Shown one piece after another: positions 1-64,000 of a DNA stretch of 64,000 nt; the stretch's first letter is position 1, and each line of letters begins with the position of its first letter. Both the position numbers and the translations under genes were made by a program. The stretch comes from Methanosarcina sp. 2.H.T.1A.6. GTDB lineage: Archaea > Halobacteriota > Methanosarcinia > Methanosarcinales > Methanosarcinaceae. Location of the stretch: the NCBI RefSeq assembly GCF_000979455.1, contig NZ_JJOY01000049.1, positions 186,001 through 250,000 of the forward strand, in the 5' to 3' direction. Under the pieces are notes generated by a model. It did no database searches, had not been told where the DNA came from, and was given only the letters and a program-made list of their open reading frames with translations.

Positions 1-14
1 AAGGGAGAATTGTT

Positions 15-401
15 ATGAAACAGCAGGTTGAAGTTAAGGAGCTCAAAGAAGGGAAGTACGTAATCGTTGACGACGAAGCATGTATCATAAAGAGCATTAC
101 AAAATCCAAACCCGGGAAACATGGGGCCGCAAAGGCAAGAATCGAGACAATTGGTCTTTTTGACGGTCAGAAGCGCTCCTACATTGGTTCAGTTGCAAAC
201 AAAGTCTATGTTCCGATTGTAGAACGAAAAAGTGCACAGGTAATCTCAATCGTTGGCGAAATCGCCCAGCTCATGGATCTGGGAGACTTTTCGACCTTTG
301 AGATTGTAATCCCTGAGGAATACAAGGAAAAGGTAAAAGAGGGCGAAGAGATTTCTTATATCACAGCCCTCGGAAAGGTCAAACTCGATATAAGGACATA
401 A
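15..401 (+). CDS. eif5A: Translation factor aIF5A (hypusine-containing)
   Basis: The 128-residue protein has the archaeal/eukaryotic IF5A architecture: an N-terminal SH3-like barrel carrying the modification loop SKPGKHGAAK (residues 31-40) and a C-terminal OB-like domain. K35, in the PGKHG turn, is the position that becomes deoxyhypusine/hypusine. The family binds the ribosome and relieves stalls at difficult peptide bonds. The ATG at 15 follows GGGAG at 3-7. Agmatinase lies directly downstream on the same strand, which fits because the modification needs a polyamine-derived aminobutyl group. A clear hairpin terminator separates the two genes, so they are neighbours rather than one tight operon. 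Confidence 0.96.
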   Translation: MKQQVEVKELKEGKYVIVDDEACIIKSITKSKPGKHGAAKARIETIGLFDGQKRSYIGSVANKVYVPIVERKSAQVISIVGEIAQLMDLGDFSTFEIVIPEEYKEKVKEGEEISYITALGKVKLDIRT

Positions 402-420
402 GTCTCTGAAAAGCAGGTGA

Positions 421-452
421 AAACTCAGGTTAATAACCTGAGTTTCTTTTTT
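421..452 (+). terminator. Intrinsic-type terminator after eif5A
   Basis: A perfect 9-bp inverted repeat, AAACTCAGG (421-429) and CCTGAGTTT (437-445), with a 7-nt loop is followed by CTTTTTT (446-452). It lies 20 nt beyond the eif5A stop codon. Confidence 0.8.
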
Positions 453-480
453 AAGTAAACAATTTACATCAGGTAAGAGT

Positions 481-1356
481 ATGTTTTTGCCCAATTCCTT
501 TATAGATGCTCTTGCAGACTATGAGTCTGCACGTTATGTTATTTTCGGCGTACCCTTTGACAATACCTCCTCGTACCGCGCAGGCAGCCGCTGGGCTCCG
601 GATGCGATGAGGCAGGTTTCTGCAAATTTTGAGAGTTATAACCCGACATTTGACATCGATCTTGTGGACCTTCCGATTTATGATGCAGGAAACCTGGAAA
701 CATCAGCCCTGGTTGACGAGACCCTGCGGGATCTTTACGAAGATGTAAAGGGTTTACTGAATGATGGAAAGCTTCCAATAATGCTTGGTGGAGAACATTC
801 CCTTACTTATTCGACGGTTAAGGCGTGTGCCGAGTTCGCAGGAGATGATTTCGGAGTCCTTATCCTTGATGCTCACTTTGACCTCAGGGAGGAGTACAGG
901 GGATTCAAGAATAATCATGCGTGTGTATCCCGGAATATTCTCGATCAGGTCACGAAGAATCTTGTTTCTATAGGTATAAGGAGCGGCCCGGAAGAAGAAT
1001 GGGTTTTTGCCAGGGAAAATAACCTGAAATACTACACGGCAGATGATGTTGAATCCATAGGCATGGTCGAAGTCCTCAAAGAAGTAATTGAATGTCTGGA
1101 CTGTAGCCAGCTCTATCTTTCTCTTGATATGGATGCAATAGATCCGTCTTACGCCCCGGGTCTCGGTACACCTGAGCCTTTTGGCCTCAGTGCCAGGGAC
1201 GTCAGAACTGCAATAAGGACTCTTGCTCCTTACTCAATGGCTTTCGATGTAGTTGAAATTGCCCCTGAATATGATTCCGGACAGACAGCCATGCTCGGAG
1301 CAAAACTCATGAGAGAGTTCATTGCCTCCCATGCAAAAAGCTGTATCAAAATATAA
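481..1356 (+). CDS. speB: Agmatinase (ureohydrolase family)
   Basis: A 291-residue ureohydrolase that hydrolyses agmatine to putrescine and urea in the archaeal polyamine route. The binuclear Mn ligands are visible: H106 in GGEHS, D130/H132/D134 in LDAHFD, and D216/D218 in SLDMDAIDPSYAPG. The SRWAP/GSR region near residue 36 and the length agree with agmatinase rather than arginase. The ATG at 481 has AGGT about 6 nt upstream. Its position next to eif5A suggests supply of the polyamine used for deoxyhypusine formation; that link is inference from context. Formiminoglutamase or another ureohydrolase activity is a less likely alternative. Confidence 0.9.
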   Translation: MFLPNSFIDALADYESARYVIFGVPFDNTSSYRAGSRWAPDAMRQVSANFESYNPTFDIDLVDLPIYDAGNLETSALVDETLRDLYEDVKGLLNDGKLPIMLGGEHSLTYSTVKACAEFAGDDFGVLILDAHFDLREEYRGFKNNHACVSRNILDQVTKNLVSIGIRSGPEEEWVFARENNLKYYTADDVESIGMVEVLKEVIECLDCSQLYLSLDMDAIDPSYAPGLGTPEPFGLSARDVRTAIRTLAPYSMAFDVVEIAPEYDSGQTAMLGAKLMREFIASHAKSCIKI

Positions 1357-1500
1357 GCTGCAAAGAACATATGGGCTTTTTGTAAAAAAGTGATGAAAGG
1401 ATGAAGTATCCCATTTCGGGACTTCTCCAATTCAATATATTTTTATTTGACAGCTCTTTATTTAAAAAAATCTGACTCGATCACACTCTTTTATCCTTTA

Positions 1501-1677
1501 TTACGCGCGCCAGATAGCTATGATCTTATCAATTGCTATGTGCGTGTATCTTCCGTCTTTTCCAAGAGTGAGTACATTGTCTGCGCAGGCTTCCACTTTT
1601 CCGTTAAAAATATCAGGCTCCCCGCAGTAGATGTCTACAATTTCTCCGAGATGGTGTTCCACTATAAAAGACTGCAT
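1501..1677 (-). CDS. Small beta-rich protein, Sm-like pattern (paralog A)
   Basis: A 58-residue protein with alternating hydrophobic strands: MQSFIVEHHLGEIVDIYCG, an FNGKVEACADNVLTL segment and an HIAIDKIIAIW end. The pattern F-x-G-x-V...N-V-L-T-L...I-A-I-D-K-I-I-A resembles a small Sm/SH3-type barrel, but this is only a fold guess. A longer reading from a GTG at 1686 exists. The ATG at 1677 is preferred because GAGGTG sits 6 nt ahead of it and because the paralog at 1895-2074 aligns from that methionine. A conserved Cys lies in the VDIYCG and EACAD motifs. No function is assigned. Confidence 0.7.
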   Translation of the reverse strand: MQSFIVEHHLGEIVDIYCGEPDIFNGKVEACADNVLTLGKDGRYTHIAIDKIIAIWRA

Positions 1678-1894
1678 TTTTTGCACCTCAGGGTATTTCC
1701 CACGTATCTAATTTTGGTCCTGCTGGATAAGGAGCAGCTTTCATCCTCTATATGAAGAATAAAAAGCTTAAGTTCCTCCATCAGTCCAAAGAATTATCTA
1801 GCTGTAAAAGGGTTTAGAAAAAGATCAATAATGCCCTTTTTCTTCCCCTGTCATTTCCAATAATATAACGGTTTTAAAATATAAAGTTGTTAGA

Positions 1895-2074
1895 TTATTG
1901 AGCCCACATAGCTATAATCTTATCAATGGCTATGTGTGTAAGTTTTCCATCATTATTGAGCGTAAGGACATTATCAGCACAGGCTTCTACAGTTCCCCTG
2001 AAAATATCTGGCCCTCCACAGTAAACATCTACAGCTTTGCTAAGGTAATGTTCCACAATAAAAGATTGCATCAT
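1895..2074 (-). CDS. Small beta-rich protein, Sm-like pattern (paralog B)
   Basis: A 59-residue paralog of the gene at 1501-1677, about 220 bp upstream of it on the same strand. It starts MMQSFIVEHYLSKAVDVYCG and ends HIAIDKIIAMWAQ. Roughly three quarters of the positions match, including both cysteines and the whole C-terminal strand. Many of the nucleotide differences are at third codon positions (for example GAT/GAC and GGA/GGG), which supports real coding under selection. GGAG lies about 8 nt before the first ATG. Its function is unknown; the tandem pair could form a heteromer. Confidence 0.7.
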   Translation of the reverse strand: MMQSFIVEHYLSKAVDVYCGGPDIFRGTVEACADNVLTLNNDGKLTHIAIDKIIAMWAQ

Positions 2075-2700
2075 ATATTTTACTCCTGCTGGTCTTCTTG
2101 TTTCGGTAGCTGTTTTTATTTGCCTGTTCCCTGTCTACCATTGCTTTGTATATACCGGTTTTCAAACCAATATCTTAGAAACAGACATCTGTGTTTAACT
2201 AACTGCTCATTCCTTATAAATTTATTTATAAACTAATATTGATTTTCCGGATGCATCGGCTTTAAATCCCTTTTAAGAAAATTAGCTTACGTGCTGAAAT
2301 TTCACTTCTTTACTAGATAGCGGTTTTACAAAAAATAAAATCATAATTATATGCTCTTTTACTTCCGGTTTATTTGTGCGGAGGAGCCCGGGAAAGCTAA
2401 GTTTAGCTGAAAAATATTTGATAAAGTCCTTTTTTATGAAAAACTTAATGGAAACTCAGACAATACATACGAGAATAATTATTACTACTTCTATTAAGAA
2501 ATCCTACTTTCAGATTTTGGAATAAAGATTTATATGCGTTTATTCACCCATCAACACTCTTAATAGCTATTTTTCATCGAACAAATGTCCCCTAAATTTT
2601 AAGATTATTTTCTGTCGAATACCCCGCTAGCTTGCTGCGGGGTGCGCCAACGCAACTTTGATTAAAGAAGTTAAGGGATAAATCTTTTTCAGAGCAGATC
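2075..2700. other. AT-rich intergenic region with a C/G hairpin
   Basis: No convincing gene is seen. The only marked structure is a 7-bp perfect hairpin, ACCCCGC (2621-2627) and GCGGGGT (2637-2643), standing out from the AT-rich surroundings. It could terminate the XRE/DUF2178 operon on the minus strand, or be a leftover subterminal hairpin of an IS200/IS605-type element; its GAATACCCC lead resembles the ends of the IS200 element at 6.2 kb. Confidence 0.4.
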
Positions 2701-2919
2701 TCAATCCTCTCTACTATCAATCCCCCTGATCTCATAGAGAAAGATATCTTCAATTCTTGTGTCAAAAAGCCTGGCAAGCTTGAAAGCAAGCTCAAGAGAG
2801 GGGTCATACTTTCCTTTCTCAATAGCGTGTATTGTCTGCCTTGTTACCCCGACTTTTTCAGCCAGGCCTTCCTGAGTAAGGTCATGAATTGCCCTGTAAA
2901 CTTTAATATTATTTTTCAT
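2701..2919 (-). CDS. XRE-family HTH regulator
   Basis: A 72-residue single-domain Cro/CI-type regulator. The HTH core reads LTQEGLAEKVGVTRQTIHAI (residues 14-33), followed by EKGKYDPSLELAFKLARLFD, the standard XRE layout. A longer reading from 2973 would overlap the upstream gene; the ATG at 2919 fits the family's usual start (MKNNIKVYRA). It begins 1 nt after the stop of the DUF2178 membrane protein gene, so the two are co-transcribed. Such XRE/membrane pairs are common in archaea and bacteria; the regulator probably controls its own operon. Confidence 0.85.
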   Translation of the reverse strand: MKNNIKVYRAIHDLTQEGLAEKVGVTRQTIHAIEKGKYDPSLELAFKLARLFDTRIEDIFLYEIRGIDSRED

Positions 2920-2920
2920 C

Positions 2921-3304
2921 TCAACCCCCGTATTCTTTGTTGTAGTGTCTGTAAAACAGGGAATAAAGCACAAGGACTCCGCAACTGGCGTATGCCATGA
3001 CGAAACCGAGATCTGTGTAGCCGGGGTAGATATCTCTCATGGCTATCAGAACTGTACCTCCAATAGCAAGACCCAGTGTAACTATCCGGAGAGTAACATA
3101 CGAGGCTTTCTGGCCGACCTGGTGAACACGCTCGTCTTCCACAACACCTTTCACTCTGCTTTTGCATAAATATATAGCAGCTGTGCCTGCGAAGAAAACG
3201 CCTGCGGCTAGTGCCGGATTGCCTATCGAAAAAGCAAAGCTTAAAACCGCTCCCATAAACATTACAATAAGGAATAAAAATATTTGAAATTGCTTAAACT
3301 TCAT
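2921..3304 (-). CDS. DUF2178-type small membrane protein
   Basis: A 127-residue protein with four predicted membrane helices: FLFLIVMFMGAVLSFAF near the N-terminus, PALAAGVFFAGTAAIYL, LRIVTLGLAIGGTVLIAM and FVMAYASCGVLVLYSLFY. A short charged loop, KGVVEDERVHQVGQKAS, lies between helices 2 and 3; this DER-containing loop is typical of DUF2178. AGGAGG lies just upstream of the ATG. It is first in a two-gene operon with the XRE regulator. The role is unknown; a membrane sensor or partner for the regulator is only a guess. Confidence 0.75.
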   Translation of the reverse strand: MKFKQFQIFLFLIVMFMGAVLSFAFSIGNPALAAGVFFAGTAAIYLCKSRVKGVVEDERVHQVGQKASYVTLRIVTLGLAIGGTVLIAMRDIYPGYTDLGFVMAYASCGVLVLYSLFYRHYNKEYGG

Positions 3305-3741
3305 CTTTAAAACCTCCTTGTATATTTCCCATTATATTTGTTCTTAATACTGGGCATCTTTAAGTAAAAGTCTGGATACTTATAGTAAAATGATATGTGC
3401 AAAATGTACTGTTTACTTTACATTACGTAAAGTGTTGAATATATTATTTATAGATTTCGGAACAGACGAAAATGGTTCTTCACCGTTTGCAATTGTTGAC
3501 AATTATTACGTAGTTTGTCAGTGGCCCGGCAAAAAGAGAAAAATCAAGCTTGAATGTGGTTTTCAACAGCAGAGGTCTCTAAATTTTCACATGTTACCTC
3601 AATATTTAGAAAATGAATGTAAGTTACCACTCGAATAGCAAAAAGCCAGAAAAATAATAAATTGTGAAAAAAAATTTTTGAGAAAAAGGTTTGAAGAAGG
3701 TTTTTCCTCCTTCAAATACACCAATCGAATTTCAGCAAGGT
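3305..3741. other. Intergenic region, no supported gene
   Basis: An open frame of 82 codons (3390-3638, plus strand) is present but lacks a ribosome binding site, family resemblance and coding-like composition. Nothing else stands out. Confidence 0.4.
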
Positions 3742-4842
3742 TCAGCCCTTGTTAGCGACTCCGACTGGCTCTGGCTTTTGAGCTGAGAATTTTGAGACGT
3801 GGGGTTCTGGGGAGGGCTCGGGCGTGGGGGCGAGGCTTGCCTCCTTAGAGAGAGCTGCAATCAGGCATCCTCTGGCAATTGCGTAGATAGGATCTCTGGA
3901 ATCTGTTCCCGAGGGGCTTACAATCCTGTTCTTCTTGACACTTGAAATTCTTATTGGTAGGTTAGTCTCCTTTAATCTCTTCTCAAACATTTCCATAAAG
4001 CCTCTGGCTCTGGTGCTTCCTCCGGCAATTGCGACCTGGAATTCAGCATCTGGAGGAGCAGTCTCCGATAGTTTGCGCTTGAGGTGCTGCAGAACGTATG
4101 TCAGGAGGGCATCGTAATAAACAGCAATTGCTCCCTGGACACTTCCGATTTCGTACTCTGAACCCAGTGAGAAATCTGTTTCTTTTACTGAAGTGATCCT
4201 TTCCTTTGCCATGCCTGTGGCAGTTGCGACCTGCTCATCGATCCAATCCCCTCCACGGGCAATGCTGAAAGAAACAATGGGAGTTGCCATGTAAGCCACA
4301 GTTACGTTTGTCATTCCTGCTCCTACACTGATACCGATCCCTGTGAAGTTGGAGTCACTTAGTTCTGAATACACAACTGCAAGTCCCTCATCAATAGGGT
4401 AGGTGACATATCCTAGTTTATTTGCAAGGGCTTCTACGGTTTTTCCATGATAGAGCACATTGAGCTGGTTATCTATAGGATTTGCAGGGACGGAAACGTA
4501 CAGTATTTCATCTTTCTTTTCAGGGACTCCGAGTACTCTTTCAATGATGACCTTGATCATAGGAATGGAATCTTTTTCGTCAGGGCTTATTATCCCCTGC
4601 TTCATGGGCCTTCGGATGTGCTTATTAAATACATTTGAAAATTTGAAGGCATCTTCTCCAAGCACATTCAGGTTGTTGCCCTTATGGGTGTACAGTACTT
4701 TTCCATTGTCAAGCATTTGTTTTGTCAGTTCGTTTGACTCCATTTCAAGGAATGCGTTTCTCTGCTGGGAAAAGGAAATTAAGCCATTTCCTTTGGTCGC
4801 GCATATGATATTCATGGTTCCTACATCAAGACCTTTAGCCAT
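3742..4842 (-). CDS. Actin-like ATPase (MreB/ParM superfamily)
   Basis: A 366-residue ASKHA-fold protein. Phosphate-1 motif GLDVGTMN lies at residues 4-11, phosphate-2 GISVGAGMTNV at 169-179 and the adenosine motif AIAGGSTRARGF at 271-282. The length and order match actin/MreB/ParM-type filament proteins rather than Hsp70 or sugar kinases. A Pro/Glu-rich tail (residues about 340-360, PTPEPSPEP) follows the fold. The ATG at 4842 has AGGAG 9-10 nt upstream and begins 2 nt after the stop of the membrane protein gene at 4845-5633, so the two are translationally linked. Family knowledge: haloarchaeal actin homologs such as salactin form dynamic filaments. Filament formation here is inference. Confidence 0.75.
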   Translation of the reverse strand: MAKGLDVGTMNIICATKGNGLISFSQQRNAFLEMESNELTKQMLDNGKVLYTHKGNNLNVLGEDAFKFSNVFNKHIRRPMKQGIISPDEKDSIPMIKVIIERVLGVPEKKDEILYVSVPANPIDNQLNVLYHGKTVEALANKLGYVTYPIDEGLAVVYSELSDSNFTGIGISVGAGMTNVTVAYMATPIVSFSIARGGDWIDEQVATATGMAKERITSVKETDFSLGSEYEIGSVQGAIAVYYDALLTYVLQHLKRKLSETAPPDAEFQVAIAGGSTRARGFMEMFEKRLKETNLPIRISSVKKNRIVSPSGTDSRDPIYAIARGCLIAALSKEASLAPTPEPSPEPHVSKFSAQKPEPVGVANKG

Positions 4843-4844
4843 TT

Positions 4845-5633
4845 TTAGTGTCTCCTGAAAAGTTTCTTTTTACTGTTGAATATCCCTTTGGTTTCTTTGC
4901 CGCTTGATGCCGTACTGGTAGCCCGGGCAAGTAGCAGTGACGCTGAATCAAGTCCATCATCGAGAACTTCCAGCTTTCCGGAACTGGCAAACTTCAGGCT
5001 CTCAACTTCTGAAATTTCATCCTGAATACTGACCTTTTTCTCTTCCGACTCTGTGAACCCTTTTCCGAGAATAAAATCGTATTCAGCGTCTTTTAACTCC
5101 ATATTGAATCTCGAAAAACCATCTTTTTCTGTAAGAGACCTTTCGAGTGTTTTCTGGACTTCTTTTTCAATCTCGTCTTCACTGTGACTCTTTATCTTTT
5201 CGGACTCTATCTCAGAAAGTTGTCTTGCTCTCTCTTCAATCTGATTCAAAACCGTATTTGCAAAGGCATTTCCTGCAAGCAGGCAGACCCCTGTAGCATA
5301 TACGGCTGCTATATAGGTAACAGTCGGGTATACCCAACCATGGGGGTAAACTGCAAGAAAAGCTACAATCCCTGTACAATTAAGGATAAGCCCTGTTCCC
5401 ACGATATGCAGATGATATTCTTTCGGTTGCTTTATCATCAGATTGATACCGGTAAGGATCAGGGATAAACCGAAACCTATGAAACCATAAGTAATGGCTA
5501 TTTCTCCAGGATCGGATTTTCTTGTAAGATGTACTGAAAGAGCAAAAACAATACCTGTTAGCGCCAAAAGAAAACCGGATAGCAGCGCCATCGATGCAAA
5601 ATAGTGGCTTATTTTGGATTTCATTGACACCAT
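4845..5633 (-). CDS. Polytopic membrane protein with cytoplasmic tail, partner of actin-like ATPase
   Basis: A 262-residue protein. The first ~140 residues contain about five hydrophobic helices (FASMALLSGFLLALTGIVFA, ITYGFIGFGLSLILTGINLM, LHIVGTGLILNCTGIVAFLA, VTYIAAVYATGVCLLAGNAF and connecting turns). The last ~120 residues are charged and likely coiled-coil (QIEERARQLSEIESEKI...EDEIEKEVQKTLE), ending in basic KKKLFRRH. The start is 5633 or the internal ATG at 5624. It is the first gene of a two-gene operon, and its cytosolic tail is the obvious candidate for anchoring the downstream actin-like protein to the membrane. No named family is recognised. Confidence 0.65.
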   Translation of the reverse strand: MVSMKSKISHYFASMALLSGFLLALTGIVFALSVHLTRKSDPGEIAITYGFIGFGLSLILTGINLMIKQPKEYHLHIVGTGLILNCTGIVAFLAVYPHGWVYPTVTYIAAVYATGVCLLAGNAFANTVLNQIEERARQLSEIESEKIKSHSEDEIEKEVQKTLERSLTEKDGFSRFNMELKDAEYDFILGKGFTESEEKKVSIQDEISEVESLKFASSGKLEVLDDGLDSASLLLARATSTASSGKETKGIFNSKKKLFRRH

Positions 5634-6235
5634 TAATAAGATAGTAGGGATATATAAAAACGTTTTGTTTTTTTTACAAAGATACTATTGAATTTTAAAA
5701 AAACTGTGATAAAGATTAATTTAATAATTGACCACGCATTGATGGTTGGAAATTACATATTTCCAAAAATATTTTGTTCAATTCCAATCTCAGATTCAAC
5801 ACATATAAACCTTCTAATGATCTCGAAAACACGCGCTTTTTACAGGGTGATTCAGAGACCAATTAATATATGATTAATCGAGGTATTCTGTATTCTGAAA
5901 AGAAATTAGAGAATCTGTATGCAATTTTTTGTGGAAAATATATTTAGTAAGTAGCGGGGAAAAAATCGATAACTGATTAATTTAATATATTATGTAATCC
6001 GGCATATTTCTCTTGACTCTGAAAAGTTATGTCTACAAAAATAGATTTTTAACACTTGCGTGACATACGAACAAAAGTGTTAAAGCAGGAAAGTGCATAT
6101 CGAAAAAATTGAAGGTGCGGATGGAAAGAACTTGAAGGTTTAAATCGTTCAGCAGTTCATCAATAATAGTTCAGCTTTTTTCCCGCGTATTTCCTGATCA
6201 CAATCAATCTCTTCTTTTTTTTATTACAAGGGAGC
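5634..6235. other. AT-rich intergenic region
   Basis: No gene is supported over about 600 bp. It separates the actin-like operon, which is transcribed away from it, from the left end of the IS200-type element. Confidence 0.4.
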
Positions 6236-6348
6236 GCAGAGGGTCACGAATACCCCTTCCTTTAGGTAGGGGATGAAGTGAACCCTCGCCTCTTCGTTTT
6301 TCTCATTAAATCTCTAAATCATTACTTTTTTTGTAAAATGAGCTTGAT

Positions 6349-6374
6349 TTGGCACCATGGCCATAGGAGGTGCC
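6349..6374 (+). promoter_or_regulatory. Hairpin hiding the tnpA ribosome binding site
   Basis: The inverted repeat GGCACC (6351-6356) and GGTGCC (6369-6374) folds so that AGGAGG (6365-6370) is partly in the stem. In bacterial IS200 a 5' leader hairpin that occludes the tnpA ribosome binding site keeps transposase synthesis low; the same layout is seen here. Confidence 0.5.
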
Positions 6375-6403
6375 AGCCGCCTATAGCCTGGATGTGATAT
6401 ACA

Positions 6404-6868
6404 TTGGAATTGAACAGTTTTAGCCATGGCTATGGTCAGATTACCTACCATCTCGTGTTGGTGCCAAAGTATCGATACAATATATTCTACAATAAGCGAA
6501 TTAAAAAGGATTGCGAGTTGATCCTCAACAACATTTGCAATGAGCAAGGCTACAAGATTCATGCTCTGGAGATTGTAGACGATCACGTTCACTTGTTTGT
6601 GGAATTTCATCCAAGTAACTCTTTGTCAGAAGTAGTTCAATACTTGAAAGGAGGAAGTTCTTACAGGCTTTTCAAGCTTCATCCTGAACTAAAGAAACGA
6701 TATTGGGGTGGAAGTCTATGGTCAAGTGGAAAATTCTATCGATCAGTTGGAAATTTAACAGCTGACACAATTAAACATTATATCAAGGAGTCACAGAAAA
6801 AACCGAAAGCAAAAGTCAAGTCCTCTAAATCAGTAAAACTTGGTCAGAGAATTATTGAAGACTTCTGA
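6404..6868 (+). CDS. tnpA: TnpA, Y1 HUH single-strand transposase
   Basis: A 154-residue REP/IS200-type transposase. The HUH metal-binding motif is H61-V-H63 in DDHVHLFVEF, and the nucleophile is Y126 in DTIKHYIKES. The N-terminal GYGQITYHLVLVPKYRY and the central WGGSLWSSGKFYRSVG blocks are typical. The family cuts and joins single-stranded DNA at hairpin-marked ends during replication. No ATG is available upstream in frame. TTG at 6404 is used, with a second TTG at 6410, so translation may be weak by design. The reading frame is intact and the element could be active. Confidence 0.92.
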   Translation: MELNSFSHGYGQITYHLVLVPKYRYNIFYNKRIKKDCELILNNICNEQGYKIHALEIVDDHVHLFVEFHPSNSLSEVVQYLKGGSSYRLFKLHPELKKRYWGGSLWSSGKFYRSVGNLTADTIKHYIKESQKKPKAKVKSSKSVKLGQRIIEDF

Positions 6869-6935
6869 ACCCCTGAAACCGGGCGTGCGGCCCGAAGCAT
6901 ACCCCATCCTTTAGGGTGGGGTGGCCGCACGCAAT

Positions 6936-7320
6936 TTGATTTTGAGTCATTTTAGGGAGCTGCATACTGTTTCAGAGCGTTTCTCTCTTCCCTGCGGGAA
7001 CTGTGGAAATAATTTATATAAGATTGCCACCTTATTAAAACTATGGAGGATAAATTTTTAAGATATACTGAAATTGCATTTTGTATTACTGTCATTGTAC
7101 TTGTTCTGATTTCTTGCAGTAATACGCCTGTTTGAAATAAAATTCGCAAACTGATTCCTTCAAATTGTTGACATCCCTGGATTTACTCCTTCAGTTTTAT
7201 AAAAATAATTGATTTTTTGCTCTATTTTACAGGAGTACAGGATTAATACTGGATACAGGACTAATACCTGAGTACAGGATTATGCCGGAAGATAAAATAT
7301 TTTCGAGATAAAGAACCTTC
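6936..7320. other. Intergenic region
   Basis: No gene is supported. A short imperfect repeat of the type 'acaggattaatac' occurs around 7230-7285. Confidence 0.35.
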
Positions 7321-7662
7321 TCACCCCTTCTCCTCAAAAAGCTCTCTAAGTTCCTCAAGCCATTCCGGAGGGCTTATTACAAGCAGGATATCATCGGGAT
7401 TAAGTTCTGTCTCAGCTCCAAGATCATAAATAAGCCTGTGGTTCCTGGAAATTGCAAGCACAGAAACTCCGTACTTCTTCCGGATATTAAGGTTTCCCAG
7501 GGTTTGGCCTGTAGCTCCTGAGTGTTTTCCTACCCTTATGCTTCGGATATCTACATCGGAAAAGTCAAGGGAAAGCTCACAGACACTTTTCCGGTGTATT
7601 TCAGGGCTGCGAAGCATCCTGTAATGGTCAGCCCTGAGTTCTCCGCTCTTCGCAAAATACAT
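7321..7662 (-). pseudogene. Broken copy of CPA2 antiporter C-terminus (TrkA-C/RCK_C domain)
   Basis: The 113-codon frame carries a RCK_C (TrkA-C) domain that is nearly identical to the last ~110 residues of the antiporter encoded at 10453-12447, from LRADHYRMLRSPE to PPEWLEELRELFEEKG. Just upstream (7672-7695) the DNA still matches a more N-terminal part of the same gene (around 11085-11110, coding QEKLNGEP). The stretch between is missing and the two parts are out of frame. It is therefore a remnant of an internally deleted duplicate. The residual RCK_C frame is open and could still give a stand-alone ligand-binding domain, but no ribosome binding site is obvious. Confidence 0.75.
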
Positions 7663-7697
7663 GGCTCACCTTTCAGTTTTTCCTGTTTAATTTTTAT

Positions 7698-7955
7698 TCA
7701 GCGGTACATGCGGCTTAAAGGCTCGATTATTATGACTATAATGTTTTCTTTTTCGTAATCAACTCTATAGAGTAATCTTAAATGCCTGGATCGCAACCTG
7801 AAAAGTTTTTCCTGACTTTCAATTACTCTTTTTGCTCCCCGAGGAATAGGATCAAGGGCAAGCTCTTCAAAGATTTCCCTGGCCCGTGAATGAGTAATTT
7901 CATCTGCAGATTTCAAAAAAATTTGAGCTTGAGTATCAAGAAAAACTTCAAACAT
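7698..7955 (-). CDS. RelE/ParE-type toxin
   Basis: An 85-residue protein with the RelE/ParE fold pattern: FEVFLDTQAQIFLKSAD at the start, the helix pair, then DPIPRGAKRVIESQEKLFRLRSRHLRLLYRVDYEKENIIVIIIEP. The basic core strand RLRSRHLRLLYRVD is where RelE members place their RNA-cleaving basic residues. The family cleaves mRNA on the ribosome (RelE) or poisons gyrase (ParE); which applies is not decidable here. The antitoxin candidate lies 36 bp upstream on the same strand. Confidence 0.85.
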   Translation of the reverse strand: MFEVFLDTQAQIFLKSADEITHSRAREIFEELALDPIPRGAKRVIESQEKLFRLRSRHLRLLYRVDYEKENIIVIIIEPLSRMYR

Positions 7956-7991
7956 TTTAGAGCCTCAGTTATTAAAAGTTATTAAAAACTA

Positions 7992-8177
7992 TTAAAGGTC
8001 TTTAAATTTTATGAGTTTTCCTCTCTTCTTGTTTTCAAAGCTCTTAGAAACAATCTCTTTTTCCTCTGCGGTGAGCAGGGTATCTATATCTACCATATGT
8101 TCCTGTATTTCCCCAAGTTGTTTTTTGATAAAGTTAAGTTCTTCAAGGAGCCTGTTTTCAATGTTTTCTCTACTCAT
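7992..8177 (-). CDS. Putative antitoxin of the RelE-type toxin
   Basis: A 61-residue charged, mostly helical protein (MSRENIENRLLEELNFIKKQLGEIQEHM..., then LLTAEEKEIVSKSFENKKRGKLIKFKDL). It directly precedes the toxin gene, which is the usual antitoxin-first order. The C-terminal GKLIKFKDL resembles the toxin-wrapping tail of small archaeal antitoxins. No DNA-binding domain is evident. Assignment rests on position, size and charge. Confidence 0.7.
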   Translation of the reverse strand: MSRENIENRLLEELNFIKKQLGEIQEHMVDIDTLLTAEEKEIVSKSFENKKRGKLIKFKDL

Positions 8178-8356
8178 GAGAATCGCCGTGTCTTATACTT
8201 ATTAGATTATTGTATGAATTACTATTAAAAGTCCGCCAAAAAATACATATTTGAAACTAGACTCATAAGACATGAATATCTAAAAATCCATTTTCCCGAT
8301 GTTTGCAACAAACGCATGATAACAGAAAGATATCACATTATCTATGAATGTCGGGC

Positions 8357-8719
8357 TTATGACTTAAGATTCGTCTGTGACATGTCCTGGGTTTCACAGA
8401 AATAGCGAGAAATACCAAACACTTTCTCTATAGGAACTACAAATCCTACACCTGTTCCAGGCTCATCAAGTTTTACTGCCTCGGTAATGGAATTCTGGAC
8501 AGAGTCTGACATGCTTGATTCGACGATAGTAAACACGATTTCTTTCTCAGGTTCGATCATCAGGCCAAGGATACTCTTATTTTCATGTATACCTGTACCG
8601 CGCCCAAATAAAATTGTTCCTCCATGGGCACCAGCCTTTCTGGAAGCCTTAATGACATCATCGCCCCACCCTTTTTTTACAATTGTTACTATTAGTACAA
8701 AATCTCCTTCATTTGACAT
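8357..8719 (-). CDS. PII-like signalling protein
   Basis: A 120-residue P-II-fold protein: FVLIVTIVKKGWGDDVIKASRKAGAHGGTILFGRG, then KSILGLMIEPEKEIVFTIVESSMSDSVQNSITEAVKLDEPGTGVGFVVPIEKVFG. The two beta-alpha-beta halves and the G-AHGGT-I-GRG motif are those of PII relatives. The classic T-loop tyrosine is absent, so it is not GlnB/GlnK. The ATG at 8719 is chosen because GGAGGT lies 7 nt upstream. It overlaps the end of the DUF1538 gene (stop at 8709) by 11 nt and is the last gene of a three-gene operon. It probably binds a nucleotide and gates the two membrane proteins; that role is inference. Confidence 0.85.
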   Translation of the reverse strand: MSNEGDFVLIVTIVKKGWGDDVIKASRKAGAHGGTILFGRGTGIHENKSILGLMIEPEKEIVFTIVESSMSDSVQNSITEAVKLDEPGTGVGFVVPIEKVFGISRYFCETQDMSQTNLKS

Positions 8720-9443
8720 TATTTCTACCTCCATTAAATCTTATATATACACCCAGAAGCATAACAAAGATAATAGGTGCAAGTGCTATCATTGCGATCA
8801 GGCCGAAACCATCTACAATAGGATTTCCGCCTTCCTGTACCGAAGCCACTCCTACAGCCATTGACATGAGAAATGTCACAGCCATGGGGCCTGTTGCGAC
8901 GCCTCCTGAATCAAATGCAATCGCTATGAAGTCCTTGTCGCAAAACCATATCAAAACAAGGACAAACAGATAACCAGGAACTATTATGTAAAGGAAAGGA
9001 ATTCCATAAACAAGTTTTGCCATCGCAATAGAGACAAATACAGCAACTCCGGAAGAAAGCGTGTAGAGCATGAGCTTCGAACTGATATAACCACTGGAAG
9101 ACTCCTCAATCTGATAACATAATACTCTTACAGCAGGTTCTGCGAAGGTAGCAAGAAACCCAAGGACAAAACCTATCGGGATTAACAGGTTTTTTTTGTC
9201 AGAGCTACCAAAAAATTCGCCTATTTCCCTTCCCACAGGGAAAAAGCCATTATAAACCCCGTGTAGAAATAAGATCATTCCGATTGCAGTAAAAAGCATT
9301 CCTGTAAAGAGCTTAATCAACTGTGATGAGGGCAACTTCAGATACAAAAGCTGGAATATGATAAAAAATAACACCAGAGGGACAAGTGCCTGGATAACCT
9401 CTAGAGATACAAGCAATATCCCCCCTGTAATCCCCGAGCTCAT
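8709..9443 (-). CDS. DUF1538 membrane protein (second half-type)
   Basis: A 244-residue polytopic membrane protein with about seven helices. Family marks are the ATFAEPAVRVL motif (residues about 90-100) and the FDSGGVATGPM re-entrant-like motif (about 178-188). DUF1538 proteins in many bacteria are single ~500-residue proteins with two such repeats; here each repeat is a separate gene. The start ATG overlaps the upstream gene's stop as ATGA. Its product probably pairs with the protein at 9440-10135 in one transporter; the transported ion is unknown. Confidence 0.85.
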   Translation of the reverse strand: MSSGITGGILLVSLEVIQALVPLVLFFIIFQLLYLKLPSSQLIKLFTGMLFTAIGMILFLHGVYNGFFPVGREIGEFFGSSDKKNLLIPIGFVLGFLATFAEPAVRVLCYQIEESSSGYISSKLMLYTLSSGVAVFVSIAMAKLVYGIPFLYIIVPGYLFVLVLIWFCDKDFIAIAFDSGGVATGPMAVTFLMSMAVGVASVQEGGNPIVDGFGLIAMIALAPIIFVMLLGVYIRFNGGRNNVK

Positions 9444-10135
9444 GAGGACAACACTCCCAATAGCATTATACTGATTATGGGACCTATCGAGGCGAAACCT
9501 ATGAGCCCGAAACCTTCTGAAAGTTGAGACCTATCCTGTAATACTGAAGCTGTTCCGATCCCGAGGGCAAGAATTACAGGTACTGTCATAGGCCCGGTAG
9601 TCACGCCTCCGGCATCAAAGGAAATAGCAAGGTATTCTTGAGGTGTGAAAAAGGACAGCACAATTATAATTAGATAGCTTATTGCAAACAGATACTTTAT
9701 CGGGACGCCGTAGATTATCCTAAGAATGGAAAAAGTCACAAAGAACCCTACTCCAAAAGCTATTGATATGATCAGTAAATTGCGGTCTATGCTGTCCTCT
9801 GAAACTGAATCAATCATACTGCTCAAAACTCTTACATCAGGTTCCGCGATAGTTGCAAGAAACGATAACAAAAACGCAACTGCTCCAATAAATATAAGTG
9901 AACCGTGTTTTGGTAAATCGGCTCCTATCGCCTCGCCTATTGGCAACATCCCCAGTTTGACGCCCATAAGGAAAAAAGTCATTCCCACTATGACCAGTAC
10001 TGTGCCGGTCAAAAAGGATGTAATATGACCCAGGTTTGAACCGACTAATACCAGCATGATCACTACCACTGCCAGTGTTAAAGGCAATACCGCCTGAATA
10101 ACTTCAAGAAAGGTTTGTTTAAAGTCCCTCATCAT
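9440..10135 (-). CDS. DUF1538 membrane protein (first half-type)
   Basis: A 231-residue membrane protein homologous to its downstream neighbour. Matching marks are LATIAEPDVRVL (about residues 89-100) and SFDAGGVTTGPMTVP (about 171-185), each at the same relative place. It is the first gene of the operon DUF1538-DUF1538-PII. The FDAGGVTTGPM loop with its Asp and two Gly pairs resembles a pore or ion-binding loop. Function is unproven. The neighbouring cation/proton antiporter supports an ion-transport context. Confidence 0.85.
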   Translation of the reverse strand: MMRDFKQTFLEVIQAVLPLTLAVVVIMLVLVGSNLGHITSFLTGTVLVIVGMTFFLMGVKLGMLPIGEAIGADLPKHGSLIFIGAVAFLLSFLATIAEPDVRVLSSMIDSVSEDSIDRNLLIISIAFGVGFFVTFSILRIIYGVPIKYLFAISYLIIIVLSFFTPQEYLAISFDAGGVTTGPMTVPVILALGIGTASVLQDRSQLSEGFGLIGFASIGPIISIMLLGVLSS

Positions 10136-10452
10136 AGGAGTTTTCCACCAGAGAATAAAGTAAGATATTTTCGAACAAGCAAATCGAAGATATTTAGAAA
10201 CATTTAATTAGTGAGACATAATTGAAATCTTATTTGCCGCCAGTGGACATTGAAATTCCAGTTTGCGACTCCCCGCATTCATGAGATTAAACATTAAAAA
10301 TTTTTGTATATGTGTATTAATAATCATGTAAGTATTAATAATTTTACATACTAATATAAGTAAATATTCGTGTATCCAGGGTTTTGATGTTTTCTTTAAA
10401 ATTGCTCCTTTTCAATAGTATTAGACAAAAATACTGAGAGAAGAGTGGATCT
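10136..10452. other. Intergenic promoter region of the DUF1538-PII operon
   Basis: 317 bp of AT-rich DNA without a gene. It lies downstream of the antiporter gene and upstream of the DUF1538 operon, both on the minus strand. It contains several TATA-like stretches (for example around 10300-10360), none of which can be singled out. Confidence 0.35.
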
Positions 10453-12447
10453 TTATCCCACTCTATCTTCAAAAAGCTCTCTAAGTTCCTCAAGCCTTTC
10501 CGGAGGGCTTATTACAAGCAGGATATCATCGGGATTAATTTCTGTCTCAGCTGCCAGATCATACATAAGCTTGTTGTTTCTGGAGATTGCAAGAACAGAA
10601 ACTCCATATCTCTTCCGGATATTAAGGTCTCCAAGGCTTTGCCCTGCAGCTTCCGAGTTCTTTTCGACTCTTATGCTTCGAATATCTACATCGGAAAAGT
10701 CAAGGGAAAGTTCACAGACACTTTTCCGGCGCATTTCAGGGCTGCGAAGCATCCTGTAATGGTCAGCTCTGAGCTGTTCACCCATGGTTTCAATTTCGTT
10801 GCCTGGAACCATGTACCTGTTGAGTACCCTCGCAAAGAGTTCTATGGAGCACTCAAATTCATCTGAGATAACTTCGTTAGCTCCGATGGCATAGAAGCCA
10901 TCCAGTTCGTTCAGGAAATGACTCCGTGCAATAATATGGATGTCCGGATTCAGTCTCCTGGCAGTTTCAATGATTCTCCAGGCACTTACAGGGTCGCCTG
11001 CGGTTACTACAACTGCTTTTGCAGTACGGATGGCGGCATGTTCAAGCACGGCTTTCTGAGCTGCATCCCCGTAAATGATCGGCTCACCGTTCAGTTTTTC
11101 CTGCCGGACCCTCTCGGGATTAATATCAATTACCACGTAAGGGATTGAAGCTTTCTGGGCAGCAATTCCTACATTTTTTCCATTAACTCCAAAGCCTATT
11201 ATGATCAGGTGATTTTCAAGCTCTTTTTCCTTCTTTTCTTCCTGGAAAGTCCTGTACCGATCATATACAAATATTTTATGAAGGGGAAGCTTCTGGCTTG
11301 AAACTGCTGCATAATGTCCCAGGTCCACCAAAAAAGGAGTTAACACCATGGAAAGCACGGTAACAGCCAGAAACTCCTGATAAATTTCTCCGGAAAGAAT
11401 TTCACTCTCGAAGCCTACCTTCGCAGTAATAAGGGAAAATTCTCCTATCTGAGCCAGAGAGAATCCAACAAGGATCATCGTATGCAGAGGAAAGCCTATG
11501 ATAAAAGTGGTAAGAGCGTTTACAAAAGATTTCAGGAAAAGGATCAGGGCAGTAGCTGCAAGGATAAGGAACAAATGTGTTCTCATCAGGTCAAGGTCCA
11601 GCAACATACCTGTGGAAACAAAAAAGATGCTCATGAACATATCCCTGAAAGGCATAACGTTTCCGAGAGCCCGAGCAGCATATTCGGACTCCGAAATGAT
11701 CAACCCTGCAAGAAACGCACCAAGAGCGAGGGAAAGGCCTGCCAGAGAAGTTAGCCAGGCAACAGCAAGACCTATTACTACTATACTCAGCAGGAAAAGT
11801 TCGCTATTACGTGTTTTTGCCACATGGAACATGAGAAAAGGGACCACATAACGGGCGCTTACAAGAGTGAGAATAACGAGTCCGATTCCCCGAAACAAAA
11901 TCTCAAGGAGAGCACTTCCGGCTACCGTCTCTCCTGCAAGAAGCGGAGCAAGTATAATTATAAAAACAGCAGCTATATCCTGGAAAATAAGGATTCCAAG
12001 CGCTATCCTCCCGTGCGCACTGTAGATCTCCCCTTTCTCCTGCAACAATTTCAAGACAATCGCTGTACTGCTAAGTGCCACAATGAGTCCCATGAAGACT
12101 GAAGCCTCAGGAGAATAGCCCAGCCACCAGAAGATAACAGCAACAATAAGAGTCGTAATAAAGATCTGCAGCCCCCCTCCTAAAATCACAATTCTCCGAA
12201 GCTTCAGAAGTTCTCTCAGGGAAAACTCTATCCCGATTGTAAATAGCAGAAGCACAACTCCGATTTCGGCCAGCACTTCAATATTTTCTGTCTCTCGAAT
12301 CAGTCCTAAACCAAAAGGTCCCGCAAGGATCCCAGCAAGCAAAAAACCTACAAGTGGAGCTATCTTCAATCTCGAGAATGTAAAAACTACAGGGATAGAG
12401 AGCCCAAAGATAATTAGCAGGTCAGTTAAAAGATGCAGTGCCATCAA
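10453..12447 (-). CDS. CPA2-family cation/proton antiporter with RCK domains (KefB/C-like)
   Basis: A 664-residue protein. Residues 1 to about 385 form the Na+/H+ exchanger domain, with 12-13 helices and the motifs VGFLLAGILAGPFGLGLI and ALSSTAIVLKLL. A TrkA-N Rossmann domain follows (LIIIGFGVNGKNVG, about 412-425, with D at VVIDIN), then a TrkA-C domain (about 565-660). The family exchanges K+ or Na+ for protons and is gated by NAD(H) or nucleotides binding the RCK part. The ATG at 12447 has no strong ribosome binding site. A damaged copy of its 3' end lies 3 kb away at 7321-7695. Confidence 0.92.
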   Translation of the reverse strand: MMALHLLTDLLIIFGLSIPVVFTFSRLKIAPLVGFLLAGILAGPFGLGLIRETENIEVLAEIGVVLLLFTIGIEFSLRELLKLRRIVILGGGLQIFITTLIVAVIFWWLGYSPEASVFMGLIVALSSTAIVLKLLQEKGEIYSAHGRIALGILIFQDIAAVFIIILAPLLAGETVAGSALLEILFRGIGLVILTLVSARYVVPFLMFHVAKTRNSELFLLSIVVIGLAVAWLTSLAGLSLALGAFLAGLIISESEYAARALGNVMPFRDMFMSIFFVSTGMLLDLDLMRTHLFLILAATALILFLKSFVNALTTFIIGFPLHTMILVGFSLAQIGEFSLITAKVGFESEILSGEIYQEFLAVTVLSMVLTPFLVDLGHYAAVSSQKLPLHKIFVYDRYRTFQEEKKEKELENHLIIIGFGVNGKNVGIAAQKASIPYVVIDINPERVRQEKLNGEPIIYGDAAQKAVLEHAAIRTAKAVVVTAGDPVSAWRIIETARRLNPDIHIIARSHFLNELDGFYAIGANEVISDEFECSIELFARVLNRYMVPGNEIETMGEQLRADHYRMLRSPEMRRKSVCELSLDFSDVDIRSIRVEKNSEAAGQSLGDLNIRKRYGVSVLAISRNNKLMYDLAAETEINPDDILLVISPPERLEELRELFEDRVG

Positions 12448-13127
12448 TAGCTATTTAATTTTTAAATGATATAAATATCATTGGTGCAAACCACGGATAT
12501 CCCGGGCAATAAAAAAATTTATGGCTCTTCGTTGTTTTGTGTGGATATCCTCATAAAAACCAATGCGGTCTTGAAGTGAAAATCATCTTATCCATGGAGA
12601 ATGACGAAGAGCCAAATTTATGCGGAGTCTGTCCCACAAATAAGGGTAAAATGGATCTATTTGGTATTAAAATCTTTTTTTAACCCTTAAAAATTGAAAT
12701 CGATCTCATTATGGTATTAAAAGTATATTATGGCTTTCAAAACCTTCAGAACGCATTATTATTCCCTTTAAACTGCTAATAAAATAATTAATTGCTTTTC
12801 TTCCTTTTTATGCGCATATACTCCCCTAAGAGGGAGTAAAATGGGGGATGCCAGGAGAATTGTAGTTTTAAAAGAAGATAGGCGGGCAGGAACGGGTAAA
12901 ATCCGGAACAATCTCAAATAAAAAGAGATTCTCAAGAATTATTTTCGAAAAATGATAATTTTTAAAACTTCTTTAGACAATAAGTATTTAATATATGTAT
13001 TAAATATTAACGTTGACGAATTTAAGACGCATTTTTCTTCAAATGAGCTGGAAAAAACAGGATTTCATTTACTATATTCTGGACATATGTCCCTTAATTT
13101 TTCTTCCAGCTTTCACGAGGGTTGAAC
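12448..13127. other. Intergenic region containing a MITE
   Basis: 680 bp without a gene between the antiporter and ablA. It holds the 91-bp MITE at 12523-12613. The segment 12955-13127 just upstream of ablA is AT-rich with TATA-like runs (TTAATATATGTATTAAATATT around 12987-13007) suited to an ablA promoter. Confidence 0.5.
12523..12613. mobile_element. 91-bp MITE with 8-bp target duplication (ISL3-like ends)
   Basis: The ends begin GGCTCTTCGT and end ACGAAGAGCC; the match continues imperfectly to about 24 bp, finishing in GGAT on both sides. The 8-bp direct repeat AAATTTAT flanks it exactly (12515-12522 and 12614-12621). GGCTCTTxGT termini and 8-bp duplications are features of the ISL3 family. 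No coding capacity is present, so a transposase must come from elsewhere. Confidence 0.8.
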
Positions 13128-14387
13128 GTGATATCTAAAGTTAAAGACTGTTTTAACGCATCTAAAGAAGAATTTTCAGACTGGAAATGGCAGTACATGC
13201 ACAGAATTACGACCGTGGAAGAGCTTGAAAAACTGATCCCGCTCTCGGGGCCTGAAAAAGAAGACATAAAAAAAGCTCTTGAAGTTTTTCCCATGGCGAT
13301 ATCTCCTTATTACGCTTCTCTTATTGATCCGGAAGACCCGGAATGTCCCATTCGGATGCAGGCCGTGCCCCTTTCAGCCGAACTTCATAAATCTTCAGGG
13401 GAACTTGAAGACCCTCTCTGCGAGGACAGTGACTCCCCTTCGGAGGGGAGCTGCATAACCCACAGGTATCCGGACAGAGTGCTTTTCCTTATCTCAAACC
13501 GTTGTGGGATGTACTGCAGGCACTGCACCCGCAAGCGCAGGGTCGGCAACAGGGAGTATGATTATTCTGAACAGGTAATCAGGGAGGGGGTCGAGTATGT
13601 CAGGGAGCACCCCGAAATAAGGGACGTCCTGCTTTCGGGGGGAGACGCCCTGCTTGTTTCCGATGAGAGGCTGGACTGGCTCTTAAGGGAACTTTTTGAT
13701 ATTTCTCATGTGGATATTGTAAGGATAGGCACAAGGGCTCCTGTAACCCTTCCCCAACGCATAACCCCGGAACTGTGTGAAATCCTTGGGAAATACTCTT
13801 CGATCTGGCTCAACACCCACTTCAACCACCCAAAAGAAATCACTCCTGAAGCTAAAAAGGCAATGAATATGCTTTCACGTGCCGGAATTCCTCTGGGCAA
13901 CCAGTCCGTACTTCTCAGGGGAGTAAACGACTGTCCTACGATAATCAAAAAACTCTGTCACGAACTCCTGAAAATAAGGGTCAGACCTTACTACCTCTAC
14001 CAGTGCGACCTCTCCTTCGGGCTGGAACATTTCAGGACATCGGTTGCAAGGGGCATAGAGATCATAGAGATGCTCAGGGGGCATACCTCGGGGCTTGCTG
14101 TCCCTACTTTTGTGGTCGATGCCCCGGGTGGGGGAGGAAAAATCCCTGTCGGGCCCAATTACCTTATCTCAAATTCGGATAATGGGGTCACCCTCAGGAA
14201 TTACGAAGGGGTGATCTGCATGTACTCGGAACCTGCAGAATACTCTGCGGTGTGCCAGCAAAAATGTTCAATCTGCGATAAGCACCCCGGGCTTAAAAGT
14301 GATACGGGCCTTGCAAAACTCTGCGACGAAGAAAACGATGTCATATCCCTCGAACCCGAAGGCCTTGAAAGAAAACAGCGTTTTTGA
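13128..14387 (+). CDS. ablA: Lysine 2,3-aminomutase
   Basis: A radical-SAM, PLP-dependent enzyme converting L-lysine to beta-lysine, the first step to the osmolyte N-epsilon-acetyl-beta-lysine. Counting from a TTG two codons upstream, the cluster motif CGMYCRHC has C128, C132 and C135; the LSGGDALL block follows, and the PLP lysine is in [12 protein letters not shown] (near residue 340). The C-terminal [11 protein letters not shown] Cys motif binds zinc at the subunit interface in this family. GTG at 13128 is preferred because GAGG (13117-13120) is 7 nt upstream; TTG at 13122 is the alternative. ablB follows in the same orientation. Osmotic induction is known for the pathway. Confidence 0.95.
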
Positions 14388-14532
14388 AGGAAAAAACCCG
14401 GAAAACCCGGTGTTCCGAATGCAAAAAATGTGTTTAAATACTTAAGGAGGAGTTACTGCGGAAAAAAACGTTCCCTTAACGCTTGAGATTAAAGAAGAAC
14501 TCCCCGACTACTGGAAAAAAGCAGAGTTGAAG

Positions 14533-15408
14533 ATGTCCGGGGCAAGGGCTGAACTTGTTATTGATTACTACAATAGAAGAATTAAAGTCATGGATTTTGC
14601 CGGGCTTTTTGAAGAAATCTCCGGGACCCTCGAAGCCCTTGCCGAAGCAGAAGAAATGGGTAAAATAATCGTATACACTCCTCCGGAAAAAGGACACGAG
14701 CCCAAAACCTGCGGATATGCGGAGGAAGGGATCATCAGGGGATACTACGCCGGAAAAGACTGCCATATTTTCTCAAGCTACCCTAAAAACTCCAGGGGAA
14801 TTTCCTTTCATAAGGAAATAGAAGACCAGGTAATCAAAAATTGCCTGAGGAAGAGCAGAGGAGCGGGAAAAAACCCACATAAATTAGGAGACTCTCGGAA
14901 AAAAAAGAGCTGGAAAATACAAAAAGAGAATATCCGGCTTCCGGAAGAGTACACACTCAGGCCCGCAGTCCAGGCTGATGCCTCCGCAATGGCAATCCTT
15001 TACAGTCAGGGATTTCAATTCTATCCCACTCCCCTGCACATGGAAAGCTACCTGCTAAAAACCATGGATTCCAATGTCCTTTACTTCCTTGTGGAAAAGC
15101 AAGGGGAAATCGTGAGCCTTGCCTCGGCAGAAATGGACTCCGAAACCGGGAGTGCTGAAATAACCGACTGCCTGACAGTTCCTTCAGAAAGGGGAAAAGG
15201 GCTGATAAAAGAGCTTATCACAGCCCTGGAAAAAGAACTTTCATATCGAAACTTCCTGAGTTCTTATACCCTTTGCAGGGCTTCGTCTCCTGGCATCAAC
15301 GCAGCCTTTGCTTCCCAGGGCTATGCCTACACAGGCAGGCTTGTGAACAACTGCAGGATCGAAAAGGGGTTTGAGGATATGAACATCTGGTGCAAGAGGC
15401 TGAAATAA
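14533..15408 (+). CDS. ablB: Beta-lysine N-epsilon-acetyltransferase
   Basis: Two parts are visible: an N-terminal region (about 110 residues, ARAELVIDYYNRRIKVMDF...) and a C-terminal GNAT domain from about residue 138. The GNAT domain has TLRPAVQADASAMAILYSQGF, the acetyl-CoA site TVPSERGKGLIKEL (Q/R-x-x-G-x-G/A pattern) and YTLCRASSPGINAAF. It acetylates beta-lysine at the epsilon amino group. The start is uncertain. The open frame extends upstream to a TAA at 14443 and appears coding (KNVPLTLEIKEELPDYW at 14464-14514), and AAGGAGG lies at 14444-14450. Yet no ATG, GTG or TTG occurs before TTG 14527 and ATG 14533. The nearby A7 run at 14462-14468 could hide a frameshift from a CTG at 14456. 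Confidence 0.9.
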   Translation: MSGARAELVIDYYNRRIKVMDFAGLFEEISGTLEALAEAEEMGKIIVYTPPEKGHEPKTCGYAEEGIIRGYYAGKDCHIFSSYPKNSRGISFHKEIEDQVIKNCLRKSRGAGKNPHKLGDSRKKKSWKIQKENIRLPEEYTLRPAVQADASAMAILYSQGFQFYPTPLHMESYLLKTMDSNVLYFLVEKQGEIVSLASAEMDSETGSAEITDCLTVPSERGKGLIKELITALEKELSYRNFLSSYTLCRASSPGINAAFASQGYAYTGRLVNNCRIEKGFEDMNIWCKRLK

Positions 15409-15450
15409 ATGCCCCTGCAAAATTTATTCCTTAATTTTGCATCCTGTACA

Positions 15451-16068
15451 TCAGGGAAAAACGCTGATTTGCTGCTGGAGTTGTTCTACTGTTTTCCTTG
15501 CAGCTTCTTCAGCCAGGTGCATCCGGTGGGCTTTTTGCGAGACAATCCCTTTTGTTGAGTCCTGCAATTCCAGATCTCCCCGTACCAGTTTTTCCCCTTC
15601 CGGAGAGCCAGTGTTTACAAAGGCTACAGTTACATTTCCTTCTTTGAATTGTTCAAAATATTTTGTGTCCTCTCCTGTGGAAGTATAGAAGAACAGGATA
15701 TTCAAGTCCGAAGAAGCGTAAACAGGTGTATAGAGCCCTTCGGATTCGGTTAAATTAACCAGCAGAGTCTGGGAATCATATTTTTCCTCCACACTATCTA
15801 CAACCAAAACTTCCATCCCTGATTTTTCCAGTTCATCCCCGAGGCTTTCAGTTAGGGATTTTAATATGAAATCGTCGCCTTCGACATAGAGGTAGATCCT
15901 TCCCGGAAAGTCAATTTGTGGGTCGCCTGTGGAGTAGGCACTTACGACGGAGTTAGCTAGGGTCTCGCTCCGTGCCGCCTTGAAGTCCAGAACATAAAAG
16001 GAAGAGAGGACAACTGCAAGGACGAGCGCGGAAAGGACTATTTTCTTTATTGCTGCGTTTTCTGCCAT
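15451..16068 (-). CDS. Membrane-anchored extracytoplasmic protein, unknown
   Basis: About 205 residues with one N-terminal hydrophobic helix (IVLSALVLAVVLSSFYVLDF) and an otherwise soluble domain predicted to lie outside. Several N-x-S/T sequons (for example LVNLTESE, EGNVTVAF) could be glycosylated. The ATG at 16068 is chosen over a TTG at 16077. It lies downstream of the secretion genes on the same strand, separated by about 210 bp, so it may be a substrate or accessory part. No family is recognised. Confidence 0.6.
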   Translation of the reverse strand: MAENAAIKKIVLSALVLAVVLSSFYVLDFKAARSETLANSVVSAYSTGDPQIDFPGRIYLYVEGDDFILKSLTESLGDELEKSGMEVLVVDSVEEKYDSQTLLVNLTESEGLYTPVYASSDLNILFFYTSTGEDTKYFEQFKEGNVTVAFVNTGSPEGEKLVRGDLELQDSTKGIVSQKAHRMHLAEEAARKTVEQLQQQISVFP

Positions 16069-16281
16069 ATTTCTCAAAATTATATGTTTATCGTTAAAAA
16101 GAAATCGGATTTATTGGGATTAAGGGTTTAAAAAGGGAAATAAGGTCTTAAAATGGGAATAAATAATGGTTGGGAAATCGGGACGTACCTGAAAAGGAAA
16201 ATATAGGAATTCGTGTTAAAAAAGAGAACTGAGAATTCCGGATTTGAAATATCCTGAAGGATAAAACCGGAATCCCGAAAT

Positions 16282-18243
16282 TCAGATAAACACGATGAAC
16301 AGCACATAGGACACCGTCATCATTGCAAGGGAGTGCTTGAGCCCTGAAGCCGTACTTCCCGAACCCATTTTTCCTGCAACCAGCCCTGAGCCTAAGCCCT
16401 GCAGAAGAGCTGCATGGAAGAAGAGAAGGGTATACTCCTTCAGATCAAAGCCTCCCATGGACATTGCCGGATTGCTGGAACCGTCGAGGGCAGGGAGGAA
16501 GAACGCAGCAAGCACATATACTATGACCAGGAAGACGCAGAAGGTCACGAAGATGATAAAGACATAGATAAACATCTCTGCAGAGCGCTCTTTTTTAAGG
16601 TATTTCTCAATATCGGCATCATCCGCAACCGTGCTGATAACCTGGTGGATATCCCCTGTGGATTCGCTTGCTTTGGCTATGAGGGTCAGGCTGCGCCGAG
16701 TCATGTTTGTCCGTATCCTGGCTTCAAAACGTTTCAGGGCTTCTACGAGGTTTGAGTTCCAGCGGATATCCGCAACCGTACATTTGATTTCGGATTTCAG
16801 CCTGCCCATATTTGACTGGGCTGTAATGGCAATAGCATCGGCAAGTAGAATCCCTGTCCCGTTTATACTTGCAAGCCTTTTAAGGAACTCCGGGACCTGA
16901 TCCTCAATCTGCCTGATCTTCCGAACTTCGATTTCATGGAAGATAATGTAAGGAATGAAAAGGACAAGAATGGTTACGTAGATATAGTCGTCAAGGGTAG
17001 ATGCAGTTTCAACAAACCCTCCATAGTAAGGCCTGTGTTCCAGGAAAGCAGAACCAAAGTACACGAGTGCAACGGGAGCGCTTATTACAAAAGCACATGC
17101 TGGCCTATCAAGCATAGTCTTTATAGGGTGCAGGAGCACACTTTTGACCCTGTATACCTTTTCAAAAAACTCCATTTTCTTAAGCAGTTCCTCATCTTTT
17201 TCTGTTATTGGCTTTACCCTGACATCACTGAAAGAATCCTGCTTAACTCCGGAGATTTTCTCCTCAGGCATCTTTTCCGCATCTCCTGTAAGCATATCCA
17301 GGAAGACGAGGAAGATCATTGTCCCGAAGGGAATTGCTCCATATACAAGGATATAGAGGTTGGTCGCGCCCCCGTTATCAATCATATTCATGACTACGAG
17401 GATAACCATAAGGAACAGAGGGCCCACAACGAATACAGTAATATAAACCTCTGCCAGAAGCCCGAGTGTCTCAAGGAAACGCTTTTGTTCCTTATTGGCA
17501 TTGGATTTATAGAGGTCTGTCTTATTTTTCAGGTAAAGGGTAACGTCTCCGCCGCTGGAGACTATTGAAATCAGGCCGTCCACAAGATCTTTAAACTGCT
17601 CGGAAGGCGTCCTGTCGGCTGCATCCCAGAGAGATGCCTGAAGGTCCTTTCCGAAATATTCTATGTCCCTTATAATATTTCCGAACTCCCTTGAGGCAGT
17701 CCCGTAGAGGTGAGAATACTTCGAAAGTGACTTCATGATCTCAAAGATAGTCATGCCCCCGCCCCTCTGCATAACATAGAGAAAAGCTGTTGCATGGGGC
17801 ATTGCTACATTGATAGCTCGCTTCCTGTTATCAGCTTTCATGGACGGGTATGCCATAATAAGCCCGTAGCTAAGGGCTCCGATCATCGAGAACAAGAGGA
17901 GGCCCCCTACAACCGTAAGGATGAAGGGGAGCTGCGCTTCAATAAAAATAGGGGTATCAACTGCCCTGGTTACCCTGTTCGAAATGCCAAAAGTCGAAAC
18001 AATGCTTTCCGGGGTGATGCCCCTGAAAATCTGCCCTCCTATAAGTAAACCTGTAAGCCCGCCGAAGACTCCTGCAAGCAGGGAATATAAAATTGCAGCT
18101 GAGACATACTGTTCCACAGGCAGTGGAATCTGGGCCTGGCGAAGCTTTATCCTGAACAGGGAAAACCTGTCTTCTTTCTCAAGGATTTTTTCTCCGAAGA
18201 TCCTGAATGCCAGGGTATTTATAGCGTTCATGGATACCCCCAT
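16282..18243 (-). CDS. Double T2SF-domain membrane protein (FlaJ/TadC/GspF-like)
   Basis: A 653-residue platform protein of an archaeal type IV pilus-like or secretion machine. Two related halves are visible. The first includes MPHATAFLYVMQRGGGMTIFEIMKSLSKYS (about 145-175) plus a hydrophobic pair near 275-320. The second includes VPEFLKRLASINGTGILLADAIAITAQS (about 445-470), ending in several helices. The start A overlaps the stop codon of the ATPase gene (TAATG). A second ATG at 18231, with GGGGG about 6 nt upstream, is an alternative start. The family forms the inner-membrane rotor or platform contacted by the ATPase. No pilin or prepilin peptidase gene lies nearby. Confidence 0.85.
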   Translation of the reverse strand: MGVSMNAINTLAFRIFGEKILEKEDRFSLFRIKLRQAQIPLPVEQYVSAAILYSLLAGVFGGLTGLLIGGQIFRGITPESIVSTFGISNRVTRAVDTPIFIEAQLPFILTVVGGLLLFSMIGALSYGLIMAYPSMKADNRKRAINVAMPHATAFLYVMQRGGGMTIFEIMKSLSKYSHLYGTASREFGNIIRDIEYFGKDLQASLWDAADRTPSEQFKDLVDGLISIVSSGGDVTLYLKNKTDLYKSNANKEQKRFLETLGLLAEVYITVFVVGPLFLMVILVVMNMIDNGGATNLYILVYGAIPFGTMIFLVFLDMLTGDAEKMPEEKISGVKQDSFSDVRVKPITEKDEELLKKMEFFEKVYRVKSVLLHPIKTMLDRPACAFVISAPVALVYFGSAFLEHRPYYGGFVETASTLDDYIYVTILVLFIPYIIFHEIEVRKIRQIEDQVPEFLKRLASINGTGILLADAIAITAQSNMGRLKSEIKCTVADIRWNSNLVEALKRFEARIRTNMTRRSLTLIAKASESTGDIHQVISTVADDADIEKYLKKERSAEMFIYVFIIFVTFCVFLVIVYVLAAFFLPALDGSSNPAMSMGGFDLKEYTLLFFHAALLQGLGSGLVAGKMGSGSTASGLKHSLAMMTVSYVLFIVFI

Positions 18244-20687
18244 TAACCGTGGTGCAGTACCATATCCCGCAAGGTGTCGTTTTCAACCGCTTCCATTACA
18301 AGCTGCGGGTTTATGGCATACATATGCACTATCAGGGAAACACTCACGTAATCACGGATCTGTTTTGCTGTCATGTAGGCAAGGATCTGTTCCCGGTTTT
18401 TAAACTCAACAAAGAGCTTCTCTGGTTTCCAGCCCCTTGCTTTCATAATCTCATTGAGCACATAGGAATCCCCGGCCCGCTTGAAGTTGTCATGTACCGG
18501 GTCCCAACGGTAAAATTCATTGATCCTGAGACTTCCTGACCTTGCATCAAGCCCTGTAATCTCTACAATGGTGTTGGTTCTCCTTACCCTGGTCTCATTG
18601 ACATAGGTCTGTATCTGGATACTGATTACTCCAAGGGCCTGCATCATCACGTGAGGGACATTGATTGGTTCGTTTTCAAGCCTGTTAACCACTGTCTGTA
18701 CATCGCTCGCATGCATTGTTGAATAGGTAGTGTGCCCTGTTGACATTGCCTGGAAAAGGGTAAGAGCCTCCTTTCCCCGGACCTCACCCACAATGATATA
18801 TTCCGGGCGCTGCCTGAGGGCGGCTTTCAGGAGTTCATACATGGACACCTCTCCGGTACCACCTACAGTGAACGATTTCCTGGTTGCACCTGCGATCCAG
18901 TTTTCATGGTGGAGCATGATTTCCCTGGTATCTTCAATGGACACTACCTTTGACAGCCTCGGAATGAAAAGAGAAATCGCGTTCATAAGGGAGGTCTTAC
19001 CCGAAGCAGTACCTCCTGCCAAAAGTACACTGATGTTGTTTTCAATGGAAATCCAGTAGTAAGCCATCATCTCGATGCTGCATGTCCCATATCTGATAAG
19101 GTCAATTGGGGTTATGGGGTCTCCTTTGAATTTACGGATAGTGTAGGAACTGCCCCTTGTTGTGATCTCTTTTCCAAGGATTGCCTGAATCCTTGAACCG
19201 TCAGGAAGAGTTGCGTCTACAATCGGTTCTCCTATAGAGATATGCTTGCCGCTCCTCTGACAAAGCTTGACAACCAGGGAGTCCAGTTCCTTTTCCCCAA
19301 AATTGATATTGGTCACGATGTTATTGTGTTTTCTGTGGTAGAGATAGATAGGGATCTCAATACCTGAACAGGAAATATCTTCGATATTCGGGTCCAGAAT
19401 GAGTGGATTTATCCTTTCGTATCCGATGAAATTTCTCCTGAGAAAATACATTATCTTGTGAATCGAGGGAACTTCCAGGGTACTGTAATACTGGTCCAGA
19501 AGCCTCATGCCTCTGTTAATGAGAATAACGTCCTTCTCCTGTCCGGATATCATATCATCCTGGGTAAGAACATCTTCCAGATTGTCCCGGACCCTATCAA
19601 GAACGGCTTTTTCATAGGTGGTGAGAGTGGGCTCAACAGCATTATAATATTTCATTTCCATGTTTTCAATTATGCTGATAAAGGCGTAAGGCTCCTCTAC
19701 CCAGTAGCGTTCTATTTCAGTAAATCCTGCAGGAATTTCATACTCAAGAAGCGGACCGTAGGTTTCAGGGTCATATGGGGGAAGAACCCGGATCTCCTCA
19801 TCCTTAAGACTCTGGATAATTTCTGCAAACTTCTTTTTTGCCCCTTCAGGGGTTTTTACTTCATTAAAGAATTCTTTAAGCTTATCACTTAATTTTTCGC
19901 CTTCTTTGATCCCAACTATATCACGGCCCAGATCCTTCAGATTCCCGGCGAACCCGGATTTTTTCTTAATTTTTGCTTTTTTGGAAATCTTTTTATTTTT
20001 ACCTGAAGTTCGGACTTTTTTATCTTTTTTTGTTTCCTGCAAACTCTTTAATTCTTCAACTCCACCTTCGTAATCTGGGCTTTTCTCATTGTGAGGGCCG
20101 GCTGGAGGGAAAATACCTTTGTTTTCGGTTTCAAGAATAAGTTCAACTTTCTTTTCAGGAGCAGTTTCTGCAGAAACTGTGGGTTTTGGTTCAAGAGCTA
20201 CTTTTGAATAAATGGAAGGGTTCGGTTCAAGAGCCTCACTTTCTTCTTGTGAGGTGGGTTTTTGAGTTCCGGTCGCTTCTACAAACGGAGGAGTTTCCGA
20301 TATGAATTTATTTATCGGGTTTTCCTCAGTCTCAGTTTCCTGAGAAATATTCGTAAATTGAACAGTTTCGAGTACAGGTTTAGGTTTCCGGTTTTCAATC
20401 TTGATTTTCATGTCAGGAAGGTCGGTATTCTCGTTTTCTGTATTTTCATTCCCTGTATTATCAGTTCCTGAAGCTTTCGGAAGAATATTTTCCAGATCCC
20501 TGTTGTCATTATCAGCCTGAAGGCTGTTAATATTGGCTCTATTCAGAGTATCTTTATAAAAAGTCCTTTTGACAGGCACCTGTAGAAGACAGGATTTCCC
20601 TGCCAGAACATCTTCTCCCTCACCTTTATGTATATTCTTGTCTGGTTTTTCTGAGTCATCCGGAGATTTCTCGTTTTTGGAAACCAT
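18243..20687 (-). CDS. Secretion/pilus ATPase (GspE/VirB11/FlaI-like) with long charged N-terminus
   Basis: An 814-residue protein. Residues 1 to about 290 are low-complexity and highly charged (many E, K, N, P; a KNKKISKKAKIKKKSGF basic run near 230-250). The ATPase core follows, with Walker A AGGTASGKTS near 555, Walker B YIIVGEVRGKEA near 632 and the His-box TTYSTMHA near 654. The family powers pilus or archaellum assembly or secretion as a hexamer. The disordered N-terminal extension is unusually long for the family and may bind partners or membrane lipids. It is first in the operon with the double-F protein. Confidence 0.9.
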   Translation of the reverse strand: MVSKNEKSPDDSEKPDKNIHKGEGEDVLAGKSCLLQVPVKRTFYKDTLNRANINSLQADNDNRDLENILPKASGTDNTGNENTENENTDLPDMKIKIENRKPKPVLETVQFTNISQETETEENPINKFISETPPFVEATGTQKPTSQEESEALEPNPSIYSKVALEPKPTVSAETAPEKKVELILETENKGIFPPAGPHNEKSPDYEGGVEELKSLQETKKDKKVRTSGKNKKISKKAKIKKKSGFAGNLKDLGRDIVGIKEGEKLSDKLKEFFNEVKTPEGAKKKFAEIIQSLKDEEIRVLPPYDPETYGPLLEYEIPAGFTEIERYWVEEPYAFISIIENMEMKYYNAVEPTLTTYEKAVLDRVRDNLEDVLTQDDMISGQEKDVILINRGMRLLDQYYSTLEVPSIHKIMYFLRRNFIGYERINPLILDPNIEDISCSGIEIPIYLYHRKHNNIVTNINFGEKELDSLVVKLCQRSGKHISIGEPIVDATLPDGSRIQAILGKEITTRGSSYTIRKFKGDPITPIDLIRYGTCSIEMMAYYWISIENNISVLLAGGTASGKTSLMNAISLFIPRLSKVVSIEDTREIMLHHENWIAGATRKSFTVGGTGEVSMYELLKAALRQRPEYIIVGEVRGKEALTLFQAMSTGHTTYSTMHASDVQTVVNRLENEPINVPHVMMQALGVISIQIQTYVNETRVRRTNTIVEITGLDARSGSLRINEFYRWDPVHDNFKRAGDSYVLNEIMKARGWKPEKLFVEFKNREQILAYMTAKQIRDYVSVSLIVHMYAINPQLVMEAVENDTLRDMVLHHG

Positions 20688-21165
20688 AGAAGCTCACCCC
20701 ATCAAGGATTTGTCCCCTCTCAAATTTAGTTCTCAGTCTAATATAATGCATGACAAACTGTTTAAATCTTTTCTCTATGATCTGACAACTTTTCAAGTTT
20801 CATAGATATATTACTTAGTACTTTGCGTATTCTTATAAAGCCTTTTTTATTCCTTCTATTGGTATAATAAGGGTAATTACTGGAATTTTCCTTTTTTAAT
20901 CATATAAGAAATAGAGTTCAATAGTATTAATCTTTTCATTAATTTCTTTCATATGTTTAAAATTATCTTTCTACTGTTCTATATAATTCAAATGTATAAA
21001 TTAAATAAGTAAGCGCTTACAGTTTGAAACACAAAAAACGGATGTTTTAAAAAGGACCGGAAAATCAAAAGAGATGAAGGGGAAATAAAGTAGAAGTGAA
21101 AAAGAAGCAAATGGATGAAAAATAAATTAAGAATAAACAATAAGATTAGAGGGAATGTAGATTTT
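20688..21165. other. AT-rich intergenic region
   Basis: 478 bp without a gene, lying upstream of the secretion ATPase gene. AT-rich runs at 20740-20990 are compatible with its promoter. Confidence 0.35.
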
Positions 21166-21864
21166 TCAAAGGAGTTTAATCCCCGATGAGGTTATTTCAA
21201 ACCTGATCGGATTCAGACTGAGGCATGTCCTTCGCATTTTAGGAATCCTTATGTAGCGCTCAATATTTCCTGTATAGGGATTTTCGTTTACCATAAGTCG
21301 GAGAGAACCGCTTACCGAGTATTCTGCAAGGTTATGGGTCATCTTTAATGCAGTATCGTCCATGACGAACATAGATGTACAACCTGCCTTTGTACTCAGG
21401 ATGAAGTTCAGAGCATCAAACTGGTCCCTGAAATCCTGGATCGAGAGGCGAAGAGTAAAAACGCCGATATTATCAATGACTACAATATCGGTTCCTTCAG
21501 GCACATAATCCGAAAGTGTGGGTAGATCTATCTCCAGACCTTCAGGAGTAAACCCAAATTTGGAAGTCTGGACTTTCTCGGAACGTTTTTGAAAAGCCTT
21601 TTCGATGGTCAACTGACCGGATTCATAATATTTAGTAAGCCCGAGGTCCATCATTTCAGACAACTCGAGGATATCTTCGGGAAGTTCTTCTGTTGCGACC
21701 AGGACACATTTCTTGCCATCAAGGCACGCCCTATGCAGAAAATGAACCGTAAAAGTAGTTTTGCCAGTCCCTGTATCTCCGGTGATTAGAAGAACTCTGC
21801 CTGGCAGGTATCCGCCGCCGATCCTGTCGTCAAATCCAGGTATTCCTGATGATATCCGTTTCAT
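21166..21864 (-). CDS. KaiC/RadA-like single-domain ATPase
   Basis: A 232-residue RecA-superfamily protein. It opens with the KaiC signature SSGIPGFDDRIGGGYLPGRVLLITGDTGTGKTTFTVHFLH; Walker A is GDTGTGKTT (29-37). TEELPEDILE matches the KaiC ATxEE position and IVVIDNIGV is Walker B (about 126-134). Relatives include the archaellum protein FlaH/ArlH, which docks on the secretion ATPase. Location just upstream of the pilus-like operon makes a similar regulatory role plausible but not shown. The ATG at 21864 gives the standard family N-terminus. Confidence 0.85.
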   Translation of the reverse strand: MKRISSGIPGFDDRIGGGYLPGRVLLITGDTGTGKTTFTVHFLHRACLDGKKCVLVATEELPEDILELSEMMDLGLTKYYESGQLTIEKAFQKRSEKVQTSKFGFTPEGLEIDLPTLSDYVPEGTDIVVIDNIGVFTLRLSIQDFRDQFDALNFILSTKAGCTSMFVMDDTALKMTHNLAEYSVSGSLRLMVNENPYTGNIERYIRIPKMRRTCLSLNPIRFEITSSGIKLL

Positions 21865-22066
21865 TGTTTTGACTCAATCCATTTCTGTGTAGTAAAGCCT
21901 TAAAACTCTTGAATTATGAGATTGATGAGAGGGGGTAAAACTGAACTTTTTCTTATTGGGTATAAGGCGAGGTCTTATATAAAATTTACACACAGATATT
22001 GGGGAAAACTGTGTAGTAAATAACAGAATATTAGGTGTAGAGATAAAAATATTTGAAAAAAAGAAA

Positions 22067-22151
22067 CGACGAGAGGGGGACTCGAACCCCCGGGATGCGG
22101 GGCATCACGGGATTAGCAATCCCGCGCCATACCGGGCTTGGCTATCTCGTC
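22067..22151 (-). tRNA. tRNA-Ser (GCT)
   Basis: The minus strand folds as a class II tRNA. The acceptor is GACGAGA / TCTCGTC with discriminator G, and the anticodon loop is TTGCTAA with anticodon GCT. A long variable arm (CCCGTGATGCCCCGCATCC region) and a T loop GTTCGAGTC are present. No CCA is encoded and no intron is seen. A TATA-like box (TTAAATATATG, 22190-22201 on the minus strand) lies about 40 nt upstream. Confidence 0.95.
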
Positions 22152-22302
22152 ATATCGAACTTTAGAAACGCGTTCCCTAAAATGCATTTCATATATTTAA
22201 CCTTTTCCGGAGAAAACTACTTTAAATAAATTGTTCATCCAGAAAAATTACAGTTCTATTATAATACCAAGCTCTTGAAAACTATTAAATTAATGTGCTT
22301 AG

Positions 22303-22617
22303 TGATGAGCACACCGCAGGTTGTTGTACCTCGGAGACTTCAGTAGGCTGAGATCTCTTCTCCACCCCGCGACCCCGCAAGCGACGGTTGCCCACGGTGA
22401 GTCTGCTCCCTTCCGGGCCTCGACCGGTTTCCGCGGTTAGGGCACGAGAACCTGTTTTCCAGCAAGTCCGCATACCTGCACTATCCAAGCAGGACGGGGT
22501 TTCTCAGTTGAAATCACAGGCTGAAATCTCTTTGACGCATCTTCCTTTGGCTTCGTCCCCCGCATATCGGCGATTTCGGGTTATAGGTAACGCCGGGCTA
22601 CCCGGACTAGCTCATCA
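22303..22617 (-). ncRNA. Signal recognition particle 7S RNA
   Basis: The minus strand contains the universal SRP helix 8 signature (GGCCCGGAAGGGAGCAGACT, about 22400-22420) and the partner GGGCAACC. The 5' end TGATGAGC (22617-22610) pairs with the 3' end GCTCATCA (22310-22303), giving archaeal helix 1 and a length of about 315 nt. The RNA scaffolds SRP19 and SRP54 for membrane targeting. A TATA box (GTTTTATAAG, 22639-22648 on the minus strand) is centred 26 nt upstream of the inferred 5' end. Open frames within it are artefacts. Confidence 0.95.
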
Positions 22618-22800
22618 GTTATACAAAGACATTAGTCACTTATAAAACTATCCCTCCCGATATGTATTTTAAATCCCCCTTTCATAAACGGACAATGCGC
22701 CTGGGTAAAATAAATAAACATCTCATGAAAGCATTTATTGAGAAAAAATACATATGGGAAAAACCAATGGGTTGGAAGGTTTTTTATAGAATCCTTCTTT

Positions 22801-22852
22801 AAAAGCTATTTTTAAAAGCTATTTTTAAAAGCTATTTTTAAAAGCTATTTTT
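22801..22852. repeat. 13-bp tandem repeat, four copies
   Basis: The unit AAAAGCTATTTTT repeats four times in direct succession upstream of ramA. No function is evident; slippage is the likely origin. Confidence 0.8.
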
Positions 22853-23049
22853 AAAAATCAAAAAAAGGTTAGTGAGAGAGCCTTCCTTTGAAATATATAT
22901 TATCATGAATAAAACGCCTTATTTATTTATATGCCGTTTTTCAAAGTAATAGATACATAAAATATATGCATAAAATATATGCATAAAATTCCAAATGGCT
23001 TGCAGTGTGTTAAAACACCCTGCAAAATAAATCCACTAGGGGAGTTTGT

Positions 23050-24675
23050 ATGAGATATGGAGTTGCAATTGACCTGGGGACAAGTGGGTATCGGGCTCAG
23101 AAGATTGACCTTGATACTCAGGAAATTAAAAGGACAGTAATAACATTGAGAAATCCCCTTCCCGGAGCGAATGTGATGGATCACATGGACTTCGCAATTC
23201 ACTATGGTCAGGATCTTGCTCACGGGCTTTCCGTAAATGCGGTAAAGACCCTGCTCCAGACCCTTGATGTGCAAAGCGGAGAACTTGACAGACTTTCAAT
23301 CTGCGGAAACCCTATTCAGTTATCCATTTTTCAGGGAATCAGCATTGAAGATCTGGCTTATGCAGGGGAACGGAAGAAAAAAAAGTACAATATACAGGAA
23401 CAGAACAGGAATGCGAGAATAATATCCAGCAGCGAAATTTCGGGGCTTGAGGAATTTAACTGTGAAGTTGTAGTCCCTCCTGCAATAAAACATGAAGTTG
23501 GAGCCGATGCCCTTGCCCTTATTATTAAATCTGGCATGCTTAACAGCGATGAGATTTCGATTGCAACGGATTACGGGACAAATGCCGAGATGGCGCTCAA
23601 AGTAAAAGATATTATTTATACAGGCTCGGCAGCTGCAGGCCCGGCTCTTGAAGGGCAGCAGATAAAGCATGGGACCCTTGCTTCTCCCTTTGCAATTTCG
23701 GATTTTGAATTCGAGGACGGAGCATTGAGGAATTATGTATTAAACGAAGAGATGAAACCTTATCCCGGAGATCTTGTAGACCCCAAAACCGGAGAAATTC
23801 TTGAAGAGGGGCAGGTCAAAGCAAGAGGAATTACGGGTACAGGAGTGATTGCCCTTATAGAAAAAGCCATGGGCCACGGCCTGGTTGAACTCCCAAAAAT
23901 CAAGACTTCGGACGAACTAATTCACCTGCAGAACAAAATCACTTTCTCGGAAAAAGACCTCAAAGAAGCCGGAAAAGCCATTGGTGCAATCAGGGCGGGG
24001 CACATTACTCTCTGTGCGGTTTCAGGTATCGAACTGACAGATATTGATACCGCGTATATGGCAGGTGCTGCCGGCACATATATGGATGCGGAAAAAGCCC
24101 AGAAAATTGGCTTGATCCCTTTCTCTACGGGAAAAATTACCCAGCTCGGGAACACCTCTCTTGCTGTTGCAAGGGAAATCCTGCTTTCGGAAGAAAGGCT
24201 GTGGGAACTTCAGGATATTGCAAGCCAGATTATAGGCACTCACACAATGTTTGCGACTGCTCCGGAGTTCCGGGATGCCTATGTCCTTGAACTTGCGTAC
24301 TGGGAAGAGGGAATGCCCTTTAAGATGTTTAAGAAATTCCTTAAAAAGAAAGGGCTTCCGTCACTTGATGAGCCCATAGATCACCCTGTGGTAGATAAGC
24401 GCGTGGAAAGAGATATTCCTGTACTTGGTGAAGAAGGTCTGTATGTGCTCGAAAGGGTCGGGACCTATATGACAATGGTTGTTGACTGTCCCGAGTGCAG
24501 GCAGTGCATAAAAGTCTGCCCCAACGACGCCATTACAATTGACGAGGAAAACAGGGTTATGATAAGTACCGACCTCTGCGAAGGTTCACACTGCCAGAAA
24601 TGTATAAGAGCCTGCCCACCTGACAAATTTAACTGGGAGAATTTAGAGGTCTTCAAACCACAGAAACAGGAGTAA
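23050..24675 (+). CDS. ramA: RamA-type corrinoid protein reductive activase
   Basis: A 541-residue protein matching the length of Methanosarcina RamA. An ASKHA-type ATPase fold occupies about residues 1-430 (AIDLGTSGYRAQ at 6-17, ATDYGTNAEMAL near 178-189, AYMAGAAGTYMD near 336-347). Two ferredoxin-type 4Fe-4S motifs follow: CPECRQCIKVCP and CEGSHCQKCIRACP. The enzyme uses ATP to reduce the Co(II) corrinoid of methylamine methyltransferases to Co(I). A GGGGAG ribosome binding site precedes the ATG. No methyltransferase genes lie in the window, so it is either unlinked or a paralog serving another corrinoid protein. Confidence 0.88.
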   Translation: MRYGVAIDLGTSGYRAQKIDLDTQEIKRTVITLRNPLPGANVMDHMDFAIHYGQDLAHGLSVNAVKTLLQTLDVQSGELDRLSICGNPIQLSIFQGISIEDLAYAGERKKKKYNIQEQNRNARIISSSEISGLEEFNCEVVVPPAIKHEVGADALALIIKSGMLNSDEISIATDYGTNAEMALKVKDIIYTGSAAAGPALEGQQIKHGTLASPFAISDFEFEDGALRNYVLNEEMKPYPGDLVDPKTGEILEEGQVKARGITGTGVIALIEKAMGHGLVELPKIKTSDELIHLQNKITFSEKDLKEAGKAIGAIRAGHITLCAVSGIELTDIDTAYMAGAAGTYMDAEKAQKIGLIPFSTGKITQLGNTSLAVAREILLSEERLWELQDIASQIIGTHTMFATAPEFRDAYVLELAYWEEGMPFKMFKKFLKKKGLPSLDEPIDHPVVDKRVERDIPVLGEEGLYVLERVGTYMTMVVDCPECRQCIKVCPNDAITIDEENRVMISTDLCEGSHCQKCIRACPPDKFNWENLEVFKPQKQE

Positions 24676-24954
24676 GGTTGATCTGACTGTCAATGGATCA
24701 GCACTCAGGTACTTATAACGTCGAAAAATGTTATTATACAATTCACACTCAATAATTAATAAGAGTGATGACGATGGGCGAATCCATCTTAATGTATTTA
24801 AAAGTGCCGTTCAGTAGTACTCTGGTCTTTATGCGTGGCTTAGCAGAATTGACACGAATATTAAGGGATAAACAGGTAAACAAATAAGAACACAATCTGA
24901 AATAAATACTATTTGAACCTCAAAAGGGCAGAATAAGCAAGAGAAATAAGAGAA

Positions 24955-25020
24955 CCCGTTTGTGAAAAGAACTCGTTTGTGAAAATAACCCTTTTGTGAA
25001 AATAACCTGTTTGTGAATTC
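24955..25020. repeat. 17-bp tandem repeat, four copies
   Basis: The unit approximates CCCGTTTGTGAAAATAA; the four copies differ at one to three positions each. Confidence 0.75.
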
Positions 25021-25123
25021 AATTTAAAAGTGAGGGACAACTTTTTAACAAAAAAGGAGTTTTGGGCGGTTGTGTACACAATGAACACAAATTATATAAA
25101 TAACCTCATCATAACGAATTATT

Positions 25124-25216
25124 GAGGCATCTAATCCACTTTCACACCATAAATCATCTACCACATCTAGCCCAATTAGATTTTTAAGTTACGCAACGCA
25201 GTTTTTTAGATGCCTC
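25124..25216 (+). ncRNA. Candidate small RNA, copy 1 (closed by an 11-bp stem)
   Basis: The 93-nt element begins GAGGCATCTAA (25124-25134) and ends with its exact complement TTAGATGCCTC (25206-25216). An internal hairpin ATCTA...TAGAT lies in the middle. A TATA box TATAAATAA at 25095-25103 is centred about 25 nt before the 5' end of the stem, the normal archaeal promoter spacing. Both the box and the whole element recur at 25802-25923. The strand is inferred from the TATA box. A mobile element is the alternative reading, but the shared upstream promoter argues for a duplicated gene. Confidence 0.5.
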
Positions 25217-25829
25217 ATTACCCAAATAACGCGAAGCTAACTGGGATAGAAAATCATCATATATAACCTTTTATATTCAATGTTTAAAATACTAATCTGA
25301 TTTGCGATCTCATCTAGCAGAATAAGTGTATTTTGTACAGAATATTGTACAGAATAAAGCATTAAAGCTCCTGATAATTCAAAAGCTTTAATATCTCTAC
25401 ACAAAATATTTCTCTTTTTATTTCGGTGCATTCAGGTCAGGGCATCAGGAGTACGACTCATTATTCGTGAATACTGTATCTATTTTCTCTACTATACTCA
25501 TCAGGGTTTAGTTTTTATAATTATATTGGGCTGTAGCTTTATTTTTTGAGGCAAAAAATTCTATATTCTAAAGCTGAATGAATATAAATCCTGACATGTA
25601 GAGATTTTGATCGAAAATAGATCGGAAATAAGTCCGATAGAAAGAATATCTACGCTTTACCTATACTTTGAATGATACCTGTAAAGGCTGAGATTTTTAG
25701 TGATATGCCGTCTTGCTGAAAAATGTGGGAAAGATGCTGAAAAGGGCGAATGGGAGAATGAATTATTTAGGAAGAGTCAGGGGTAAAACTAGCACAAATT
25801 TTATAAATAACCTCTACATAGGAGTTAAT

Positions 25830-25923
25830 GAGGCATCTAATCCACTTTCACACCGTAAATCATCTACCACATCTAGCCCAAATAGATTTTTAAGTTACGC
25901 AACGCCTATTTTTTAGATGCCTC
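25830..25923 (+). ncRNA. Candidate small RNA, copy 2
   Basis: About 94 nt and over 90 percent identical to copy 1, with the same 11-bp closing stem (25830-25840 and 25913-25923) and internal hairpin. Its TATA box at 25802-25810 starts 28 nt before the stem (29 nt in copy 1). The flanks outside the promoter and stem are much less similar, which shows the conserved unit is promoter plus transcript. Confidence 0.5.
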
Positions 25924-26489
25924 AATCACCCAATTTGGATGAAACTTTTGATAATGCCTTCTATTAATAATAGAGTTTCTCAGATATAAATATTTATATT
26001 TTACTTGATCTATATTTATGCAGGGTATTCTGGAGTATTGAAGGCTAATCTCCGTTATTTCAATGGCAGGGTACAGCTGTCAACTGTATCTATTTCGGCA
26101 TGGTGTAACATTTTTCTTTTTCCTCATCAATGCCATATTGTAGTTTTTTCCAGCAGCATTTTTCCAGCAGCATAATAGTCTCAAGTATGTCAGCTATACT
26201 TTGCTCTTAACTCTAAGTATGGGATTCCATAGGGAAGTCCTGCATGTGAAACTTTGAACGGTGTTGGAGATGTAAGAATAATAATTATTCCATGGCGGTA
26301 TAGCATCGGTTGCGATATCATAGATGCCTGCGAATTTATTCGCTGGAGACGTCATTTGTTTGTAGAAGTAGGTGACCTGATAAATACAGATTCCAGAAGG
26401 AAAACACAGACAATAAAACTCAGTACACAAACATGTTCTTTTATAGATGGATAAAAAAGGGAAATAAAAGGAAAAAGGAAAGGAAGAGG

Positions 26490-27845
26490 TCAGAGGGAAT
26501 AAGCTTCACGAAGTTTTACAACGAGCGCTTCGACCTGTTCCACTGCTGTTCCTATATACTTATCAGGGTTTACGAGGTTCTCAATATCTCCTGCACTCAG
26601 GTACCTTGAAACAGAAGGAGTATCCAGAAGTACCTGTTTGAAATGTTTCCCTGTATCATGGGCTTCCATCGCTGCATTCCGGACAAGTTCATGGGCTTCC
26701 TGTCTGCCCACACCTCTTTTTGCAAGTTCTATCATTACAGCTTCACCCATATTCAGGCCTCTTAGCAGTTCCAGGTTCCTGCGGATATTTTCGGGATAGA
26801 ACCTGAGATTCTCAAGCACACTGATCCCAAGTTTAAGAATATGGTCCGTAAGTACACAGGCTTCCGGGAAGACAACTCGTTCACAGGAAGAATTTGTAAG
26901 GTCCCTTTCGTCCCATAGGGTATTATTAAGAAGTTCAGGCTCAACCATTGCTCTTACAATCCGTGCAAGCCCGCAGATCTGCTCGGACTTTATAGGGTTG
27001 CGCTTGTGAGGCATGGTAGATGAACCGACCTGCTTTTTCCCGAAGCTTTCCTCAACCTCGGCGATTTCACTGCGCTGAAGAGTCCTGATCTCTATGCCGA
27101 TCTTGTCCATAGTAGTAACAGTATTTGCCATCCACATAACAAACTCGGCATGCCTGTCCCTCTGGATGATCTGGTTTGATACATCCACAGCCCCGATTCC
27201 TAGGTGCTGCATTGTAAGTTTCTGGATCAGGATTCCGGATTTTCCAAAAGCTGCCTGGGTACCAACAGCTCCGGTCATCTGCCCTACGGTAGCTCTCTGA
27301 GTCAGCTCGTATAAGCGGTCCAGATGCCTTGAAATCTCAGAAGCCCAGATTGCAAAACGGAGCCCATATGTTGTGGGAACGCCGATCTGCCCATGTGTCC
27401 TTCCGCAGCAAACCGTATTCTTGTGGGCTTCTGCCTGGTTTACCAGAACCCTGAGCAGGATTTTGAGTTTATCTTCCAGTATATCGATTGCGTCCTTTAT
27501 CTGGAGAGCTGTTGCTGTGTCAAGGATGTCGTTTGAAGTAGCTCCGAAATGGACCCACTTTCCTGCATCGTCTCTGCACTGCTCAGAAATCGCAACAACA
27601 ACCGCCATCATGTCGTGGTGAATCTCGGCTTCGATTTCGTCAACTCTGTCAGCTTTTACAGAGGTAATGCATTCGGAGATGACCTCAGCCGCTTCTGCGG
27701 GGATAAGTCCCATATCCGCTTCTGCCCGGGCAAGGGCTGCCTCGGTCTGTAAGATCCTAGCAAGTCTGTTTTCCTGACTCCATACGTATTTCATTTCTGC
27801 TGTACCGTACCGGTATTCTATAGGATGAATAGCCACATCAATCAC
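26490..27845 (-). CDS. purB: Adenylosuccinate lyase
   Basis: A 451-residue fumarase/aspartase-superfamily enzyme acting twice in purine synthesis (SAICAR to AICAR, and adenylosuccinate to AMP). The signature loop GSSTMPHKRNPIKSEQ is near residues 276-291, the catalytic His is in CGRTHGQIGVPTTYG (about 142-156) and HFGATSNDILDTAT lies near 97-110. Length and start (MIDVAIHPIEYRYG) match archaeal PurB. It is transcribed alone. Confidence 0.95.
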   Translation of the reverse strand: MIDVAIHPIEYRYGTAEMKYVWSQENRLARILQTEAALARAEADMGLIPAEAAEVISECITSVKADRVDEIEAEIHHDMMAVVVAISEQCRDDAGKWVHFGATSNDILDTATALQIKDAIDILEDKLKILLRVLVNQAEAHKNTVCCGRTHGQIGVPTTYGLRFAIWASEISRHLDRLYELTQRATVGQMTGAVGTQAAFGKSGILIQKLTMQHLGIGAVDVSNQIIQRDRHAEFVMWMANTVTTMDKIGIEIRTLQRSEIAEVEESFGKKQVGSSTMPHKRNPIKSEQICGLARIVRAMVEPELLNNTLWDERDLTNSSCERVVFPEACVLTDHILKLGISVLENLRFYPENIRRNLELLRGLNMGEAVMIELAKRGVGRQEAHELVRNAAMEAHDTGKHFKQVLLDTPSVSRYLSAGDIENLVNPDKYIGTAVEQVEALVVKLREAYSL

Positions 27846-28542
<697 letters not shown>

Positions 28543-28548
28543 TCTTTT

Positions 28549-29292
28549 TTGCAGGTGGAAGCACACCTCCAGAAAATTATTGAACAGGACGGAAAAGTTC
28601 ATCTTACCCTTATCGACCCGGCGTCCCAGACGCCCGAACGAGCCGCCGAAATTGCTCTTGCAGCAGTTGAAGGAGGCACAGATGCCATCCTGATAGGGGG
28701 CTCAACCGGAGCGTCGGGAACCCTATTAGATGAAACTGTAATAAAGATTAAAGAAAAGGTAAATGTCCCCACCATCCTTTTCCCGGGAAGTTCAGCAGGG
28801 CTCAGCAGGTATGCAGATGCCGTATTTTTCATGAGCCTCCTGAATTCCAGAGACTTAGGGTATGTGATTACAAACCAGGTGCTTGGAGCTCCGCTTGTAT
28901 ACAGAAGCCAGATTGAGCCAATCTCCATGGCATACCTTGTGGTCGAACCCGGAGGTACTGTTGGTTGGGTAGGGGACGCAAAACTGATCCCCAGGAAGAA
29001 ACCTGAAATTGCTGCGGTCTATGCCCTTGCAGGCAAATATCTTGGCATGCACTATACCTACCTGGAAGCAGGATCCGGAGCCGATACGCCTATCAACCCC
29101 GAAATGATAGGGGCTGTCAAACACGTACTCGGAGAAAACAAACTTATTGTTGGCGGCGGGATCAGAGACGCAAAAACCGCAAAGCTCTGTGCTTCTGCAG
29201 GTGCGGACATGATTGTCACCGGCACGATTGTTGAAGAAGTAAAGGACGTAACTGCAAAGGTGGCTGAGATTGTATCTGCCATCAAAACCTGA
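28549..29292 (+). CDS. Geranylgeranylglyceryl phosphate synthase
   Basis: A 247-residue TIM-barrel prenyltransferase (PcrB/GGGPS family) that makes the first ether bond of archaeal membrane lipids from glycerol-1-phosphate and geranylgeranyl diphosphate. Visible marks are HLTLIDPASQ (18-27), ILIGGSTGAS (47-56), YLEAGSGADTPI (about 171-182) and the phosphate loop IVGGGIRDAKTA followed by ADMIVTGTIVEE. The start is TTG at 28549, or GTG at 28555; GGGAG at 28533-28537 favours the TTG. It follows rpl40e by 6 bp. Confidence 0.94.
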   Translation: MQVEAHLQKIIEQDGKVHLTLIDPASQTPERAAEIALAAVEGGTDAILIGGSTGASGTLLDETVIKIKEKVNVPTILFPGSSAGLSRYADAVFFMSLLNSRDLGYVITNQVLGAPLVYRSQIEPISMAYLVVEPGGTVGWVGDAKLIPRKKPEIAAVYALAGKYLGMHYTYLEAGSGADTPINPEMIGAVKHVLGENKLIVGGGIRDAKTAKLCASAGADMIVTGTIVEEVKDVTAKVAEIVSAIKT

Positions 29293-29578
29293 ACTCTTAT
29301 AAAAGTTCTCATGGGTTTGCTGCCTGCTTTTCGGCAATCAAAAAGATTCATTTTATTATTTTACTATTTACTTTTTACTTTTTTGAGTTTCGTTTTTAGA
29401 GAGCTTTAGCTGTCTCGACTTCCTGCTCTCTCCGGCTGAGTGAATGAAATAGTATTTGGCAGTTAAGTCACGGTGCAGATTAAGTATAATAGCGATGACC
29501 TGCCAATAAAAACCGGGGGCCTGGTCTCTGAATAAAGGCCAGAACCAGCAGAAGAAAGGACAAAATAGGAGGAATAAT

Positions 29579-29818
29579 CTGGACGTAAGAGAAGAAGTCC
29601 ATGAACAGATTCTGGAAATCCTTACAGGTGCAAAATTTCCAATAAACACGCTGGAGGAATTAATTGCTGCTTTGCCCGAGGGGCTGGACACCACATGCAT
29701 GATAGGCGGCACTGAAGTCACGGCAGCAGAGGCGAAAAGCCTGATTACTGAAAAGGACTTTCCATTCAAAGATGCAAAACACGTAGCAGATCTCCTGGTT
29801 GAAAGAGCAGGGCTCTAA
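29579..29818 (+). CDS. MTH865-family small protein with CTG start
   Basis: A 79-residue protein of the MTH865-like family (EF-hand-like small archaeal domain of unknown role). It reads VREEVHEQILEILTGAKFPI, NTLEELIAALPEGLDTTC, then EKDFPFKDAKHVADLLVERAGL. No ATG, GTG or TTG is available in frame near the family's N-terminus. CTG at 29579 lies 6 nt after a perfect AGGAGG (29567-29572) and gives the right length. The 5' end is therefore supported by the ribosome binding site and the family, not by a standard start codon. Confidence 0.8.
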   Translation: MDVREEVHEQILEILTGAKFPINTLEELIAALPEGLDTTCMIGGTEVTAAEAKSLITEKDFPFKDAKHVADLLVERAGL

Positions 29819-30324
29819 GTTTGAGTTATGTCTTTTTCATGGATTTCAATACCGTCGGTGGGGAAACCAGCCTGTGAAGCGTCAGGCTGAAATTATTTTT
29901 TAGCTCCAGAGAAAGCCTGAACTCTCATAAAAAGGTATTAAAACTGTTCTGGAAATCGCCTGCTAAAAAGTTGTCTATACACACTGGGATACCTGCTGCA
30001 TCACAGGACTTCACTTTTATGTAACCCTTACTCATTCCGAAACTTTTTATTTCTGAAACCGTTTTTATACTTAAAAACTATCCTAATGCTTAACTTTCTG
30101 GAATCTGTAACAGCATCAATTTACAGGCAGCCGATTGTAATAAATAGTTTTAAAGGTAATATCTCACTCCTATTTTAGTATCATTCTCCTGTTAACACAA
30201 AATATTCTATTAATATGGTAGGGTCCGAAGAAGGCATGTTCAGAGCAGACAACTCTTCGTGCAGCGAATATAAAGTCTGCAGAAATCCGGAGGACCCTTT
30301 AACTTGCAATAAACACTAAGAGGT
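29819..30324. other. Intergenic region upstream of atwA
   Basis: About 500 bp without a gene. A TATA-like TTTATACTTAAAA near 30063-30075 and AT-rich DNA up to 30220 could be promoter elements. The ribosome binding site AGAGGT (30318-30323) directly precedes the atwA start region. Confidence 0.4.
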
Positions 30325-32067
30325 ATGATTATGATCAGGATTTCCAATCTGGTAAAGGATTATGAGGTACGTTCCGACAAAATAAGAGTATTGGACCATA
30401 TCGACCTCACGGTGAAGGACGGAGAGATTCTCGGAATTACAGGTCGAAGCGGAAGCGGGAAATCGACCCTGCTCCGCATTATTCGGGGAGTTGAGCCCTT
30501 CGATGAAGGAACTGTGGAAGTTGATGGGGAAACTGTAAGCCATGATTCAGGGATTGAAGGAGCAAATTTCCTGAAAAGCGTTACCGCTATCCACCTTCAG
30601 CGAAATTTTGGGCTCTGGAACGGTCCTGCAATAGAAAACATCATAAGGAAACTGAATTACCTCCGAGTAGGGCATGAAGCCCTTCCGCACAACGAGACTG
30701 AAGTTTATGACGATCTCTTTGCCGAGGCGATGGAGTACATGAAACTTGTGGGCCTGGAACACAAAGCCCTTCACTCTACCAATCTCCTCAGCGGAGGGGA
30801 AAAGCAAAGAGTTGTAATGGCAAGACAGCTTGCTGCAAAGCCCAAAGTCCTTCTCCTGGACGAGCCTGTAACAATGACGGGACCGGATACAAAGCAGGAA
30901 GTCCTTGATGTGATAAAGGGCCTGAAAGATAATCTGAACATCCCGATTATAGTGGTCTCCCATCTTCCTGAAATCCACGCTTATCTTGCAGACAGGCTTA
31001 TATTCCTCGAAAACGGGAAAATCGCAGCTGAAGGAGAACCTACCTGGGTCCTTAAAAACTTCCTTAGAGATCTGAAACCCAGGGAAGGGCTCTCAGAGTC
31101 CGGGAATAAGGAAGTCTGCATTAAAATAAGGAATATCTCCAAACGTTATTCTCTTATCCGTATGGGAGAAGTCCTCAATATCAAAGACTTCTCTCTGGAT
31201 GTTTACGGGGGAGAGATTCTTGCATTTATCGGGCCTTCAGGAGCCGGAAAGACAACCATTATGAAATTGATGGAAGGGCTTGTCAGGCCAAAAAGTGGGT
31301 CTGTCGAGTATTTATGCAAGGGAGGCTGGGTGGATGTTACCGAGTACAGCAAGAATCGCATGGAACTCAGGCGGATTATGAGTGTTATGAACCAGGAATT
31401 CTCAATGTCCGTAAACTCCACTGTAAGGGAACAGATCCGCTTCAGGCTGAGCATTAAAAAACAGGGTGCAATTGAATATGCGAGAAATAAAGCCAGGGAA
31501 ATGGGACTTTCGGATGAGACTCTGGATACGGTCTACCGCCTGCCCGACATGCCTGAAGAGGAAAAGACTACAGCACTCAGGGAGCTTAACCTCAATGACA
31601 CCATTTACTCCGAACTCTTCCCAGCAATTTCGATGACAGATGTCGATACCTACGCAAAGCCGGTCTTCGAAGCCCTTGACCTGCCAATGGAAGTCCTTGA
31701 TAAAACTCCTTACCAGATAAGCGGAGGAGAACATGTCAGGGCTTTTATTGCCCTGAGCCTTGCTACCTCTCCCGAATACCTTATGCTTGACGAACCTTTC
31801 GGAGACCTCGACCCTGTAACCCTCAGGGACGTGACAAATTCATTAAAAAGGATCAATGAACGCTTCGGCACGACCATTGTACTCGTGAGCCACCACATGG
31901 ACTTTGTCCGGGAAGTTGCCCACAGAGCGGTATTAATCGAAAACGGAGCCCTTGTAATGGATGGAAAGCCGATTGAAGTCTCCCGGGAACTGATCAACAG
32001 GAGCAATGCCCCTTACATGGAGCACAGCCTGGAAGACCTCATTGAAGGCAACTTAGAAAGCCAGTAA
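30325..32067 (+). CDS. atwA: Methyl-CoM reductase activation component A2 (tandem ABC ATPase)
   Basis: A 580-residue soluble protein with two ABC ATPase domains. Domain 1 has Walker [10 protein letters not shown] (40-48) and signature LSGGEKQRV (about 156-164). Domain 2 has Walker [10 protein letters not shown] (about 302-310) and signature ISGGEHVRA (about 463-471). There are no membrane segments. The insert between Walker A and signature, with the [17 protein letters not shown] segment, is as in component A2. The protein supplies ATP-driven reductive activation of the nickel in methyl-coenzyme M reductase. The first codons read ATG-ATT-ATG, so ATG 30331 is an alternative start. Confidence 0.82.
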
Positions 32068-32070
32068 TTT

Positions 32071-32094
32071 AAGAGTCTGCTCAAGACTCTTTTT
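32071..32094 (+). terminator. Terminator after atwA
   Basis: An 8-bp perfect stem, AAGAGTCT (32071-32078) and AGACTCTT (32084-32091), runs into a T run, just after the atwA stop codon. Confidence 0.75.
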
Positions 32095-32176
32095 CTTATT
32101 TTATTTCGGCATTTCCAATTGAGTTCCTCTTCTTCAGATTGTCTTAAAAATCGGGGAAGATAAAAACATATTATAT

Positions 32177-32914
32177 TTATGCCTTCTTTTTTTTATATTC
32201 TTCTCGAAGTTTGTCCCACTCCTCGTTTCCGAATTTTATGTACAGGCTCGGAGGTACGATTTGTTTCTCAAGATTTTTAACTGTTTTTTCAGAAAGTTCC
32301 TGGTTTTCAATAACCTCTTTTCCGGCGGAGATGAGCAGCTTTTTGTATTTTCCTATCAGCGGTTTTAGAATGATATTGTTTTTGCCCCTGAATATTTCCC
32401 CTTCTCCCCTGTAGATTTCTGCAATCAGTTCTGTGTGAAAAGTTCTTGCTAGCCGCCTGAAATAAAGGCGTTCGACCTCAAAATTTGTTTGTCCGGGCAG
32501 CCCTGCATTCGAAATCACAACGAATTTCGGATACTTCTCGTAACGCTTAGAGTGCCTGTATTCCCCCATTGCATCCTCTTCAAAGTGGGGCAAAAGGGCA
32601 GGAGTAAGTCTATCTATGAATTTTTTCATTATGGAAGGGACGTTATCAAAATATACGGGGCATGCAAAGACTACGATATCCGAAGCCATAAATCTGGGAA
32701 GCAAATCATCCATATCATCGCGAATAGTACACCGTCCGGGTGTCTTGAGCCAGCACTCAAATTTCCCCCTGCAGTTCCTGATATTCTTCTCGGCAAGGAT
32801 TATATTTTCAGTTTCTGCCCCGGCTTCTTCTGCTCCTTTTAGAAATTCCTCAACCATGATGAGCGTATTCCCTTCTCTACCTTTATGGCTCCCGCTGAAC
32901 ACTGTTACTTTCAT
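32177..32914 (-). CDS. Flavodoxin-fold NAD(P)H-dependent FMN reductase / iron-sulfur flavoprotein-like
   Basis: A 245-residue flavoprotein. The FMN phosphate loop GSHKGREGNT is at residues 8-17, a three-Cys region NCRGKFECWLKTPGRC at about 47-62, and the flavin-contact strand DIVVFACPVYFDNVPSIMKKFIDR at about 79-102. The Cys spacing (CX6CX7C) differs from the compact CX2CX2CX4-7C of canonical Isf, so cluster binding is uncertain. Isf-type proteins in Methanosarcina handle O2 and peroxide or quinone reduction. A second flavin protein lies upstream. Confidence 0.8.
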   Translation of the reverse strand: MKVTVFSGSHKGREGNTLIMVEEFLKGAEEAGAETENIILAEKNIRNCRGKFECWLKTPGRCTIRDDMDDLLPRFMASDIVVFACPVYFDNVPSIMKKFIDRLTPALLPHFEEDAMGEYRHSKRYEKYPKFVVISNAGLPGQTNFEVERLYFRRLARTFHTELIAEIYRGEGEIFRGKNNIILKPLIGKYKKLLISAGKEVIENQELSEKTVKNLEKQIVPPSLYIKFGNEEWDKLREEYKKKKA

Positions 32915-33066
32915 ATAACAACCCCCTTTACTCCATTAAATTAAAACTGGTGAGCCGTTTCTTCTCCGGCTCAGAATCTTCCGAATCCTTTGAATCCCCC
33001 GAATCCTCCGAATCCTTAAATCGTTTTCAAAATCCTTTATCTGCACCCGTAAAGAGATCCTTCTTT

Positions 33067-33675
33067 CTACCTACCAGTTTCGTTTCTGTCCTCATTAATG
33101 TTTTCACTAAACTTTTTTCCCACGCACCATGCTTTGCCCAGATGCTTTCCGATTTCCCAGTAGTTATTGTCGTACATTGAAAAAACAATGGGTTCAATCT
33201 TTTCTATATCAGGAACTCCATTACAGAGATACCGTTCTTCTGCATAACTTTCCACAATCTCTCCGATAAAAACCTCGTTAGTCCCGCCGAAGTCAAGGGT
33301 TTCCACGAGCCGACATTCAAGGTTTACAGGGCATTCCCGGATCATTGGAGCTTTTTCGAGCTTTCCGTAGAAAGTTTTAAAGATACCTGATTTGTCTACC
33401 TTTTTCCCGGAAACTATGCCACAGTAGTCTGTAGCTTCAACTATGTATCTGGAAGGAATATTCACGCTGAAGCAATTGTTTTCCTTGATTCCTTCATTTG
33501 TATAGTGCATTTTTCCCAGGGTAACTGCGATCATAGGGGGACTTGCCTGAACAATTCCGCAAAAAGCAATTGTCAGGTAGTTTGGCTTTCCTTTCACATC
33601 GGCACCCACGAGGGTAGTGGGCATAGGATAAAGAAAATTCTTGGCTCCGATGGCTTTTTTCTCTCCGATTTCCAT
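33067..33675 (-). CDS. Flavoredoxin-type FMN-binding flavin reductase domain protein
   Basis: A 202-residue DIM6/NTAB (flavin reductase-like) protein. Marks are MPTTLVGADVKGKPNYLTIAFCGIVQASPPMIAVTL (18-53), the FSVNIPS block (about 69-75) and NLECRLVETLDFGGTNEVFIGEIVE. It probably binds FMN as a homodimer and passes electrons between ferredoxin or F420H2 and flavoproteins. Its neighbour at 32177 is a flavodoxin-fold protein on the same strand about 150 bp downstream. Confidence 0.85.
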   Translation of the reverse strand: MEIGEKKAIGAKNFLYPMPTTLVGADVKGKPNYLTIAFCGIVQASPPMIAVTLGKMHYTNEGIKENNCFSVNIPSRYIVEATDYCGIVSGKKVDKSGIFKTFYGKLEKAPMIRECPVNLECRLVETLDFGGTNEVFIGEIVESYAEERYLCNGVPDIEKIEPIVFSMYDNNYWEIGKHLGKAWCVGKKFSENINEDRNETGR

Positions 33676-33898
33676 CCTTTCATCCTCCTCAGAGGTTAAG
33701 TAAATTGAAATTCTCCCGGGATGTAATTAGTATTCCGGTTTTGAGCGATATCTTGATAGATATATAATTCATCGAAATATAAATGCCCTGTGAGAATTTG
33801 AAATGGAACCTGGCGGTTAGGAGAAAAGGAATTGAAAACGATTCAGTGGGACAGAGGTACAAAAAAGGAAAGTTTGCAAGCAGGAAAAACGATGGGCT

Positions 33899-33918
33899 GG
33901 TGTGAACAATAGCACACC
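33899..33918 (-). terminator. Hairpin terminator of the MacB-like permease gene
   Basis: On the minus strand GGTGTG and CACACC pair across an 8-nt loop. A short T run (around 33886-33890) follows about 10 nt beyond. It lies 11 nt past the permease stop. Confidence 0.6.
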
Positions 33919-33928
33919 TGTTAGCCGG

Positions 33929-35155
33929 TTACTCATGCCTCAAAGCATCTACAGGAGCCAATTTTGCGGCCTTGCTTGCGGGATAAACCCCTGCGGCAAC
34001 GCCCACAACTATAGCAACTATGAGGCCTGCCACAAAAATATAAGGGGAATAAAGGAAGGGAAGGTTAAGGAGGTTTGTGGCGGCATAAGCTCCTCCTACT
34101 CCCACTCCTACTCCAAGGAGACCTCCGAAGAGGCTGATGATAATGGATTCTATGAGAAAGAGCAGAAGAATATCAGTGCTTGAAAAGCCAAGTGCCTTCA
34201 TGATCCCTATTTCCCTGGTGCGCTCAGTAACTGTCACAAGCATGATGTTCATTATTCCTATCGAGCCCACAAGCAGGGAGATAAGAGCTACTGCAACAAG
34301 GAAATTTCTCAGGGTATCAGCAAGCTGGTTTGTTTGCTCAAGGACATCCGCCTGATTGAAAATCCGGTAGGGCTTCGCGTCTTCATCGTTGATATCCCTT
34401 GAAGATACTCCAAAGTTCCGGGCAAGCCGTTTATCCACCTCTTCCGAGACTTCTACCACTTTCTCGATGTTGTCGGACATGGCAAAAAAGGCCGAGAAAT
34501 CATCTTCTTCTAGCATCTGGTTGATGGTTGAAACTGGGATAAAGATGCTCACATCCCTATCGATCCCCCCTCCTACGAAAGATGTAGCAGGGCTTTTAAT
34601 GATGCCTTTCACCTTGAACTTCCGGGTCACCGTCCTGCCCCCTTCAAGACGCAGGGTAATGTCTATAGAACTGCGGGTGGATATGTTCCTATCAAATTTT
34701 TCGTTTGCAACTTTGGACCCGATTGCTGCAGAAAACGCATCCTGGTCACTTATGAAACTGCCTCTTTCCATAATGATATTGGCAGTATCCTCATAGTCTC
34801 CAGTTACTCCCGCGATGTCTATGTTTTTATTCTGGGAGAAGGAGGTTACCACACCAAGCTGCTGTTTTATGGGAGAAACCCCACTGATGCCGGGAGTTTT
34901 TTTGATTATTTGAAGCTCATTGTTGTAAAAAAGGTTTGGTTCCTGGCTGTAAATAATAATAAAATTGGAACCCTGGGCATTTATCTCCTCTTCAAAAAAA
35001 ACATTGAAACTCTCCCCAAGAGAGACGTTCGCCACCACCGCAGCAATCCCTATGATAATGCCAAGGGTAGTCAGGCCTGAGCGGAGCTTTGCACTCGCTA
35101 TGCTCCCAAGAGAGATACCGATAGCTTGCCTTACCTTCAGCATACATCCTCCCAT
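33929..35155 (-). CDS. MacB/FtsX-type ABC permease (cassette 1)
   Basis: A 408-residue permease: one N-terminal helix (LRSGLTTLGIIIGIAAVVANVSL), a large extracytoplasmic MacB_PCD domain (about 50-270) and three C-terminal helices in the FtsX domain. LVGSIGIMNIMLVTVTERTREIGIMKALG is at about 292-320, and the protein ends VYPASKAAKLAPVDALRHE. It is about 55-60 percent identical in appearance to the permease at 40722-41936. In that paralogous set the permease directly follows the S-layer-like gene. Here it stands alone, more than 2 kb from its ATPase and exoprotein. MacB-type systems move lipoproteins or peptides by a mechanotransmission cycle; the substrate is unknown. Confidence 0.88.
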   Translation of the reverse strand: MGGCMLKVRQAIGISLGSIASAKLRSGLTTLGIIIGIAAVVANVSLGESFNVFFEEEINAQGSNFIIIYSQEPNLFYNNELQIIKKTPGISGVSPIKQQLGVVTSFSQNKNIDIAGVTGDYEDTANIIMERGSFISDQDAFSAAIGSKVANEKFDRNISTRSSIDITLRLEGGRTVTRKFKVKGIIKSPATSFVGGGIDRDVSIFIPVSTINQMLEEDDFSAFFAMSDNIEKVVEVSEEVDKRLARNFGVSSRDINDEDAKPYRIFNQADVLEQTNQLADTLRNFLVAVALISLLVGSIGIMNIMLVTVTERTREIGIMKALGFSSTDILLLFLIESIIISLFGGLLGVGVGVGGAYAATNLLNLPFLYSPYIFVAGLIVAIVVGVAAGVYPASKAAKLAPVDALRHE

Positions 35156-35271
35156 TTTAGAGTTCCGGGCTGCTTAAGCTCTGAATCCTATTTTCGACAG
35201 GTATATAGGGAGATTAAGGGTCTTCAGCCCTCAGGCAGTCCATTGAGGATTAATTTCCACAAAACCCAGCA

Positions 35272-35373
35272 GATATTAATGTACAATATTTCCCCGTAAA
35301 TGTTAATGTACAATATATCCCCGTAAATATCAATGTACAATATTCCCTTGTAAATATTAATGTACAAATATAT
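35272..35373. repeat. 27-bp iterated element, about four copies
   Basis: Units at 35272-35298, 35299-35325, 35326-35352 and 35353-35373 follow AATRTTAATGTACAATATT then CCCCGTA. Each contains the near-palindromic TTAATGTACAATA. They lie 120-220 bp upstream of the cassette 1 permease gene. The shared core TGTACAATAT also occurs once upstream of the cassette 1 ATPase (around 39928-39937). They could be operator sites. Confidence 0.65.
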
Positions 35374-35738
35374 AATAAATCATTGTTGGAAGAAATGGGA
35401 GTTTCGATGGGTATTCTGCTCTAAGGTTCTCATGTAACACAGGCGTTAAAAACAGAACAAACTTCCAAACATTACAAATTAGCACATTTCTTATATATGC
35501 TGATGTTATATGATAGGAAATATAAGCATATGTATGAAATACTGAAAGTTAAAACGAAATAAAAGATAAATAAACATCATTTTGAGAATTTTATAACCAG
35601 TTTCTAAACACTTTAAGCTAGATTTTGAGTGCTGAATGTTATCATTTATACCTCCACCGCCTCTGCTTCATGCCCCATTCAAATCTTGACTGTGCGCTGA
35701 AAGATGCACTATTGTAAACACATGGAGGGGGAAAGATT
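35374..35738. other. Intergenic region between divergent permease and histidine kinase genes
   Basis: No gene is seen. AT-rich, with TATA-like tracts (for example TATATAATAAAT around 35369-35380). The ribosome binding site GGAGGGGG of the kinase lies at 35724-35731. Confidence 0.4.
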
Positions 35739-37076
35739 CTGACAAAAAATACTGACAAATACCCTGAACTTTTTTCAAGCATTCCACAGAGCTCACAGCT
35801 CTCCGCCGTATATAGTGATCTCGAAGAACTGGCAGAACTACACGTTGCCTATTTTAAACAAGGGATTGAAAGGGGAGATCACTGCCTCTGGACCGTCCAG
35901 GATTCGCTGTCAGCCGAAAGAGCAAAAAATGAACTTGAGAAGGCAGGAGTGGATGTCGGGAAATATATCACTTCGTCTCAATTAGAGATTCTGCCAACCG
36001 GCACACTTTCAAAAAGTATTCTCCTGCTTGAGTCTGCAGTAAAAGAACTTCTGGGGGCGGGGAATGATAAAGCTCTTTCCGAAGGGTTTCCTGGATTTAG
36101 AATAAATCTCGATATTAATAGAGCTGAAAGCTCCCTCAAGCCCTGCCTTGAAAGGTTAGAAGAAAGCCTTAAAGAAATTAATCCGGATAAAAGAGGCAAA
36201 TTTACATATCTCTGTACTTTCCCTCTTGATGAATTATCAGGCAGCTCACTTCTTGATCTGGTGGAGGAAAAGGGCGTTCTCGTTAAAAGAAAAGGCAAAT
36301 GGGAATATCTGGTGAATACATGCAACTTAAACGGGCACAAAGAACTTGAAATCACCCTTCTCAAAGCAAAAAATGATGCTGAAGCTACAAACAGGGCAAA
36401 AAACAGTTTCATAATGAATATGAGCCATGAGCTTCGAACTCCTCTCAATTCAGTAATAGGTTTTTCTGACCTTCTGCTGGAAGGAGCTTTCGGGCCCATG
36501 AATACAAAACAAGCAAAGTACGTCAACAATATCCTGATAAGCGGAAAAAGCCTGCTGGAGATTATTAACAACCTGCTTGACATTTCAAGACTTGAAGCCG
36601 GTGAAAAGACCCTCAAGTATGAGGACGTGGATGTTGCCAGTCTCATAGGGGAAGTGAGAATGAGTCTCCTTTCGCCTGCTTCGGTTAAGAAGATCATTGT
36701 TGAACTGAAGATAGACCCTTCTGTGGGAAATGTTCGGGCTGATATTACAAAATTCAGGCAGATCATGTACAACCTGGTCAGCAATGCCATAAAGTTTACT
36801 CCCGCAAAAGGAAAGGTCATCATCAGTGCCTGCAAAAAAGAAGGAGTTCTTGAGGTTAAGGTTTCGGATAATGGAATAGGGATTTCAAAGGAGAGTCATG
36901 AAAAGATATTTATGCCCTTTACACAGGCAGATTCTTCTGCAGCCCGTGGGTACGGTGGAGCTGGTCTCGGATTATATATTGTCAGGAACTTTGTAGATCT
37001 TCATGGCGGGAAGATCTGGATCGACTCAGAGATCGACAAAGGAAGCACGTTTACCTTCACCCTTCCGGCAGAATAG
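35739..37076 (+). CDS. MEDS-domain sensor histidine kinase with CTG start
   Basis: The open frame from CTG 35739 gives 445 residues. A MEDS (DcmR-type sensory) domain occupies about 1-160, with the signature YFKQGIERGDHCLWTVQDS. HisKA carries the phospho-acceptor H in MNMSHELRTPLNSVIGFSDLL (about 226-246), and HATPase_c has N box NLVSNAIKFTP (about 346), DNGIGIS and GYGGAGLGLYIV. The next in-frame standard start, GTG at 35949, would delete half of the MEDS domain. GGAGGGGG at 35724-35731 points to CTG 35739. No transmembrane segment is present, so it is a cytosolic sensor. No response regulator lies beside it. It sits in opposite orientation inside cassette 1. Confidence 0.82.
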   Translation: MTKNTDKYPELFSSIPQSSQLSAVYSDLEELAELHVAYFKQGIERGDHCLWTVQDSLSAERAKNELEKAGVDVGKYITSSQLEILPTGTLSKSILLLESAVKELLGAGNDKALSEGFPGFRINLDINRAESSLKPCLERLEESLKEINPDKRGKFTYLCTFPLDELSGSSLLDLVEEKGVLVKRKGKWEYLVNTCNLNGHKELEITLLKAKNDAEATNRAKNSFIMNMSHELRTPLNSVIGFSDLLLEGAFGPMNTKQAKYVNNILISGKSLLEIINNLLDISRLEAGEKTLKYEDVDVASLIGEVRMSLLSPASVKKIIVELKIDPSVGNVRADITKFRQIMYNLVSNAIKFTPAKGKVIISACKKEGVLEVKVSDNGIGISKESHEKIFMPFTQADSSAARGYGGAGLGLYIVRNFVDLHGGKIWIDSEIDKGSTFTFTLPAE

Positions 37077-37149
37077 GAAAATACATCTCTCCCGGAGAAT
37101 AATACGAAAAAAGCAAACTCTTCCCTTAAAGGAAAAAAATCGAAAAAAA

Positions 37150-37170
37150 CGGGTTCGGTAACTGAACCCG
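37150..37170 (+). terminator. Hairpin downstream of the histidine kinase
   Basis: A perfect 7-bp stem CGGGTTC/GAACCCG with a 7-nt loop. No T run follows, so it may act as a 3' stabiliser or a weak terminator. Confidence 0.45.
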
Positions 37171-37492
37171 AATATTGAACTTAGAATACAAGTTACTTAA
37201 AAAGCGAATTGAAATTAAATAATTCTGCAAAAATGAGCTGGGTCCAGCGGAAGACACCTGTCATAAAAAATTGATCGAAGCTGGTGCAGGGATGCACTGG
37301 GGGTTTCCGCAATAACCTCCCTTACGAGCCAGGGGTTGTAAAGGCAGTGACCAATCTGGCACTGCCTATACTTCCGATGGGTCAAGAAAGACATATTTGA
37401 ACTTCTATATTCTTATTGCTTCTAAAATATCCGATTTAAGGATTATTCCTAATAGATCCGATTTAAGGATTATTCAGGGATCTCCAGAGCAC
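37171..37492. other. Intergenic region with a 28-bp period duplication
   Basis: No gene. The 20-nt string ATCCGATTTAAGGATTATTC occurs twice, 28 bp apart, near 37429-37476, between the convergent kinase and S-layer-like genes. Confidence 0.45.
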
Positions 37493-38749
37493 TTATTTAT
37501 TTTTCTGCTGCTTTTTTCTGTAAATCAGTACGCTGATCGCGATAAGGGCGACAAGCAGGATGCCGCCTACAATCATACCTGAACTTCCTCCCTGATTTTC
37601 CTCAACTTGCTGAATACGAAGATTGCTTACCAGATTTTCGTGTTTATTTATACCGTTGCCGTAAATTGCAGAAAGGCTAAGATTTATCGGTTCAGAGTTT
37701 TCTCCTACGTTTTTCGAAGATGGATCTGCTATAGCATCAAACTCTATTGTGAAAAGCTCATCAGCATCCATGGGGCCGATGAAATATTCGGCAGGGTAAA
37801 ATTTCACCCCTTCAGCTTCAGGTTTGATGCTCACGGAATTAAACTCATTAGGGTGGTTATTTGCCACATCAAACTCGAGGGCAGCTTCGCCGTTTACCAG
37901 TTTGAGGGGCTTTGAAGGAATCACCTTTACATTCGAAGAATCAACTTCAAGCGGAATGTTCTTCCGGCTATTGTAGTCAAAAGAGTTGCCTTCTATTGCA
38001 AGTTCAAGGTTGTGAGTTCCCTCACCTGCATCTTCAGAAACCATAACGTTAAATGTCAGTTTGATACTATCCCCTGGACCAAGAAGCCCCATCTCTCCGT
38101 AGGGAGCCTCAAGAACAACTATTCCCTCAGATAGCGGTCTCAAAACTGCGGCCTGGATTCTCGCATTGGTATCATAGTCTTTTCCATCAATAGTGACGGT
38201 AGGAGTTGTTGCGGTATTGCTGAGGGTCACTGTAACAGTGCCCCTGTCTCCAGGCATGAAAGCTTCAGGGTCAGAGATAACCTCTTTGAGTTCCAGAGTA
38301 CCTTTGCTGTCAAAGGTTTCAGTCCCTATCCTTATATCAAAAGTTTTCTCACTCCAGGGGCTGGTTTTATCGATCCTTGTACGGATGTCAATTGACCGGA
38401 TTCCCTTCTGAGCATTCTTGTCCACGAAAAGGTGAAACTCTTTGGATGCAAATTTGTTAGGGGCAAGAGCCCCTATATTCTGTACTGCGTTTGCCTGGGA
38501 ATCAAGGGAAAAGGGATATTCGGGGACTATTTCAATATCAACATTTTCTGCCCTGTCTCTACCTACGTTTTCTACCTGAACTGTTAGGTCAAGATACTCC
38601 CCTATTTTAGCAGGGTAAGGGTTTGTTTCAACTATTGTAACTTTCAGGTTTGCACTTGCAGTCGCAGCAGAAGCAGGTGCTGCAAAAATAAATGAAACTA
38701 AAAGTAGAAATATAACAACAAAAGTAATTGGGTTTTTCAGTCCTGTCAT
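37493..38749 (-). CDS. COG1361 S-layer-like exoprotein with CARDB-type repeats (cassette 1)
   Basis: A 418-residue membrane-anchored surface protein. A signal peptide (FVVIFLLLVSFIFAAPASAA, residues 9-28) is followed by three immunoglobulin-like/CARDB-type domains. These begin LKVTIVETNPYPAKIGEYLDLTVQVENVG, VFM/AFMPGDRGTVTVTLSNTATTPTVTIDGKDY and VIPSKPLKLVNGEAALEFDVANNHPNE. A C-terminal helix (MIVGGILLVALIAISVLIY) with a basic KKQQKNK stop follows. It resembles the paralog at 41972-43228 over its full length. COG1361 proteins often stand beside MacB-like ABC genes in Methanosarcina and may be the extracytoplasmic adaptor. Confidence 0.85.
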   Translation of the reverse strand: MTGLKNPITFVVIFLLLVSFIFAAPASAATASANLKVTIVETNPYPAKIGEYLDLTVQVENVGRDRAENVDIEIVPEYPFSLDSQANAVQNIGALAPNKFASKEFHLFVDKNAQKGIRSIDIRTRIDKTSPWSEKTFDIRIGTETFDSKGTLELKEVISDPEAFMPGDRGTVTVTLSNTATTPTVTIDGKDYDTNARIQAAVLRPLSEGIVVLEAPYGEMGLLGPGDSIKLTFNVMVSEDAGEGTHNLELAIEGNSFDYNSRKNIPLEVDSSNVKVIPSKPLKLVNGEAALEFDVANNHPNEFNSVSIKPEAEGVKFYPAEYFIGPMDADELFTIEFDAIADPSSKNVGENSEPINLSLSAIYGNGINKHENLVSNLRIQQVEENQGGSSGMIVGGILLVALIAISVLIYRKKQQKNK

Positions 38750-38811
38750 TTTAACTCATCCTGATTGACTAAATTTGGAAACTTAATTATTAGGTGTAGG
38801 CTGGGTTACTC

Positions 38812-38965
38812 TGGATTGTTCTGATTTCCTTGGTTATTCTGAGCATTGGATTATTCTGAGTATTGGATTATTCTGAGTATTGGATTATTCTGAGCATTGG
38901 ATTATTCTGATTTCCTTGGTTATTCTGAGTATCATATTATTCTGAGTATTATATTATTCTGAGTA
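38812..38965. repeat. Degenerate 17-20-bp tandem repeats
   Basis: Direct copies of a unit like GGATTATTCTGAGTATT, six or more, in the gap between the cassette 1 ATPase and S-layer-like genes. The equivalent gap in cassette 2 is only 20 bp, so the array is an expansion inside an operon. Confidence 0.7.
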
Positions 38966-38991
38966 CAATGAATTTTCCGAATTATTCTAGC

Positions 38992-39900
38992 TTATTCCGA
39001 ATTTCTCTGGATTATTCCGTCTTTTACGAGCACTACCCTGTCAGCATACTTCGCAATATCTGGATCATGCGTAATCATCACGATAGTCCTGCCATCTTCA
39101 TTCAGTTTGGTAAACATGCTGAGGATTTCGCAGCCTGTTTTAGAGTCCAGGTTTCCTGTAGGCTCATCCGCAAGGAGGATTGCAGGATCATTGATAAGAG
39201 CTCTGGCAATAGCTACCCTTTGCGATTGCCCTCCCGAAAGTTCACCTGGTTTGTGGTGCATACGGTCTTCAAGCCCTACCATTTTTAAAAGGTCTTTTGC
39301 CCTTTTGCGCGTATCCACACCTTCTCTTGTGTTAGCGTAGGTGGGCAGTTCAACATTTTCAAGAGCTGTAAGCCTTGGAATTAGGTTGAATGTCTGGAAT
39401 ACAAAGCCTATCTCAAGCCCCCGAAGCTTTGCAATTTCCCTATCAGATAGTGTATTGATATCAAGGCCTTTAATTATGATCTTCCCTTCTGTAGGTCTGT
39501 CAAGAAAACCTATGAGGTTCATAAGTGTACTTTTTCCTGATCCTGAAGGGCCCATTATAGCAAGAAATTCTCCTTCCCGTACTGTTAGATTGATGTCGCG
39601 AAGAATAGGAACTTCCATATCTCCCAGGGTATAACTCTTTTTAACATTGATGATTTCTATTACCGGGGCTCCTTTAAGCAGATTTTCTCCTTCGGTATCG
39701 TTTGCCGGGCGACTGGAACGGGGTAATTCACACTTAAATTGCTCTTCATCTGAAGTTTCATCCGAGGCAAAAAGGCTTTCTTCCGGAGATATCTTTTCTT
39801 CAGTTTCCCTACTTCTACCTGCTCCCGGGTTCGAATTTCCGGGAGGAGATACTTCGTGATCGAGTATTTTGGTCTTCATGTCCACTTCTTCACTGTTCAC
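38992..39900 (-). CDS. MacB/LolD-type ABC ATPase (cassette 1)
   Basis: A 302-residue ATPase. An ~80-residue charged N-terminal extension precedes a LolD/MacB-type domain: Walker A GPSGSGKST, Q-loop FVFQTFNLIPRL, signature LSGGQSQRV, Walker B ILLADEPTGNLDSKTG and H-loop ITHDPDIAKYAD. The paralog at 43249-43953 lacks the extension. The start is GTG at 39900, or ATG at 39879. It is the upstream gene of the ATPase/exoprotein pair of cassette 1, and TGTACAATAT lies about 30 bp upstream. Confidence 0.9.
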   Translation of the reverse strand: MNSEEVDMKTKILDHEVSPPGNSNPGAGRSRETEEKISPEESLFASDETSDEEQFKCELPRSSRPANDTEGENLLKGAPVIEIINVKKSYTLGDMEVPILRDINLTVREGEFLAIMGPSGSGKSTLMNLIGFLDRPTEGKIIIKGLDINTLSDREIAKLRGLEIGFVFQTFNLIPRLTALENVELPTYANTREGVDTRKRAKDLLKMVGLEDRMHHKPGELSGGQSQRVAIARALINDPAILLADEPTGNLDSKTGCEILSMFTKLNEDGRTIVMITHDPDIAKYADRVVLVKDGIIQRNSE

Positions 39901-40011
39901 ACTTTAAATATATTATTCTACTGAGTGCTGTACAATATCAACATTTTCCTTGTTTTAAGCTTTAAACGTTTGTTATCCATCTCATTTTATAATATCAAAT
40001 CTGCAAAATAA

Positions 40012-40497
40012 TTATTTTTCCCGATTCAGATTTTCAAGTTTTTCGATTACTTCTTCAAGTATGGTGTCAAGCTTGAGCATATCTCTGTGGTATCGTTTAA
40101 GGATTTCTATTTTTTCCTTCTGTGCCTCGCTGAGGTCTTCATTCTGATAATGCTCGATCATACGAGGGATTTCAATAGTTGCAGGTTGAATTTCACTTGC
40201 CTGTGCTCTTATCAGCTGTCCGATAGCAACCCTTAAGATGTCCTTGTTTGCCCTTACATAGACTTTCCTTGTGCCGGGCTTTGTCCCTCTTACAATAAAA
40301 CCCGAAGGCTCAAGCTGACGGATCTTGTTGCTTACCGAAGCCAGGGAATAGCCGGTCTCCTCAGCAAGCTCTTTCATTGAAACCTCTCCCGGTTCGATAA
40401 AAAGCTTGGCAACTATGGTTGCAGTGAGACTGTCCATTCCGTAGGCTTTGCCAACCCTTTGATAATAATTAATAAACTCCCTGTCAATCTGATCCAT
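40012..40497 (-). CDS. GbsR/MarR-like winged-helix regulator
   Basis: About 161 residues (ATG at 40497; another ATG at 40503). A winged helix is at residues 15-90 (SLTATIVAKLFIEPGEVSMKELAEETGYSLASVSNKIRQLEPSGFI), followed by a helical C-terminal dimerisation part (about 100-160). GbsR-like regulators respond to osmolytes or envelope signals. It lies between the two ABC/S-layer-like cassettes, on the same strand, about 110 bp upstream of the cassette 1 ATPase gene, so it is the natural candidate for their control. Confidence 0.8.
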   Translation of the reverse strand: MDQIDREFINYYQRVGKAYGMDSLTATIVAKLFIEPGEVSMKELAEETGYSLASVSNKIRQLEPSGFIVRGTKPGTRKVYVRANKDILRVAIGQLIRAQASEIQPATIEIPRMIEHYQNEDLSEAQKEKIEILKRYHRDMLKLDTILEEVIEKLENLNREK

Positions 40498-40721
40498 AAT
40501 CATTCATTCAATCATTTATTACTTTTAGTATTTAGTAAAAATAATGTAAATAGAAGTTACTTAAAAGTTATTCTTGCCCTATCAATTTTTAGTCGGTCTG
40601 GCTAAAAAAGAATCACTGGAAAAAGAAACGCTGGAAAAGAAACGCTGGAAAAAAAAGCTGAAGAATGCTGAAAAAAGAAAATATTGACAAGATAAGGGCC
40701 ATCTTCAAACTTGAAAGACCC

Positions 40722-41936
40722 TTACTCATACCTTAAGGCATCCACAGGATTCATGCTTGCAGCCTTTCTTGCGGGATACAGCCCTGCACCTACACCTACA
40801 AGGACCGAAACCAGAATCCCGATTTCGATTAGCTTGAATGGAAAAACCGGTGGAAGTTTAAGGGCATTTTCAAGGATGTAAGCTCCAAACCCGCCTATTG
40901 CAGTTCCCATCAGTCCCCCGAAGACGCTAACCATCACGGACTCCAGCAAAAAAAGGGATTGAATATTGGAGCTGCTGTAACCTACGGACTTCATTATACC
41001 AATTTCTCTTGTACGTTCGGTAACTGTTACGAGCATGATATTCATAATCCCTATCGAACCCACGAACAGTGAGACTAAAGCAAGGACGAGCAGGAAAGAA
41101 CTTAAGGCAGCTCCTAATGCTTCGGTCTCTTCAAGGACATCTACCTGATTGAATATGGTATAAGGCTTTGCATCTTCATCCTCAATATCCCTTTGAGGAA
41201 TTCCGAAGTTCCTGGCAAGCCTTTTATCCACTTCATCCGAAATATTGCGGATATTCTCAGAGCTTTCTGCCATCGCAAAGAAGGCTCCATAGTCCTGTTC
41301 TCCGGTCATCTCATTCATGGTCGAAATAGGGATATAAATTATCATGTCTGTACTGCCGTCTCCACCGACAATAGTTTCTTTTGAATCCTCCAGAACTCCT
41401 TTTACTTTGAAGCTTTTTCTTACAAGCGTACCGTCTTCCTGTCGGAATGCAATATCAACAGTGCTTCTATGCGAGATACTCCTGCCAAATTCCTCTTTTG
41501 CAAGGTCATACCCAAGAACAGCAGAGTAAATGTCCTTATCAGTCAGGAAACTTCCCTCTTCCATTTTAATTCCCTGGATTTCCTGAAAGTCCCCATTTAC
41601 ACCCACAATGCTCACACTTTTAGTATCTGAAAGATAGTTGATCTCTCCTGATATTGTTTTTCTGGGAGAAACTCCCAAAATTCCTGGAGTATTTTCAATT
41701 ATTTCAAGCTCACTTTCATAAAATAGGTTTGGTTGGTCACTATATGCAATTATGAAATTTGAGCCTACAGAGGCGACCTCATTGGTAAAAAACTGATTGA
41801 AGCTGGCACCAAGGGATGCGTTTATGATTACTGCTGCAATGCCTATCACAATTCCGAGCGTTGTGAGTGCAGACCGAAGCTTGGAGCTGCGTATACTTCC
41901 AGAAGCAATATGGGCTGCCTGTACAAATTGTATCAT
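40722..41936 (-). CDS. MacB/FtsX-type ABC permease (cassette 2)
   Basis: A 404-residue permease with the same layout as the protein at 33929-35155: an N-terminal helix (LRSALTTLGIVIGIAAVIINASLG), a MacB_PCD extracytoplasmic domain, FVGSIGIMNIMLVTVTERTREIGIMKSVGYS, and the ending LYPARKAASMNPVDALRYE. It is the last gene of an intact ATPase-exoprotein-permease operon; only 35 bp separate it from the exoprotein gene. Confidence 0.9.
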   Translation of the reverse strand: MIQFVQAAHIASGSIRSSKLRSALTTLGIVIGIAAVIINASLGASFNQFFTNEVASVGSNFIIAYSDQPNLFYESELEIIENTPGILGVSPRKTISGEINYLSDTKSVSIVGVNGDFQEIQGIKMEEGSFLTDKDIYSAVLGYDLAKEEFGRSISHRSTVDIAFRQEDGTLVRKSFKVKGVLEDSKETIVGGDGSTDMIIYIPISTMNEMTGEQDYGAFFAMAESSENIRNISDEVDKRLARNFGIPQRDIEDEDAKPYTIFNQVDVLEETEALGAALSSFLLVLALVSLFVGSIGIMNIMLVTVTERTREIGIMKSVGYSSSNIQSLFLLESVMVSVFGGLMGTAIGGFGAYILENALKLPPVFPFKLIEIGILVSVLVGVGAGLYPARKAASMNPVDALRYE

Positions 41937-41971
41937 ATTTTACCCCCCTAAATATGATATTTAGCCAATCT

Positions 41972-43228
41972 TCATCTGCTTATTGTTTTTTTCTTTCTGT
42001 AGATTAGAAAGGCTGCAGGGATAAAGACTGCAATAAGTCCACCTGCAATTGCAACTGTAGAGTTTGTCTCAGGAGTCCGGGAATCCGTTTCAAGGTTCAG
42101 ATTACCTGCAACATTTTCGTGCCTGTTGATGCCATTGTTGTAGTTTGCAGTTACATTCATGCTTACGGGTCCCGAAGATTTTTTACCGGTATCCGAGGAA
42201 CTGTCTATCATTGCATCAAACTTTATTGTGAAAAGTTCGTCAGGATCCATAGGTCCGATGAAGTATTCGGCAGGGTAAAACTTTACACCTTCAGCTTTAG
42301 GTCTTATGCTGACAGAGTTTAGTTCATTAGGATGGGTATTTGCTACATCAAACTCTACGGTAGTTGTCCCATCCACCATCTGTAGTGGCTTTGAAGGAAT
42401 TACCTTTATATTCGAAGAATCGACTTTAAGCGGAATGTTCTTCTTGCTGTTGTAGTCAAATGAGTTTCCCTCAATTGCAAGTTCAAAATTGTGAATTCCT
42501 TCCCTTGCATCTTCTTCAACCTCTACATTGAAGGTCAATTTGATACTGTCTCCCGGGCCCACAAGTCCCATTTCATAATATGGAGCTTCCGAAACTCTTA
42601 TTCCGTCAGACAGAGGCCTCAAAACCGCAGCTTGGATTCTCGCATTGGTATCATAGTCTTTTCCATCAATGGTAACTGTAGGCGTAGTTGCTGTATTCTT
42701 AAGAGTTACTGTAACAGTTCCCCTATCTCCAGGCATAAAGACTTCAGGAGACGAAACGATTTCTGCAAGCTCAACGGTACCTTTGCTGGTAAAGGCTTCA
42801 GTACCTATCCTGATATCAAAACTTTTCTCACTCCATGGATTGTCCTTATCAGCCCTGGAGTGAATCTCAATAGGACGAACGCCTTTCTGGGCTTTTTTAT
42901 CAACATACAGATAGAATTCCTTTGTAGCGGTTCTGCCAGGATTGAGAGCTCCAATGTTCTGCACAGTGTTTACATTGGAATCCAGAGAGAAAGGATACTC
43001 AGGGATTATTTTTATGTCAATATCATTGGCTTTGTTCTCTCCGATGTTTTCCACCTGTATGGTCAGGGTCAGGTATTCCCCTATCTTTGCAGGATAAGGA
43101 TTTGTTTCGATAATCGTTACTTTCAGGCTCGGACTACCTACAGCCGCTGAAGCCGGAGACACAAAAACAGAGGCTATCAGAAGTAAAGAAAAAAAAGTTG
43201 CGATGAAATGCTCTTTAATCAATTCCAT
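41972..43228 (-). CDS. COG1361 S-layer-like exoprotein (cassette 2)
   Basis: A 418-residue paralog of the protein at 37493-38749. It has a signal peptide (FIATFFSLLLIASVFVSPASAA, about 8-29), the same three beta-sandwich regions with MPGDRGTVTVTLKNTATTPT, and a C-terminal helix followed by KKKTISR. The middle gene of the intact operon, it starts 20 bp after the ATPase stop. Its anchored, extracytoplasmic position suits contact with the MacB_PCD domain of the permease; this is inference. Confidence 0.86.
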   Translation of the reverse strand: MELIKEHFIATFFSLLLIASVFVSPASAAVGSPSLKVTIIETNPYPAKIGEYLTLTIQVENIGENKANDIDIKIIPEYPFSLDSNVNTVQNIGALNPGRTATKEFYLYVDKKAQKGVRPIEIHSRADKDNPWSEKSFDIRIGTEAFTSKGTVELAEIVSSPEVFMPGDRGTVTVTLKNTATTPTVTIDGKDYDTNARIQAAVLRPLSDGIRVSEAPYYEMGLVGPGDSIKLTFNVEVEEDAREGIHNFELAIEGNSFDYNSKKNIPLKVDSSNIKVIPSKPLQMVDGTTTVEFDVANTHPNELNSVSIRPKAEGVKFYPAEYFIGPMDPDELFTIKFDAMIDSSSDTGKKSSGPVSMNVTANYNNGINRHENVAGNLNLETDSRTPETNSTVAIAGGLIAVFIPAAFLIYRKKKTISR

Positions 43229-43248
43229 GTATTCCCCACCTTAGTTAT

Positions 43249-43953
43249 TTAGTTATATTGAATTACTCCATCTTTTACGAGCACTACCCTGTCAGCATAT
43301 TTTGCGATCTCAGGGTCGTGTGTAACAATAACTACTGTCCTTCCCTCGTTATTCAAATCCATGAATATTCGGAGGATCTCAGAACCTGTTTTTGAGTCCA
43401 GGTTTCCAGTCGGCTCATCAGCAAGGATGAGCGAAGGATCATTGATAAGTGCCCTTGCAATTGAGACCCTCTGAGATTGGCCTCCGGAAAGTTCTCCTGG
43501 CTTGTGGTGCATACGGTCCTGCAGTCCCATAAGTTTCAGGAGTTCCGTTGCACGCTTTCGTGGATCGATGCTCCTCGAATTGGCAAAAGTTGGGAGCAAA
43601 ACATTCTCAAAAGCGGTCAGACGAGGAACAAGGTTGAATGTCTGAAAAACGAAACCTATCTCAAGCCCCCGGAGATGGGCAAGTTCTTCATCTGACATTC
43701 TGTGCAGGTCCCTCCCCCTTATAATCACCTGCCCTTCCGTAGGTCTGTCAAGGCAGCCTATAAGGTTCATTAAAGTACTTTTCCCTGAGCCAGATGGTCC
43801 CATTATAGCCAGGAATTCTCCCTTTTCTATTTTAAGGTTAATACCTGAGAGTACCGGAACTTCCATGTCTCCAAGCACATAACTTTTCCTTACATTGGAA
43901 ACTTCGACAATAGGGTACCTATCCTCAGATAAACTATTCTTATTAATGTTCAC
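43249..43953 (-). CDS. MacB/LolD-type ABC ATPase (cassette 2)
   Basis: A 234-residue ATPase with Walker A GPSGSGKST (about 52-60), Q-loop FVFQTFNLVPRL, signature LSGGQSQRV, Walker B LILADEPTGNLDSKTG and H-loop VTHDPEIAKYAD. It is first in the contiguous operon ATPase-exoprotein-permease. Compared with cassette 1 it lacks the long N-terminal extension. A GGGGAGGGGG-type ribosome binding site lies just ahead of the ATG. Confidence 0.92.
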   Translation of the reverse strand: MNINKNSLSEDRYPIVEVSNVRKSYVLGDMEVPVLSGINLKIEKGEFLAIMGPSGSGKSTLMNLIGCLDRPTEGQVIIRGRDLHRMSDEELAHLRGLEIGFVFQTFNLVPRLTAFENVLLPTFANSRSIDPRKRATELLKLMGLQDRMHHKPGELSGGQSQRVSIARALINDPSLILADEPTGNLDSKTGSEILRIFMDLNNEGRTVVIVTHDPEIAKYADRVVLVKDGVIQYN

Positions 43954-44826
43954 ATCCCCCTCCCCAATTTTACTGAGATATGATCAGAAAAAATCACATT
44001 GAATAATCTCAATTGTTTTTACTCCTTATGTAAGAAAATCCATTTTAATCTATGCTCTCTAAATTTTTTTCAAAAATTGAATTTCAAGTCCAACTGTTGT
44101 CGATTTATGTCTGCCAATGCAGGCTTTTAAAACTGAACTTTGAAAATAAGCACTAGATACACTGTTTTTGACTCTTGAATAGACTATTGAGTTTCAGACA
44201 TGATTTTTGCTTAAAATCACCGGGCATTAAAATAAGCATAGTTTTGGACAGTAGAAATCGGAAGTTAAGATTTGTTTCTGGTAGCATATGGCTTTTGCAG
44301 GAAATTTGTGCTCCCATCCCGAGACCTATCTTTGTTATTTTAAACTGCTTTCTCTCATACATCGGTTGTATAAATGTAATAGACAAAATCGAAAAACCGC
44401 AGTCTCTGAACCAATCAGTTTCAAAAAGTTATTCTTTAGCCGGGGCAGGCATCCAAATATTCAGGTCAAGGTTAAAATCTAAGTGAAACATTCAAACATC
44501 TATTGTATTAAAAAATATATGCCCTGTTATACAGGAGCTTGCCTCCAAATATTTGAGATCTATTATTCATAAGGAGATGTAATTCTGTCCAATTTATATA
44601 ATCTTGTATATATAGCTAAATATAGCCACTGCCAGTTAGAAATTTGAACTGTATATCTCAAGAATAAAAGAAATTCTCAGCAATAATCTTTCTAAGTGGC
44701 TGAAAGAGTCGCAAGCTTTGGAGGCTTGATAAAGAAGGCTGTAAACAAACATTTCAGAGAAGTGCACTCAAAAGAGTGTACACAAGAACCGGTGTGAAAA
44801 GAATATGACATGTGGAGGGAGTAAAT
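43954..44826. other. AT-rich region upstream of the micro-ORF cluster
   Basis: No supported gene; open frames at 44153-44486 on both strands have no ribosome binding site or family signal. TATA-like TTTATATAATCTTGTATATATA (around 44593-44614) is a possible promoter for the micro-ORF cluster. A hairpin GTGCACTC AAAA GAGTGTAC lies at about 44762-44781. Confidence 0.4.
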
Positions 44827-44904
44827 ATGTTTTTTGGAATTAATCTCGGTATGTTTTTTGCGGTTGTTTTTAACTTTAACCTCGGTATGCTCTTCGGCTT
44901 CTAA
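44827..44904 (+). CDS. 25-residue hydrophobic micro-ORF (MFF type 1)
   Basis: ATG at 44827 opens a 25-codon frame ending at TAA 44902. It begins MFFGINLGMFF and ends NLGMLFGF; the motif NLGM-F occurs twice, so the peptide is an internal repeat. All residues are uncharged and mostly Phe, Leu, Gly, Val and Met, giving one membrane-spanning segment. GTGGAGGGAG lies 6-8 nt upstream. The same leader occurs before the other micro-ORFs in this cluster. No known family is recognised. Confidence 0.55.
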   Translation: MFFGINLGMFFAVVFNFNLGMLFGF

Positions 44905-44955
44905 TCGCGATTGTTAGATCGAGGTCTTAGTTAAGTTGATTGCACGTATGATGAA

Positions 44956-45027
44956 ATATGGATAATTACAGAAACAAAAATCTGGATAATTACAGAAACA
45001 AAAATCTGGATAATTGCAGAAACAAGA
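44956..45027. repeat. 24-bp tandem repeat, three copies
   Basis: The unit is close to GGATAATTACAGAAACAAAA plus ATCT. It sits directly upstream of the second micro-ORF and merges into its ribosome binding site. Confidence 0.7.
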
Positions 45028-45039
45028 GAGGTAATGAAA

Positions 45040-45117
45040 ATGTTCTTCAATCTTGTATATTCAAAGATCATCAGATATTACGAAGCAACCTTCTTCAGCT
45101 TCACTTACTGGATCTGA
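45040..45117 (+). CDS. 25-residue aromatic micro-ORF (MFF type 2, copy 1)
   Basis: A 25-codon frame beginning MFFNLVYSKIIRYYEA and ending in SFTYWI, followed by TGA. AGAGGT lies 7 nt upstream; an in-frame ATG two codons earlier (45034) is too close to it. The peptide is amphipathic with four Tyr/Trp residues plus Phe and Ile, a basic KIIR centre and one Glu. Two further near-identical copies follow at 45283 and 45648. A 93-codon frame overlaps it in another phase but is not conserved in the copies. Confidence 0.6.
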   Translation: MFFNLVYSKIIRYYEATFFSFTYWI

Positions 45118-45282
45118 TAAGGTTACATTGTAATAATCATGAAGGTCTCTGCCTGGATGTTTATCAAGGATATTGGGAATCCTGGGAGTCATTTATTAAC
45201 AATTTTCCGATAATCACGATTGCAGAAGACCGTGTATAACGGGGGATGAACAAAATACAGGAAAAGAGTGGAGGGAACTGAA

Positions 45283-45360
45283 ATGTTCTTCAACCTTGTA
45301 TATTCAAAGATCATCAGATATTACGAAGCAACCTTCCTCAGCTTCACTTACTGGATCTGA
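45283..45360 (+). CDS. 25-residue aromatic micro-ORF (MFF type 2, copy 2)
   Basis: The same length, start and stop phase as copy 1. It differs in protein sequence only by Leu for Phe at residue 19 and by a silent change in the Asn-4 codon. GGAGGGA lies 7 nt upstream of the ATG. The repeat unit linking copies 1 and 2 is 243 bp long and includes spacer and leader. Confidence 0.65.
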   Translation: MFFNLVYSKIIRYYEATFLSFTYWI

Positions 45361-45430
45361 TAAGGTTACATTGTAATAATCATGAAGGTCTCTGCCTGGA
45401 TGTTATCACGGATATCGGAATTTATTTATT

Positions 45431-45559
45431 GAGCTTATCCCAAAACCAATTTTAGTCTCTAATCAGTAAAGTTTCAGAACTATTTTCATGATCCGAAACT
45501 CTATTGATTATTCTGAATACGAGATTTAGAGAAGCAATTTTGAGTTTTGGGATCGGCTT
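45431..45559. mobile_element. 129-bp MITE, copy A
   Basis: Ends are GAGCTTATCCCAAAAC on the left and, reversed, AAGCCGATCCCAAAAC on the right. ATT is duplicated at 45428-45430 and 45560-45562. The spacer between micro-ORF copies 1 and 2 holds the same site uninterrupted (around 45192-45202, ATTTATTAACAAT). This gives a natural empty site and fixes the boundaries. Confidence 0.85.
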
Positions 45560-45647
45560 ATTAACAACTTTCCGATAGTCCCAATTGCAGAAGACCGTGT
45601 ATAACGGGGGATGAACAAAATACAGGAAAAGAGTGGAGGGAACTGAA

Positions 45648-45725
45648 ATGTTCTTCAACCTTGTATATTCAAAGATCATCAGATACTACGAAGCAACCTT
45701 TATCAGCTTCACTTACTGGATCTAA
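45648..45725 (+). CDS. 25-residue aromatic micro-ORF (MFF type 2, copy 3)
   Basis: The same 25-codon frame as copies 1 and 2, with Ile at residue 19 and silent changes in other codons (for example TAT to TAC and TTC to TTT). It ends with TAA rather than TGA. The GGAGGGA leader is unchanged. Substitutions across the three copies are silent or swap Phe, Leu and Ile, the pattern of a selected hydrophobic peptide. Confidence 0.65.
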   Translation: MFFNLVYSKIIRYYEATFISFTYWI

Positions 45726-45767
45726 TTAGGCAGCAATACCGGTGAAAAAATTAGATACTTATATGAA

Positions 45768-45797
45768 GTTGCCTGCTTTTCAGGCAACTTTATCTTT
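45768..45797 (+). terminator. Terminator after the micro-ORF cluster
   Basis: A perfect 8-bp stem GTTGCCTG (45768-45775)/CAGGCAAC (45781-45788) is followed by TTTATCTTT. It lies 43 nt past the third type 2 micro-ORF, marking the end of a plus-strand transcript. Confidence 0.7.
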
Positions 45798-46440
45798 ACA
45801 AAAGAAGTCTGTAATTATAACTTTTTTACTTTTCCTATATTTCATAATTATTTTCTTTATTTGATGGTTTTTTTACTTTTTTAATAGCTTCATCTATTTT
45901 TAATTTACTCTCTAATATATAATATAAAAGACATACGTAATATTTGAAATCACATTAAAAGCATCAATTTAGGGAGTGGGTTCAATATTTTTTAGACATT
46001 GTAATTTTCTGTATGGCATTCTGAGAGATGAATCACGTAGTTTAATAAAAAAACAATATGTATAGACGGTCTAGCTTTTTGTCACAATGAATTATTCTGT
46101 ATCTAAATACTCAAAGACTACTATTTGTAAGGAGTAGTCGTTCTTTACATTATATATAAATTCATAATATACCTGTATATTGATACTCCTTTAGCAACTA
46201 TAATTAGGGCTAAAAGTCCTAATATGCTCAGATCATTTTAAATATAGTCATCAATCAAATACAAAGTTTCTAGCTATTGAATCTAAAACCCTTAAAGCCC
46301 TTAAGCTTTTTAGCTAGATATCTCTGCAATTGTTTGATGTCTGCTATAGTTCAAGAATAGGTGTGGGAGTATAAAGCGGAATGGGGGGTTGGAGAAGAGA
46401 ACCGGTAAATCATTGAAAATTGGGCTCAATTTCGGTTTAA
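45798..46440. other. AT-rich region without a gene
   Basis: No supported gene. A hairpin GACTACT (46116-46122)/AGTAGTC (46133-46139) is followed by GTTCTTT. Confidence 0.4.
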
Positions 46441-46569
46441 GAGCTTATCTCAAAACTCACAATTTGCTTTTTGAATCTTGGAGTTTGGAGAATCAGTCAA
46501 GTTTCGGATAATTATAGATAACCCTGAAATACCTTAATAATTAGAATAAAACAGGTTTGAGATCGGCTC
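46441..46569. mobile_element. 129-bp MITE, copy B
   Basis: Same length and end sequences as copy A: left GAGCTTATCTCAAAAC, right reversed GAGCCGATCTCAAACC. Flanked by the 3-bp duplication TAA (46438-46440 and 46570-46572). Confidence 0.8.
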
Positions 46570-46626
46570 TAAAGGAAATGGCTTTGAACGAGGAAGAACA
46601 GCATTCTAGGAGTGGAGGGATTTATA

Positions 46627-46725
46627 ATGTTTTTCTATTTAAACTACATAAAGATTACTTTCTATATGCAGATCGAAAGGTTAAGAATAATGTATATAAG
46701 TGGCTATGGAGTCCTCAACAGGTAA
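46627..46725 (+). CDS. 32-residue micro-ORF (MFF type 3)
   Basis: ATG at 46627 opens 32 codons, beginning MFFYLNYIKITFYMQIER and ending GYGVLNR. The Met-Phe-Phe start, Tyr/Ile/Phe-rich first half and the leader GAGTGGAGGGA match the type 2 micro-ORFs about 1 kb upstream. It lies just downstream of MITE copy B. No function is known. Confidence 0.5.
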   Translation: MFFYLNYIKITFYMQIERLRIMYISGYGVLNR

Positions 46726-46762
46726 AGTGCACGTTTAGACGTTTACTGGTCAGCCTTTGAAT

Positions 46763-46826
46763 AATGGGACAGTAAGGACTCAAGTGCTTGTTCAACGAAA
46801 GATTGTGGCATCCTTACTGTTTCATT
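46763..46826. repeat. 64-bp hairpin-forming inverted repeat
   Basis: Sixteen-base arms, AATGGGACAGTAAGGA (46763-46778) and TCCTTACTGTTTCATT (46811-46826), pair with two mismatches across a 32-nt loop. It could be the folded end of the micro-ORF transcript, a small RNA or a very short MITE. Confidence 0.55.
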
Positions 46827-47028
46827 GTCAATGGTAATCCAGAATAATCGTGTGAGATAAACTATTCAGAAGGAGAAGTAAACATAGAGCTTCAGCCGGA
46901 ATAAATCTATTACATGTGACAATTTTCCTTCTGGGTTTAGTTAACCCGATCTAGAGATTTATCCGGTTGGAGATCTAAAATCTTGAGGGTTTTTGATTCA
47001 TCAAAAAGGAAATGGAATAAATTTTATA

Positions 47029-47136
47029 ACAAGTATTTAACTAATTTTCAAAAATATAAAATTAAAAACTTTTACTGCGTTTATTACAAGTATTTTACTA
47101 ATTTTCAAAAATATAAAATTAAAAACTTTTACTGCG
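47029..47136. repeat. 51-bp direct repeat in tandem
   Basis: 47029-47079 and 47086-47136 are virtually identical (one base differs), with a 57-bp period. The repeat is AT-rich and non-coding as far as can be judged. Confidence 0.85.
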
Positions 47137-47324
47137 GAAAGTCGGATGCAGTGGTCAGAAGAGAATTAGAGGTCCAAAGATAATTCAAAGTCAAGAAAGA
47201 ATCAAAGCCAGAAACAAATATCTTCGTAAAATTCTGCTATCAAAAAATTACCCGAATTCCGAAAACTTCACTGCTCCCGGAATCCTGAAAAATAAGAAAA
47301 AGAATAAGTTTAGAAATGGAAAAT

Positions 47325-49121
47325 TTATTTTTTCACACTTCTTGAGCTACCGCTGCTTCTTGAGCTACCGCTGCTTCTTGAGCTACCGCTGCTTCTTGAG
47401 CTGCCGTCACCTCTTGAGCCACCACCGTTGCCTCTTGAGCCACCGTTGCTTCTTGAGCCACCGTTGCTTCTTGAGCTGCCGTTGCCTCTTGAGCCACCGT
47501 TGCTGCTCCCATCGTTTGAGCCTTTTGTGCTTCTTCCCCTGGATTTCTGGGCAAGTTCCACGAAAGGTTTGCTTCCTTTTCTTTTATTTTTGAAGATGTC
47601 AAGCAGGGCTTCAGCCTGAGCAAAGGGGATGGATACGAAGGAGAAGTGGGGGAAAATCTCTGCGTCCCTTAAGTTCATTTCGCTGTCCCCGATTTCCTGC
47701 TGTATGAAATCGGCCAGTTTTTCCGGAGTCATGCCGTCGGCTTTTCCCATGGCTATGAAGATCCTGGTTTTGCCTTTTCTGTCGACATAGGAGCTGCCTT
47801 CGGAAATTTCAGTGTACATGCTCTCGTCGAACTTTTCCTTGAAGGCATACTTTAAAAGGGCAGCCAGGATTTTTTCTGCGGGGTATTCCTCAAGGAGCTT
47901 TTCGCTCATCCCAAGGCAGTCCCCATATTCTTCTGTCTTTATAGTGTTTTCGAGTTCGGCTTTTACTCTTGCCCTTTTGGCTTTTATTACATCTTTTATC
48001 GCAGGGATGCGGCCTTTCTTCATTTCTGACTTTGAGGTCTTCTGTATGTAAGTGAGCCGCCTGAATTCCGAGGATGTAACAAAGGTGATAGCAGTTCCCT
48101 GTTTGCCTGCCCTTCCTGTCCTTCCTATCCTGTGCACATAAGACTCTGGGTCCTGGGGCAAGGTATAGTTGATGACATGGGTCAGGTCCATGATATCAAT
48201 TCCTCTTGCTGCAACATCGGTTGCTGCGAGGATGTGTATCTTTTGCTTCCTGAACTTGTTAAGGATTTTTTCCCGCTCCTGCTGGGAAATGTCTCCGTGA
48301 AGGGCATCAGCTAAATAACCCCTGTCGCTGAGTTTCTGAGCAAGCTGGCTGGTGTCGATCTTTGTCCTACAGAATACAAGCCCGTAGAATTCATCTTCGA
48401 TGTCGATGATTCTGCAGAGGGCTTCAAACTTGTCGCTTTCCTTAACCTCAAAATATATCTGTTCGGTCAGGTTTGCTGTAATTTCTTCTTTCTCAATTGT
48501 AACATGCTCGTAGTTCCGCATGTACTTCTTGACGATTCCAAGGATTGTCTTTGGCATTGTGGCTGAAAAGAAAAGCATCCTTTTATCAGGGCCTGTTGCC
48601 TTTAAGATTTCCTTTATATCATCAATAAAGCCCATGTTCAGCATTTCGTCGGCTTCGTCAAGTACGAAATACGAGATATGTTCGAGATTGAGGCTCTTTC
48701 TTTCAATGTGGTCGATGACCCTTCCCGGGGTTCCTACGACAATGTCCACACCAGTTTTCAACATGCGAAGCTGCTGGGTCATGGACTGCCCGCCATATAT
48801 AGGGGCAATATACAGTTTTTTATCTCCTTTTAGGGAGTTAAGCTCTTCTGAAACCTGGATTGCGAGTTCCCTTGTAGGGGTCAGGATTATTGCCTTAACA
48901 TGTCCTGATTTCTCTGGAATTTTCTCTATAATGGGGGCTCCGAAAGCTGTTGTTTTTCCTGTCCCTGTCTGAGCCTGCCCTATAATATCAGATTCTCCTT
49001 TCAAAAAAAGTGGAATTACCTTTTCCTGAATCGGGGTTGGTTCTTCAAACCCTTTCTTTTTGAGGGCTTTCAATGTACTGTCCGAGAGCCCAAGCGCCTT
49101 AAATTTTGCTAATTTTTCCAT
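47325..49121 (-). CDS. DEAD-box RNA helicase (DeaD/DbpA-like)
   Basis: A 598-residue ATP-dependent RNA helicase. It has the Q motif (FEEPTPIQEKVIP), AQTGTGKTTAFG, PTRELA, VLDEADEMLNMGF, FFSATMP, VATDVAARGID-type block and HRIGRTGRAGKQG in order. A DbpA-type RNA-binding domain follows at about 455-530. The C-terminal ~65 residues are a Gly/Ser/Arg/Asn repeat (GSRSNG, then SSRSSGSSRS), an RGG-like unstructured tail. Archaeal homologs are often cold-induced. Long 5' flanking DNA (49122-49632) leaves room for a regulated leader. Confidence 0.94.
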   Translation of the reverse strand: MEKLAKFKALGLSDSTLKALKKKGFEEPTPIQEKVIPLFLKGESDIIGQAQTGTGKTTAFGAPIIEKIPEKSGHVKAIILTPTRELAIQVSEELNSLKGDKKLYIAPIYGGQSMTQQLRMLKTGVDIVVGTPGRVIDHIERKSLNLEHISYFVLDEADEMLNMGFIDDIKEILKATGPDKRMLFFSATMPKTILGIVKKYMRNYEHVTIEKEEITANLTEQIYFEVKESDKFEALCRIIDIEDEFYGLVFCRTKIDTSQLAQKLSDRGYLADALHGDISQQEREKILNKFRKQKIHILAATDVAARGIDIMDLTHVINYTLPQDPESYVHRIGRTGRAGKQGTAITFVTSSEFRRLTYIQKTSKSEMKKGRIPAIKDVIKAKRARVKAELENTIKTEEYGDCLGMSEKLLEEYPAEKILAALLKYAFKEKFDESMYTEISEGSSYVDRKGKTRIFIAMGKADGMTPEKLADFIQQEIGDSEMNLRDAEIFPHFSFVSIPFAQAEALLDIFKNKRKGSKPFVELAQKSRGRSTKGSNDGSSNGGSRGNGSSRSNGGSRSNGGSRGNGGGSRGDGSSRSSGSSRSSGSSRSSGSSRSVKK

Positions 49122-49632
49122 GTACTCACTCTATAATTTACAATTATTTTTCTACAAGTCTTGCAGATTGCAGACCTGCTGTTTGCATACTTTCTGCCGC
49201 ATGCCCGGCAGTTTCCTTTGCGGAAAAGCCCACTTATCAACACCGGTACATGATACCGCTAAAAACAGGTAAACACACCGTATAAATGGTTGATCTCCCC
49301 GGGACTGCGAAAAGTTGCCTAAAACCAGGGAAATTCAGAATTGACATGCATAAACTTATACAGCAAAAAAATAGCTTTCTTGGATAAGTTCCGGACACTT
49401 TTGAATTCTTCCCCGTGATACAGGCAAATGAGTAACCAGACCTGTGGTCTTTTACTCCAGTGGATACTCCCTACACCCCTTGCCTGTATATAACCCTTTG
49501 CTACCTTTCGGGCAGGAACCTCTCAGAAGAAGCTGTGAACTCCGGAGAAAAACCATGATTGAAAATTTGTAAATCCTGAATCAAAAACGTGTTGCGTTTT
49601 GAATGTATTAATTCTCACAGTTCATGGCTTAT
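49122..49632. other. Upstream region of the DEAD-box helicase gene
   Basis: 511 bp with no supported gene. Helicase promoter and leader should lie here; no single TATA box stands out. Confidence 0.4.
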
Positions 49633-50058
49633 TCAGTACCAGCCTTTTAGGTGAAGCTCGTCTGTTAACATTTCCTTTAGAAGGTTCATCCTGTCTATGG
49701 AGTTTCGGATCTGCTCCGGCTTGTCCAGCAATTCTTCACATCCCGTTTCTTCCTGAATGGTCGTAACCCTCAGGAGCTCTGCAAAGTTTACGCATTCATC
49801 CAGAAACTGGTTAAACAGCCTGCGAGCCGGCACAAAATAATCAGAAGTCCTGAAATCCGGCTGGATGGTTTTTTCGTATTCTGCTCTCTGCTTCATCTCT
49901 GCGGCCAGGGTACGGGCTTCAACATAATCCCTGGCATTCAGAAAGTTTCCCAGATTTTGCAAAGTTGTGCCTATGTGCTGGATAAAATAAGCGACTTCAA
50001 AAGCCCACTGCTTGTCATAGTTCGTTCCGGGTCCGGAGTTAAAAGAAGAGGAGTTCAT
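49633..50058 (-). CDS. All-helical protein of unknown function
   Basis: A 141-residue soluble protein predicted as a helix bundle: QWAFEVAYFIQHIGTTLQNLGNFLNARDYVEARTLAAEMKQRAE, then RRLFNQFLDECVNFAELLRV and DRMNLLKEMLTDELHLKGWY. No domain family is recognised and there are no Cys motifs or membrane segments. It is transcribed alone on the minus strand. It may be specific to Methanosarcina. Confidence 0.65.
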   Translation of the reverse strand: MNSSSFNSGPGTNYDKQWAFEVAYFIQHIGTTLQNLGNFLNARDYVEARTLAAEMKQRAEYEKTIQPDFRTSDYFVPARRLFNQFLDECVNFAELLRVTTIQEETGCEELLDKPEQIRNSIDRMNLLKEMLTDELHLKGWY

Positions 50059-50304
50059 CTACCAGGGTCATCTCCTGCTATATATTCTGTTATTAACTTT
50101 TATTCTGTTATTTCGCTTTTCTCTTTTACCTATCTCTAATCTATCCAGAATAATAGCTGTAGAAAGGAATGAATAAAAGATTAACTAATTCTTTCGGATA
50201 CGATGTGTGTTTTTCGAAATGTCACTTTATCTTAGCAGCTTTTAGCTGCTTTACGGAACAATCTCTTCACCACTTTTTGAAGTATCTTCACCATTTTTGT
50301 CCTT

Positions 50305-51093
50305 CTACTTCTTAAGGACTTCTTCCCTTGCCTTCTCATAGCATCTTTCAATCAGTTCCGGACTGCCCTCCATATCCACTACCACAAACCCGAAACGGTC
50401 TGCAAATTCCCTGACTTTTGACTCAAACTCTTTTTCGTAACGAAGTCCCGTATCTACTTTAGCGACGTTTTTGTAGCCTGAATAATCAAAAACCATTTTT
50501 GTCATTTCAACATTATCCGGATCAGGCGTGATCCTTGATGCAACCAGCATCTCTTTCCAGTAAGTTGCTCCCACCGGCGTTAGAAAATAAGTGCCTGTAC
50601 CTTCGGACTTCAGTTTTGAAAGAAAAGATCCCCTGCCTCCAAGCACTGCTCCCACACAGTCGTCTACAATTTCCCCTTCCCTATCTGTCAGGATAAATAC
50701 AGGAAATCCGTCGGTTTCAAAGTCTTTCTCAACGCTTCCAAGCACGTTTCCGCAAAGACCGTATAAGAGCAGGACAGCGTCAGAGTATTCCTTCATCCTT
50801 TCAATGGTTTCATAGACCACTTCCTTGAGCTTGTCAGGAAAGCCGTCCAGGGCAAATTCGAGAAGGTCAACAATAAGGGTGAATCTGCCACTGTCTTTTC
50901 GTTCCGAGATTAAGGGGATTTTTTCAAGGGGCAGCAATCTGCAGGAATGCCCGATTTCATTCAGTTTACGGATCAGCCCTGAGTTATTATCGCTATCAAC
51001 AACGATGACATCTTCAATTTTGGGTCCTTTTTCGATAAGATGCACGACTTCGTCTTCAAAAATTCTGCACCCGATTATAGTCATAACAGGCAT
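50305..51093 (-). CDS. DUF1638 protein
   Basis: A 262-residue protein: MTIIGCRIFEDEVVHLI at the start, LLYGLCGNVLGSVE near 108-121, DCVGAVLGGRGSFLSKL near 144-160, and KVDTGLRYEKEFESKVREFADRFGFVVVDMEGSPEL near the end. These Cys and Gly motifs are those of DUF1638, which in Methanosarcina is often found with corrinoid methyltransferase genes. GGGAGG is 8-9 nt upstream of the ATG. The biochemical role is unknown. The 5' flank carries a seven-fold 15-bp repeat. Confidence 0.8.
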   Translation of the reverse strand: MPVMTIIGCRIFEDEVVHLIEKGPKIEDVIVVDSDNNSGLIRKLNEIGHSCRLLPLEKIPLISERKDSGRFTLIVDLLEFALDGFPDKLKEVVYETIERMKEYSDAVLLLYGLCGNVLGSVEKDFETDGFPVFILTDREGEIVDDCVGAVLGGRGSFLSKLKSEGTGTYFLTPVGATYWKEMLVASRITPDPDNVEMTKMVFDYSGYKNVAKVDTGLRYEKEFESKVREFADRFGFVVVDMEGSPELIERCYEKAREEVLKK

Positions 51094-51126
51094 TGCGAAT
51101 TTCCTCCCTTTTCCAGACCGTTAAAT

Positions 51127-51225
51127 AAGTCTGATGTAGCAAAATCTGATGTAGCAAAGTCTGATGTAGCAAAATCTGATGTAGCAAAATCTGATGTAGC
51201 AAAGTCTGATGTAGCAAAGTCTGAC
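51127..51225. repeat. 15-bp tandem repeat, seven copies
   Basis: The unit AAGTCTGATGTAGCA (or AAATCTGATGTAGCA) is repeated without gaps immediately upstream of the DUF1638 gene. All copies stay in one frame on either strand because the unit is 15 bp. There are no spacers, so it is not a CRISPR array. Confidence 0.9.
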
Positions 51226-51274
51226 ATATGAATCCATAGCCGGAATTTCTCTTTTTGCCGGATTGATTTAACAT

Positions 51275-51294
51275 GTATCAAATATTCTTGATAC
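51275..51294. promoter_or_regulatory. Candidate ArsR operator 1 (upstream of AhpD-like genes)
   Basis: A perfect inverted repeat GTATCAA-N6-TTGATAC, 87 bp before the first open frame of the AhpD-like unit. Matches the palindrome found at six other places in the island. Confidence 0.65.
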
Positions 51295-51380
51295 TCATCC
51301 AGATGTTTTTAATGTGCAATTCATTAATACTACATAGTATTACTGATTTTTGGAAATCAAATTATTTAGGTGGCTGAGAA

Positions 51381-51542
51381 ATGGGAGACGAAAAAGAAGG
51401 AACGCAGGAGAAAAAGGCAGAAGAAGAGTCTAAGAATAGTATCGAACCTGATGACGAAGACCTTCTGTATACGCATAAGCCTGAATCCCAGGGCAATGAA
51501 ATGCGCTGGAACACCACTTTATGCAGAAAGCAGGGGCGTTAA
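51381..51542 (+). CDS. Small acidic protein of unknown function
   Basis: A 53-codon frame beginning MGDEKEGTQEKKAEEESKNS, hydrophilic and rich in Glu/Lys, with TLCRKQGR at the end. AGGTGG lies about 8 nt upstream. It precedes the AhpD-like gene by 31 bp and would be its operon partner. The composition is typical of real small proteins here, but no family is recognised. Confidence 0.45.
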   Translation: MGDEKEGTQEKKAEEESKNSIEPDDEDLLYTHKPESQGNEMRWNTTLCRKQGR

Positions 51543-51573
51543 AAACCTTTTTTCATTACCGGAGGAGATTTTA

Positions 51574-51915
51574 ATGTCATTTTTAAACGAAATGTTGCCT
51601 GAAACTGCCGAAGCTTTTGGACAGTTGAGAAATTCTATTTTCAAGGACAGTTTCCTTGACATTAAGACAAAAGAACTGATTGCTGTTGCCTCGTCGGTAC
51701 TCATGCGCTGTCAGTACTGCGTTGATGTACACTCCCAGAGGGCAGTTGCAGCAGGGGCTACAAAAGAAGAGATCGCCGAAGCCATTTCAGTTGCCATGTT
51801 TGTAGCTGCAGGGTCGCAGATTGGGTGGACGAACATATACGGTGAAAACGTCTACGACAAAATTTTTGAAAAGGATAAGGACGAAGAAGAATGCTGTTGT
51901 TGCTGTGAGGACTGA
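51574..51915 (+). CDS. AhpD-like carboxymuconolactone decarboxylase family protein
   Basis: A 113-residue protein with the CMD core KTKELIAVASSVLMRCQYCVDVHSQRAVAAGATKEEIAEAI; C-x-x-C with a nearby His is the AhpD-type redox site. It ends in a run of five Cys (EECCCCCED). GGAGGAG lies 6-7 nt before ATG 51574, so the longer frame from 51370 is rejected. Members reduce peroxiredoxins or act as small thiol reductases. The five-Cys tail may bind soft metals or metalloids. An operator-like palindrome lies upstream, and the last 24 codons are duplicated at 55861. Confidence 0.88.
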   Translation: MSFLNEMLPETAEAFGQLRNSIFKDSFLDIKTKELIAVASSVLMRCQYCVDVHSQRAVAAGATKEEIAEAISVAMFVAAGSQIGWTNIYGENVYDKIFEKDKDEEECCCCCED

Positions 51916-52024
51916 AATCCTCCAGGCATTTTCATTTTCAGGCTTTTTACTGGTTTTTCTTATCTTCTTTGTTTTTGTTTTTCTCGGCTTTGTTAATCTT
52001 TCTCTTCGGTTCGAGTTTAACCTT

Positions 52025-52384
52025 TTATTCTGATTTTTTGTTTTGCATCTGCGAGATGATGTTCAAAATATTTCCAAATTCAGGGTTTAACCTGTAAAAC
52101 TTCCATTTTGAGCTGCTGTAAGCTTCGACAATCCCGCAGTTTTTCATGATAGTCAGATGATGGGAAACAAGGTTCTGCCTCTCGTTTAACTTGAATATCA
52201 GTTCGCAAACACAGTGGTCTCGCTGAGATAGAAAATAAGCAATTTTTAATCTCATCGGATGCCCGAGAGCGCTGAATATCCCACTGGCTTTTTTAATGTC
52301 ATTGTCCAGAAAATCTATTTCCTGGGTCATTTTCTCTTCCCATTCCTTTTTTTTCTCAGGATCCGCAGGGCAGCAATAGCTCAT
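52025..52384 (-). CDS. ArsR-family repressor (copy 1)
   Basis: A 119-residue winged-helix regulator. It has Cys at CCPADPEKKKEW near the N-terminus, the core IFSALGHPMRLKIAYFLSQRDHCVCELIFKLNERQNLVSHHLTIMKNCGIVEA, and C-V-C in helix alpha3, the ArsR metal-sensing position. It is convergent with the AhpD-like gene. A near-identical copy lies at 56008-56367. Its upstream palindrome (52422-52441) has decayed compared with copy 2. Confidence 0.9.
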   Translation of the reverse strand: MSYCCPADPEKKKEWEEKMTQEIDFLDNDIKKASGIFSALGHPMRLKIAYFLSQRDHCVCELIFKLNERQNLVSHHLTIMKNCGIVEAYSSSKWKFYRLNPEFGNILNIISQMQNKKSE

Positions 52385-52421
52385 AAATAAAAGAAGTTAA
52401 GCTTTCTAAATAAGGATATTC

Positions 52422-52441
52422 ATCTCAATTTTGTTTGATGT
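52422..52441. promoter_or_regulatory. Degenerate ArsR operator upstream of arsR copy 1
   Basis: ATCTCAA-N6-TTGATGT occupies the place of the perfect palindrome found upstream of copy 2, with one change in each half. Confidence 0.4.
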
Positions 52442-52747
52442 CAAACATGTTATTATTTATATTTGATTTTTTTTCAGAACCGCGTCTCATTTATACTGAT
52501 TAACTTTTTTTCAAATTTTTCTGTATCTGCGTGAAAAGGCGGTACGGCTGTGAAAATTAACTGCCCAAAAAGAAGGGTCTTTAACCCAAAAGCTATATAT
52601 ATTTATGCACATATGGGTGAAATTGTGGTTATCTCCTCTTGAAATCACAAATCAGTGAACTTAAATAATAAAAAATTATTCAATGTAAAGCTCTGATTGT
52701 ATGGAGAAAAGGTATCACAAGAAGTAAGACTCGGGGGTATAAAAAAC
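52442..52747. other. Intergenic region
   Basis: No gene. It holds the divergent promoters of arsR copy 1 and the methyltransferase; TATA-like AGCTATATATATTTATG is present around 52591-52607. Confidence 0.4.
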
Positions 52748-53452
52748 ATGTCGAAACCAAAATCTGTCTGGGAAGAGTTTTTTGCAGATAAGAGAAGCGG
52801 AGGTCACAGGTCTTCATCTGAGGAATTTATTTCCAGAGAAGCCAGGGAAAAACTCTTCCATCTGGATGGGGGCAAAACACTTCTTGACTTTGGTTGCGGG
52901 GCCGGAGAGCTCCTGGTTTATTATGCATTGGAATATGAAAGGCTTGTAGGAACCGATTTTTCCGCATCAATGCTTGATGAAGCAGGTAAAAGAATCCGGA
53001 AAAGAAAGTCTGAAAATATAGCTTTAATCCTTGCTGACGATAAAACTGTCTGGGAAAAGCTTGATTCCTCCTTTGACCGGATAACTGCAGCTGGAGTGAT
53101 CCAATACCTCACAGATGAAGAAGTTGATACTTTTGTTTACAATTCATCAAGGCATCTTAATAAAGGAGGTAAAATAGTCCTTTTTGACCTACTGGATCCT
53201 CGCTTATATCCATTATGGAAAATAGGGTTCTTTTCACGCGACTTCGGATACTGGAAAATCTTTCGTAAAATAGGCTTTGAAGTTCTCACAGTTATATCAG
53301 CGAGCTTAAAAAATCGCCCAAAAGATATTCTCGGATATACTCATAAACCCCGTACAATAGAAAGTATTGCAAATAAACATGGGTTTAAGATGGAGTATGT
53401 GCAGTCCATGTATTATGAGTACAAGTACCATGCAATAATATCTCGTGAGTAA
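52748..53452 (+). CDS. Class I SAM-dependent methyltransferase
   Basis: A 234-residue enzyme from the ATG at 52748 (GGGGG about 10 nt upstream). Motif I is LLDFGCGAGELLVYYA, motif II/III includes VGTDFSASMLDEAGKR and ALILADDKT, and the post-motif reads DRITAAGVIQYLTDEEVDTFVYNSSRHLNKGGKIVLFDLL. It lacks the conserved Cys pairs of arsenite methyltransferase ArsM. It may modify a small molecule or surface glycan; the next gene is a carbohydrate-esterase-like protein. Confidence 0.85.
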   Translation: MSKPKSVWEEFFADKRSGGHRSSSEEFISREAREKLFHLDGGKTLLDFGCGAGELLVYYALEYERLVGTDFSASMLDEAGKRIRKRKSENIALILADDKTVWEKLDSSFDRITAAGVIQYLTDEEVDTFVYNSSRHLNKGGKIVLFDLLDPRLYPLWKIGFFSRDFGYWKIFRKIGFEVLTVISASLKNRPKDILGYTHKPRTIESIANKHGFKMEYVQSMYYEYKYHAIISRE

Positions 53453-53498
53453 TAAGACACTACTATTCAATAATATATATTGAGTTTAGTTATTTCAA

Positions 53499-55295
53499 TT
53501 GACTAAAATGATTTCTTCCCAGATTATTCATTACTTGTCCTGTATTGGAGGAACTGGTATTTCCCCTTGCACAGTTAATCCCGAAAATCCTGAAAATATT
53601 GGTCAGGGTAGTATCACTCTGTTTTCACAGGATTACTCTAAAAATGACAGTGTTCAGAATAACGTTTTCATGGCCAAACTTCAAGGGAATAAGCCTTATG
53701 ACCGGCTATATTCAGTAATTTACGGGACGCTGAAAACACAGGTTCTTTTTAATGGCTTTTCAAAAGGGCTAAAGTATAAAACTACAAAAGACCCCGGTTT
53801 ATCTCCCTGCGGTTTTCTTCCAGCTGCAGATGCTGTTTTTAGTTCTGGAATAAACAGGTGCACAGGAAGCTTAATGAAATCTCCAGATGCCCACAGGTTC
53901 TGTGAAGCTGCTTCCTTTCAGCATATTCACTACCAGGGACAGCCAAGGCAAACAGGGTCGCTTTACATCTGCAGGCTTACACCAATGGTTAAATGTACTT
54001 ATCACATTTCGATGGATATAAAAACGGACAGTTCTCAAAGTTTTGTTGAGCTTAACAGCCCGGGTTCAAAGCTGGTAATTCAGGAGACAAATAACAGGAT
54101 TATATTAAAAAGTTATTTTGAAATTTCTTCCGACGATATCGGGTCTGAAACCCTATTTCTGGGGGATGCCGCGGAGAAGCTGGATTTTGAAATTACGTTT
54201 GACGGATGCAGTAAGACAAACACCATATTTGCAAAAGACGGAAAATATATCACGACTCCTTTTTATAATTTTGAGAGGCAAAAGTTGCCGTATATTGATT
54301 TTTCAAATGGGTACTTCAAGTTCACATCTTTTCTCACTGGAAAAGGAAGATACTTCGATGTCAGTATATACCGCATAAGCCAGAGAGCAGACCGTAAATT
54401 CATAACCGCAATAGGGGATAGTGCGCTGGTTCCTTTCGGGCTTGACGGGCCTCATGTAAGAAATACTACCGAGAAGGGTATAAGCTACCTTAACAGCAAG
54501 AATTATAGAGGCACCATCTGGTTTGATATAGAGCTTCTTGGGCAGTGCAGTGAGTCAGACCTTGGATACCTGCGCAACCTGGTTGTTAATAATTCCTGGG
54601 ACGTAGGGGTACACTACTCTGAAGAATTAAACAGCCTCCCTAATGAGCAGGCCTGTAAAGTAATGGATGAGGGATACTCATATGTTTATGAAAAAATAGG
54701 AAGGAAGCCGACAAGCTGGTGCTCCATGAGAAACAGGGACAATGTTACACATGCAATTTATGCATATGAAAATCTGGGGATGTTCTGGAGAAACGGAGAC
54801 TCGGGAATTCATGCGGAAAGATATATTGGAAATCTGGATGATGATGCCTGGGTATGGTGGGAGCCAGCATCCGGGGCAGGCATGGTTTATCCGGCTTTCA
54901 CCCACGAACTCGACCTGGAACCCTCTATAAAATACTCTATCAGCCGCTCAAAATTCCATAACTGGATGGATAACTACAATTCAAATAAGATGTCCATAGT
55001 ATCGTTTTATGAATACAACCGGATAAGCCGCAATACATATGATGCCAGTTTTGACATTTTGAAATACACAGAGAATTTTTTCGTGTTTAATGCACATACA
55101 AAAGGCTTTGATGCTCTGGTAAATGTAAATATAAGTGCTGGAGAAAACACCAGGGTATGCGATAATACCTTAGAACAGTTTCTCAGTTATAAACTCGAGC
55201 AGGATAAATCGATTACGTTCCGGGTAAAAAACAATCATACTTACAGTGTGTATCTGGATAGCGTAGATAAAGAGTGTGATGGTCCTGTAGGCTAA
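53499..55295 (+). CDS. Large protein with a polysaccharide deacetylase-like region
   Basis: 598 residues from TTG 53499 (or ATG 53508). Residues about 170-285 look like a beta-sandwich. The region from about 300 to 480 resembles NodB-fold deacetylases (FITAIGDSALVPF, RGTIWFDIELL, DVGVHYSEELN, YEKIGRKPTSWCSMRN), and a second beta domain ends the protein. A D-x-x-x-H pattern suggests a metal site, but the standard catalytic HxxxH motif is not clear. No signal peptide is found, and the N-terminal 130 residues are unusual. Function uncertain; possibly an export-independent glycan-modifying protein. Confidence 0.6.
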   Translation: MTKMISSQIIHYLSCIGGTGISPCTVNPENPENIGQGSITLFSQDYSKNDSVQNNVFMAKLQGNKPYDRLYSVIYGTLKTQVLFNGFSKGLKYKTTKDPGLSPCGFLPAADAVFSSGINRCTGSLMKSPDAHRFCEAASFQHIHYQGQPRQTGSLYICRLTPMVKCTYHISMDIKTDSSQSFVELNSPGSKLVIQETNNRIILKSYFEISSDDIGSETLFLGDAAEKLDFEITFDGCSKTNTIFAKDGKYITTPFYNFERQKLPYIDFSNGYFKFTSFLTGKGRYFDVSIYRISQRADRKFITAIGDSALVPFGLDGPHVRNTTEKGISYLNSKNYRGTIWFDIELLGQCSESDLGYLRNLVVNNSWDVGVHYSEELNSLPNEQACKVMDEGYSYVYEKIGRKPTSWCSMRNRDNVTHAIYAYENLGMFWRNGDSGIHAERYIGNLDDDAWVWWEPASGAGMVYPAFTHELDLEPSIKYSISRSKFHNWMDNYNSNKMSIVSFYEYNRISRNTYDASFDILKYTENFFVFNAHTKGFDALVNVNISAGENTRVCDNTLEQFLSYKLEQDKSITFRVKNNHTYSVYLDSVDKECDGPVG

Positions 55296-55373
55296 TTGTG
55301 AGTCCACGATATTTTTTGTAGGCTGGTAGTCTGAAGGCTGCTTTTTGTTGCCTGGTCCCTCTCATCTATAAGT

Positions 55374-55694
55374 TCAGATACTATTGAATTCAATACTGAT
55401 GCTGCCCGCCTTTTTTGCCAGGGACTTCGCCATAAACCCGCTTTCAAGCTTGCAGAGGTTGAGTATGGCGCAGGGGACCAGGCAGTTTGAGGAGCACTGC
55501 GCTTCCTGTGCTCTATCAATCACGTAGTTGTTTTTTATGTCCAGGGTTTCCATCATGGGAATTTCCATATGCGAAAACTTTTTTATTTTTTCACAGGGGG
55601 TTTCGATATCTACGATAATCTTATCGCCCTTCATACCCCCCATAATTTTGTGGGTAAAGCCGCAGATGGTAGAGTTTACTGTAATTTCGGTCAA
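55374..55694 (-). CDS. Cys-rich protein (paralog A)
   Basis: A 106-residue protein: MTEITVNSTICGFTHKI, then KIIVDIETPCEKIKKFSHMEIPM, then C-x3-C-x3-C-x5-C in QCSSNCLVPCAILNLCKLESGF. Six cysteines are conserved with the paralog at 60716-61036. The AKSLAKKAGSISIEF ending is also shared. The Cys pattern suggests metal binding or thiol redox chemistry. Both copies stand inside the arsenic-type island. I recognise the sequence only as an uncharacterised family (possibly DUF6951). Confidence 0.75.
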   Translation of the reverse strand: MTEITVNSTICGFTHKIMGGMKGDKIIVDIETPCEKIKKFSHMEIPMMETLDIKNNYVIDRAQEAQCSSNCLVPCAILNLCKLESGFMAKSLAKKAGSISIEFNSI

Positions 55695-55841
55695 TTTTTC
55701 ACCTCATATTTCTTATTTCCTTGAGCTTTCTTTTTTTATCGCGGATTTCGGGGTTTCTTTAGCGTTTTTCCAGATTATCCCTACTATCTTTTCTCTCTAT
55801 TTCCTTTTTATTATTTTCCTTCTATTATATGTCCCTTCTGA

Positions 55842-55861
55842 ATATCAATGAAAATTGATAT
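55842..55861. promoter_or_regulatory. Candidate ArsR operator
   Basis: A perfect palindrome ATATCAA-N6-TTGATAT, 147 bp upstream of the Cys-rich gene (paralog A) on the minus strand. Confidence 0.65.
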
Positions 55862-55935
55862 GTGAAAACGTCTATGACAACATTTTTGAAAAGAAGACGG
55901 ACGAAGAGGAATGCTGCTGTTGTTTTGAGGACTGA
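55861..55935 (+). pseudogene. Remnant of a second AhpD-like gene
   Basis: 75 bp encode CENVYDNIFEKKTDEEECCCC and FED before a stop. This equals the last 24 residues of the AhpD-like protein at 51574-51915. Nothing upstream matches the rest of the gene. It is the left edge of a duplicated block that also contains arsR copy 2. Confidence 0.85.
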
Positions 55936-56007
55936 ATGCCTCTATTTATTTTGATTTATCTTTTCTTCATTTTTGCTTATTTTGTTCTTCAGTTCGCGCT
56001 TGAACTT

Positions 56008-56367
56008 TTATTCTAATTTTTTGTTTTGCATCTGCGAGATGATGTTCAAAATATTTCCAAATTCAGGGTTTAACCTGTAAAACCTCCATTTTGAGCTGCT
56101 GTAAGCTTCGACAATCCCGCAGTTTTTCATGATAGTCAGATGATGGGAAACAAGGTTCTGCCTCTCGTTTAACTTGAATATCAGTTCGCAAACACAGTGG
56201 TCTCGCTGAGAGAGAAAATAAGCAATTTTTAATCTCATCGGATGCCCGAGAGCACTGAATATCTCACTGGCTTTTTTAATGTCATTGTCCAGAAAATCTA
56301 TTTCCTGGATCATTTTCTCTTCCCATTCCTTTTTTTTCTCGGGATCCGCAGGGCAGCAATAGCTCAT
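56008..56367 (-). CDS. ArsR-family repressor (copy 2)
   Basis: A 119-residue protein that differs from copy 1 at four positions (I for T near 20, E for G near 35, R for K in SKWRFY, and L for S at 118). The sensor helix CVCELIFKL and N-terminal Cys pair are unchanged. A perfect 20-bp palindrome starts 38 bp upstream (56405-56424), which suggests autoregulation. The duplicated block extends about 90 bp beyond the start. Confidence 0.9.
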   Translation of the reverse strand: MSYCCPADPEKKKEWEEKMIQEIDFLDNDIKKASEIFSALGHPMRLKIAYFLSQRDHCVCELIFKLNERQNLVSHHLTIMKNCGIVEAYSSSKWRFYRLNPEFGNILNIISQMQNKKLE

Positions 56368-56404
56368 AAATAAAAGAAGTTAAGCTTTCTAAATAAGTAT
56401 TTTC

Positions 56405-56424
56405 ATATCAATTTTGTTTGATAT
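56405..56424. promoter_or_regulatory. Candidate ArsR operator upstream of arsR copy 2
   Basis: A perfect palindrome ATATCAA-N6-TTGATAT, 38-57 bp upstream of the arsR start, so it overlaps the expected promoter or transcription start. Confidence 0.7.
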
Positions 56425-56484
56425 TGATCATGTTATTATTTATATTGGATTTTTTTCCAGAATTTTGAGGCCCCAGCTGATTCT

Positions 56485-56504
56485 ATATCAAGATTTTTTG
56501 ATAT
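56485..56504. promoter_or_regulatory. Candidate ArsR operator in the arsR2-trx intergenic region
   Basis: A perfect palindrome ATATCAA-N6-TTGATAT. Following DNA (AATGTAATTCATGAAT) resembles that after the AhpD operator at 51275, so this may be the promoter of the lost second AhpD-like gene. Confidence 0.6.
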
Positions 56505-56557
56505 CTACCTTGCAGTATTATATAAATGTAATTCATGAATTCAATTGGAATAACTAA

Positions 56558-56688
56558 CAGCCTATCTGAAAAATGTTGTGACTTACTGTACTTTTACTAT
56601 TGACAATATGCACAACCGGAACGGATACTCTATATTATAGACCGATTGTAACTTTACAATATGCATTACTGACTTTTTGGATAGGCTC
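56558..56688. mobile_element. 131-bp MITE related to the 129-bp family
   Basis: The left end reads CAGCCTATCTGAAAAA; the right end, reversed, reads GAGCCTATCCAAAAAG. It is bordered by the 3-bp duplication TAA (56555-56557 and 56689-56691). Length, TIR core (GAGCC-x-ATC) and duplication size agree with the elements at 45431 and 46441. Confidence 0.65.
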
Positions 56689-56847
56689 TAAGACTTCTTT
56701 GTTGGATGAAATGGTGCCAGAATTAACCTGATAATTACAAATTTTTTTAGCCATGACTTCGTTTCATTGATGATAATACACTTTTTTCAATTTTTTCTGC
56801 ATCTGTTTGATTTATACAAAATATTAATATCATATATATATTTAAAT

Positions 56848-56867
56848 GAATCAATATATCTTGATAC
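56848..56867. promoter_or_regulatory. Candidate ArsR operator upstream of the thioredoxin lipoprotein gene
   Basis: GAATCAA-N6-TTGATAC, one mismatch from the consensus, ending 59 bp before the gene start. Confidence 0.6.
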
Positions 56868-56926
56868 ACACAACTCCCTTATTATTTCTTATAAAAACAT
56901 AACTTGATGATTTTCGGAGAATTATA

Positions 56927-57505
56927 ATGAAGCGATTGCATAAAATACAAGACACAGAACGAGTTTCGTTTTCGTTTCCGCTCTTTTCGAAAAAACCGCT
57001 TTTCATTTTGGCGATTTTTTGTTTTCTTCTCTTCAGCTCAGGTTGCACTGATAATTCCGGCAACGAAGCAGAGTTTGTTGAAGTTACAAAGGATGTTAAC
57101 GATTCTGGCAGTGGGGCAGAATTGGTCGAAGTTACGAATCTGAGCCAGATTGATGAAGCCCTCACAAAAGGTCCTGTTGTTCTGAAGCTTGGTTCTAAAG
57201 GGTGCATTCCTTGTAAAGAGCAGGAAGAGGTGCTTTCAGAGCTCCTTCCAATCTATCAAGATTCTGCTTCAATTATGCTCATCGATATCAAAGAGTACCC
57301 TGAGTTTGCAACAACGTTCGGAGTAAGAGTCATTCCGGATACTTGTATCATTGAAGGTATCGAGGACGGCAAATACATGTACATGAAGCAGGACGGAAGC
57401 AAAAGTTCGGAAAGGGCGAGTGCAAGGTTCCTGGGTGTTGTCGATAAAGAAACCCTTTCAGAGACTCTTGAGAAAGCCCTCGAATCCAGAAACACAGGGG
57501 AGTAA
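56927..57505 (+). CDS. Thioredoxin-fold lipoprotein
   Basis: A 192-residue protein. A basic N-terminus leads into a hydrophobic segment and lipobox FSSGC (near residue 39), a spacer rich in Asn/Asp/Glu, then a thioredoxin-like domain from about 65 with active site C-I-P-C (GSKGCIPCKEQ) and the cis-Pro loop GVRVIPDT. It would sit outside the membrane and pass electrons to or from a partner. CcdA, the usual electron donor for such proteins, is encoded 2 bp downstream. The upstream palindrome suggests ArsR control. Confidence 0.87.
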   Translation: MKRLHKIQDTERVSFSFPLFSKKPLFILAIFCFLLFSSGCTDNSGNEAEFVEVTKDVNDSGSGAELVEVTNLSQIDEALTKGPVVLKLGSKGCIPCKEQEEVLSELLPIYQDSASIMLIDIKEYPEFATTFGVRVIPDTCIIEGIEDGKYMYMKQDGSKSSERASARFLGVVDKETLSETLEKALESRNTGE

Positions 57506-57507
57506 AT

Positions 57508-58152
57508 TTGTTTTCTGACTTTCTCCCGGTTGCTGCTTTCTTTGCAGGGGTCGTTAGTGTACTCTCCCCATGTATCCTTCCTGTAATTCCGGCAGTATTT
57601 GCTTATTCAACTGAAAAAGGAAAGTTCAGGCCCCTTGCAATCGTATCAGGGCTGTCTCTTTCCTTTACCAGCATGGGAATCGTCACTTCCCTTTTCGGAG
57701 CGACGCTCACGGCTTATCTAGGTTACCTTAATATTTTTGCAGAAGCTCTTCTGATCACGATGGGCGTTTCATTGCTCTTCGACCTCAATATTTTCAATGT
57801 TTTTGGTAATTTTTCTTCACTTGCAAATTCCGAACGAGAGGGTCTTTTCGGAGGCCTTTTGCTTGGTCTCTCTCTCGGGATTATCTGGCTCCCATGTGTG
57901 GGCTCAGTACTTGGTTCAATCCTTACAATGGTTGCTGTTTCAGGTAAAATTACGTATGGGGCGCTGATGCTTTTCATTTATTCCATTGGCTTTTCAATTC
58001 CAATGCTGCTTGTTGCTTATTCTGCAAGCTTTTCTTCCAAAAAGCTTCAGAAAGTTTCAAAATATGGTTTTCCATTAAAAAAAGTTACAGGCCTTATAAT
58101 TCTGGGGGTCGGCTTTTTTATGGTTTACCAGAACCACTTCGGTAGCTTCTGA
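57508..58152 (+). CDS. ccdA: CcdA-type thiol-electron transporter
   Basis: A 214-residue membrane protein with six helices. The two conserved Cys lie in FAGVVSVLSPCILPVIPAVFAY (near 25) and LGIIWLPCVGSVLGSILTM (near 131), the CcdA/DsbD core. It carries reducing equivalents from cytosolic thioredoxin to extracytoplasmic proteins. TTG at 57508 is used, with GGGGAG 6-7 nt upstream. It is coupled to the thioredoxin lipoprotein gene, so the pair forms a reduction path across the membrane. Confidence 0.9.
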   Translation: MFSDFLPVAAFFAGVVSVLSPCILPVIPAVFAYSTEKGKFRPLAIVSGLSLSFTSMGIVTSLFGATLTAYLGYLNIFAEALLITMGVSLLFDLNIFNVFGNFSSLANSEREGLFGGLLLGLSLGIIWLPCVGSVLGSILTMVAVSGKITYGALMLFIYSIGFSIPMLLVAYSASFSSKKLQKVSKYGFPLKKVTGLIILGVGFFMVYQNHFGSF

Positions 58153-58166
58153 GATCAAATTACTCT

Positions 58167-58198
58167 GGCTTATCCCAATAAGCCATGCAGTTTTTTTT
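58167..58198 (+). terminator. Terminator after ccdA
   Basis: A perfect 7-bp stem GGCTTAT (58167-58173)/ATAAGCC (58178-58184) with a CCCA loop is followed shortly by TTTTTTTT (58191-58198). Confidence 0.75.
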
Positions 58199-58408
58199 GA
58201 AATAGAAATTGGTTAACAGTGCCTGGAAATATCTTTGGAGAGAATAAGCCTGAGGAGCTGGAAAAATATATCCCAAAAAAAATATAAAGGATGCTGCTGT
58301 GGGGACTAAAAAACGAACTGAAGCTTTGATTTTCGGACTCATTAGCTAATTTTACGATTTTTTTTGCTTTCCCTTTCTGCTTTCCCTTTCGACTTCTCTT
58401 TTTTCCTA

Positions 58409-59461
58409 TCAAAACCTGAATTTTTCCCTATTCCTGTTCATGATCTTCACAAGGGAAAGCATAACAGGCACTTCCACAAGCACTCCCACAACGGTTGCGA
58501 GTGCAGCTCCTGATTCCATTCCGAACAGAATTAAGGCTACTGCCACTGCCAGTTCAAAGAAATTACTGGCGCCGATAAAGGTTGAAGGCGCAGCTTCCCT
58601 GTAGGGAATTTTCAGGTATTTTGCTCCTGCATACCCGATTCCGAAGATCAGGTAAGTCTGCAGCACCAGAGGGATCGCGATCAGGAGAATGTGCAGGGGG
58701 TAATTTATAATGTTGTCTCCCTGGAATATGAAGATCAGAACCAGAGTTATTAAAAGTCCGGCAGGGGTAATCCACTGTGTTTTTCGGATCAGTCTGTTTT
58801 CAAACCAGGTAATACCTTTTTTCCTTATTACTACCTGCCTTGTCAGCACAGCAAGGCCGAGAGGAATTGCCACATAAAACAGGACCGAGACGAAGATAGT
58901 CATGAGAGGAACCGGAAAATCAGTTGTAACCCCCAGGAGAAACTTTCCCAACGGAGCGAAAAGGACCAGGATAATAAGGTCATTTACTGAGACCTGAATC
59001 AAAGCATAGTTAATATTGGCTCTTGCAAGGTAGGTCCAGACAAGTACCATAGCCGTGCAGGGAGCAATCCCTAGCAGGATCATGCCTGCAATATACTGCG
59101 CCTGAAGGCCAGCAGGGATCAGGGATTCAAAGAGCACGCGCATAAAAAGCCATGCAACAAAAGCCATCGTAAAGGGCTTGATTGCCCAGTTTACGATCAG
59201 AGTTAGAAGGAGTGGCTTTAAATTTGCCTCAACGTTCAGGATTTCTTCAAAATTAATCTTAAGCATGATAGGATACATCATGACCAGGAGCACGATAGCT
59301 ACAGGTATTGAGACATTTGCAATCTCAATACCTCCAAGGGTGTCCGCAAAACCTGGAAAAACATAACCTATTGCAGTTCCGAGCATGATACAGATTGCAA
59401 CCCAGATAGAGAGGTATTTACTGAAGAAATCAAGCTCCCTTTCTTCATTCTCTTCAGGCAT
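58409..59461 (-). CDS. acr3: Arsenite efflux transporter, Acr3 family
   Basis: A 350-residue, ten-helix transporter. Acr3 marks are MLGTAIGYVFPG near the N-terminus, GIAPCTAMVLVWTYLARANINYALIQVSVNDLIILVLFAP (with the conserved Cys, about 132-172) and FIGASNFFELAVAVALILFG (about 291-310). The family extrudes arsenite using the membrane potential. The ATG at 59461 (MPEENEERE) lies in a 42-bp tandem duplication that also covers the end of the Usp gene. Confidence 0.93.
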   Translation of the reverse strand: MPEENEERELDFFSKYLSIWVAICIMLGTAIGYVFPGFADTLGGIEIANVSIPVAIVLLVMMYPIMLKINFEEILNVEANLKPLLLTLIVNWAIKPFTMAFVAWLFMRVLFESLIPAGLQAQYIAGMILLGIAPCTAMVLVWTYLARANINYALIQVSVNDLIILVLFAPLGKFLLGVTTDFPVPLMTIFVSVLFYVAIPLGLAVLTRQVVIRKKGITWFENRLIRKTQWITPAGLLITLVLIFIFQGDNIINYPLHILLIAIPLVLQTYLIFGIGYAGAKYLKIPYREAAPSTFIGASNFFELAVAVALILFGMESGAALATVVGVLVEVPVMLSLVKIMNRNREKFRF

Positions 59462-59531
59462 ATCCTTCTCCCTTATCCCACTCTTCTTTCATTCTCTTCA
59501 GGCATATTCTTCTCCCTCATCCCACTCTTCT
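59446..59531. repeat. 42-bp tandem duplication at the usp-acr3 junction
   Basis: 59446-59487 and 59490-59531 match with two differences (period 44 bp). Each copy contains the MPEENE start sequence on the minus strand; in the upstream copy it overlaps the stop of the Usp gene. Confidence 0.85.
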
Positions 59532-60385
59532 CCCTCGAACTCTTTGCTTGCAGGGATAATCAGCACGGGTTTTGTGGTTTTCCTGAGTACATTTTCTGCC
59601 GTGCTTCCGAGCAGAAGGTCCATTAAGGCTCCTTCCCCGCGGGCAGTCAGCATAATCAGGGTGATATCTTCTATGCTGGCAAATTTAACAATCTCATCTG
59701 ATGGGATTCCTTCAACGACAAGGTACTGGCTTTTTATGCTTTCAAGCCGCTCCTTAATTCTCCTGAGCTTTTCTTTTGCCTCTTCTCTCTGTTCGTCCAG
59801 CAGGTCCATATCTTTTATGTCATCTATTACATGCAGGAACAGAACTTCGTTTAAGATTTCTTTAAACTCCTGAAGTTGTTCTATCGCCTTCATTGCCTCT
59901 TTTGAAAAGTCAAGAGGCACAAGAATTTTGGAGAAAGTTGCCCTGCACGCCTTCTCATAAACTTCCTTTCCTTCTTTCATAGCTTCATACTTTTCAACCA
60001 GCAGTATTTTCTTTGAACTGCGTGCTATGTATTCCGTAGTTCTTCCGAGAAGTTTCCCCTTTATGAATCCTTTAGTGGTGGCCCCCATTATTATCGCATC
60101 AACGTCTTCCCGGTCTGCTATCTCCGCAATTGTCTTTCTGACGTCTCCTAAAACTACCAGGGTTTCGGTTTCAAGTTCAAGTTCCCTGGCAAAACCTGCA
60201 TAATCCTCAATCCTTTCCTTTGCATTCCGTTCAAACATAGGGGCAAGCCCCTGGCTTTTATGTATGTCCACTACATGCAGCAGGATAACTTTCTTCAAGC
60301 CGGCGTTTTTAAGTTCTCCTATGCAGCCGAGCAAATCTTCCGTTTCGATAGTAAAATCCGCAGGAACAAGTACTGTGCTTATCAT
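59498..60385 (-). CDS. Tandem universal stress protein (UspA x2)
   Basis: Two Usp domains of about 140 residues each: the first starts ISTVLVPADFTIETEDLL and ends GRTTEYIARSSKKILLVEK; the second starts FSKILVPLDFSKEAMKAIEQL and ends GSTAENVLRKTTKPVLIIP. Both keep the ATP-type G-x2-G-x9-G-S/T-like patterns (GATTKGFIKGKLLGRTTEY). A longer frame from GTG 60508 exists, but ATG 60385 fits the family start. It lies upstream of acr3 on the same strand with a 36-bp gap, so the two are co-transcribed. Confidence 0.85.
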   Translation of the reverse strand: MISTVLVPADFTIETEDLLGCIGELKNAGLKKVILLHVVDIHKSQGLAPMFERNAKERIEDYAGFARELELETETLVVLGDVRKTIAEIADREDVDAIIMGATTKGFIKGKLLGRTTEYIARSSKKILLVEKYEAMKEGKEVYEKACRATFSKILVPLDFSKEAMKAIEQLQEFKEILNEVLFLHVIDDIKDMDLLDEQREEAKEKLRRIKERLESIKSQYLVVEGIPSDEIVKFASIEDITLIMLTARGEGALMDLLLGSTAENVLRKTTKPVLIIPASKEFEGEEWDEGEEYA

Positions 60386-60520
60386 CTGCTGTCCGCAACC
60401 CCCTTTTGCTCTATTTGCTTTCCAGTTCTTACTTTTCAGCATCATCCTGTAGCTTTCTGCTGATCCCCAGTTCATAATTATGTCTTTATCGCTAATAGCT
60501 TGATGCACTGAAATAAAAAA

Positions 60521-60640
60521 AGAAGAGGTGTTTTTAAAAGAAGGGGTGTTTTTAAAAGAATAACTATTTTTAAAATGGATGGCTGTTTTTAAAATGGATA
60601 GCTGTTTTTAAAAGAAGATATGTTTTTAGGAAAAAAATGT
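60521..60640. repeat. Degenerate 17-18-bp repeats upstream of the Usp gene
   Basis: About five copies of a unit like TGTTTTTAAAAGAAGGGG or ATGGATGGCTGTTTTTAAA. Confidence 0.6.
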
Positions 60641-60715
60641 TTTGGAAAATAAGGTTCTGCCCGAAATTTCAAGATATGAAGGGTCATGGGTAGATCCTTA
60701 CTTCTCAGAAATATC

Positions 60716-61036
60716 TCAGATTTCATCAAAATCGATACTGAGGCTTCCTGCTTTTTTTGCAAGGGACTTTGCAAGAAACCCGCTTTCCAGCTTGCAGAGG
60801 TTAAGCACCCCGCAGGGCACAAGGCAGTTTGAGCAGATTTTTGCCTCTTTTGCCCTGCCCATCACATAGTTGTCTTTGATGTCCAGGGTTTCCATCATGG
60901 GAATTTCCAGGTGCGAGATTTCCTTTATTTTTTCACACGGAGTTTCGATATCTACAATGATTTTTCCGCCTTTCATGCTTCCACGAATTTTGTGTGTAAA
61001 GTCGCATATTGTGGAGTTGACAGTAATTTCAGCCAT
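60716..61036 (-). CDS. Cys-rich protein (paralog B)
   Basis: A 106-residue paralog of the protein at 55374-55694, about 75 percent identical. It retains IC at 10-11, TPCEKI, and C-x2-C-x3-C-x5-C in KICSNCLVPCGVLNLCKLESGF. One Cys is moved (ICSNC against CSSNC). It stands between the Usp and the glutaredoxin-like genes. The paralogs may serve in metalloid or thiol handling; no biochemical role is known. Confidence 0.78.
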   Translation of the reverse strand: MAEITVNSTICDFTHKIRGSMKGGKIIVDIETPCEKIKEISHLEIPMMETLDIKDNYVMGRAKEAKICSNCLVPCGVLNLCKLESGFLAKSLAKKAGSLSIDFDEI

Positions 61037-61183
61037 ATGACCACCTCAATTCGTTTTCAAATTCAATTTTCAGGTATCTGAAAATATTAATTAATCCTTC
61101 TCCATAGTTAATAATTAATCTTTCTCCAAAGATTTACGTTCATATAAAACCTGAATAGTCCGGGTCTGTCGGGGCCAAGATAT

Positions 61184-61414
61184 TTATTCAATCCATTTCC
61201 GGATTTCTTTTTCATCCGGGACTTTGCCCGCAAGCTTAACTTCGCCATCAACCACGACTGCAGGAGTTACCATCACGCCGTAGTTCAGGATCGTTTCAAT
61301 GTCCTCAACTTTTACTACTTCGGCTTTCTTTCCTGTTTCAGTAAGGACTTTTTCGATAGCTTCCTTTGTTTTCTTACACTTTGCGCATCCGGTTCCGAGA
61401 ATTTCGATTTTCAT
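61184..61414 (-). CDS. Small thioredoxin/glutaredoxin-like protein (MTH895 type)
   Basis: A 76-residue redox domain: KIEILGTGCAKCKKTKEAIEK with active site C-A-K-C (9-12), VEDIETILNYGVMVTPAVVVDGEV with the cis-Pro, then GKVPDEKEIRKWIE. GGTG lies 6 nt before ATG 61414; earlier in-frame GTG codons are rejected. This type is often encoded with ArsP/DUF318 permeases, and such a permease gene lies upstream here. Confidence 0.9.
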   Translation of the reverse strand: MKIEILGTGCAKCKKTKEAIEKVLTETGKKAEVVKVEDIETILNYGVMVTPAVVVDGEVKLAGKVPDEKEIRKWIE

Positions 61415-61436
61415 GTTTTTCACCACTTTTTGTCTT

Positions 61437-61555
61437 TTGATTTCAGGTTTTGATTTCAGGTTTTGATTCAGGTTTTAATTCAGATTTTGATTCAGGTTTT
61501 AATTCAGATTTTGATTCAGGTTTTAATTCAGATTTTGATTCATATTTTGTATTTT
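61437..61555. repeat. 15-bp and 30-bp tandem repeats upstream of the glutaredoxin-like gene
   Basis: Alternating GATTTTGATTCAGGTTTTAATTCA-like units, about eight half-units, fill the gap between the permease stop and the redox gene start. Confidence 0.8.
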
Positions 61556-61588
61556 CAATCGCTCAGTTTTCACAGATTTCCGCTATAG

Positions 61589-62560
61589 TTATAGCAGTAT
61601 GTTGAACAGGTAGCCCGTGAAAACGATCGACAGCGCCACAATTGAGATAAAGATTGCAATCAGTTCTTTTTTCAGCACCTTTTTAAGGATGATCATTTCG
61701 GGCAGGGACACAGCCGTAACCGACATGAGGAATGCCAGTGAAGTCCCTATCGGGAGTCCTTTTCCTATAAGGCTCTCCACTATTGGGATCATGCCCATGA
61801 CGTTTGAGTAGAGGGGTACGCCCACAAGGACAGCAATCGGAACTGCAAGCAGATTGTCCTTTCCTGCGTATTTTTCGAGGATTCCTTCGGGGGCATAGCC
61901 GTGGAAGATGCCTCCGATGCTGACTCCTATAATCACGTAGATCCAGACCCTGCTGACGATGTCTTTAACGCTTTCAAGAGCAATGCCTGTCCTTTCCTTT
62001 ATTGTAAGGGTTTCCGGTCCTGTAGCCTGATTCCCTACTTTAATTTTGTAAACGAACTCTTCCACATACCTTTCCAGCTTCAGGAAGCCAATCAAATAGC
62101 CTCCAAATACGCCGAGCAAAATACCCGATATCACATAAATTACAGTTGCCTTCAAGCCGAGGGTTGCCCAGAGTGCGGCCACAGCAGCTTCGTTTACCAG
62201 AGGGGATGTTATCAGGAAGGAGAAGGTAACTCCGAGGGGCACTCCAGCTTCCACAAATCCTATAAAAAGGGGCACTGAGGAGCATGAACAGAACGGAGAG
62301 ACTGTCCCTAGCAGGGAAGCTATCAGGTGATAGCGGAGCCCTTTCTTGCCTCCGAGCACCTTTCTTGTCTTTTCCGGAGTGATATAGGTCCTGAGGTAGG
62401 AGATCGCGAAAATCATCACGGACAGCAGGATGACTATTTTCAATACGTCGTAGATGATGAAATTAACACTGGCTGCAAGGTGAGTAGCGGGTGTAATCCC
62501 GAAAACCTCGTATGTCAGTTTGTCTGCAATCCATTGCAGAGGATAAAAGATATCAGCCAT
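61589..62560 (-). CDS. ArsP/DUF318-type permease
   Basis: A 323-residue, eight-helix permease. The signature TVSPFCSCSSVPLFIGFVEAGVPLGVTFSFLITSPLVNEAA (about 86-126) contains the Cys pair of ArsP, which exports trivalent organoarsenicals. A second half has PLYSNVMGMIPIVESLIGKGLPIGTSLAFLMSVTAVSLPEM. A perfect half and near-perfect half of the island palindrome lie 63-82 bp upstream. It is followed by the glutaredoxin-like gene, so reduction and export may be coupled. Confidence 0.85.
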   Translation of the reverse strand: MADIFYPLQWIADKLTYEVFGITPATHLAASVNFIIYDVLKIVILLSVMIFAISYLRTYITPEKTRKVLGGKKGLRYHLIASLLGTVSPFCSCSSVPLFIGFVEAGVPLGVTFSFLITSPLVNEAAVAALWATLGLKATVIYVISGILLGVFGGYLIGFLKLERYVEEFVYKIKVGNQATGPETLTIKERTGIALESVKDIVSRVWIYVIIGVSIGGIFHGYAPEGILEKYAGKDNLLAVPIAVLVGVPLYSNVMGMIPIVESLIGKGLPIGTSLAFLMSVTAVSLPEMIILKKVLKKELIAIFISIVALSIVFTGYLFNILL

Positions 62561-62622
62561 TTTGAGTCCCTTCTTTTCTGTTTTATTTTTGCCCTATTTG
62601 GATGCCCAATTCACATTCTATT

Positions 62623-62642
62623 ATATCAGCATATATTGATAT
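62623..62642. promoter_or_regulatory. Candidate ArsR operator upstream of the ArsP-type permease gene
   Basis: ATATCAG-N6-TTGATAT; one base from the consensus. A further half-site TTGATAT lies at 62652-62658. Confidence 0.6.
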
Positions 62643-62828
62643 AACAATTCATTGATATAAGGATGTCGCTTCAATGAAATTTTTTACAGGAATACATGAG
62701 TTAGAACTTGAACGTTCAATCCAGCAAAATCTCAAAATATACCGGGTTCAATACCTTATTCCGGATATTTTTGAGAACGAAAAGAGACCACAGTACGTTG
62801 GGATAAAAAATTTAGCTGAGGTTCTAAA

Positions 62829-62987
62829 ATGGTTAGATGTTCTATCTGTGGGAAGGATGAAAATTCGCTGCTAAAAGTAAAGCACAGAGAACTTGGCACA
62901 ATAAAGCTCTGTTTTGAATGCTGGGAAGTTGAAAGGGGCAACCAGAACCTTCTTCCCACATGTAGTGGGTGTGATTGCTGCAGATGA
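62829..62987 (+). CDS. Small Cys-rich zinc-ribbon protein
   Basis: A 52-residue frame: MVRCSICGKDENSLLKVKHR, KLCFECWEVERG, then TCSGCDCCR. Eight cysteines occur as C-x2-C, C-x2-C, C-x2-C and C-C. GAGGTT lies 6 nt before the ATG, and a terminator follows at once. Between the ArsP-type permease and the third ArsR, it may bind zinc or metalloid. No named family is recognised. Confidence 0.65.
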   Translation: MVRCSICGKDENSLLKVKHRELGTIKLCFECWEVERGNQNLLPTCSGCDCCR

Positions 62988-63027
62988 GTCTGCCTTCAGG
63001 CAGGCAAGTTTCAGAGACTCATTTTTT
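62986..63027 (+). terminator. Terminator after the zinc-ribbon gene
   Basis: The outer stem GAGTCT (62986-62991)/AGACTC (63015-63020) encloses an inner CTGCCTTCAGGCAG hairpin and is followed by ATTTTTT. The stem begins inside the stop codon. Confidence 0.75.
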
Positions 63028-63090
63028 AAGAAATCTGCCGTGTCCTGCTACCCATGATGCGAAATTTTTGGAAGCAACCGAAAAAATAAC

Positions 63091-63363
63091 TTATTCTTCT
63101 ACTATTTTCAAAATCTCCCTGACTTTTTCGTTGTCTATGGAATAAAGCCTCATCTTCCCGTCCTTTCGTACTTTGATGATATCCCAGTCCTGCAGTTTTG
63201 CAAGATGCATCGAGGTGTTGGACTGGGTCTTGCCTATGAGGTCAGGAATCTCACAGGCGCATTTTTCCCCTTCAAGCAGAACTTTTATGATTTTATATCT
63301 GGTCTCCTCGCTCAGGGCTTTGAAGATCTGTATATTCTCTTCATTAATCATATAATCAATCAT
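63091..63363 (-). CDS. ArsR-family regulator (third type)
   Basis: A 90-residue winged helix: IFKALSEETRYKIIKVLLEGEKCACEIPDLIGKTQSNTSMHLAKLQDWDIIKVRKDGKMRLYSI. C-A-C in the alpha3 helix is the metalloid-sensing pair. It differs clearly from the two ArsR copies at 52 and 56 kb. No ribosome binding site precedes the start, so it may be leaderless. It faces the zinc-ribbon gene and could control the DGC-type gene upstream or its own gene. Confidence 0.9.
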   Translation of the reverse strand: MIDYMINEENIQIFKALSEETRYKIIKVLLEGEKCACEIPDLIGKTQSNTSMHLAKLQDWDIIKVRKDGKMRLYSIDNEKVREILKIVEE

Positions 63364-63505
63364 TGAATTATCGCCGTATAAATACTTTTCTTACGGCACG
63401 GTAGATAGTGGCCCGGGGATTGGTTCGGGTTCAATGCATTTCGGATATGCGAAACAAAAACGTGGATGAATTTCAAAAATCAAAAATCAAAAAATAGGAA
63501 GGAGA

Positions 63506-63889
63506 TCATTCGGACTGCAGGATCTCCATAACTTTTTCAAGGACTTCAGCGACTTCTTCTTCCTTAAGGTCTCTATCCTTCGTTTTCTTAATTCCCAGGT
63601 CAGAAATCACAATCTCGCGATCCACTTTAAAGCCGGCCAGTTCCATAGTTTTGGTTGCACAGTTTACGGGACAGCCGTTAATGGCTATGATCCGGTCGGA
63701 AGCTTCGGCAGACTTCATAATCCCCGGAGCTCTGGCCCCGATCCCTACTGTACACATCAGGTTTCCCAGTCCCTGCTTATCGAGCTCAACTGCTATTTTG
63801 TTTGAAAGCTGGCCTACATTTGCAGCTCCTGCACAGGGAAAAATTGCCACGTTTGCCGAACCACATGCACATTTTGTTTCTTCTACCAT
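63506..63889 (-). CDS. DGC-type putative zinc-binding protein
   Basis: A 127-residue protein with conserved Cys: KCACGSANVAIFPCAGAANVGQLSNKIA at the start and IAINGCPVNCATKTMELAGF near 75-95. The NGCPVNCA motif is that of the DGC (putative zinc-binding) family, common beside arsenic or mercury-type genes. A role in metal sensing or sulfur/thiol chemistry is suspected but unproven. The remaining 63890-64000 holds only its AT-rich upstream DNA. Confidence 0.82.
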   Translation of the reverse strand: MVEETKCACGSANVAIFPCAGAANVGQLSNKIAVELDKQGLGNLMCTVGIGARAPGIMKSAEASDRIIAINGCPVNCATKTMELAGFKVDREIVISDLGIKKTKDRDLKEEEVAEVLEKVMEILQSE

Positions 63890-64000
63890 TTTTTACACTA
63901 CCTTAAATTTTGTTTTAACTTTTGATTTCAATTTGGGTTTCTATCAGTGTTTCATGTCGCTTTGTATGTCTGTTACTTTGTAATCCACTTTTTGATGTCG

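Follow-up and report, generated by a model that had tools for sequence, protein, structure and literature searches.

Tandem, near-identical small RNAs (sRNAs) with separate promoters are familiar from PrrF1/PrrF2 and OmrA/OmrB, an arrangement shared by the locus described here, although those pairs are bacterial and Hfq-dependent and differ in sequence and structure. Among methanogens, sRNA162 and sRNA171 of M. mazei are a duplicated pair of homologs, 191 nt long and with conserved promoters, and sRNA162 masks a ribosome binding site by means of a single-stranded region (PMC3510493). Also described are sRNA154 of M. mazei, about 130 nt long, with loops that pair with mRNAs and a leaderless short frame (PMC3177094, PMC11456600, PMC5867862), and nine cold-induced conserved sRNAs of Methanolobus psychrophilus that share a motif upstream of their promoters (PMC5378194).

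Set beside these, the present pair resembles sRNA162/sRNA171 in duplication, in conserved promoters, in archaeal family and in a length of the same order (191 nt there), and the pairing by a single-stranded region there has its counterpart here in a predicted unpaired loop (PMC3510493). It is unlike them in that sRNA162 and sRNA171 lie at MM2441-MM2442 and MM2448-MM2449, have three stem-loops and, according to that paper, are represented by just one copy in M. acetivorans and in M. barkeri, whereas the present pair is a close tandem beside purB, with ramA and purB as neighbors rather than the ArsR-regulator locus, a comparison made by description only (PMC3510493). Unlike the present pair, sRNA154 is a single gene at MM3337-MM3338 with an NrpR operator (PMC3177094, PMC11456600, PMC5867862); here the operator (GGTA-N6-TACC) occurs in none of the 31 upstream stretches, and NrpR control was ruled out because it is missing. 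Compared with the M. psychrophilus sRNAs, likewise by description only, copy A also has an element upstream of its promoter, but unlike the shared motif there, this element is not at other promoters among the sites examined (PMC5378194). Our literature search, the scope of which did not extend to the published M. mazei sRNA tables, found no paper recognizable as being on this pair, and passages of PMC3510493, PMC11456600, PMC5867862, PMC3177094, PMC5378194, PMC5112694 and PMC3960522 do not describe it; the RNA may already be in a published list. The original prediction had recognized no named RNA family, in agreement with our scan of the window against Rfam 15, which at the pair gave nothing at the gathering threshold and nothing credible below it, the best sub-threshold match scoring 19.6 bits against 80. 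The two copies have the look of ordinary regulatory RNAs whose family is unlisted in the public RNA library.

The window, by which we mean the whole 64,000-nt stretch of Methanosarcina sp. 2.H.T.1A.6 DNA analyzed, holds copy A at 25124-25216 and copy B at 25830-25923 (93 and 94 nt) on the same strand, 706 bp apart, with 92% identity across 92 nt and a separate 89% match between their promoters. Two elements of about 93 nt with an exact 11-bp closing stem had been predicted, and both arms were located twice and nowhere else in the window (GAGGCATCTAA at 25124 and 25830; TTAGATGCCTC at 25206 and 25913). Also borne out was the claim that each stem has its own TATA box 28-29 nt before it, TATAAATAA starting at 25095 and 25802, that is 29 and 28 nt before the stem. 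The features of the locus are as follows.

22066-22152, - strand: tRNA-Ser, preceding ramA
22303-22617, - strand: SRP RNA, preceding ramA
23050..24675, + strand: ramA-type corrinoid reductive activase, upstream neighbor (TIGR04270, 891.7 bits, cut-off 500)
25059..25082, + strand: conserved element upstream of copy A, GTTTTGGGCGGTTGTGTACACAAT (91% mean pairwise identity, 7 genomes)
25086..25103, + strand: BRE-like CACAAA and TATA box of copy A, TATATAAATAA (mean pairwise identity 1.0, 7 genomes)
25124..25134, + strand: closing stem 5' arm, copy A (sequence match and 31-copy alignment)
25135..25148, + strand: loop box 1 of copy A, TCCACTTTCACACC, predicted unpaired (nearly invariant over 31 copies)
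25156..25173, + strand: loop box 2 of copy A, ATCTACCACATCTAGCCC (31-copy alignment)
25191..25199, + strand: loop box 3 of copy A, ACGCAACGC (31-copy alignment; conservation less strict)
25206..25216, + strand: closing stem 3' arm, copy A (sequence match and 31-copy alignment)
25259..25276, + strand: AT-rich terminator-like hairpin after copy A, ATATATAACCTTTTATAT (pattern search; probable transcript end nearby)
25793..25810, + strand: BRE-like CACAAA and TATA box of copy B, TATAAATAA (98% mean pairwise identity, 7 genomes)
25830..25840, + strand: closing stem 5' arm, copy B (sequence match and 31-copy alignment)
25841..25912, + strand: loop of copy B, containing boxes 1-3 as in copy A (A/B match and alignment)
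25913..25923, + strand: closing stem 3' arm, copy B (sequence match and 31-copy alignment)
25984..25999, + strand: AT-rich terminator-like hairpin after copy B, ATATAAATATTTATAT, then TTTTA (pattern search)
26490..27845, - strand: purB, adenylosuccinate lyase, convergent downstream neighbor (TIGR00928, 527.6 bits, cut-off 326.2)

Evaluating the fold of the cores, we found energies of -19.7 (A) and -21.7 (B) kcal/mol against dinucleotide-shuffle averages of -7.6 and -7.7 (z of -4.8 and -6.0, none of 500 shuffles reaching either energy). Taken alone, an inverted repeat of 11 bp and such span is only moderately unusual in the window and not very rare (10 with a gap of 55-95 nt, versus 0-5, mean 1.15, in 20 shuffles); the weight of the observation comes from its duplication and its conservation in other genomes. 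Over 31 aligned copies, the closing stem comprises 14 pairs with 93.1% of cells paired and 6 pairs invariant, and it alone is retained in the RNAalifold consensus; its second-from-outside pair (columns 4-106) is unpaired in 14 copies. One U-A pair has changed on both sides to C-G in G030B and reads U-G in all four g22 A copies, a C-G pair has become U-G in G082A, U-G stands at the stem end in G027A and G026B, and a stem-end pair is broken in two copies (A-C in G005A, a break in G002B). Covariation across both helices was weak against shuffled letters (score reached in 61 of 500 shuffles, both-sides-changed pairs in 84 of 500), not clearly exceeding them because the stem barely varies. The internal hairpin that the two copies were thought to share is present in the minimum-energy folds, but only 76.8% of its cells are paired, one of its pairs is unpaired in 12 of the 29 copies with letters there, and RNAalifold drops it, so that it was rejected as a conserved feature. 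What the 31 copies do conserve inside the stem is loop sequence (TAATCCACTTTCACACC, ATCTACCAC and, less strictly, ACGCAACGC), the inner pairing not being conserved.

Both copies have their own promoter within the intergenic region between ramA and purB, as is expected of archaeal trans-acting sRNAs, and among the homologs the TATA box is kept in 30 of 31 and CACAAA in 29 of 31. In a relative, predicted promoters stand about 19-22 nt from the transcript start (PMC5378194), and with that spacing transcription here would begin at or near the first bases of the stem. Across seven g1 genomes the promoters of A and B have mean pairwise identities of 1.00 and 0.98, the cores have 0.93 and 0.96, and the upstream element of A has 0.91; the value falls to 0.43 between the copies and 0.18 downstream. 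This upstream element, GTTTTGGGCGGTTGTGTACACAAT, is a putative regulator site that does not stand before copy B in this genus, and its zero-mismatch matches lie only at the RNA pair (8 genomes), all others having 2-3 mismatches at about the control level. It was rejected as a shared regulon motif, as the two further conserved-looking sites examined appear to lie inside coding sequence. Its TTGTG half stands before 12 of the 15 A copies and before the G066 copy; among B copies it stands before all four of g22, none of the ten of g1 and not that of G030. In g1, therefore, A and B have different promoters. The window also holds imperfect 17-bp tandem units (GTTTGTGAAAATAACCC-like) at 24948-25032, shortly before copy A.

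At the other end, the original prediction of an RNA fully base-closed at both ends was not sustained, as conservation runs past the stem to the AT-rich hairpin in 27 of 31 homologs (A 12/15, B 15/15, G066 0/1), so that the stem probably forms only the 5' portion of a transcript that extends beyond it. The hairpin starts 41-62 nt past the stem in 26 of these 27, with the first regex match at 30 in G003A, and one 50-bp bin beyond the hairpin of copy B conservation has dropped from 0.80 to 0.04. Of the places in the window that match the hairpin pattern, the two best are those exactly behind A and B, and allowing up to 2 mismatches it has 6 matches there versus a mean of 0.85 in shuffles. We read the hairpin as a terminator, a second promoter being the less likely alternative, and the transcript would then probably be about 155-175 nt long; transcription and transcript ends are here deduced from sequence.

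To place the pair among its relatives, we used covariance-model searches, the check proposed with the original prediction, which revealed strong matches (E<1e-13) in 16 of 111 family genomes, 16 of 185 order genomes and, with a second model, 16 of 237 class genomes. The carriers belong to three genera (ten in g1, two in g2, four in g22) and hold 31 copies in total, with two copies in 15 of the 16, among them the genome of the window, and one in G066 (83% complete, in about 220 contigs). The model also matches the elements on the reverse strand, as it does with one of the two copies in the window's own genome; this is a consequence of the inverted repeat, and such matches were left out of the copy count. 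In a DNA search of 59 relatives, the pair was recovered from nine further genomes within the genus and from G030, which belongs to a different genus. Carriers include Methanosarcina sp. DH2 and KYL-1. The distance between the starts of A and B is 418-874 bp in the 14 genomes with both on one contig (778 bp in G082, from model coordinates), and the copies of G030 lie on two contigs. Weak matches in G158 and G175 of another family (E 0.003-0.007 per genome among 185) were dismissed as chance, having neither the stem nor the loop boxes, and those in G004, G070, G053, G108 and G140 likewise. Because 95 of the 111 family genomes are without the RNA, it is dispensable at family scale. A relic persists in G012 as a 44-nt match to B at 82%, by our reading a B-like promoter fused by deletion to the 3' half of B. 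The PurB DNA tree (34 genomes, 15 carriers, G066 left out) requires three presence changes, and fits one gain and two losses (a 17-genome clade and G004), since the g22 carriers and G030 branch outside g1. The genome with the relic is one of the 17 in that clade. As the sole other outgroup is one long branch (G033), confidence is lower in the gain than in the loss.

The pair sits at a conserved place among carriers. It had been claimed that no protein gene lies within 700 bp, yet ramA ends 448 bp before stem A and purB lies 566 bp after stem B, and the order ramA - A - B - purB recurs in 9 of 10 g1 carriers with a full-length ramA match, as well as in all four g22 carriers. The tenth g1 carrier, G005, keeps this order with ramA matched only in pieces; there (L045 3140-3971) the ramA match is broken into short pieces that are less similar, and the TATA box of copy A is lost. 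With neither TATA nor CACAAA, G005A may be dead, and the G005 RNA locus is possibly decaying. In g2 the upstream neighbor of the RNA is the SRP RNA, and neither carrier has a ramA match beside the RNA (G030 fragments; G066), which weakens the link to ramA. Among the 18 g1 non-carriers in which the purB region was examined, ramA adjoins purB in 12 with a gap of roughly 70-470 bp; in seven carriers the ramA-purB gap is 1316-1814 bp. The order of SRP RNA and tRNA seen in the window recurs next to the RNA pair in genomes from two further genera. Elsewhere in the window, two similar sets of genes in tandem, for ABC-transporter ATPases, permeases and membrane-anchored proteins (33929-43953, from ORF translations only) and an ORF resembling, by eye, an IS200/IS605-type TnpA transposase (6404-6868) were observed.

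Comparing the paralogs with one another, we found that A and B cores of g1 are more alike within a genome than between genomes (identity 0.903 versus 0.879, permutation p 5e-5), which suggests gene conversion between A and B in g1. In g22 this signal is missing (0.899 within versus 0.904 between, p 0.92).

We consider it reasonably probable that A and B are tandem paralogous genes for one small trans-acting regulatory RNA of Methanosarcinaceae that base-pairs with mRNAs. Duplication, promoter, stem, loop conservation, synteny and loss pattern are read from the sequences, and beyond these we infer the mRNA base-pairing and the two inputs. Each copy would have a BRE/TATA promoter to itself, with transcription beginning on the stem's 5' arm or no more than a few bases from it and probably stopping about 155-175 nt later near the AT-rich hairpin. 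The closing stem would clamp a loop of about 70 nt, mostly unpaired, whose near-invariant C-rich boxes would pair with ribosome-binding or other regions of mRNAs encoded elsewhere and so alter translation or stability. A promoter-driven RNA with a clamped, unpaired, C-rich loop conserved in its nucleotides fits a base-pairing regulator of the sRNA162 sort (PMC3510493). Two genes would offer two inputs for nearly the same RNA, A with an extra upstream element in this genus and B without, and gene conversion would help hold the RNA parts alike in this genus.

Searching for targets in 5 of the 16 carriers, we found 3-14 sites per genome for the first loop-complement pattern (the elements included) versus 3-8 for the control, and 12-35 versus 6-14 for the second, the latter inflated by a repeat in G025, where matches come mainly from one repeated sequence, and by an array in G000. 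The 26 sites inspected lie mostly inside open reading frames, and duplexes with the start regions of 35 window genes reach -22.5 at best, compared with -24.7 in 300 random 60-mers, so that the two patterns in five carriers, the 26 sites and the 35 gene starts yielded no convincing conserved mRNA target. The G000 array consists of 9-bp units of TAGATGTGG, head to tail on the + strand (L007 about 1500-1552; G000:C6:31121-31172), complementary to loop box 2 in five overlapping 15-base matches; it could be a sponge or chance, and the sites listed in four other carriers contain no array of this type.

That loop nucleotides are conserved without conserved inner pairing, and that no mRNA target was found, would also suit a protein-binding or sponge RNA, whose loop boxes would hold an RNA-binding protein or titrate some other RNA in place of pairing with mRNAs; we regard this as unlikely, no protein partner or known binding motif having been identified and no Rfam family matching at the gathering score. 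Less probable again is a dual-function or small-protein RNA translated from a leaderless frame at the RNA 5' end. Copy B has such a frame with an ATG (21 codons, MRHLIHFHTVNHLPHLAQIDF) and copy A the same frame with TTG; the frame is intact in most copies of this genus, ATG is present in 9 of 10 g1 B copies, and sRNA154 of M. mazei has a leaderless 20-aa frame by Ribo-seq (PMC11456600), the precedent for which we keep this reading at a low probability. Elsewhere, however, the start codon is TTG, TTA, AGG, CTG or GTG, and the frame is shifted in G025B, G007A, G030A, G030B, G066 and G081B. Variable columns by codon position 1/2/3 number 3/2/4 for codons 2-9, counted in all 31 copies, and 7/3/6 for codons 10-20, counted in the 24 that remain when 7 with a shifted or shortened frame are set aside, revealing no third-position excess of the kind left by protein-like selection. 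Frame shifts, start loss and these counts rule out a protein gene as the main reading, and the RNA counts as not protein-coding in the sense used for archaeal trans-acting sRNAs, with a little room left for the leaderless frame. We give only slight credence to a dual-function pair, in which the clamped loop would be combined with a histidine-rich 21-residue peptide, A (TTG) being RNA-only and B (ATG) RNA-plus-peptide, with different promoters and gene conversion.

Comparably slim is the chance that the inverted repeat is an untranscribed protein-binding or recombination site. The near-invariant stem is what a DNA site could show, but the promoter at a fixed distance (TATA 30/31) is as conserved as the repeat, the loop is conserved too, and by our count single-side changes in the core stem have produced U-G on the + strand four separate times and A-C once, so that an RNA from the + strand is weakly favored. 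A duplicated mobile miniature element (MITE) is highly improbable despite the two copies with terminal inverted repeats, since dispersed copies with target duplications, named with the original prediction as the mark of a MITE, are replaced by two copies in the window's own genome, set in one place conserved among carriers, with differing flanks, no target duplication seen and no exact pattern match in viral contigs.

Returning to the trans-acting regulatory RNA that we favor, archaeal sRNAs with a defined family and a traced evolution are few, and this RNA pair has a clear history, with whole-clade loss, a relic and a constant tandem arrangement. Because its carriers include cultivable methanogens, comparing carriers with natural losers could show the role of a duplicated sRNA.

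Follow-up and report, generated by a model that had tools for sequence, protein, structure and literature searches.

An array of conserved, promoter-defined micropeptide genes in Methanosarcina

Our analysis concerns a cluster of very short genes in a 4.07-Mb Methanosarcina genome. The window, the whole stretch of DNA that was analysed, comprises 64,000 nucleotides (positions 186,001-250,000 of contig NZ_JJOY01000049.1). Five micro-ORFs beginning Met-Phe-Phe had been predicted from this DNA, and all five were located where they had been placed. They are gene A (44827-44904), encoding MFFGINLGMFFAVVFNFNLGMLFGF from an ATG start, genes B1 (45040-45117, MFFNLVYSKIIRYYEATFFSFTYWI), B2 (45283-45360, MFFNLVYSKIIRYYEATFLSFTYWI) and B3 (45648-45725, MFFNLVYSKIIRYYEATFISFTYWI), which like A specify 25 amino acids, and gene C (46627-46725, MFFYLNYIKITFYMQIERLRIMYISGYGVLNR, 32 amino acids). 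As described, A, B2, B3 and C follow the leader GTGGAGGGA and B1 follows AGAGGT. The stretch had been said to lack ordinary genes, which holds for positions 43954-47324; beyond it lie a divergent ABC ATPase gene and, on the other flank, a DEAD-box helicase gene (47325-49121, reverse strand). Five frames with a Shine-Dalgarno sequence, ATG-TTY-TTY and 20-40 codons occupy 3.4 kb, all on the forward strand, while first-order Markov simulation of the region gave a mean of 0.0015 such frames and a maximum of one in 2000 trials. B1, B2 and B3 differ from each other at residue 19 alone (Phe, Leu or Ile) and each sits in one of three repeats of ~134-194 nt, in keeping with the tandem copies first proposed. 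However, the five frames had been treated as a single set, and they actually represent three unrelated families (A, B and C). Three 24-nt direct repeats (GATAATTACAGAAACAAAAATCTG, 44954-45025) are found directly 5′ of B1, and a spacer motif, GTGTATAACGGGGANGAACAAAAT, is kept before B copies (e.g., at 45236-45270), where it might be an RNA processing or regulatory site. The interval between C and the helicase gene contains a 57-nt tandem duplication with 96% identity (47023-47136).

With a single sequence as query, homologues came up in three relatives, two of which have them in tandem. The original prediction had called for a search for like frames elsewhere in Methanosarcina, and a census of 31 genomes, performed with profile searches and by reading the syntenic loci, recovered the A-B-C arrangement in 22, with one to three A, two to seven B and then C. 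In 21 of these the array lies at the same site on one strand. Family A is present in 22 genomes at 1-3 copies each, C in 22 genomes at one copy each, and B amounts to 79 copies across 21 genomes plus three in G013, where the locus is rearranged, C being encoded on the strand opposite to A and the three B. Layouts include an A-B-B unit present three times and followed by C (G026), and seven B with three A (G028 and G004). Most B copies (62 of 79) resemble copies within their own genome. We take G015, G030 and G008 to be M. acetivorans C2A, M. barkeri MS and M. mazei S-6, respectively, and MFLSLFYKAVEIAYTSTVFKFFYCM and MFLYLNYTKISLYLEIVHLKILQMSGYGTLNR are presumably the M. mazei array copies. 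Most synteny is accounted for by vertical inheritance. In G006, the locus and its promoters are kept, and A and B are replaced by an unrelated peptide of 32 aa (MFDTLIGIGNFAIQTATGNAFIAQIIGQWTWV, L098:3362-3880) that is present in four tandem copies; 3′ of these come a weak frame resembling B and a C that has diverged. At a contig end in G011, an A-type promoter is followed by an A-like frame and by tandem frames of 27 aa. Profile searches gave no B or C match in G001, G003, G005 and G027, each ~99% complete, and A, B and C profiles found nothing convincing outside the genus. A viral origin was also considered and rejected, the C profile having turned up nothing related among viral contigs.

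Pairwise dN/dS told us little, owing to the short length of the frames, saturation and the mixing of paralogues, and a permutation test was therefore used in its place. Between-genome pairs were formed with each sequence used once, and the same substitutions were placed at random sites. The summed BLOSUM62 score exceeded all 500 nulls for A (z=4.9, 12 pairs), B (z=12.6, 37 pairs) and C (z=7.4, 10 pairs). The null would yield stops in 3.6 (A), 17.9 (B) and 3.6 (C) pairs and none was observed, although this is partly due to the selection of open frames. An independent genome search that reads through stops yielded 80 B matches, all of them free of stops. Of 21 indels that fall within frames, 19 have lengths divisible by three, as opposed to 44 of 397 in the flanks (44 vs 353), counts that are not independent since the pairs share history. 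It had been stated that stops or frameshifts in homologous loci would argue against the prediction; that outcome did not arise, with B matches lacking stops and indels in frame by 19 to 2. In each of the three families, codon position 2 is the least variable. TTC, TAC and CTC are favoured in the array more than in neighbouring genes, a small reference set, and this codon use is compatible with high expression. We regard A, B and C as almost certainly translated, co-regulated genes, and the pattern of change within the genus is that of peptides under purifying selection. Neutral duplication, which had been put forward, is thus unlikely for the peptides, even if the number of copies is free to vary (2-7 for B, 1-3 for A). 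The flanking UTRs and spacers are conserved at the DNA level about as well as the frames; therefore, the mRNAs are constrained beyond the peptides they encode, and the array mRNA may act as RNA besides coding.

The A-B operon is preceded by a promoter at 44560-44601 (forward strand), with an upstream element, CTATTATTCATAAGGAGATGTAATTCT, followed by a TATA box, TTTATATAA. This block was aligned in 21 genomes and matches the promoter pattern given below with no mismatches. A promoter of the same class (CTACTATTTGTAAGGAGTAGTCGTTCT and TATATATAA, 46118-46159, forward strand) precedes C; its block was aligned in 19 genomes and also matches the pattern. These two are the only matches to the element in the window, where 0.1 would be expected. 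By analogy, transcription of the A-B operon would start ~25 nt past the TATA box, leaving a non-coding 5′ leader at 44626-44826 (forward strand) that is highly conserved at its 5′ end and deleted in the middle in some species. An amphipathic-looking GTG frame within it (44696-44797, MAERVASFGGLIKKAV...) was rejected on account of deletion of the region in several species and frame-breaking indels. A riboswitch-like structured leader was likewise rejected: the consensus fold of the A leader, the one leader folded, contains just a weak conserved 5-bp stem (5 pairs, -1.24 kcal/mol), with no evident sequestration of the Shine-Dalgarno sequence. No Rfam covariance model matched the locus at its gathering threshold. 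No sense TATA box was found inside the 21 A-B spans examined, and A and B are therefore most simply read as one transcript. Downstream of B3, at 45765-45791 (forward strand), is the terminator-like hairpin that had been noted after the third tandem copy (GAAGTTGCCTG-CTTTT-CAGGCAACTTT, 11 pairs). A hairpin 3′ of the last B is present in all 22 full-array genomes, and among 17 aligned hairpins 96.8% of cells are paired and four pairs have changed on both sides, a level reached by none of 500 shuffles. A possible hairpin 3′ of C (46760-46830, ACAGTAAGGA / TCCTTACTGT) is perhaps the C terminator. At the level of sequence, we regard conserved coding, the array architecture, the operon layout, the terminator hairpin and the shared promoter class as established.

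The promoter class extends well beyond the array. The pattern CTATTANTNNTAAGNAN7TTCTN6TTTATATAA, allowing up to three mismatches, has matches in 29 of the 31 genomes (up to 11 per genome), and a reversed control pattern has none in the 31. Among 57 other promoter sites, 37 have a Shine-Dalgarno-led micro-ORF +240 to +420 nt downstream, compared to 3.6% of random positions. Of these micro-ORFs, 27 are Gly/Cys-rich (e.g., MWFGNCGWGGCGGWGWRRWRGCGWGGCGGWW, with TAVRACC in longer ones), eight are aromatic and two are of other kinds. Tandem B-like pairs adjoin genes of this kind in G015 and G009. Trp/Arg/Cys-rich peptides under the same control carry a positive charge (+3 to +5). Behind such promoters, micropeptides rich in Gly, Cys and Trp occur genus-wide, as do longer Gly/Cys-rich proteins bearing a (C)C[VI]TAVRACC motif (L223-L232, L238, L241, L243, L247, L257). 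The class also lies upstream of a catalase, alpha/beta hydrolases and a hormone-sensitive-lipase-type esterase; the catalase and the alpha/beta hydrolase or lipase genes were seen at L245:1416-2788, L143, L142, L254 and L261. Because the class precedes these genes, a few large ones, we infer that the array promoters respond to stress or growth arrest.

Next to the array, on the reverse strand, are genes for a MacB/LolD-type ABC ATPase (43249-43953; Pfam ABC_tran, with NCBIfam MacB/LolD hits below the equivalog cut-offs) and for the CARDB-domain envelope protein of this array-adjacent ABC paralogue (41972-43228; Pfam CARDB), the former a possible partner of the peptides. MacB-type CARDB/ABC operons are found family-wide, mostly without arrays. 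In a tree of 47 CARDB proteins, one clade of 24 rows contains 23 array-adjacent copies (support 100/99), the sole unlabelled row being G013_a, from a genome in which the A-B array and C are on a contig other than that of the ABC genes. CARDB copies from G064 and G067, which belong to another genus, fall inside this Methanosarcina clade (support 100/98). Both genomes have tandem arrays of a 21-aa aromatic peptide (MLDFLIFAFNEFWFSYFQFYI; L103:4790-5630 and L150:2375-4006, reverse strands) divergent from the ABC copy, and their congeners G065 and G066 have neither the array nor that ABC copy. This suggests that the ABC/CARDB module was transferred, probably horizontally, together with an array. 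Partnership with the ABC genes is not obligatory, since the linkage is broken in G013 and no CARDB gene was detected in G011, where an array is present. We consider it less likely than not that the ABC module handles the array peptides.

All three peptide families have favourable interface transfer energies, with mean GRAVY values of 1.15 (A), 0.55 (B) and 0.49 (C). A is strongly hydrophobic with a slight negative charge, B is aromatic and near neutral, and C is basic (mean +3.5). AlphaFold predicts helices at residues 2-24 of C (mean pLDDT 82.8) and 5-30 of A from G020 (pLDDT 75.3). Peptides of the cluster had been called amphipathic, which the helical moments do not bear out, as they are not clearly above those of shuffled sequences (z of -0.1 for A, 0.8 for B and 0.1 for C). 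The original prediction recognized no family match, and we found none for A, B or C in Pfam, NCBIfam, PHROGs and PADLOC; queries of the PDB with B and C gave no convincing match, the weak ones having E values of 0.05 and above and covering fragments only. With frames and proteins conserved genus-wide, strong Shine-Dalgarno sequences, shared promoters and no known family, the suggestion of an undescribed peptide system stands. Literature searches found no description of A-B-C arrays. We regard the peptide families and the array system as previously unrecognised, and single frames may already stand in supplementary sORF tables.

Based upon these observations, we predict that the three peptides are made in large amounts under stress control and act on the membrane, perhaps with the ABC module handling them, a model to which we give about an even chance. 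As read from the sequence, a first unit is a polycistronic A-B(n) mRNA running from one conserved promoter to the conserved terminator hairpin, in which every cistron has a strong Shine-Dalgarno sequence of its own, and a second unit consists of C alone, from the other promoter of this class. Duplication of B in tandem, along with homogenisation of its copies, raises the number of translated cistrons per mRNA. A regulator, probably responsive to stress or growth arrest, would trigger a burst in which all three peptides are made. As an uncharged-to-acidic, very hydrophobic helix (A), an aromatic near-neutral peptide (B) and a basic helix (C), the products could embed themselves in the cytoplasmic membrane or envelope, or cover it, and act jointly in bulk, not as enzymes. 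The array-adjacent MacB-type ABC/CARDB paralogue would be the most likely partner, either moving the peptides from membrane to envelope or clearing them. Judged from sequence, we put the odds at about even that the three peptides work at the membrane or envelope when the cell is stressed. A broader reading, which we offer tentatively and rate a little short of even, is that of a Methanosarcina micropeptide regulon, in which one promoter class and one regulator would drive several unrelated families of very short peptides, aromatic or Gly/Cys/Trp-rich, in tandem arrays, some of them replaced inside a fixed ABC-linked locus, to serve as a stress-induced coat of the membrane or envelope or as an exported weapon. 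No archaeal counterpart of such a regulon was found in the literature searched.

Alternatively, the products could be secreted, leaderless membrane-active peptides, similar to phenol-soluble modulins or archaeocins, that leave the cell through the adjacent ABC paralogue and serve against competitors or in surface behaviour. Under that proposal the peptides would diversify fast while the export module and promoter are retained, and G006, G011, G064 and G067 do keep the array, promoter or ABC context with differing peptides; the nesting of another genus's ABC paralogue in the array clade and the positive charge of the co-regulated Trp/Arg/Cys-rich peptides are also in its favour. We consider it unlikely, given purifying selection on A, B and C within the genus, the acidic A and neutral B, the family-wide ABC/CARDB operons that mostly lack arrays, and the broken linkage in G013 and G011. 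The resemblance to type I toxins that had been pointed out raises the prospect of dormancy or toxin peptides like TisB, Ldr and Ibs, which would act on the cell itself by depolarising its membrane under stress, with an antisense RNA or a leader RNA to restrain them. The size and hydrophobicity of the peptides, their tandem copies and the stress-type promoter fit this, and ZorO-type type I toxins are found as tandem small hydrophobic genes (PMC8309996). Nevertheless, membership is not supported and we give the proposal a low probability. A check for antisense RNA over the cluster, made as a promoter-motif scan that an unusual promoter could escape, showed TATA-like antisense sites in just three of 21 A-B spans, none of them conserved, and no antitoxin was identified; the A leader shows a weak stem and no evident sequestration of the Shine-Dalgarno sequence, and type I systems have so far been reported from three bacterial phyla only (PMC12390103). 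Just as improbable in our estimation is a part in a membrane protein complex, as small stable subunits or as regulators comparable to MtrI/MtrR; the three peptides would then make up one defined assembly whose stoichiometry is set by copy number. The three co-regulated families are always found together and have complementary charges, and M. mazei is known to have small proteins that bind membrane complexes (PMC12774963, PMC13370731). In contrast to fixed subunits, however, copy number differs among close species, several complete Methanosarcina genomes have no array, and an unrelated peptide substitutes in G006. Finally, it is very improbable that the transcripts are chiefly regulatory RNAs with frames that are incidental or merely set RNA stability, for although conservation of the leaders and of the spacers between cistrons is close to that of the frames, protein conservation far exceeds the nucleotide-matched null, indels are in frame, Shine-Dalgarno sequences are strong, stops are absent and the locus has no Rfam match.

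In summary, what looked like chance micro-ORFs is a conserved, promoter-defined gene system that also occurs in model species with genetics and Ribo-seq. It gives testable genes for the role of tandem micropeptides in archaea, a new archaeal promoter element, likely under stress control, and a marker for small genes overlooked by annotation.

The array shares features with three known groups. Similar to the type I toxins TisB, Ldr, Ibs and ZorO, which are hydrophobic peptides of 20-35 aa, often in tandem and in some cases behind stress promoters, it encodes small hydrophobic peptides (25-32 aa in the window). It differs from them in being polycistronic, with a Shine-Dalgarno sequence per cistron and no indication of an antisense RNA gene, and in comprising three unrelated families in an archaeon. 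The phenol-soluble modulins of staphylococci are short, leaderless peptides encoded in tandem and linked genetically to an ABC transporter. The array has the same combination of short leaderless tandem peptides and a linked ABC transporter, but the sequences are unrelated, the peptides are not clearly amphipathic (the helical moments of A, B and C did not stand out from shuffles), and the ABC protein is MacB-like rather than PmtABCD-like. As for a dedicated exporter, the adjacent ABC paralogue forms its own clade, with the link broken in G013 and G011. Searches of the main text of PMC11456600 turned up neither tandem A-B-C arrays nor the promoter class. The small proteins of M. mazei (the spRNA/sORF set, PMC11456600, along with MtrI and MtrR) come from unannotated intergenic sORFs and are in some cases hydrophobic and membrane-associated. 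The array genes resemble these in belonging to the same genus, in being unannotated intergenic sORFs and in the hydrophobicity of their products.

Follow-up and report, generated by a model that had tools for sequence, protein, structure and literature searches.

The window analysed here, 64,000 nucleotides of Methanosarcina sp. 2.H.T.1A.6, carries the arsenic and thiol-redox genes listed in Table 1 together with copies of the palindrome RTATCAA-N6-TTGATAY, all of which were recovered where an earlier note on this DNA had placed them and with the mismatches given in the table. Acr3 scores 379.6 bits against TIGR00832 (cut-off 282.8) and the ArsP permease 231.6 bits against ArsP_1, and both resistance genes are linked to arsR. 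The acr3 gene is co-directional with, and lies behind, uspA and, further up, arsP. The earlier remark that acr3 lacks an obvious site is borne out, as no operator was found within 400 bp upstream of it, nor at acr3 across Methanosarcina. A near-match at 62639-62658 that overlaps the arsP site was taken as the arsP TATA region and not as a second site.

Table 1. Genes and proposed operators in the window (positions are those of the window).
Feature	Position	Strand	Evidence
Operator, perfect, heads orf53-ahpD	51275..51294		
orf53, 53 codons, conserved, probable first gene of ahpD operon	51381..51542	+	tblastn
AhpD-like (CMD, PF02627), Cys-rich tail	51574..51915	+	
arsR copy 1, 119 aa	52025..52384	-	
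Operator of arsR copy 1, two mismatches	52422..52441		
Perfect operator, orphaned	55842..55861		comparison with relative L074
Remnant, duplicated ahpD 3' tail	55862..55937	+	75 bp at 88% to ahpD tail
arsR copy 2, proposed repressor	56008..56367	-	
Operator of arsR copy 2, perfect, 37 bp before start codon	56405..56424		
Perfect operator, probably orphaned	56485..56504		position compared with L085, L108
Operator of thioredoxin-ccdA pair, one mismatch, about 60 bp upstream	56848..56867		
Membrane-anchored (lipoprotein-like) thioredoxin	56927..57505	+	
CcdA/DsbD transmembrane protein	57508..58152	+	
Acr3 arsenite efflux pump	58409..59461	-	TIGR00832
MTH895/ArsE-type thioredoxin, behind arsP	61184..61426	-	
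ArsP-type permease (PF03773)	61589..62560	-	
Operator of arsP, one mismatch, 62 bp upstream	62623..62642		
ArsR3, different ArsR-type regulator	63091..63363	-	

Site-to-gene distances of 40-150 bp had been claimed, but the ahpD start codon lies 279 bp past the site at 51275. The gap before ahpD is filled by orf53, which starts 86 bp past the same site, reads DEEDLLYTHKPES..MRWN..LCRKPG with the motif LLYTHKPES and is matched by tblastn in the corresponding position of about 30 loci; it is probably the first gene of the ahpD operon. The site at 55842 had been assigned to a Cys-rich gene, an assignment that we abandon: no intact gene follows it, the open reading frame behind this orphan operator being the duplicated ahpD tail. 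The relative L074 has a second ahpD, absent from the window, whose promoter shares 26 identical bp with this site. The site at 56485 occupies the same position as the operator of a decaying AhpD-like pseudogene in L085 and L108 and is, by this comparison, probably orphaned as well.

The perfect palindrome occurs five times in the 4.07 Mb genome by whole-genome motif scan, every copy lying on contig C22 between 237275 and 256677, a span of 19.4 kb. Four of the copies are inside the window and the fifth, 6.7 kb beyond its end at C22:256658-256677 (L016:7159-7178), heads an HTH/Fe-S operon. The earlier note would have fallen had the motif been equally frequent elsewhere in the genome; instead all perfect copies sit in this one cluster. 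With up to one mismatch there are 16 matches genome-wide, seven of them in the cluster, and the remaining nine, two of which fall in long open frames, are about the number given by chance and were set aside. In 20 Mb of sequence simulated with a first-order Markov model of the window the perfect motif never appeared, and matches allowing at most one mismatch numbered 5.3 per genome equivalent; the genome itself has 5 and 16, which upholds the judgement that the repetition is unlikely to be accidental.

A scan of related genomes, as the earlier note had proposed, found the motif in 28 of 30 Methanosarcina genomes (the source genome included), with 110 perfect copies compared with three of the reversed motif in the same 30 genomes. 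When flanking genes were assigned by blastp against the proteins of the locus, the sites were found to precede arsR (by 37 bp), arsP (about 55 bp), thioredoxin-ccdA (about 60 bp), the ahpD types, the HTH/Fe-S gene and a Cys-rich gene of 101 codons; two relatives also have a site before arsM (354.9 bits to NF008823, cut-off 263). Counts per gene family are inflated, as the presence of a site was the reason for choosing many of the loci. In a less biased comparison a site with up to one mismatch lies 45-104 bp upstream of arsP in 34 of 36 records, in which two genes are counted twice. Genes internal to operons have none (ccdA, 0/15; arsC, 0/15; dsrE/F/H-like genes and ORF94, 0/129). Matches in G006 and G028 inside an open reading frame of more than 1,100 codons were treated as background. 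The HTH genes, which encode a C-terminal Fe-S domain (PF04060), are paired at L016:6159-6965 and 5103-5909; such genes head a dsrE-dsrF-dsrH-like run and reach up to four copies per genome.

In most genomes the motif is co-conserved with ArsR: two genomes (G015, G023) have neither, and G016 has a single site beside an arsR remnant. Four genomes (G010, G027, G034, G035) keep a perfect arsP site with no detectable arsR, and these are the main gap in the case for ArsR; the assembly of G027 is fragmented and that of G035 is a complete genome. In G010 acr3 (L081:2835-3886) and an HTH/Fe-S gene (L119:5490-6296) are each split in two frames, and with arsR absent this looks like a decaying arsenic locus in which the arsP operator has been retained.

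Orthologs of arsR in other genera were listed by protein search alone, and the close sister genus g5 was set aside. In thirteen of 16 a site, perfect or with one mismatch, stands 34-38 bp ahead of the start codon, and the proteins of these 13 are 39-55% identical to that of the window. Several are divergent from uspA-acr3 or acr3, with the site common to both. Orthologs with no site of their own are those of G001, g5 and G021, and in g5 and G021 DUF6951 precedes arsR in a run of co-directional genes. Single matches away from ars genes in these genera were regarded as background, and plasmids carry only distant ArsR proteins (<60% identity).

The 119-aa ArsR matches PF01022 with 46.4 bits (cut-off 22) and NF033788 with 72.2 bits (cut-off 55), and its predicted structure, with a mean pLDDT of 87.6, has the ArsR/SmtB winged-helix fold. 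The best Foldseek matches of the model are the ArsR/SmtB structures CadC and CzrA (Staphylococcus aureus), SmtB (Mycobacterium smegmatis) and SqrR (Rhodobacter capsulatus), which have the same fold at about 26-32% identity but differ in ligands and targets. Cys4, Cys5 and Cys58, candidates for a three-thiolate As(III) site, are invariant and the recognition helix QNL(V/I)S(H/Y)HL is nearly so. The palindrome stands in the promoter of arsR itself, at copy 2 as at most orthologs, and its core, ATCAA-N6-TTGAT, is identical to the ArsR consensus published for bacteria; sites of this type are bound by ArsR proteins of Paracoccus, which arsenite or diamide releases from them (PMC9137774).

It is with a probability of roughly 85% that we consider RTATCAA-N6-TTGATAY to be the operator of this ArsR, encoded by both arsR copies, which would repress an arsenic-thiol regulon. 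A dimer bound to the palindrome would repress arsR itself, orf53-ahpD, thioredoxin-ccdA and arsP, possibly including the co-directional genes behind arsP, as well as the HTH/Fe-S-dsrEFH run past the window. Cys4, Cys5 and Cys58 may be where trivalent arsenic acts, or may themselves be oxidised; either event would free the dimer and induce export and thiol repair together. The binding, the ligand and the repression are what we infer from sequence. The claim that one ArsR regulon joins metalloid export with thiol reduction is supported by the conserved placement of the sites, the arsR sites in other genera, the arsM targets and the core consensus. We regard the regulon as real, and it would be one of the conserved ArsR type, extended in these archaea to thiol-redox genes.

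The position of the sites relative to the TATA box, located from averaged sequence scores only, suggests how repression might be achieved. TATA lies 19-26 bp before the start of the site at arsP, thioredoxin, the Cys-rich gene and arsM, the arsM average being of two sequences only with its best score on the opposite side. At the HTH/Fe-S gene and both ahpD types TATA follows the site, 34 bp from its start and 14 bp from its end, and at arsR there are TATA candidates on both sides of the site. An operator just after TATA, as at arsP and thioredoxin-ccdA, would block the polymerase, and one 14 bp before TATA, as at HTH/Fe-S and ahpD, would hinder TBP/TFB. Both operator positions fit repression, because the boxes of MsvR proteins occur in either position and are believed to serve repression there (PMC3729527).

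Further ArsR-type regulators lie nearby, ArsR3 among them within the window. It is also possible, if unlikely, that another ArsR paralog, ArsR3 or a related protein, reads some of the sites, above all that of arsP. The perfect arsP site kept in four genomes that lack arsR speaks for such a reader, as does the frequent adjacency of arsR3 and arsP. However, no RTATCAA-N6-TTGATAY site lies close upstream of arsR3, G034 has the arsP site with no arsR3 alongside, and the ArsR3 operon has its own palindrome pair, ATTTCAAATATATTTGAAAT. The two copies, at C22:251414-251433 and 251453-251472 (L016:1915-1934 and 1954-1973) immediately beyond the window, are 39 bp apart around the TATA box of a sister permease, perm2; the pair is kept in the genus and its perfect copy is unique in the genome. 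Since perm2, a thioredoxin gene, DGC and arsR3 form a co-directional run, ArsR3 is the likely reader of ATTTCAAATATATTTGAAAT rather than of RTATCAA-N6-TTGATAY. One genome without ArsR, G035, has a palindrome of the second kind in its HTH/Fe-S promoter at a similar distance, a single case; a stepwise operator conversion at this promoter was considered and dropped, the alignment to its sisters being too poor to show one. It is tempting to speculate, though this too is unlikely, that one ArsR works in two modes, repressing after TATA (arsP, thioredoxin-ccdA) and aiding TBP/TFB where the site ends 14 bp short of TATA, as at HTH/Fe-S and both ahpD types, that the paralog runs the sister permease from its own palindrome pair, and that targets change hands on loss of ArsR as in G035.

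That the sites belong instead to a redox regulator such as MsvR, with a regulon for oxidative stress and not for arsenic, is very improbable. AhpD-like, thioredoxin and CcdA proteins are among the targets, and MsvR, known from Methanosarcina acetivorans, is likewise an archaeal redox-linked autoregulator, with family boxes before TATA over the BRE or at the start site (PMC3729527). Yet arsP is a target too, as are arsM and promoters linked to acr3 in relatives, the motif tracks arsR orthologs, and the MsvR protein is a different one; MsvR was rejected as the reader because its box, TTCGN7-9CGAA (PMC3729527), is unlike the palindrome, and that box is absent from all sites in the window. Least credible of all is that the repeats arose by chance or were spread by local duplication: an arsR segment including its site is indeed duplicated within the window (477 bp at 95.6%), but spacer and flanking sequence vary from one gene's site to the next, start-codon distances are conserved throughout the genus and, in the case of arsR, from genus to genus, and perfect sites are not expected by chance at this genome size, the Markov expectation together with the genome and genus counts ruling out chance or A+T richness as the source of the motif.

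The switch proposed for ArsR is of a type already known. Bacterial ArsR operators in Campylobacter jejuni and Paracoccus denitrificans (PMC9137774 and its reference 37) have the same core, an ArsR/SmtB repressor and ars targets, whereas the sites described here belong to TATA-type archaeal promoters, are scattered over several operons that include thiol-redox and HTH/Fe-S targets, and would be read by a repressor that has an N-terminal Cys pair plus Cys58. The archaeal set of target genes appears to be undescribed, no account of the regulon having been found in a literature search mainly outside subscription journals. A conserved metalloid regulon of this kind is easy to test in Methanosarcina; it would join arsenic export with disulfide chemistry and with an uncharacterised HTH/Fe-S protein and its dsrEFH-like run, and give a context to the small Cys-rich and 53-codon proteins. 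An operator core common to bacteria and archaea bears on how ArsR has spread and adapted to TATA-type promoters, and the operators could be usable as inducible promoters.

Two further stretches of the window deserve mention. The non-coding segment at 56550-56690, between arsR copy 2 and the thioredoxin gene, ends in cagcctatc and gataggctc and has an insert-like look; a short inserted element at about these positions gained no support from an inverted-repeat search. At 51125-51225, just 5' of the operator at 51275, lie tandem TCTGATGTAGCAAAG units.
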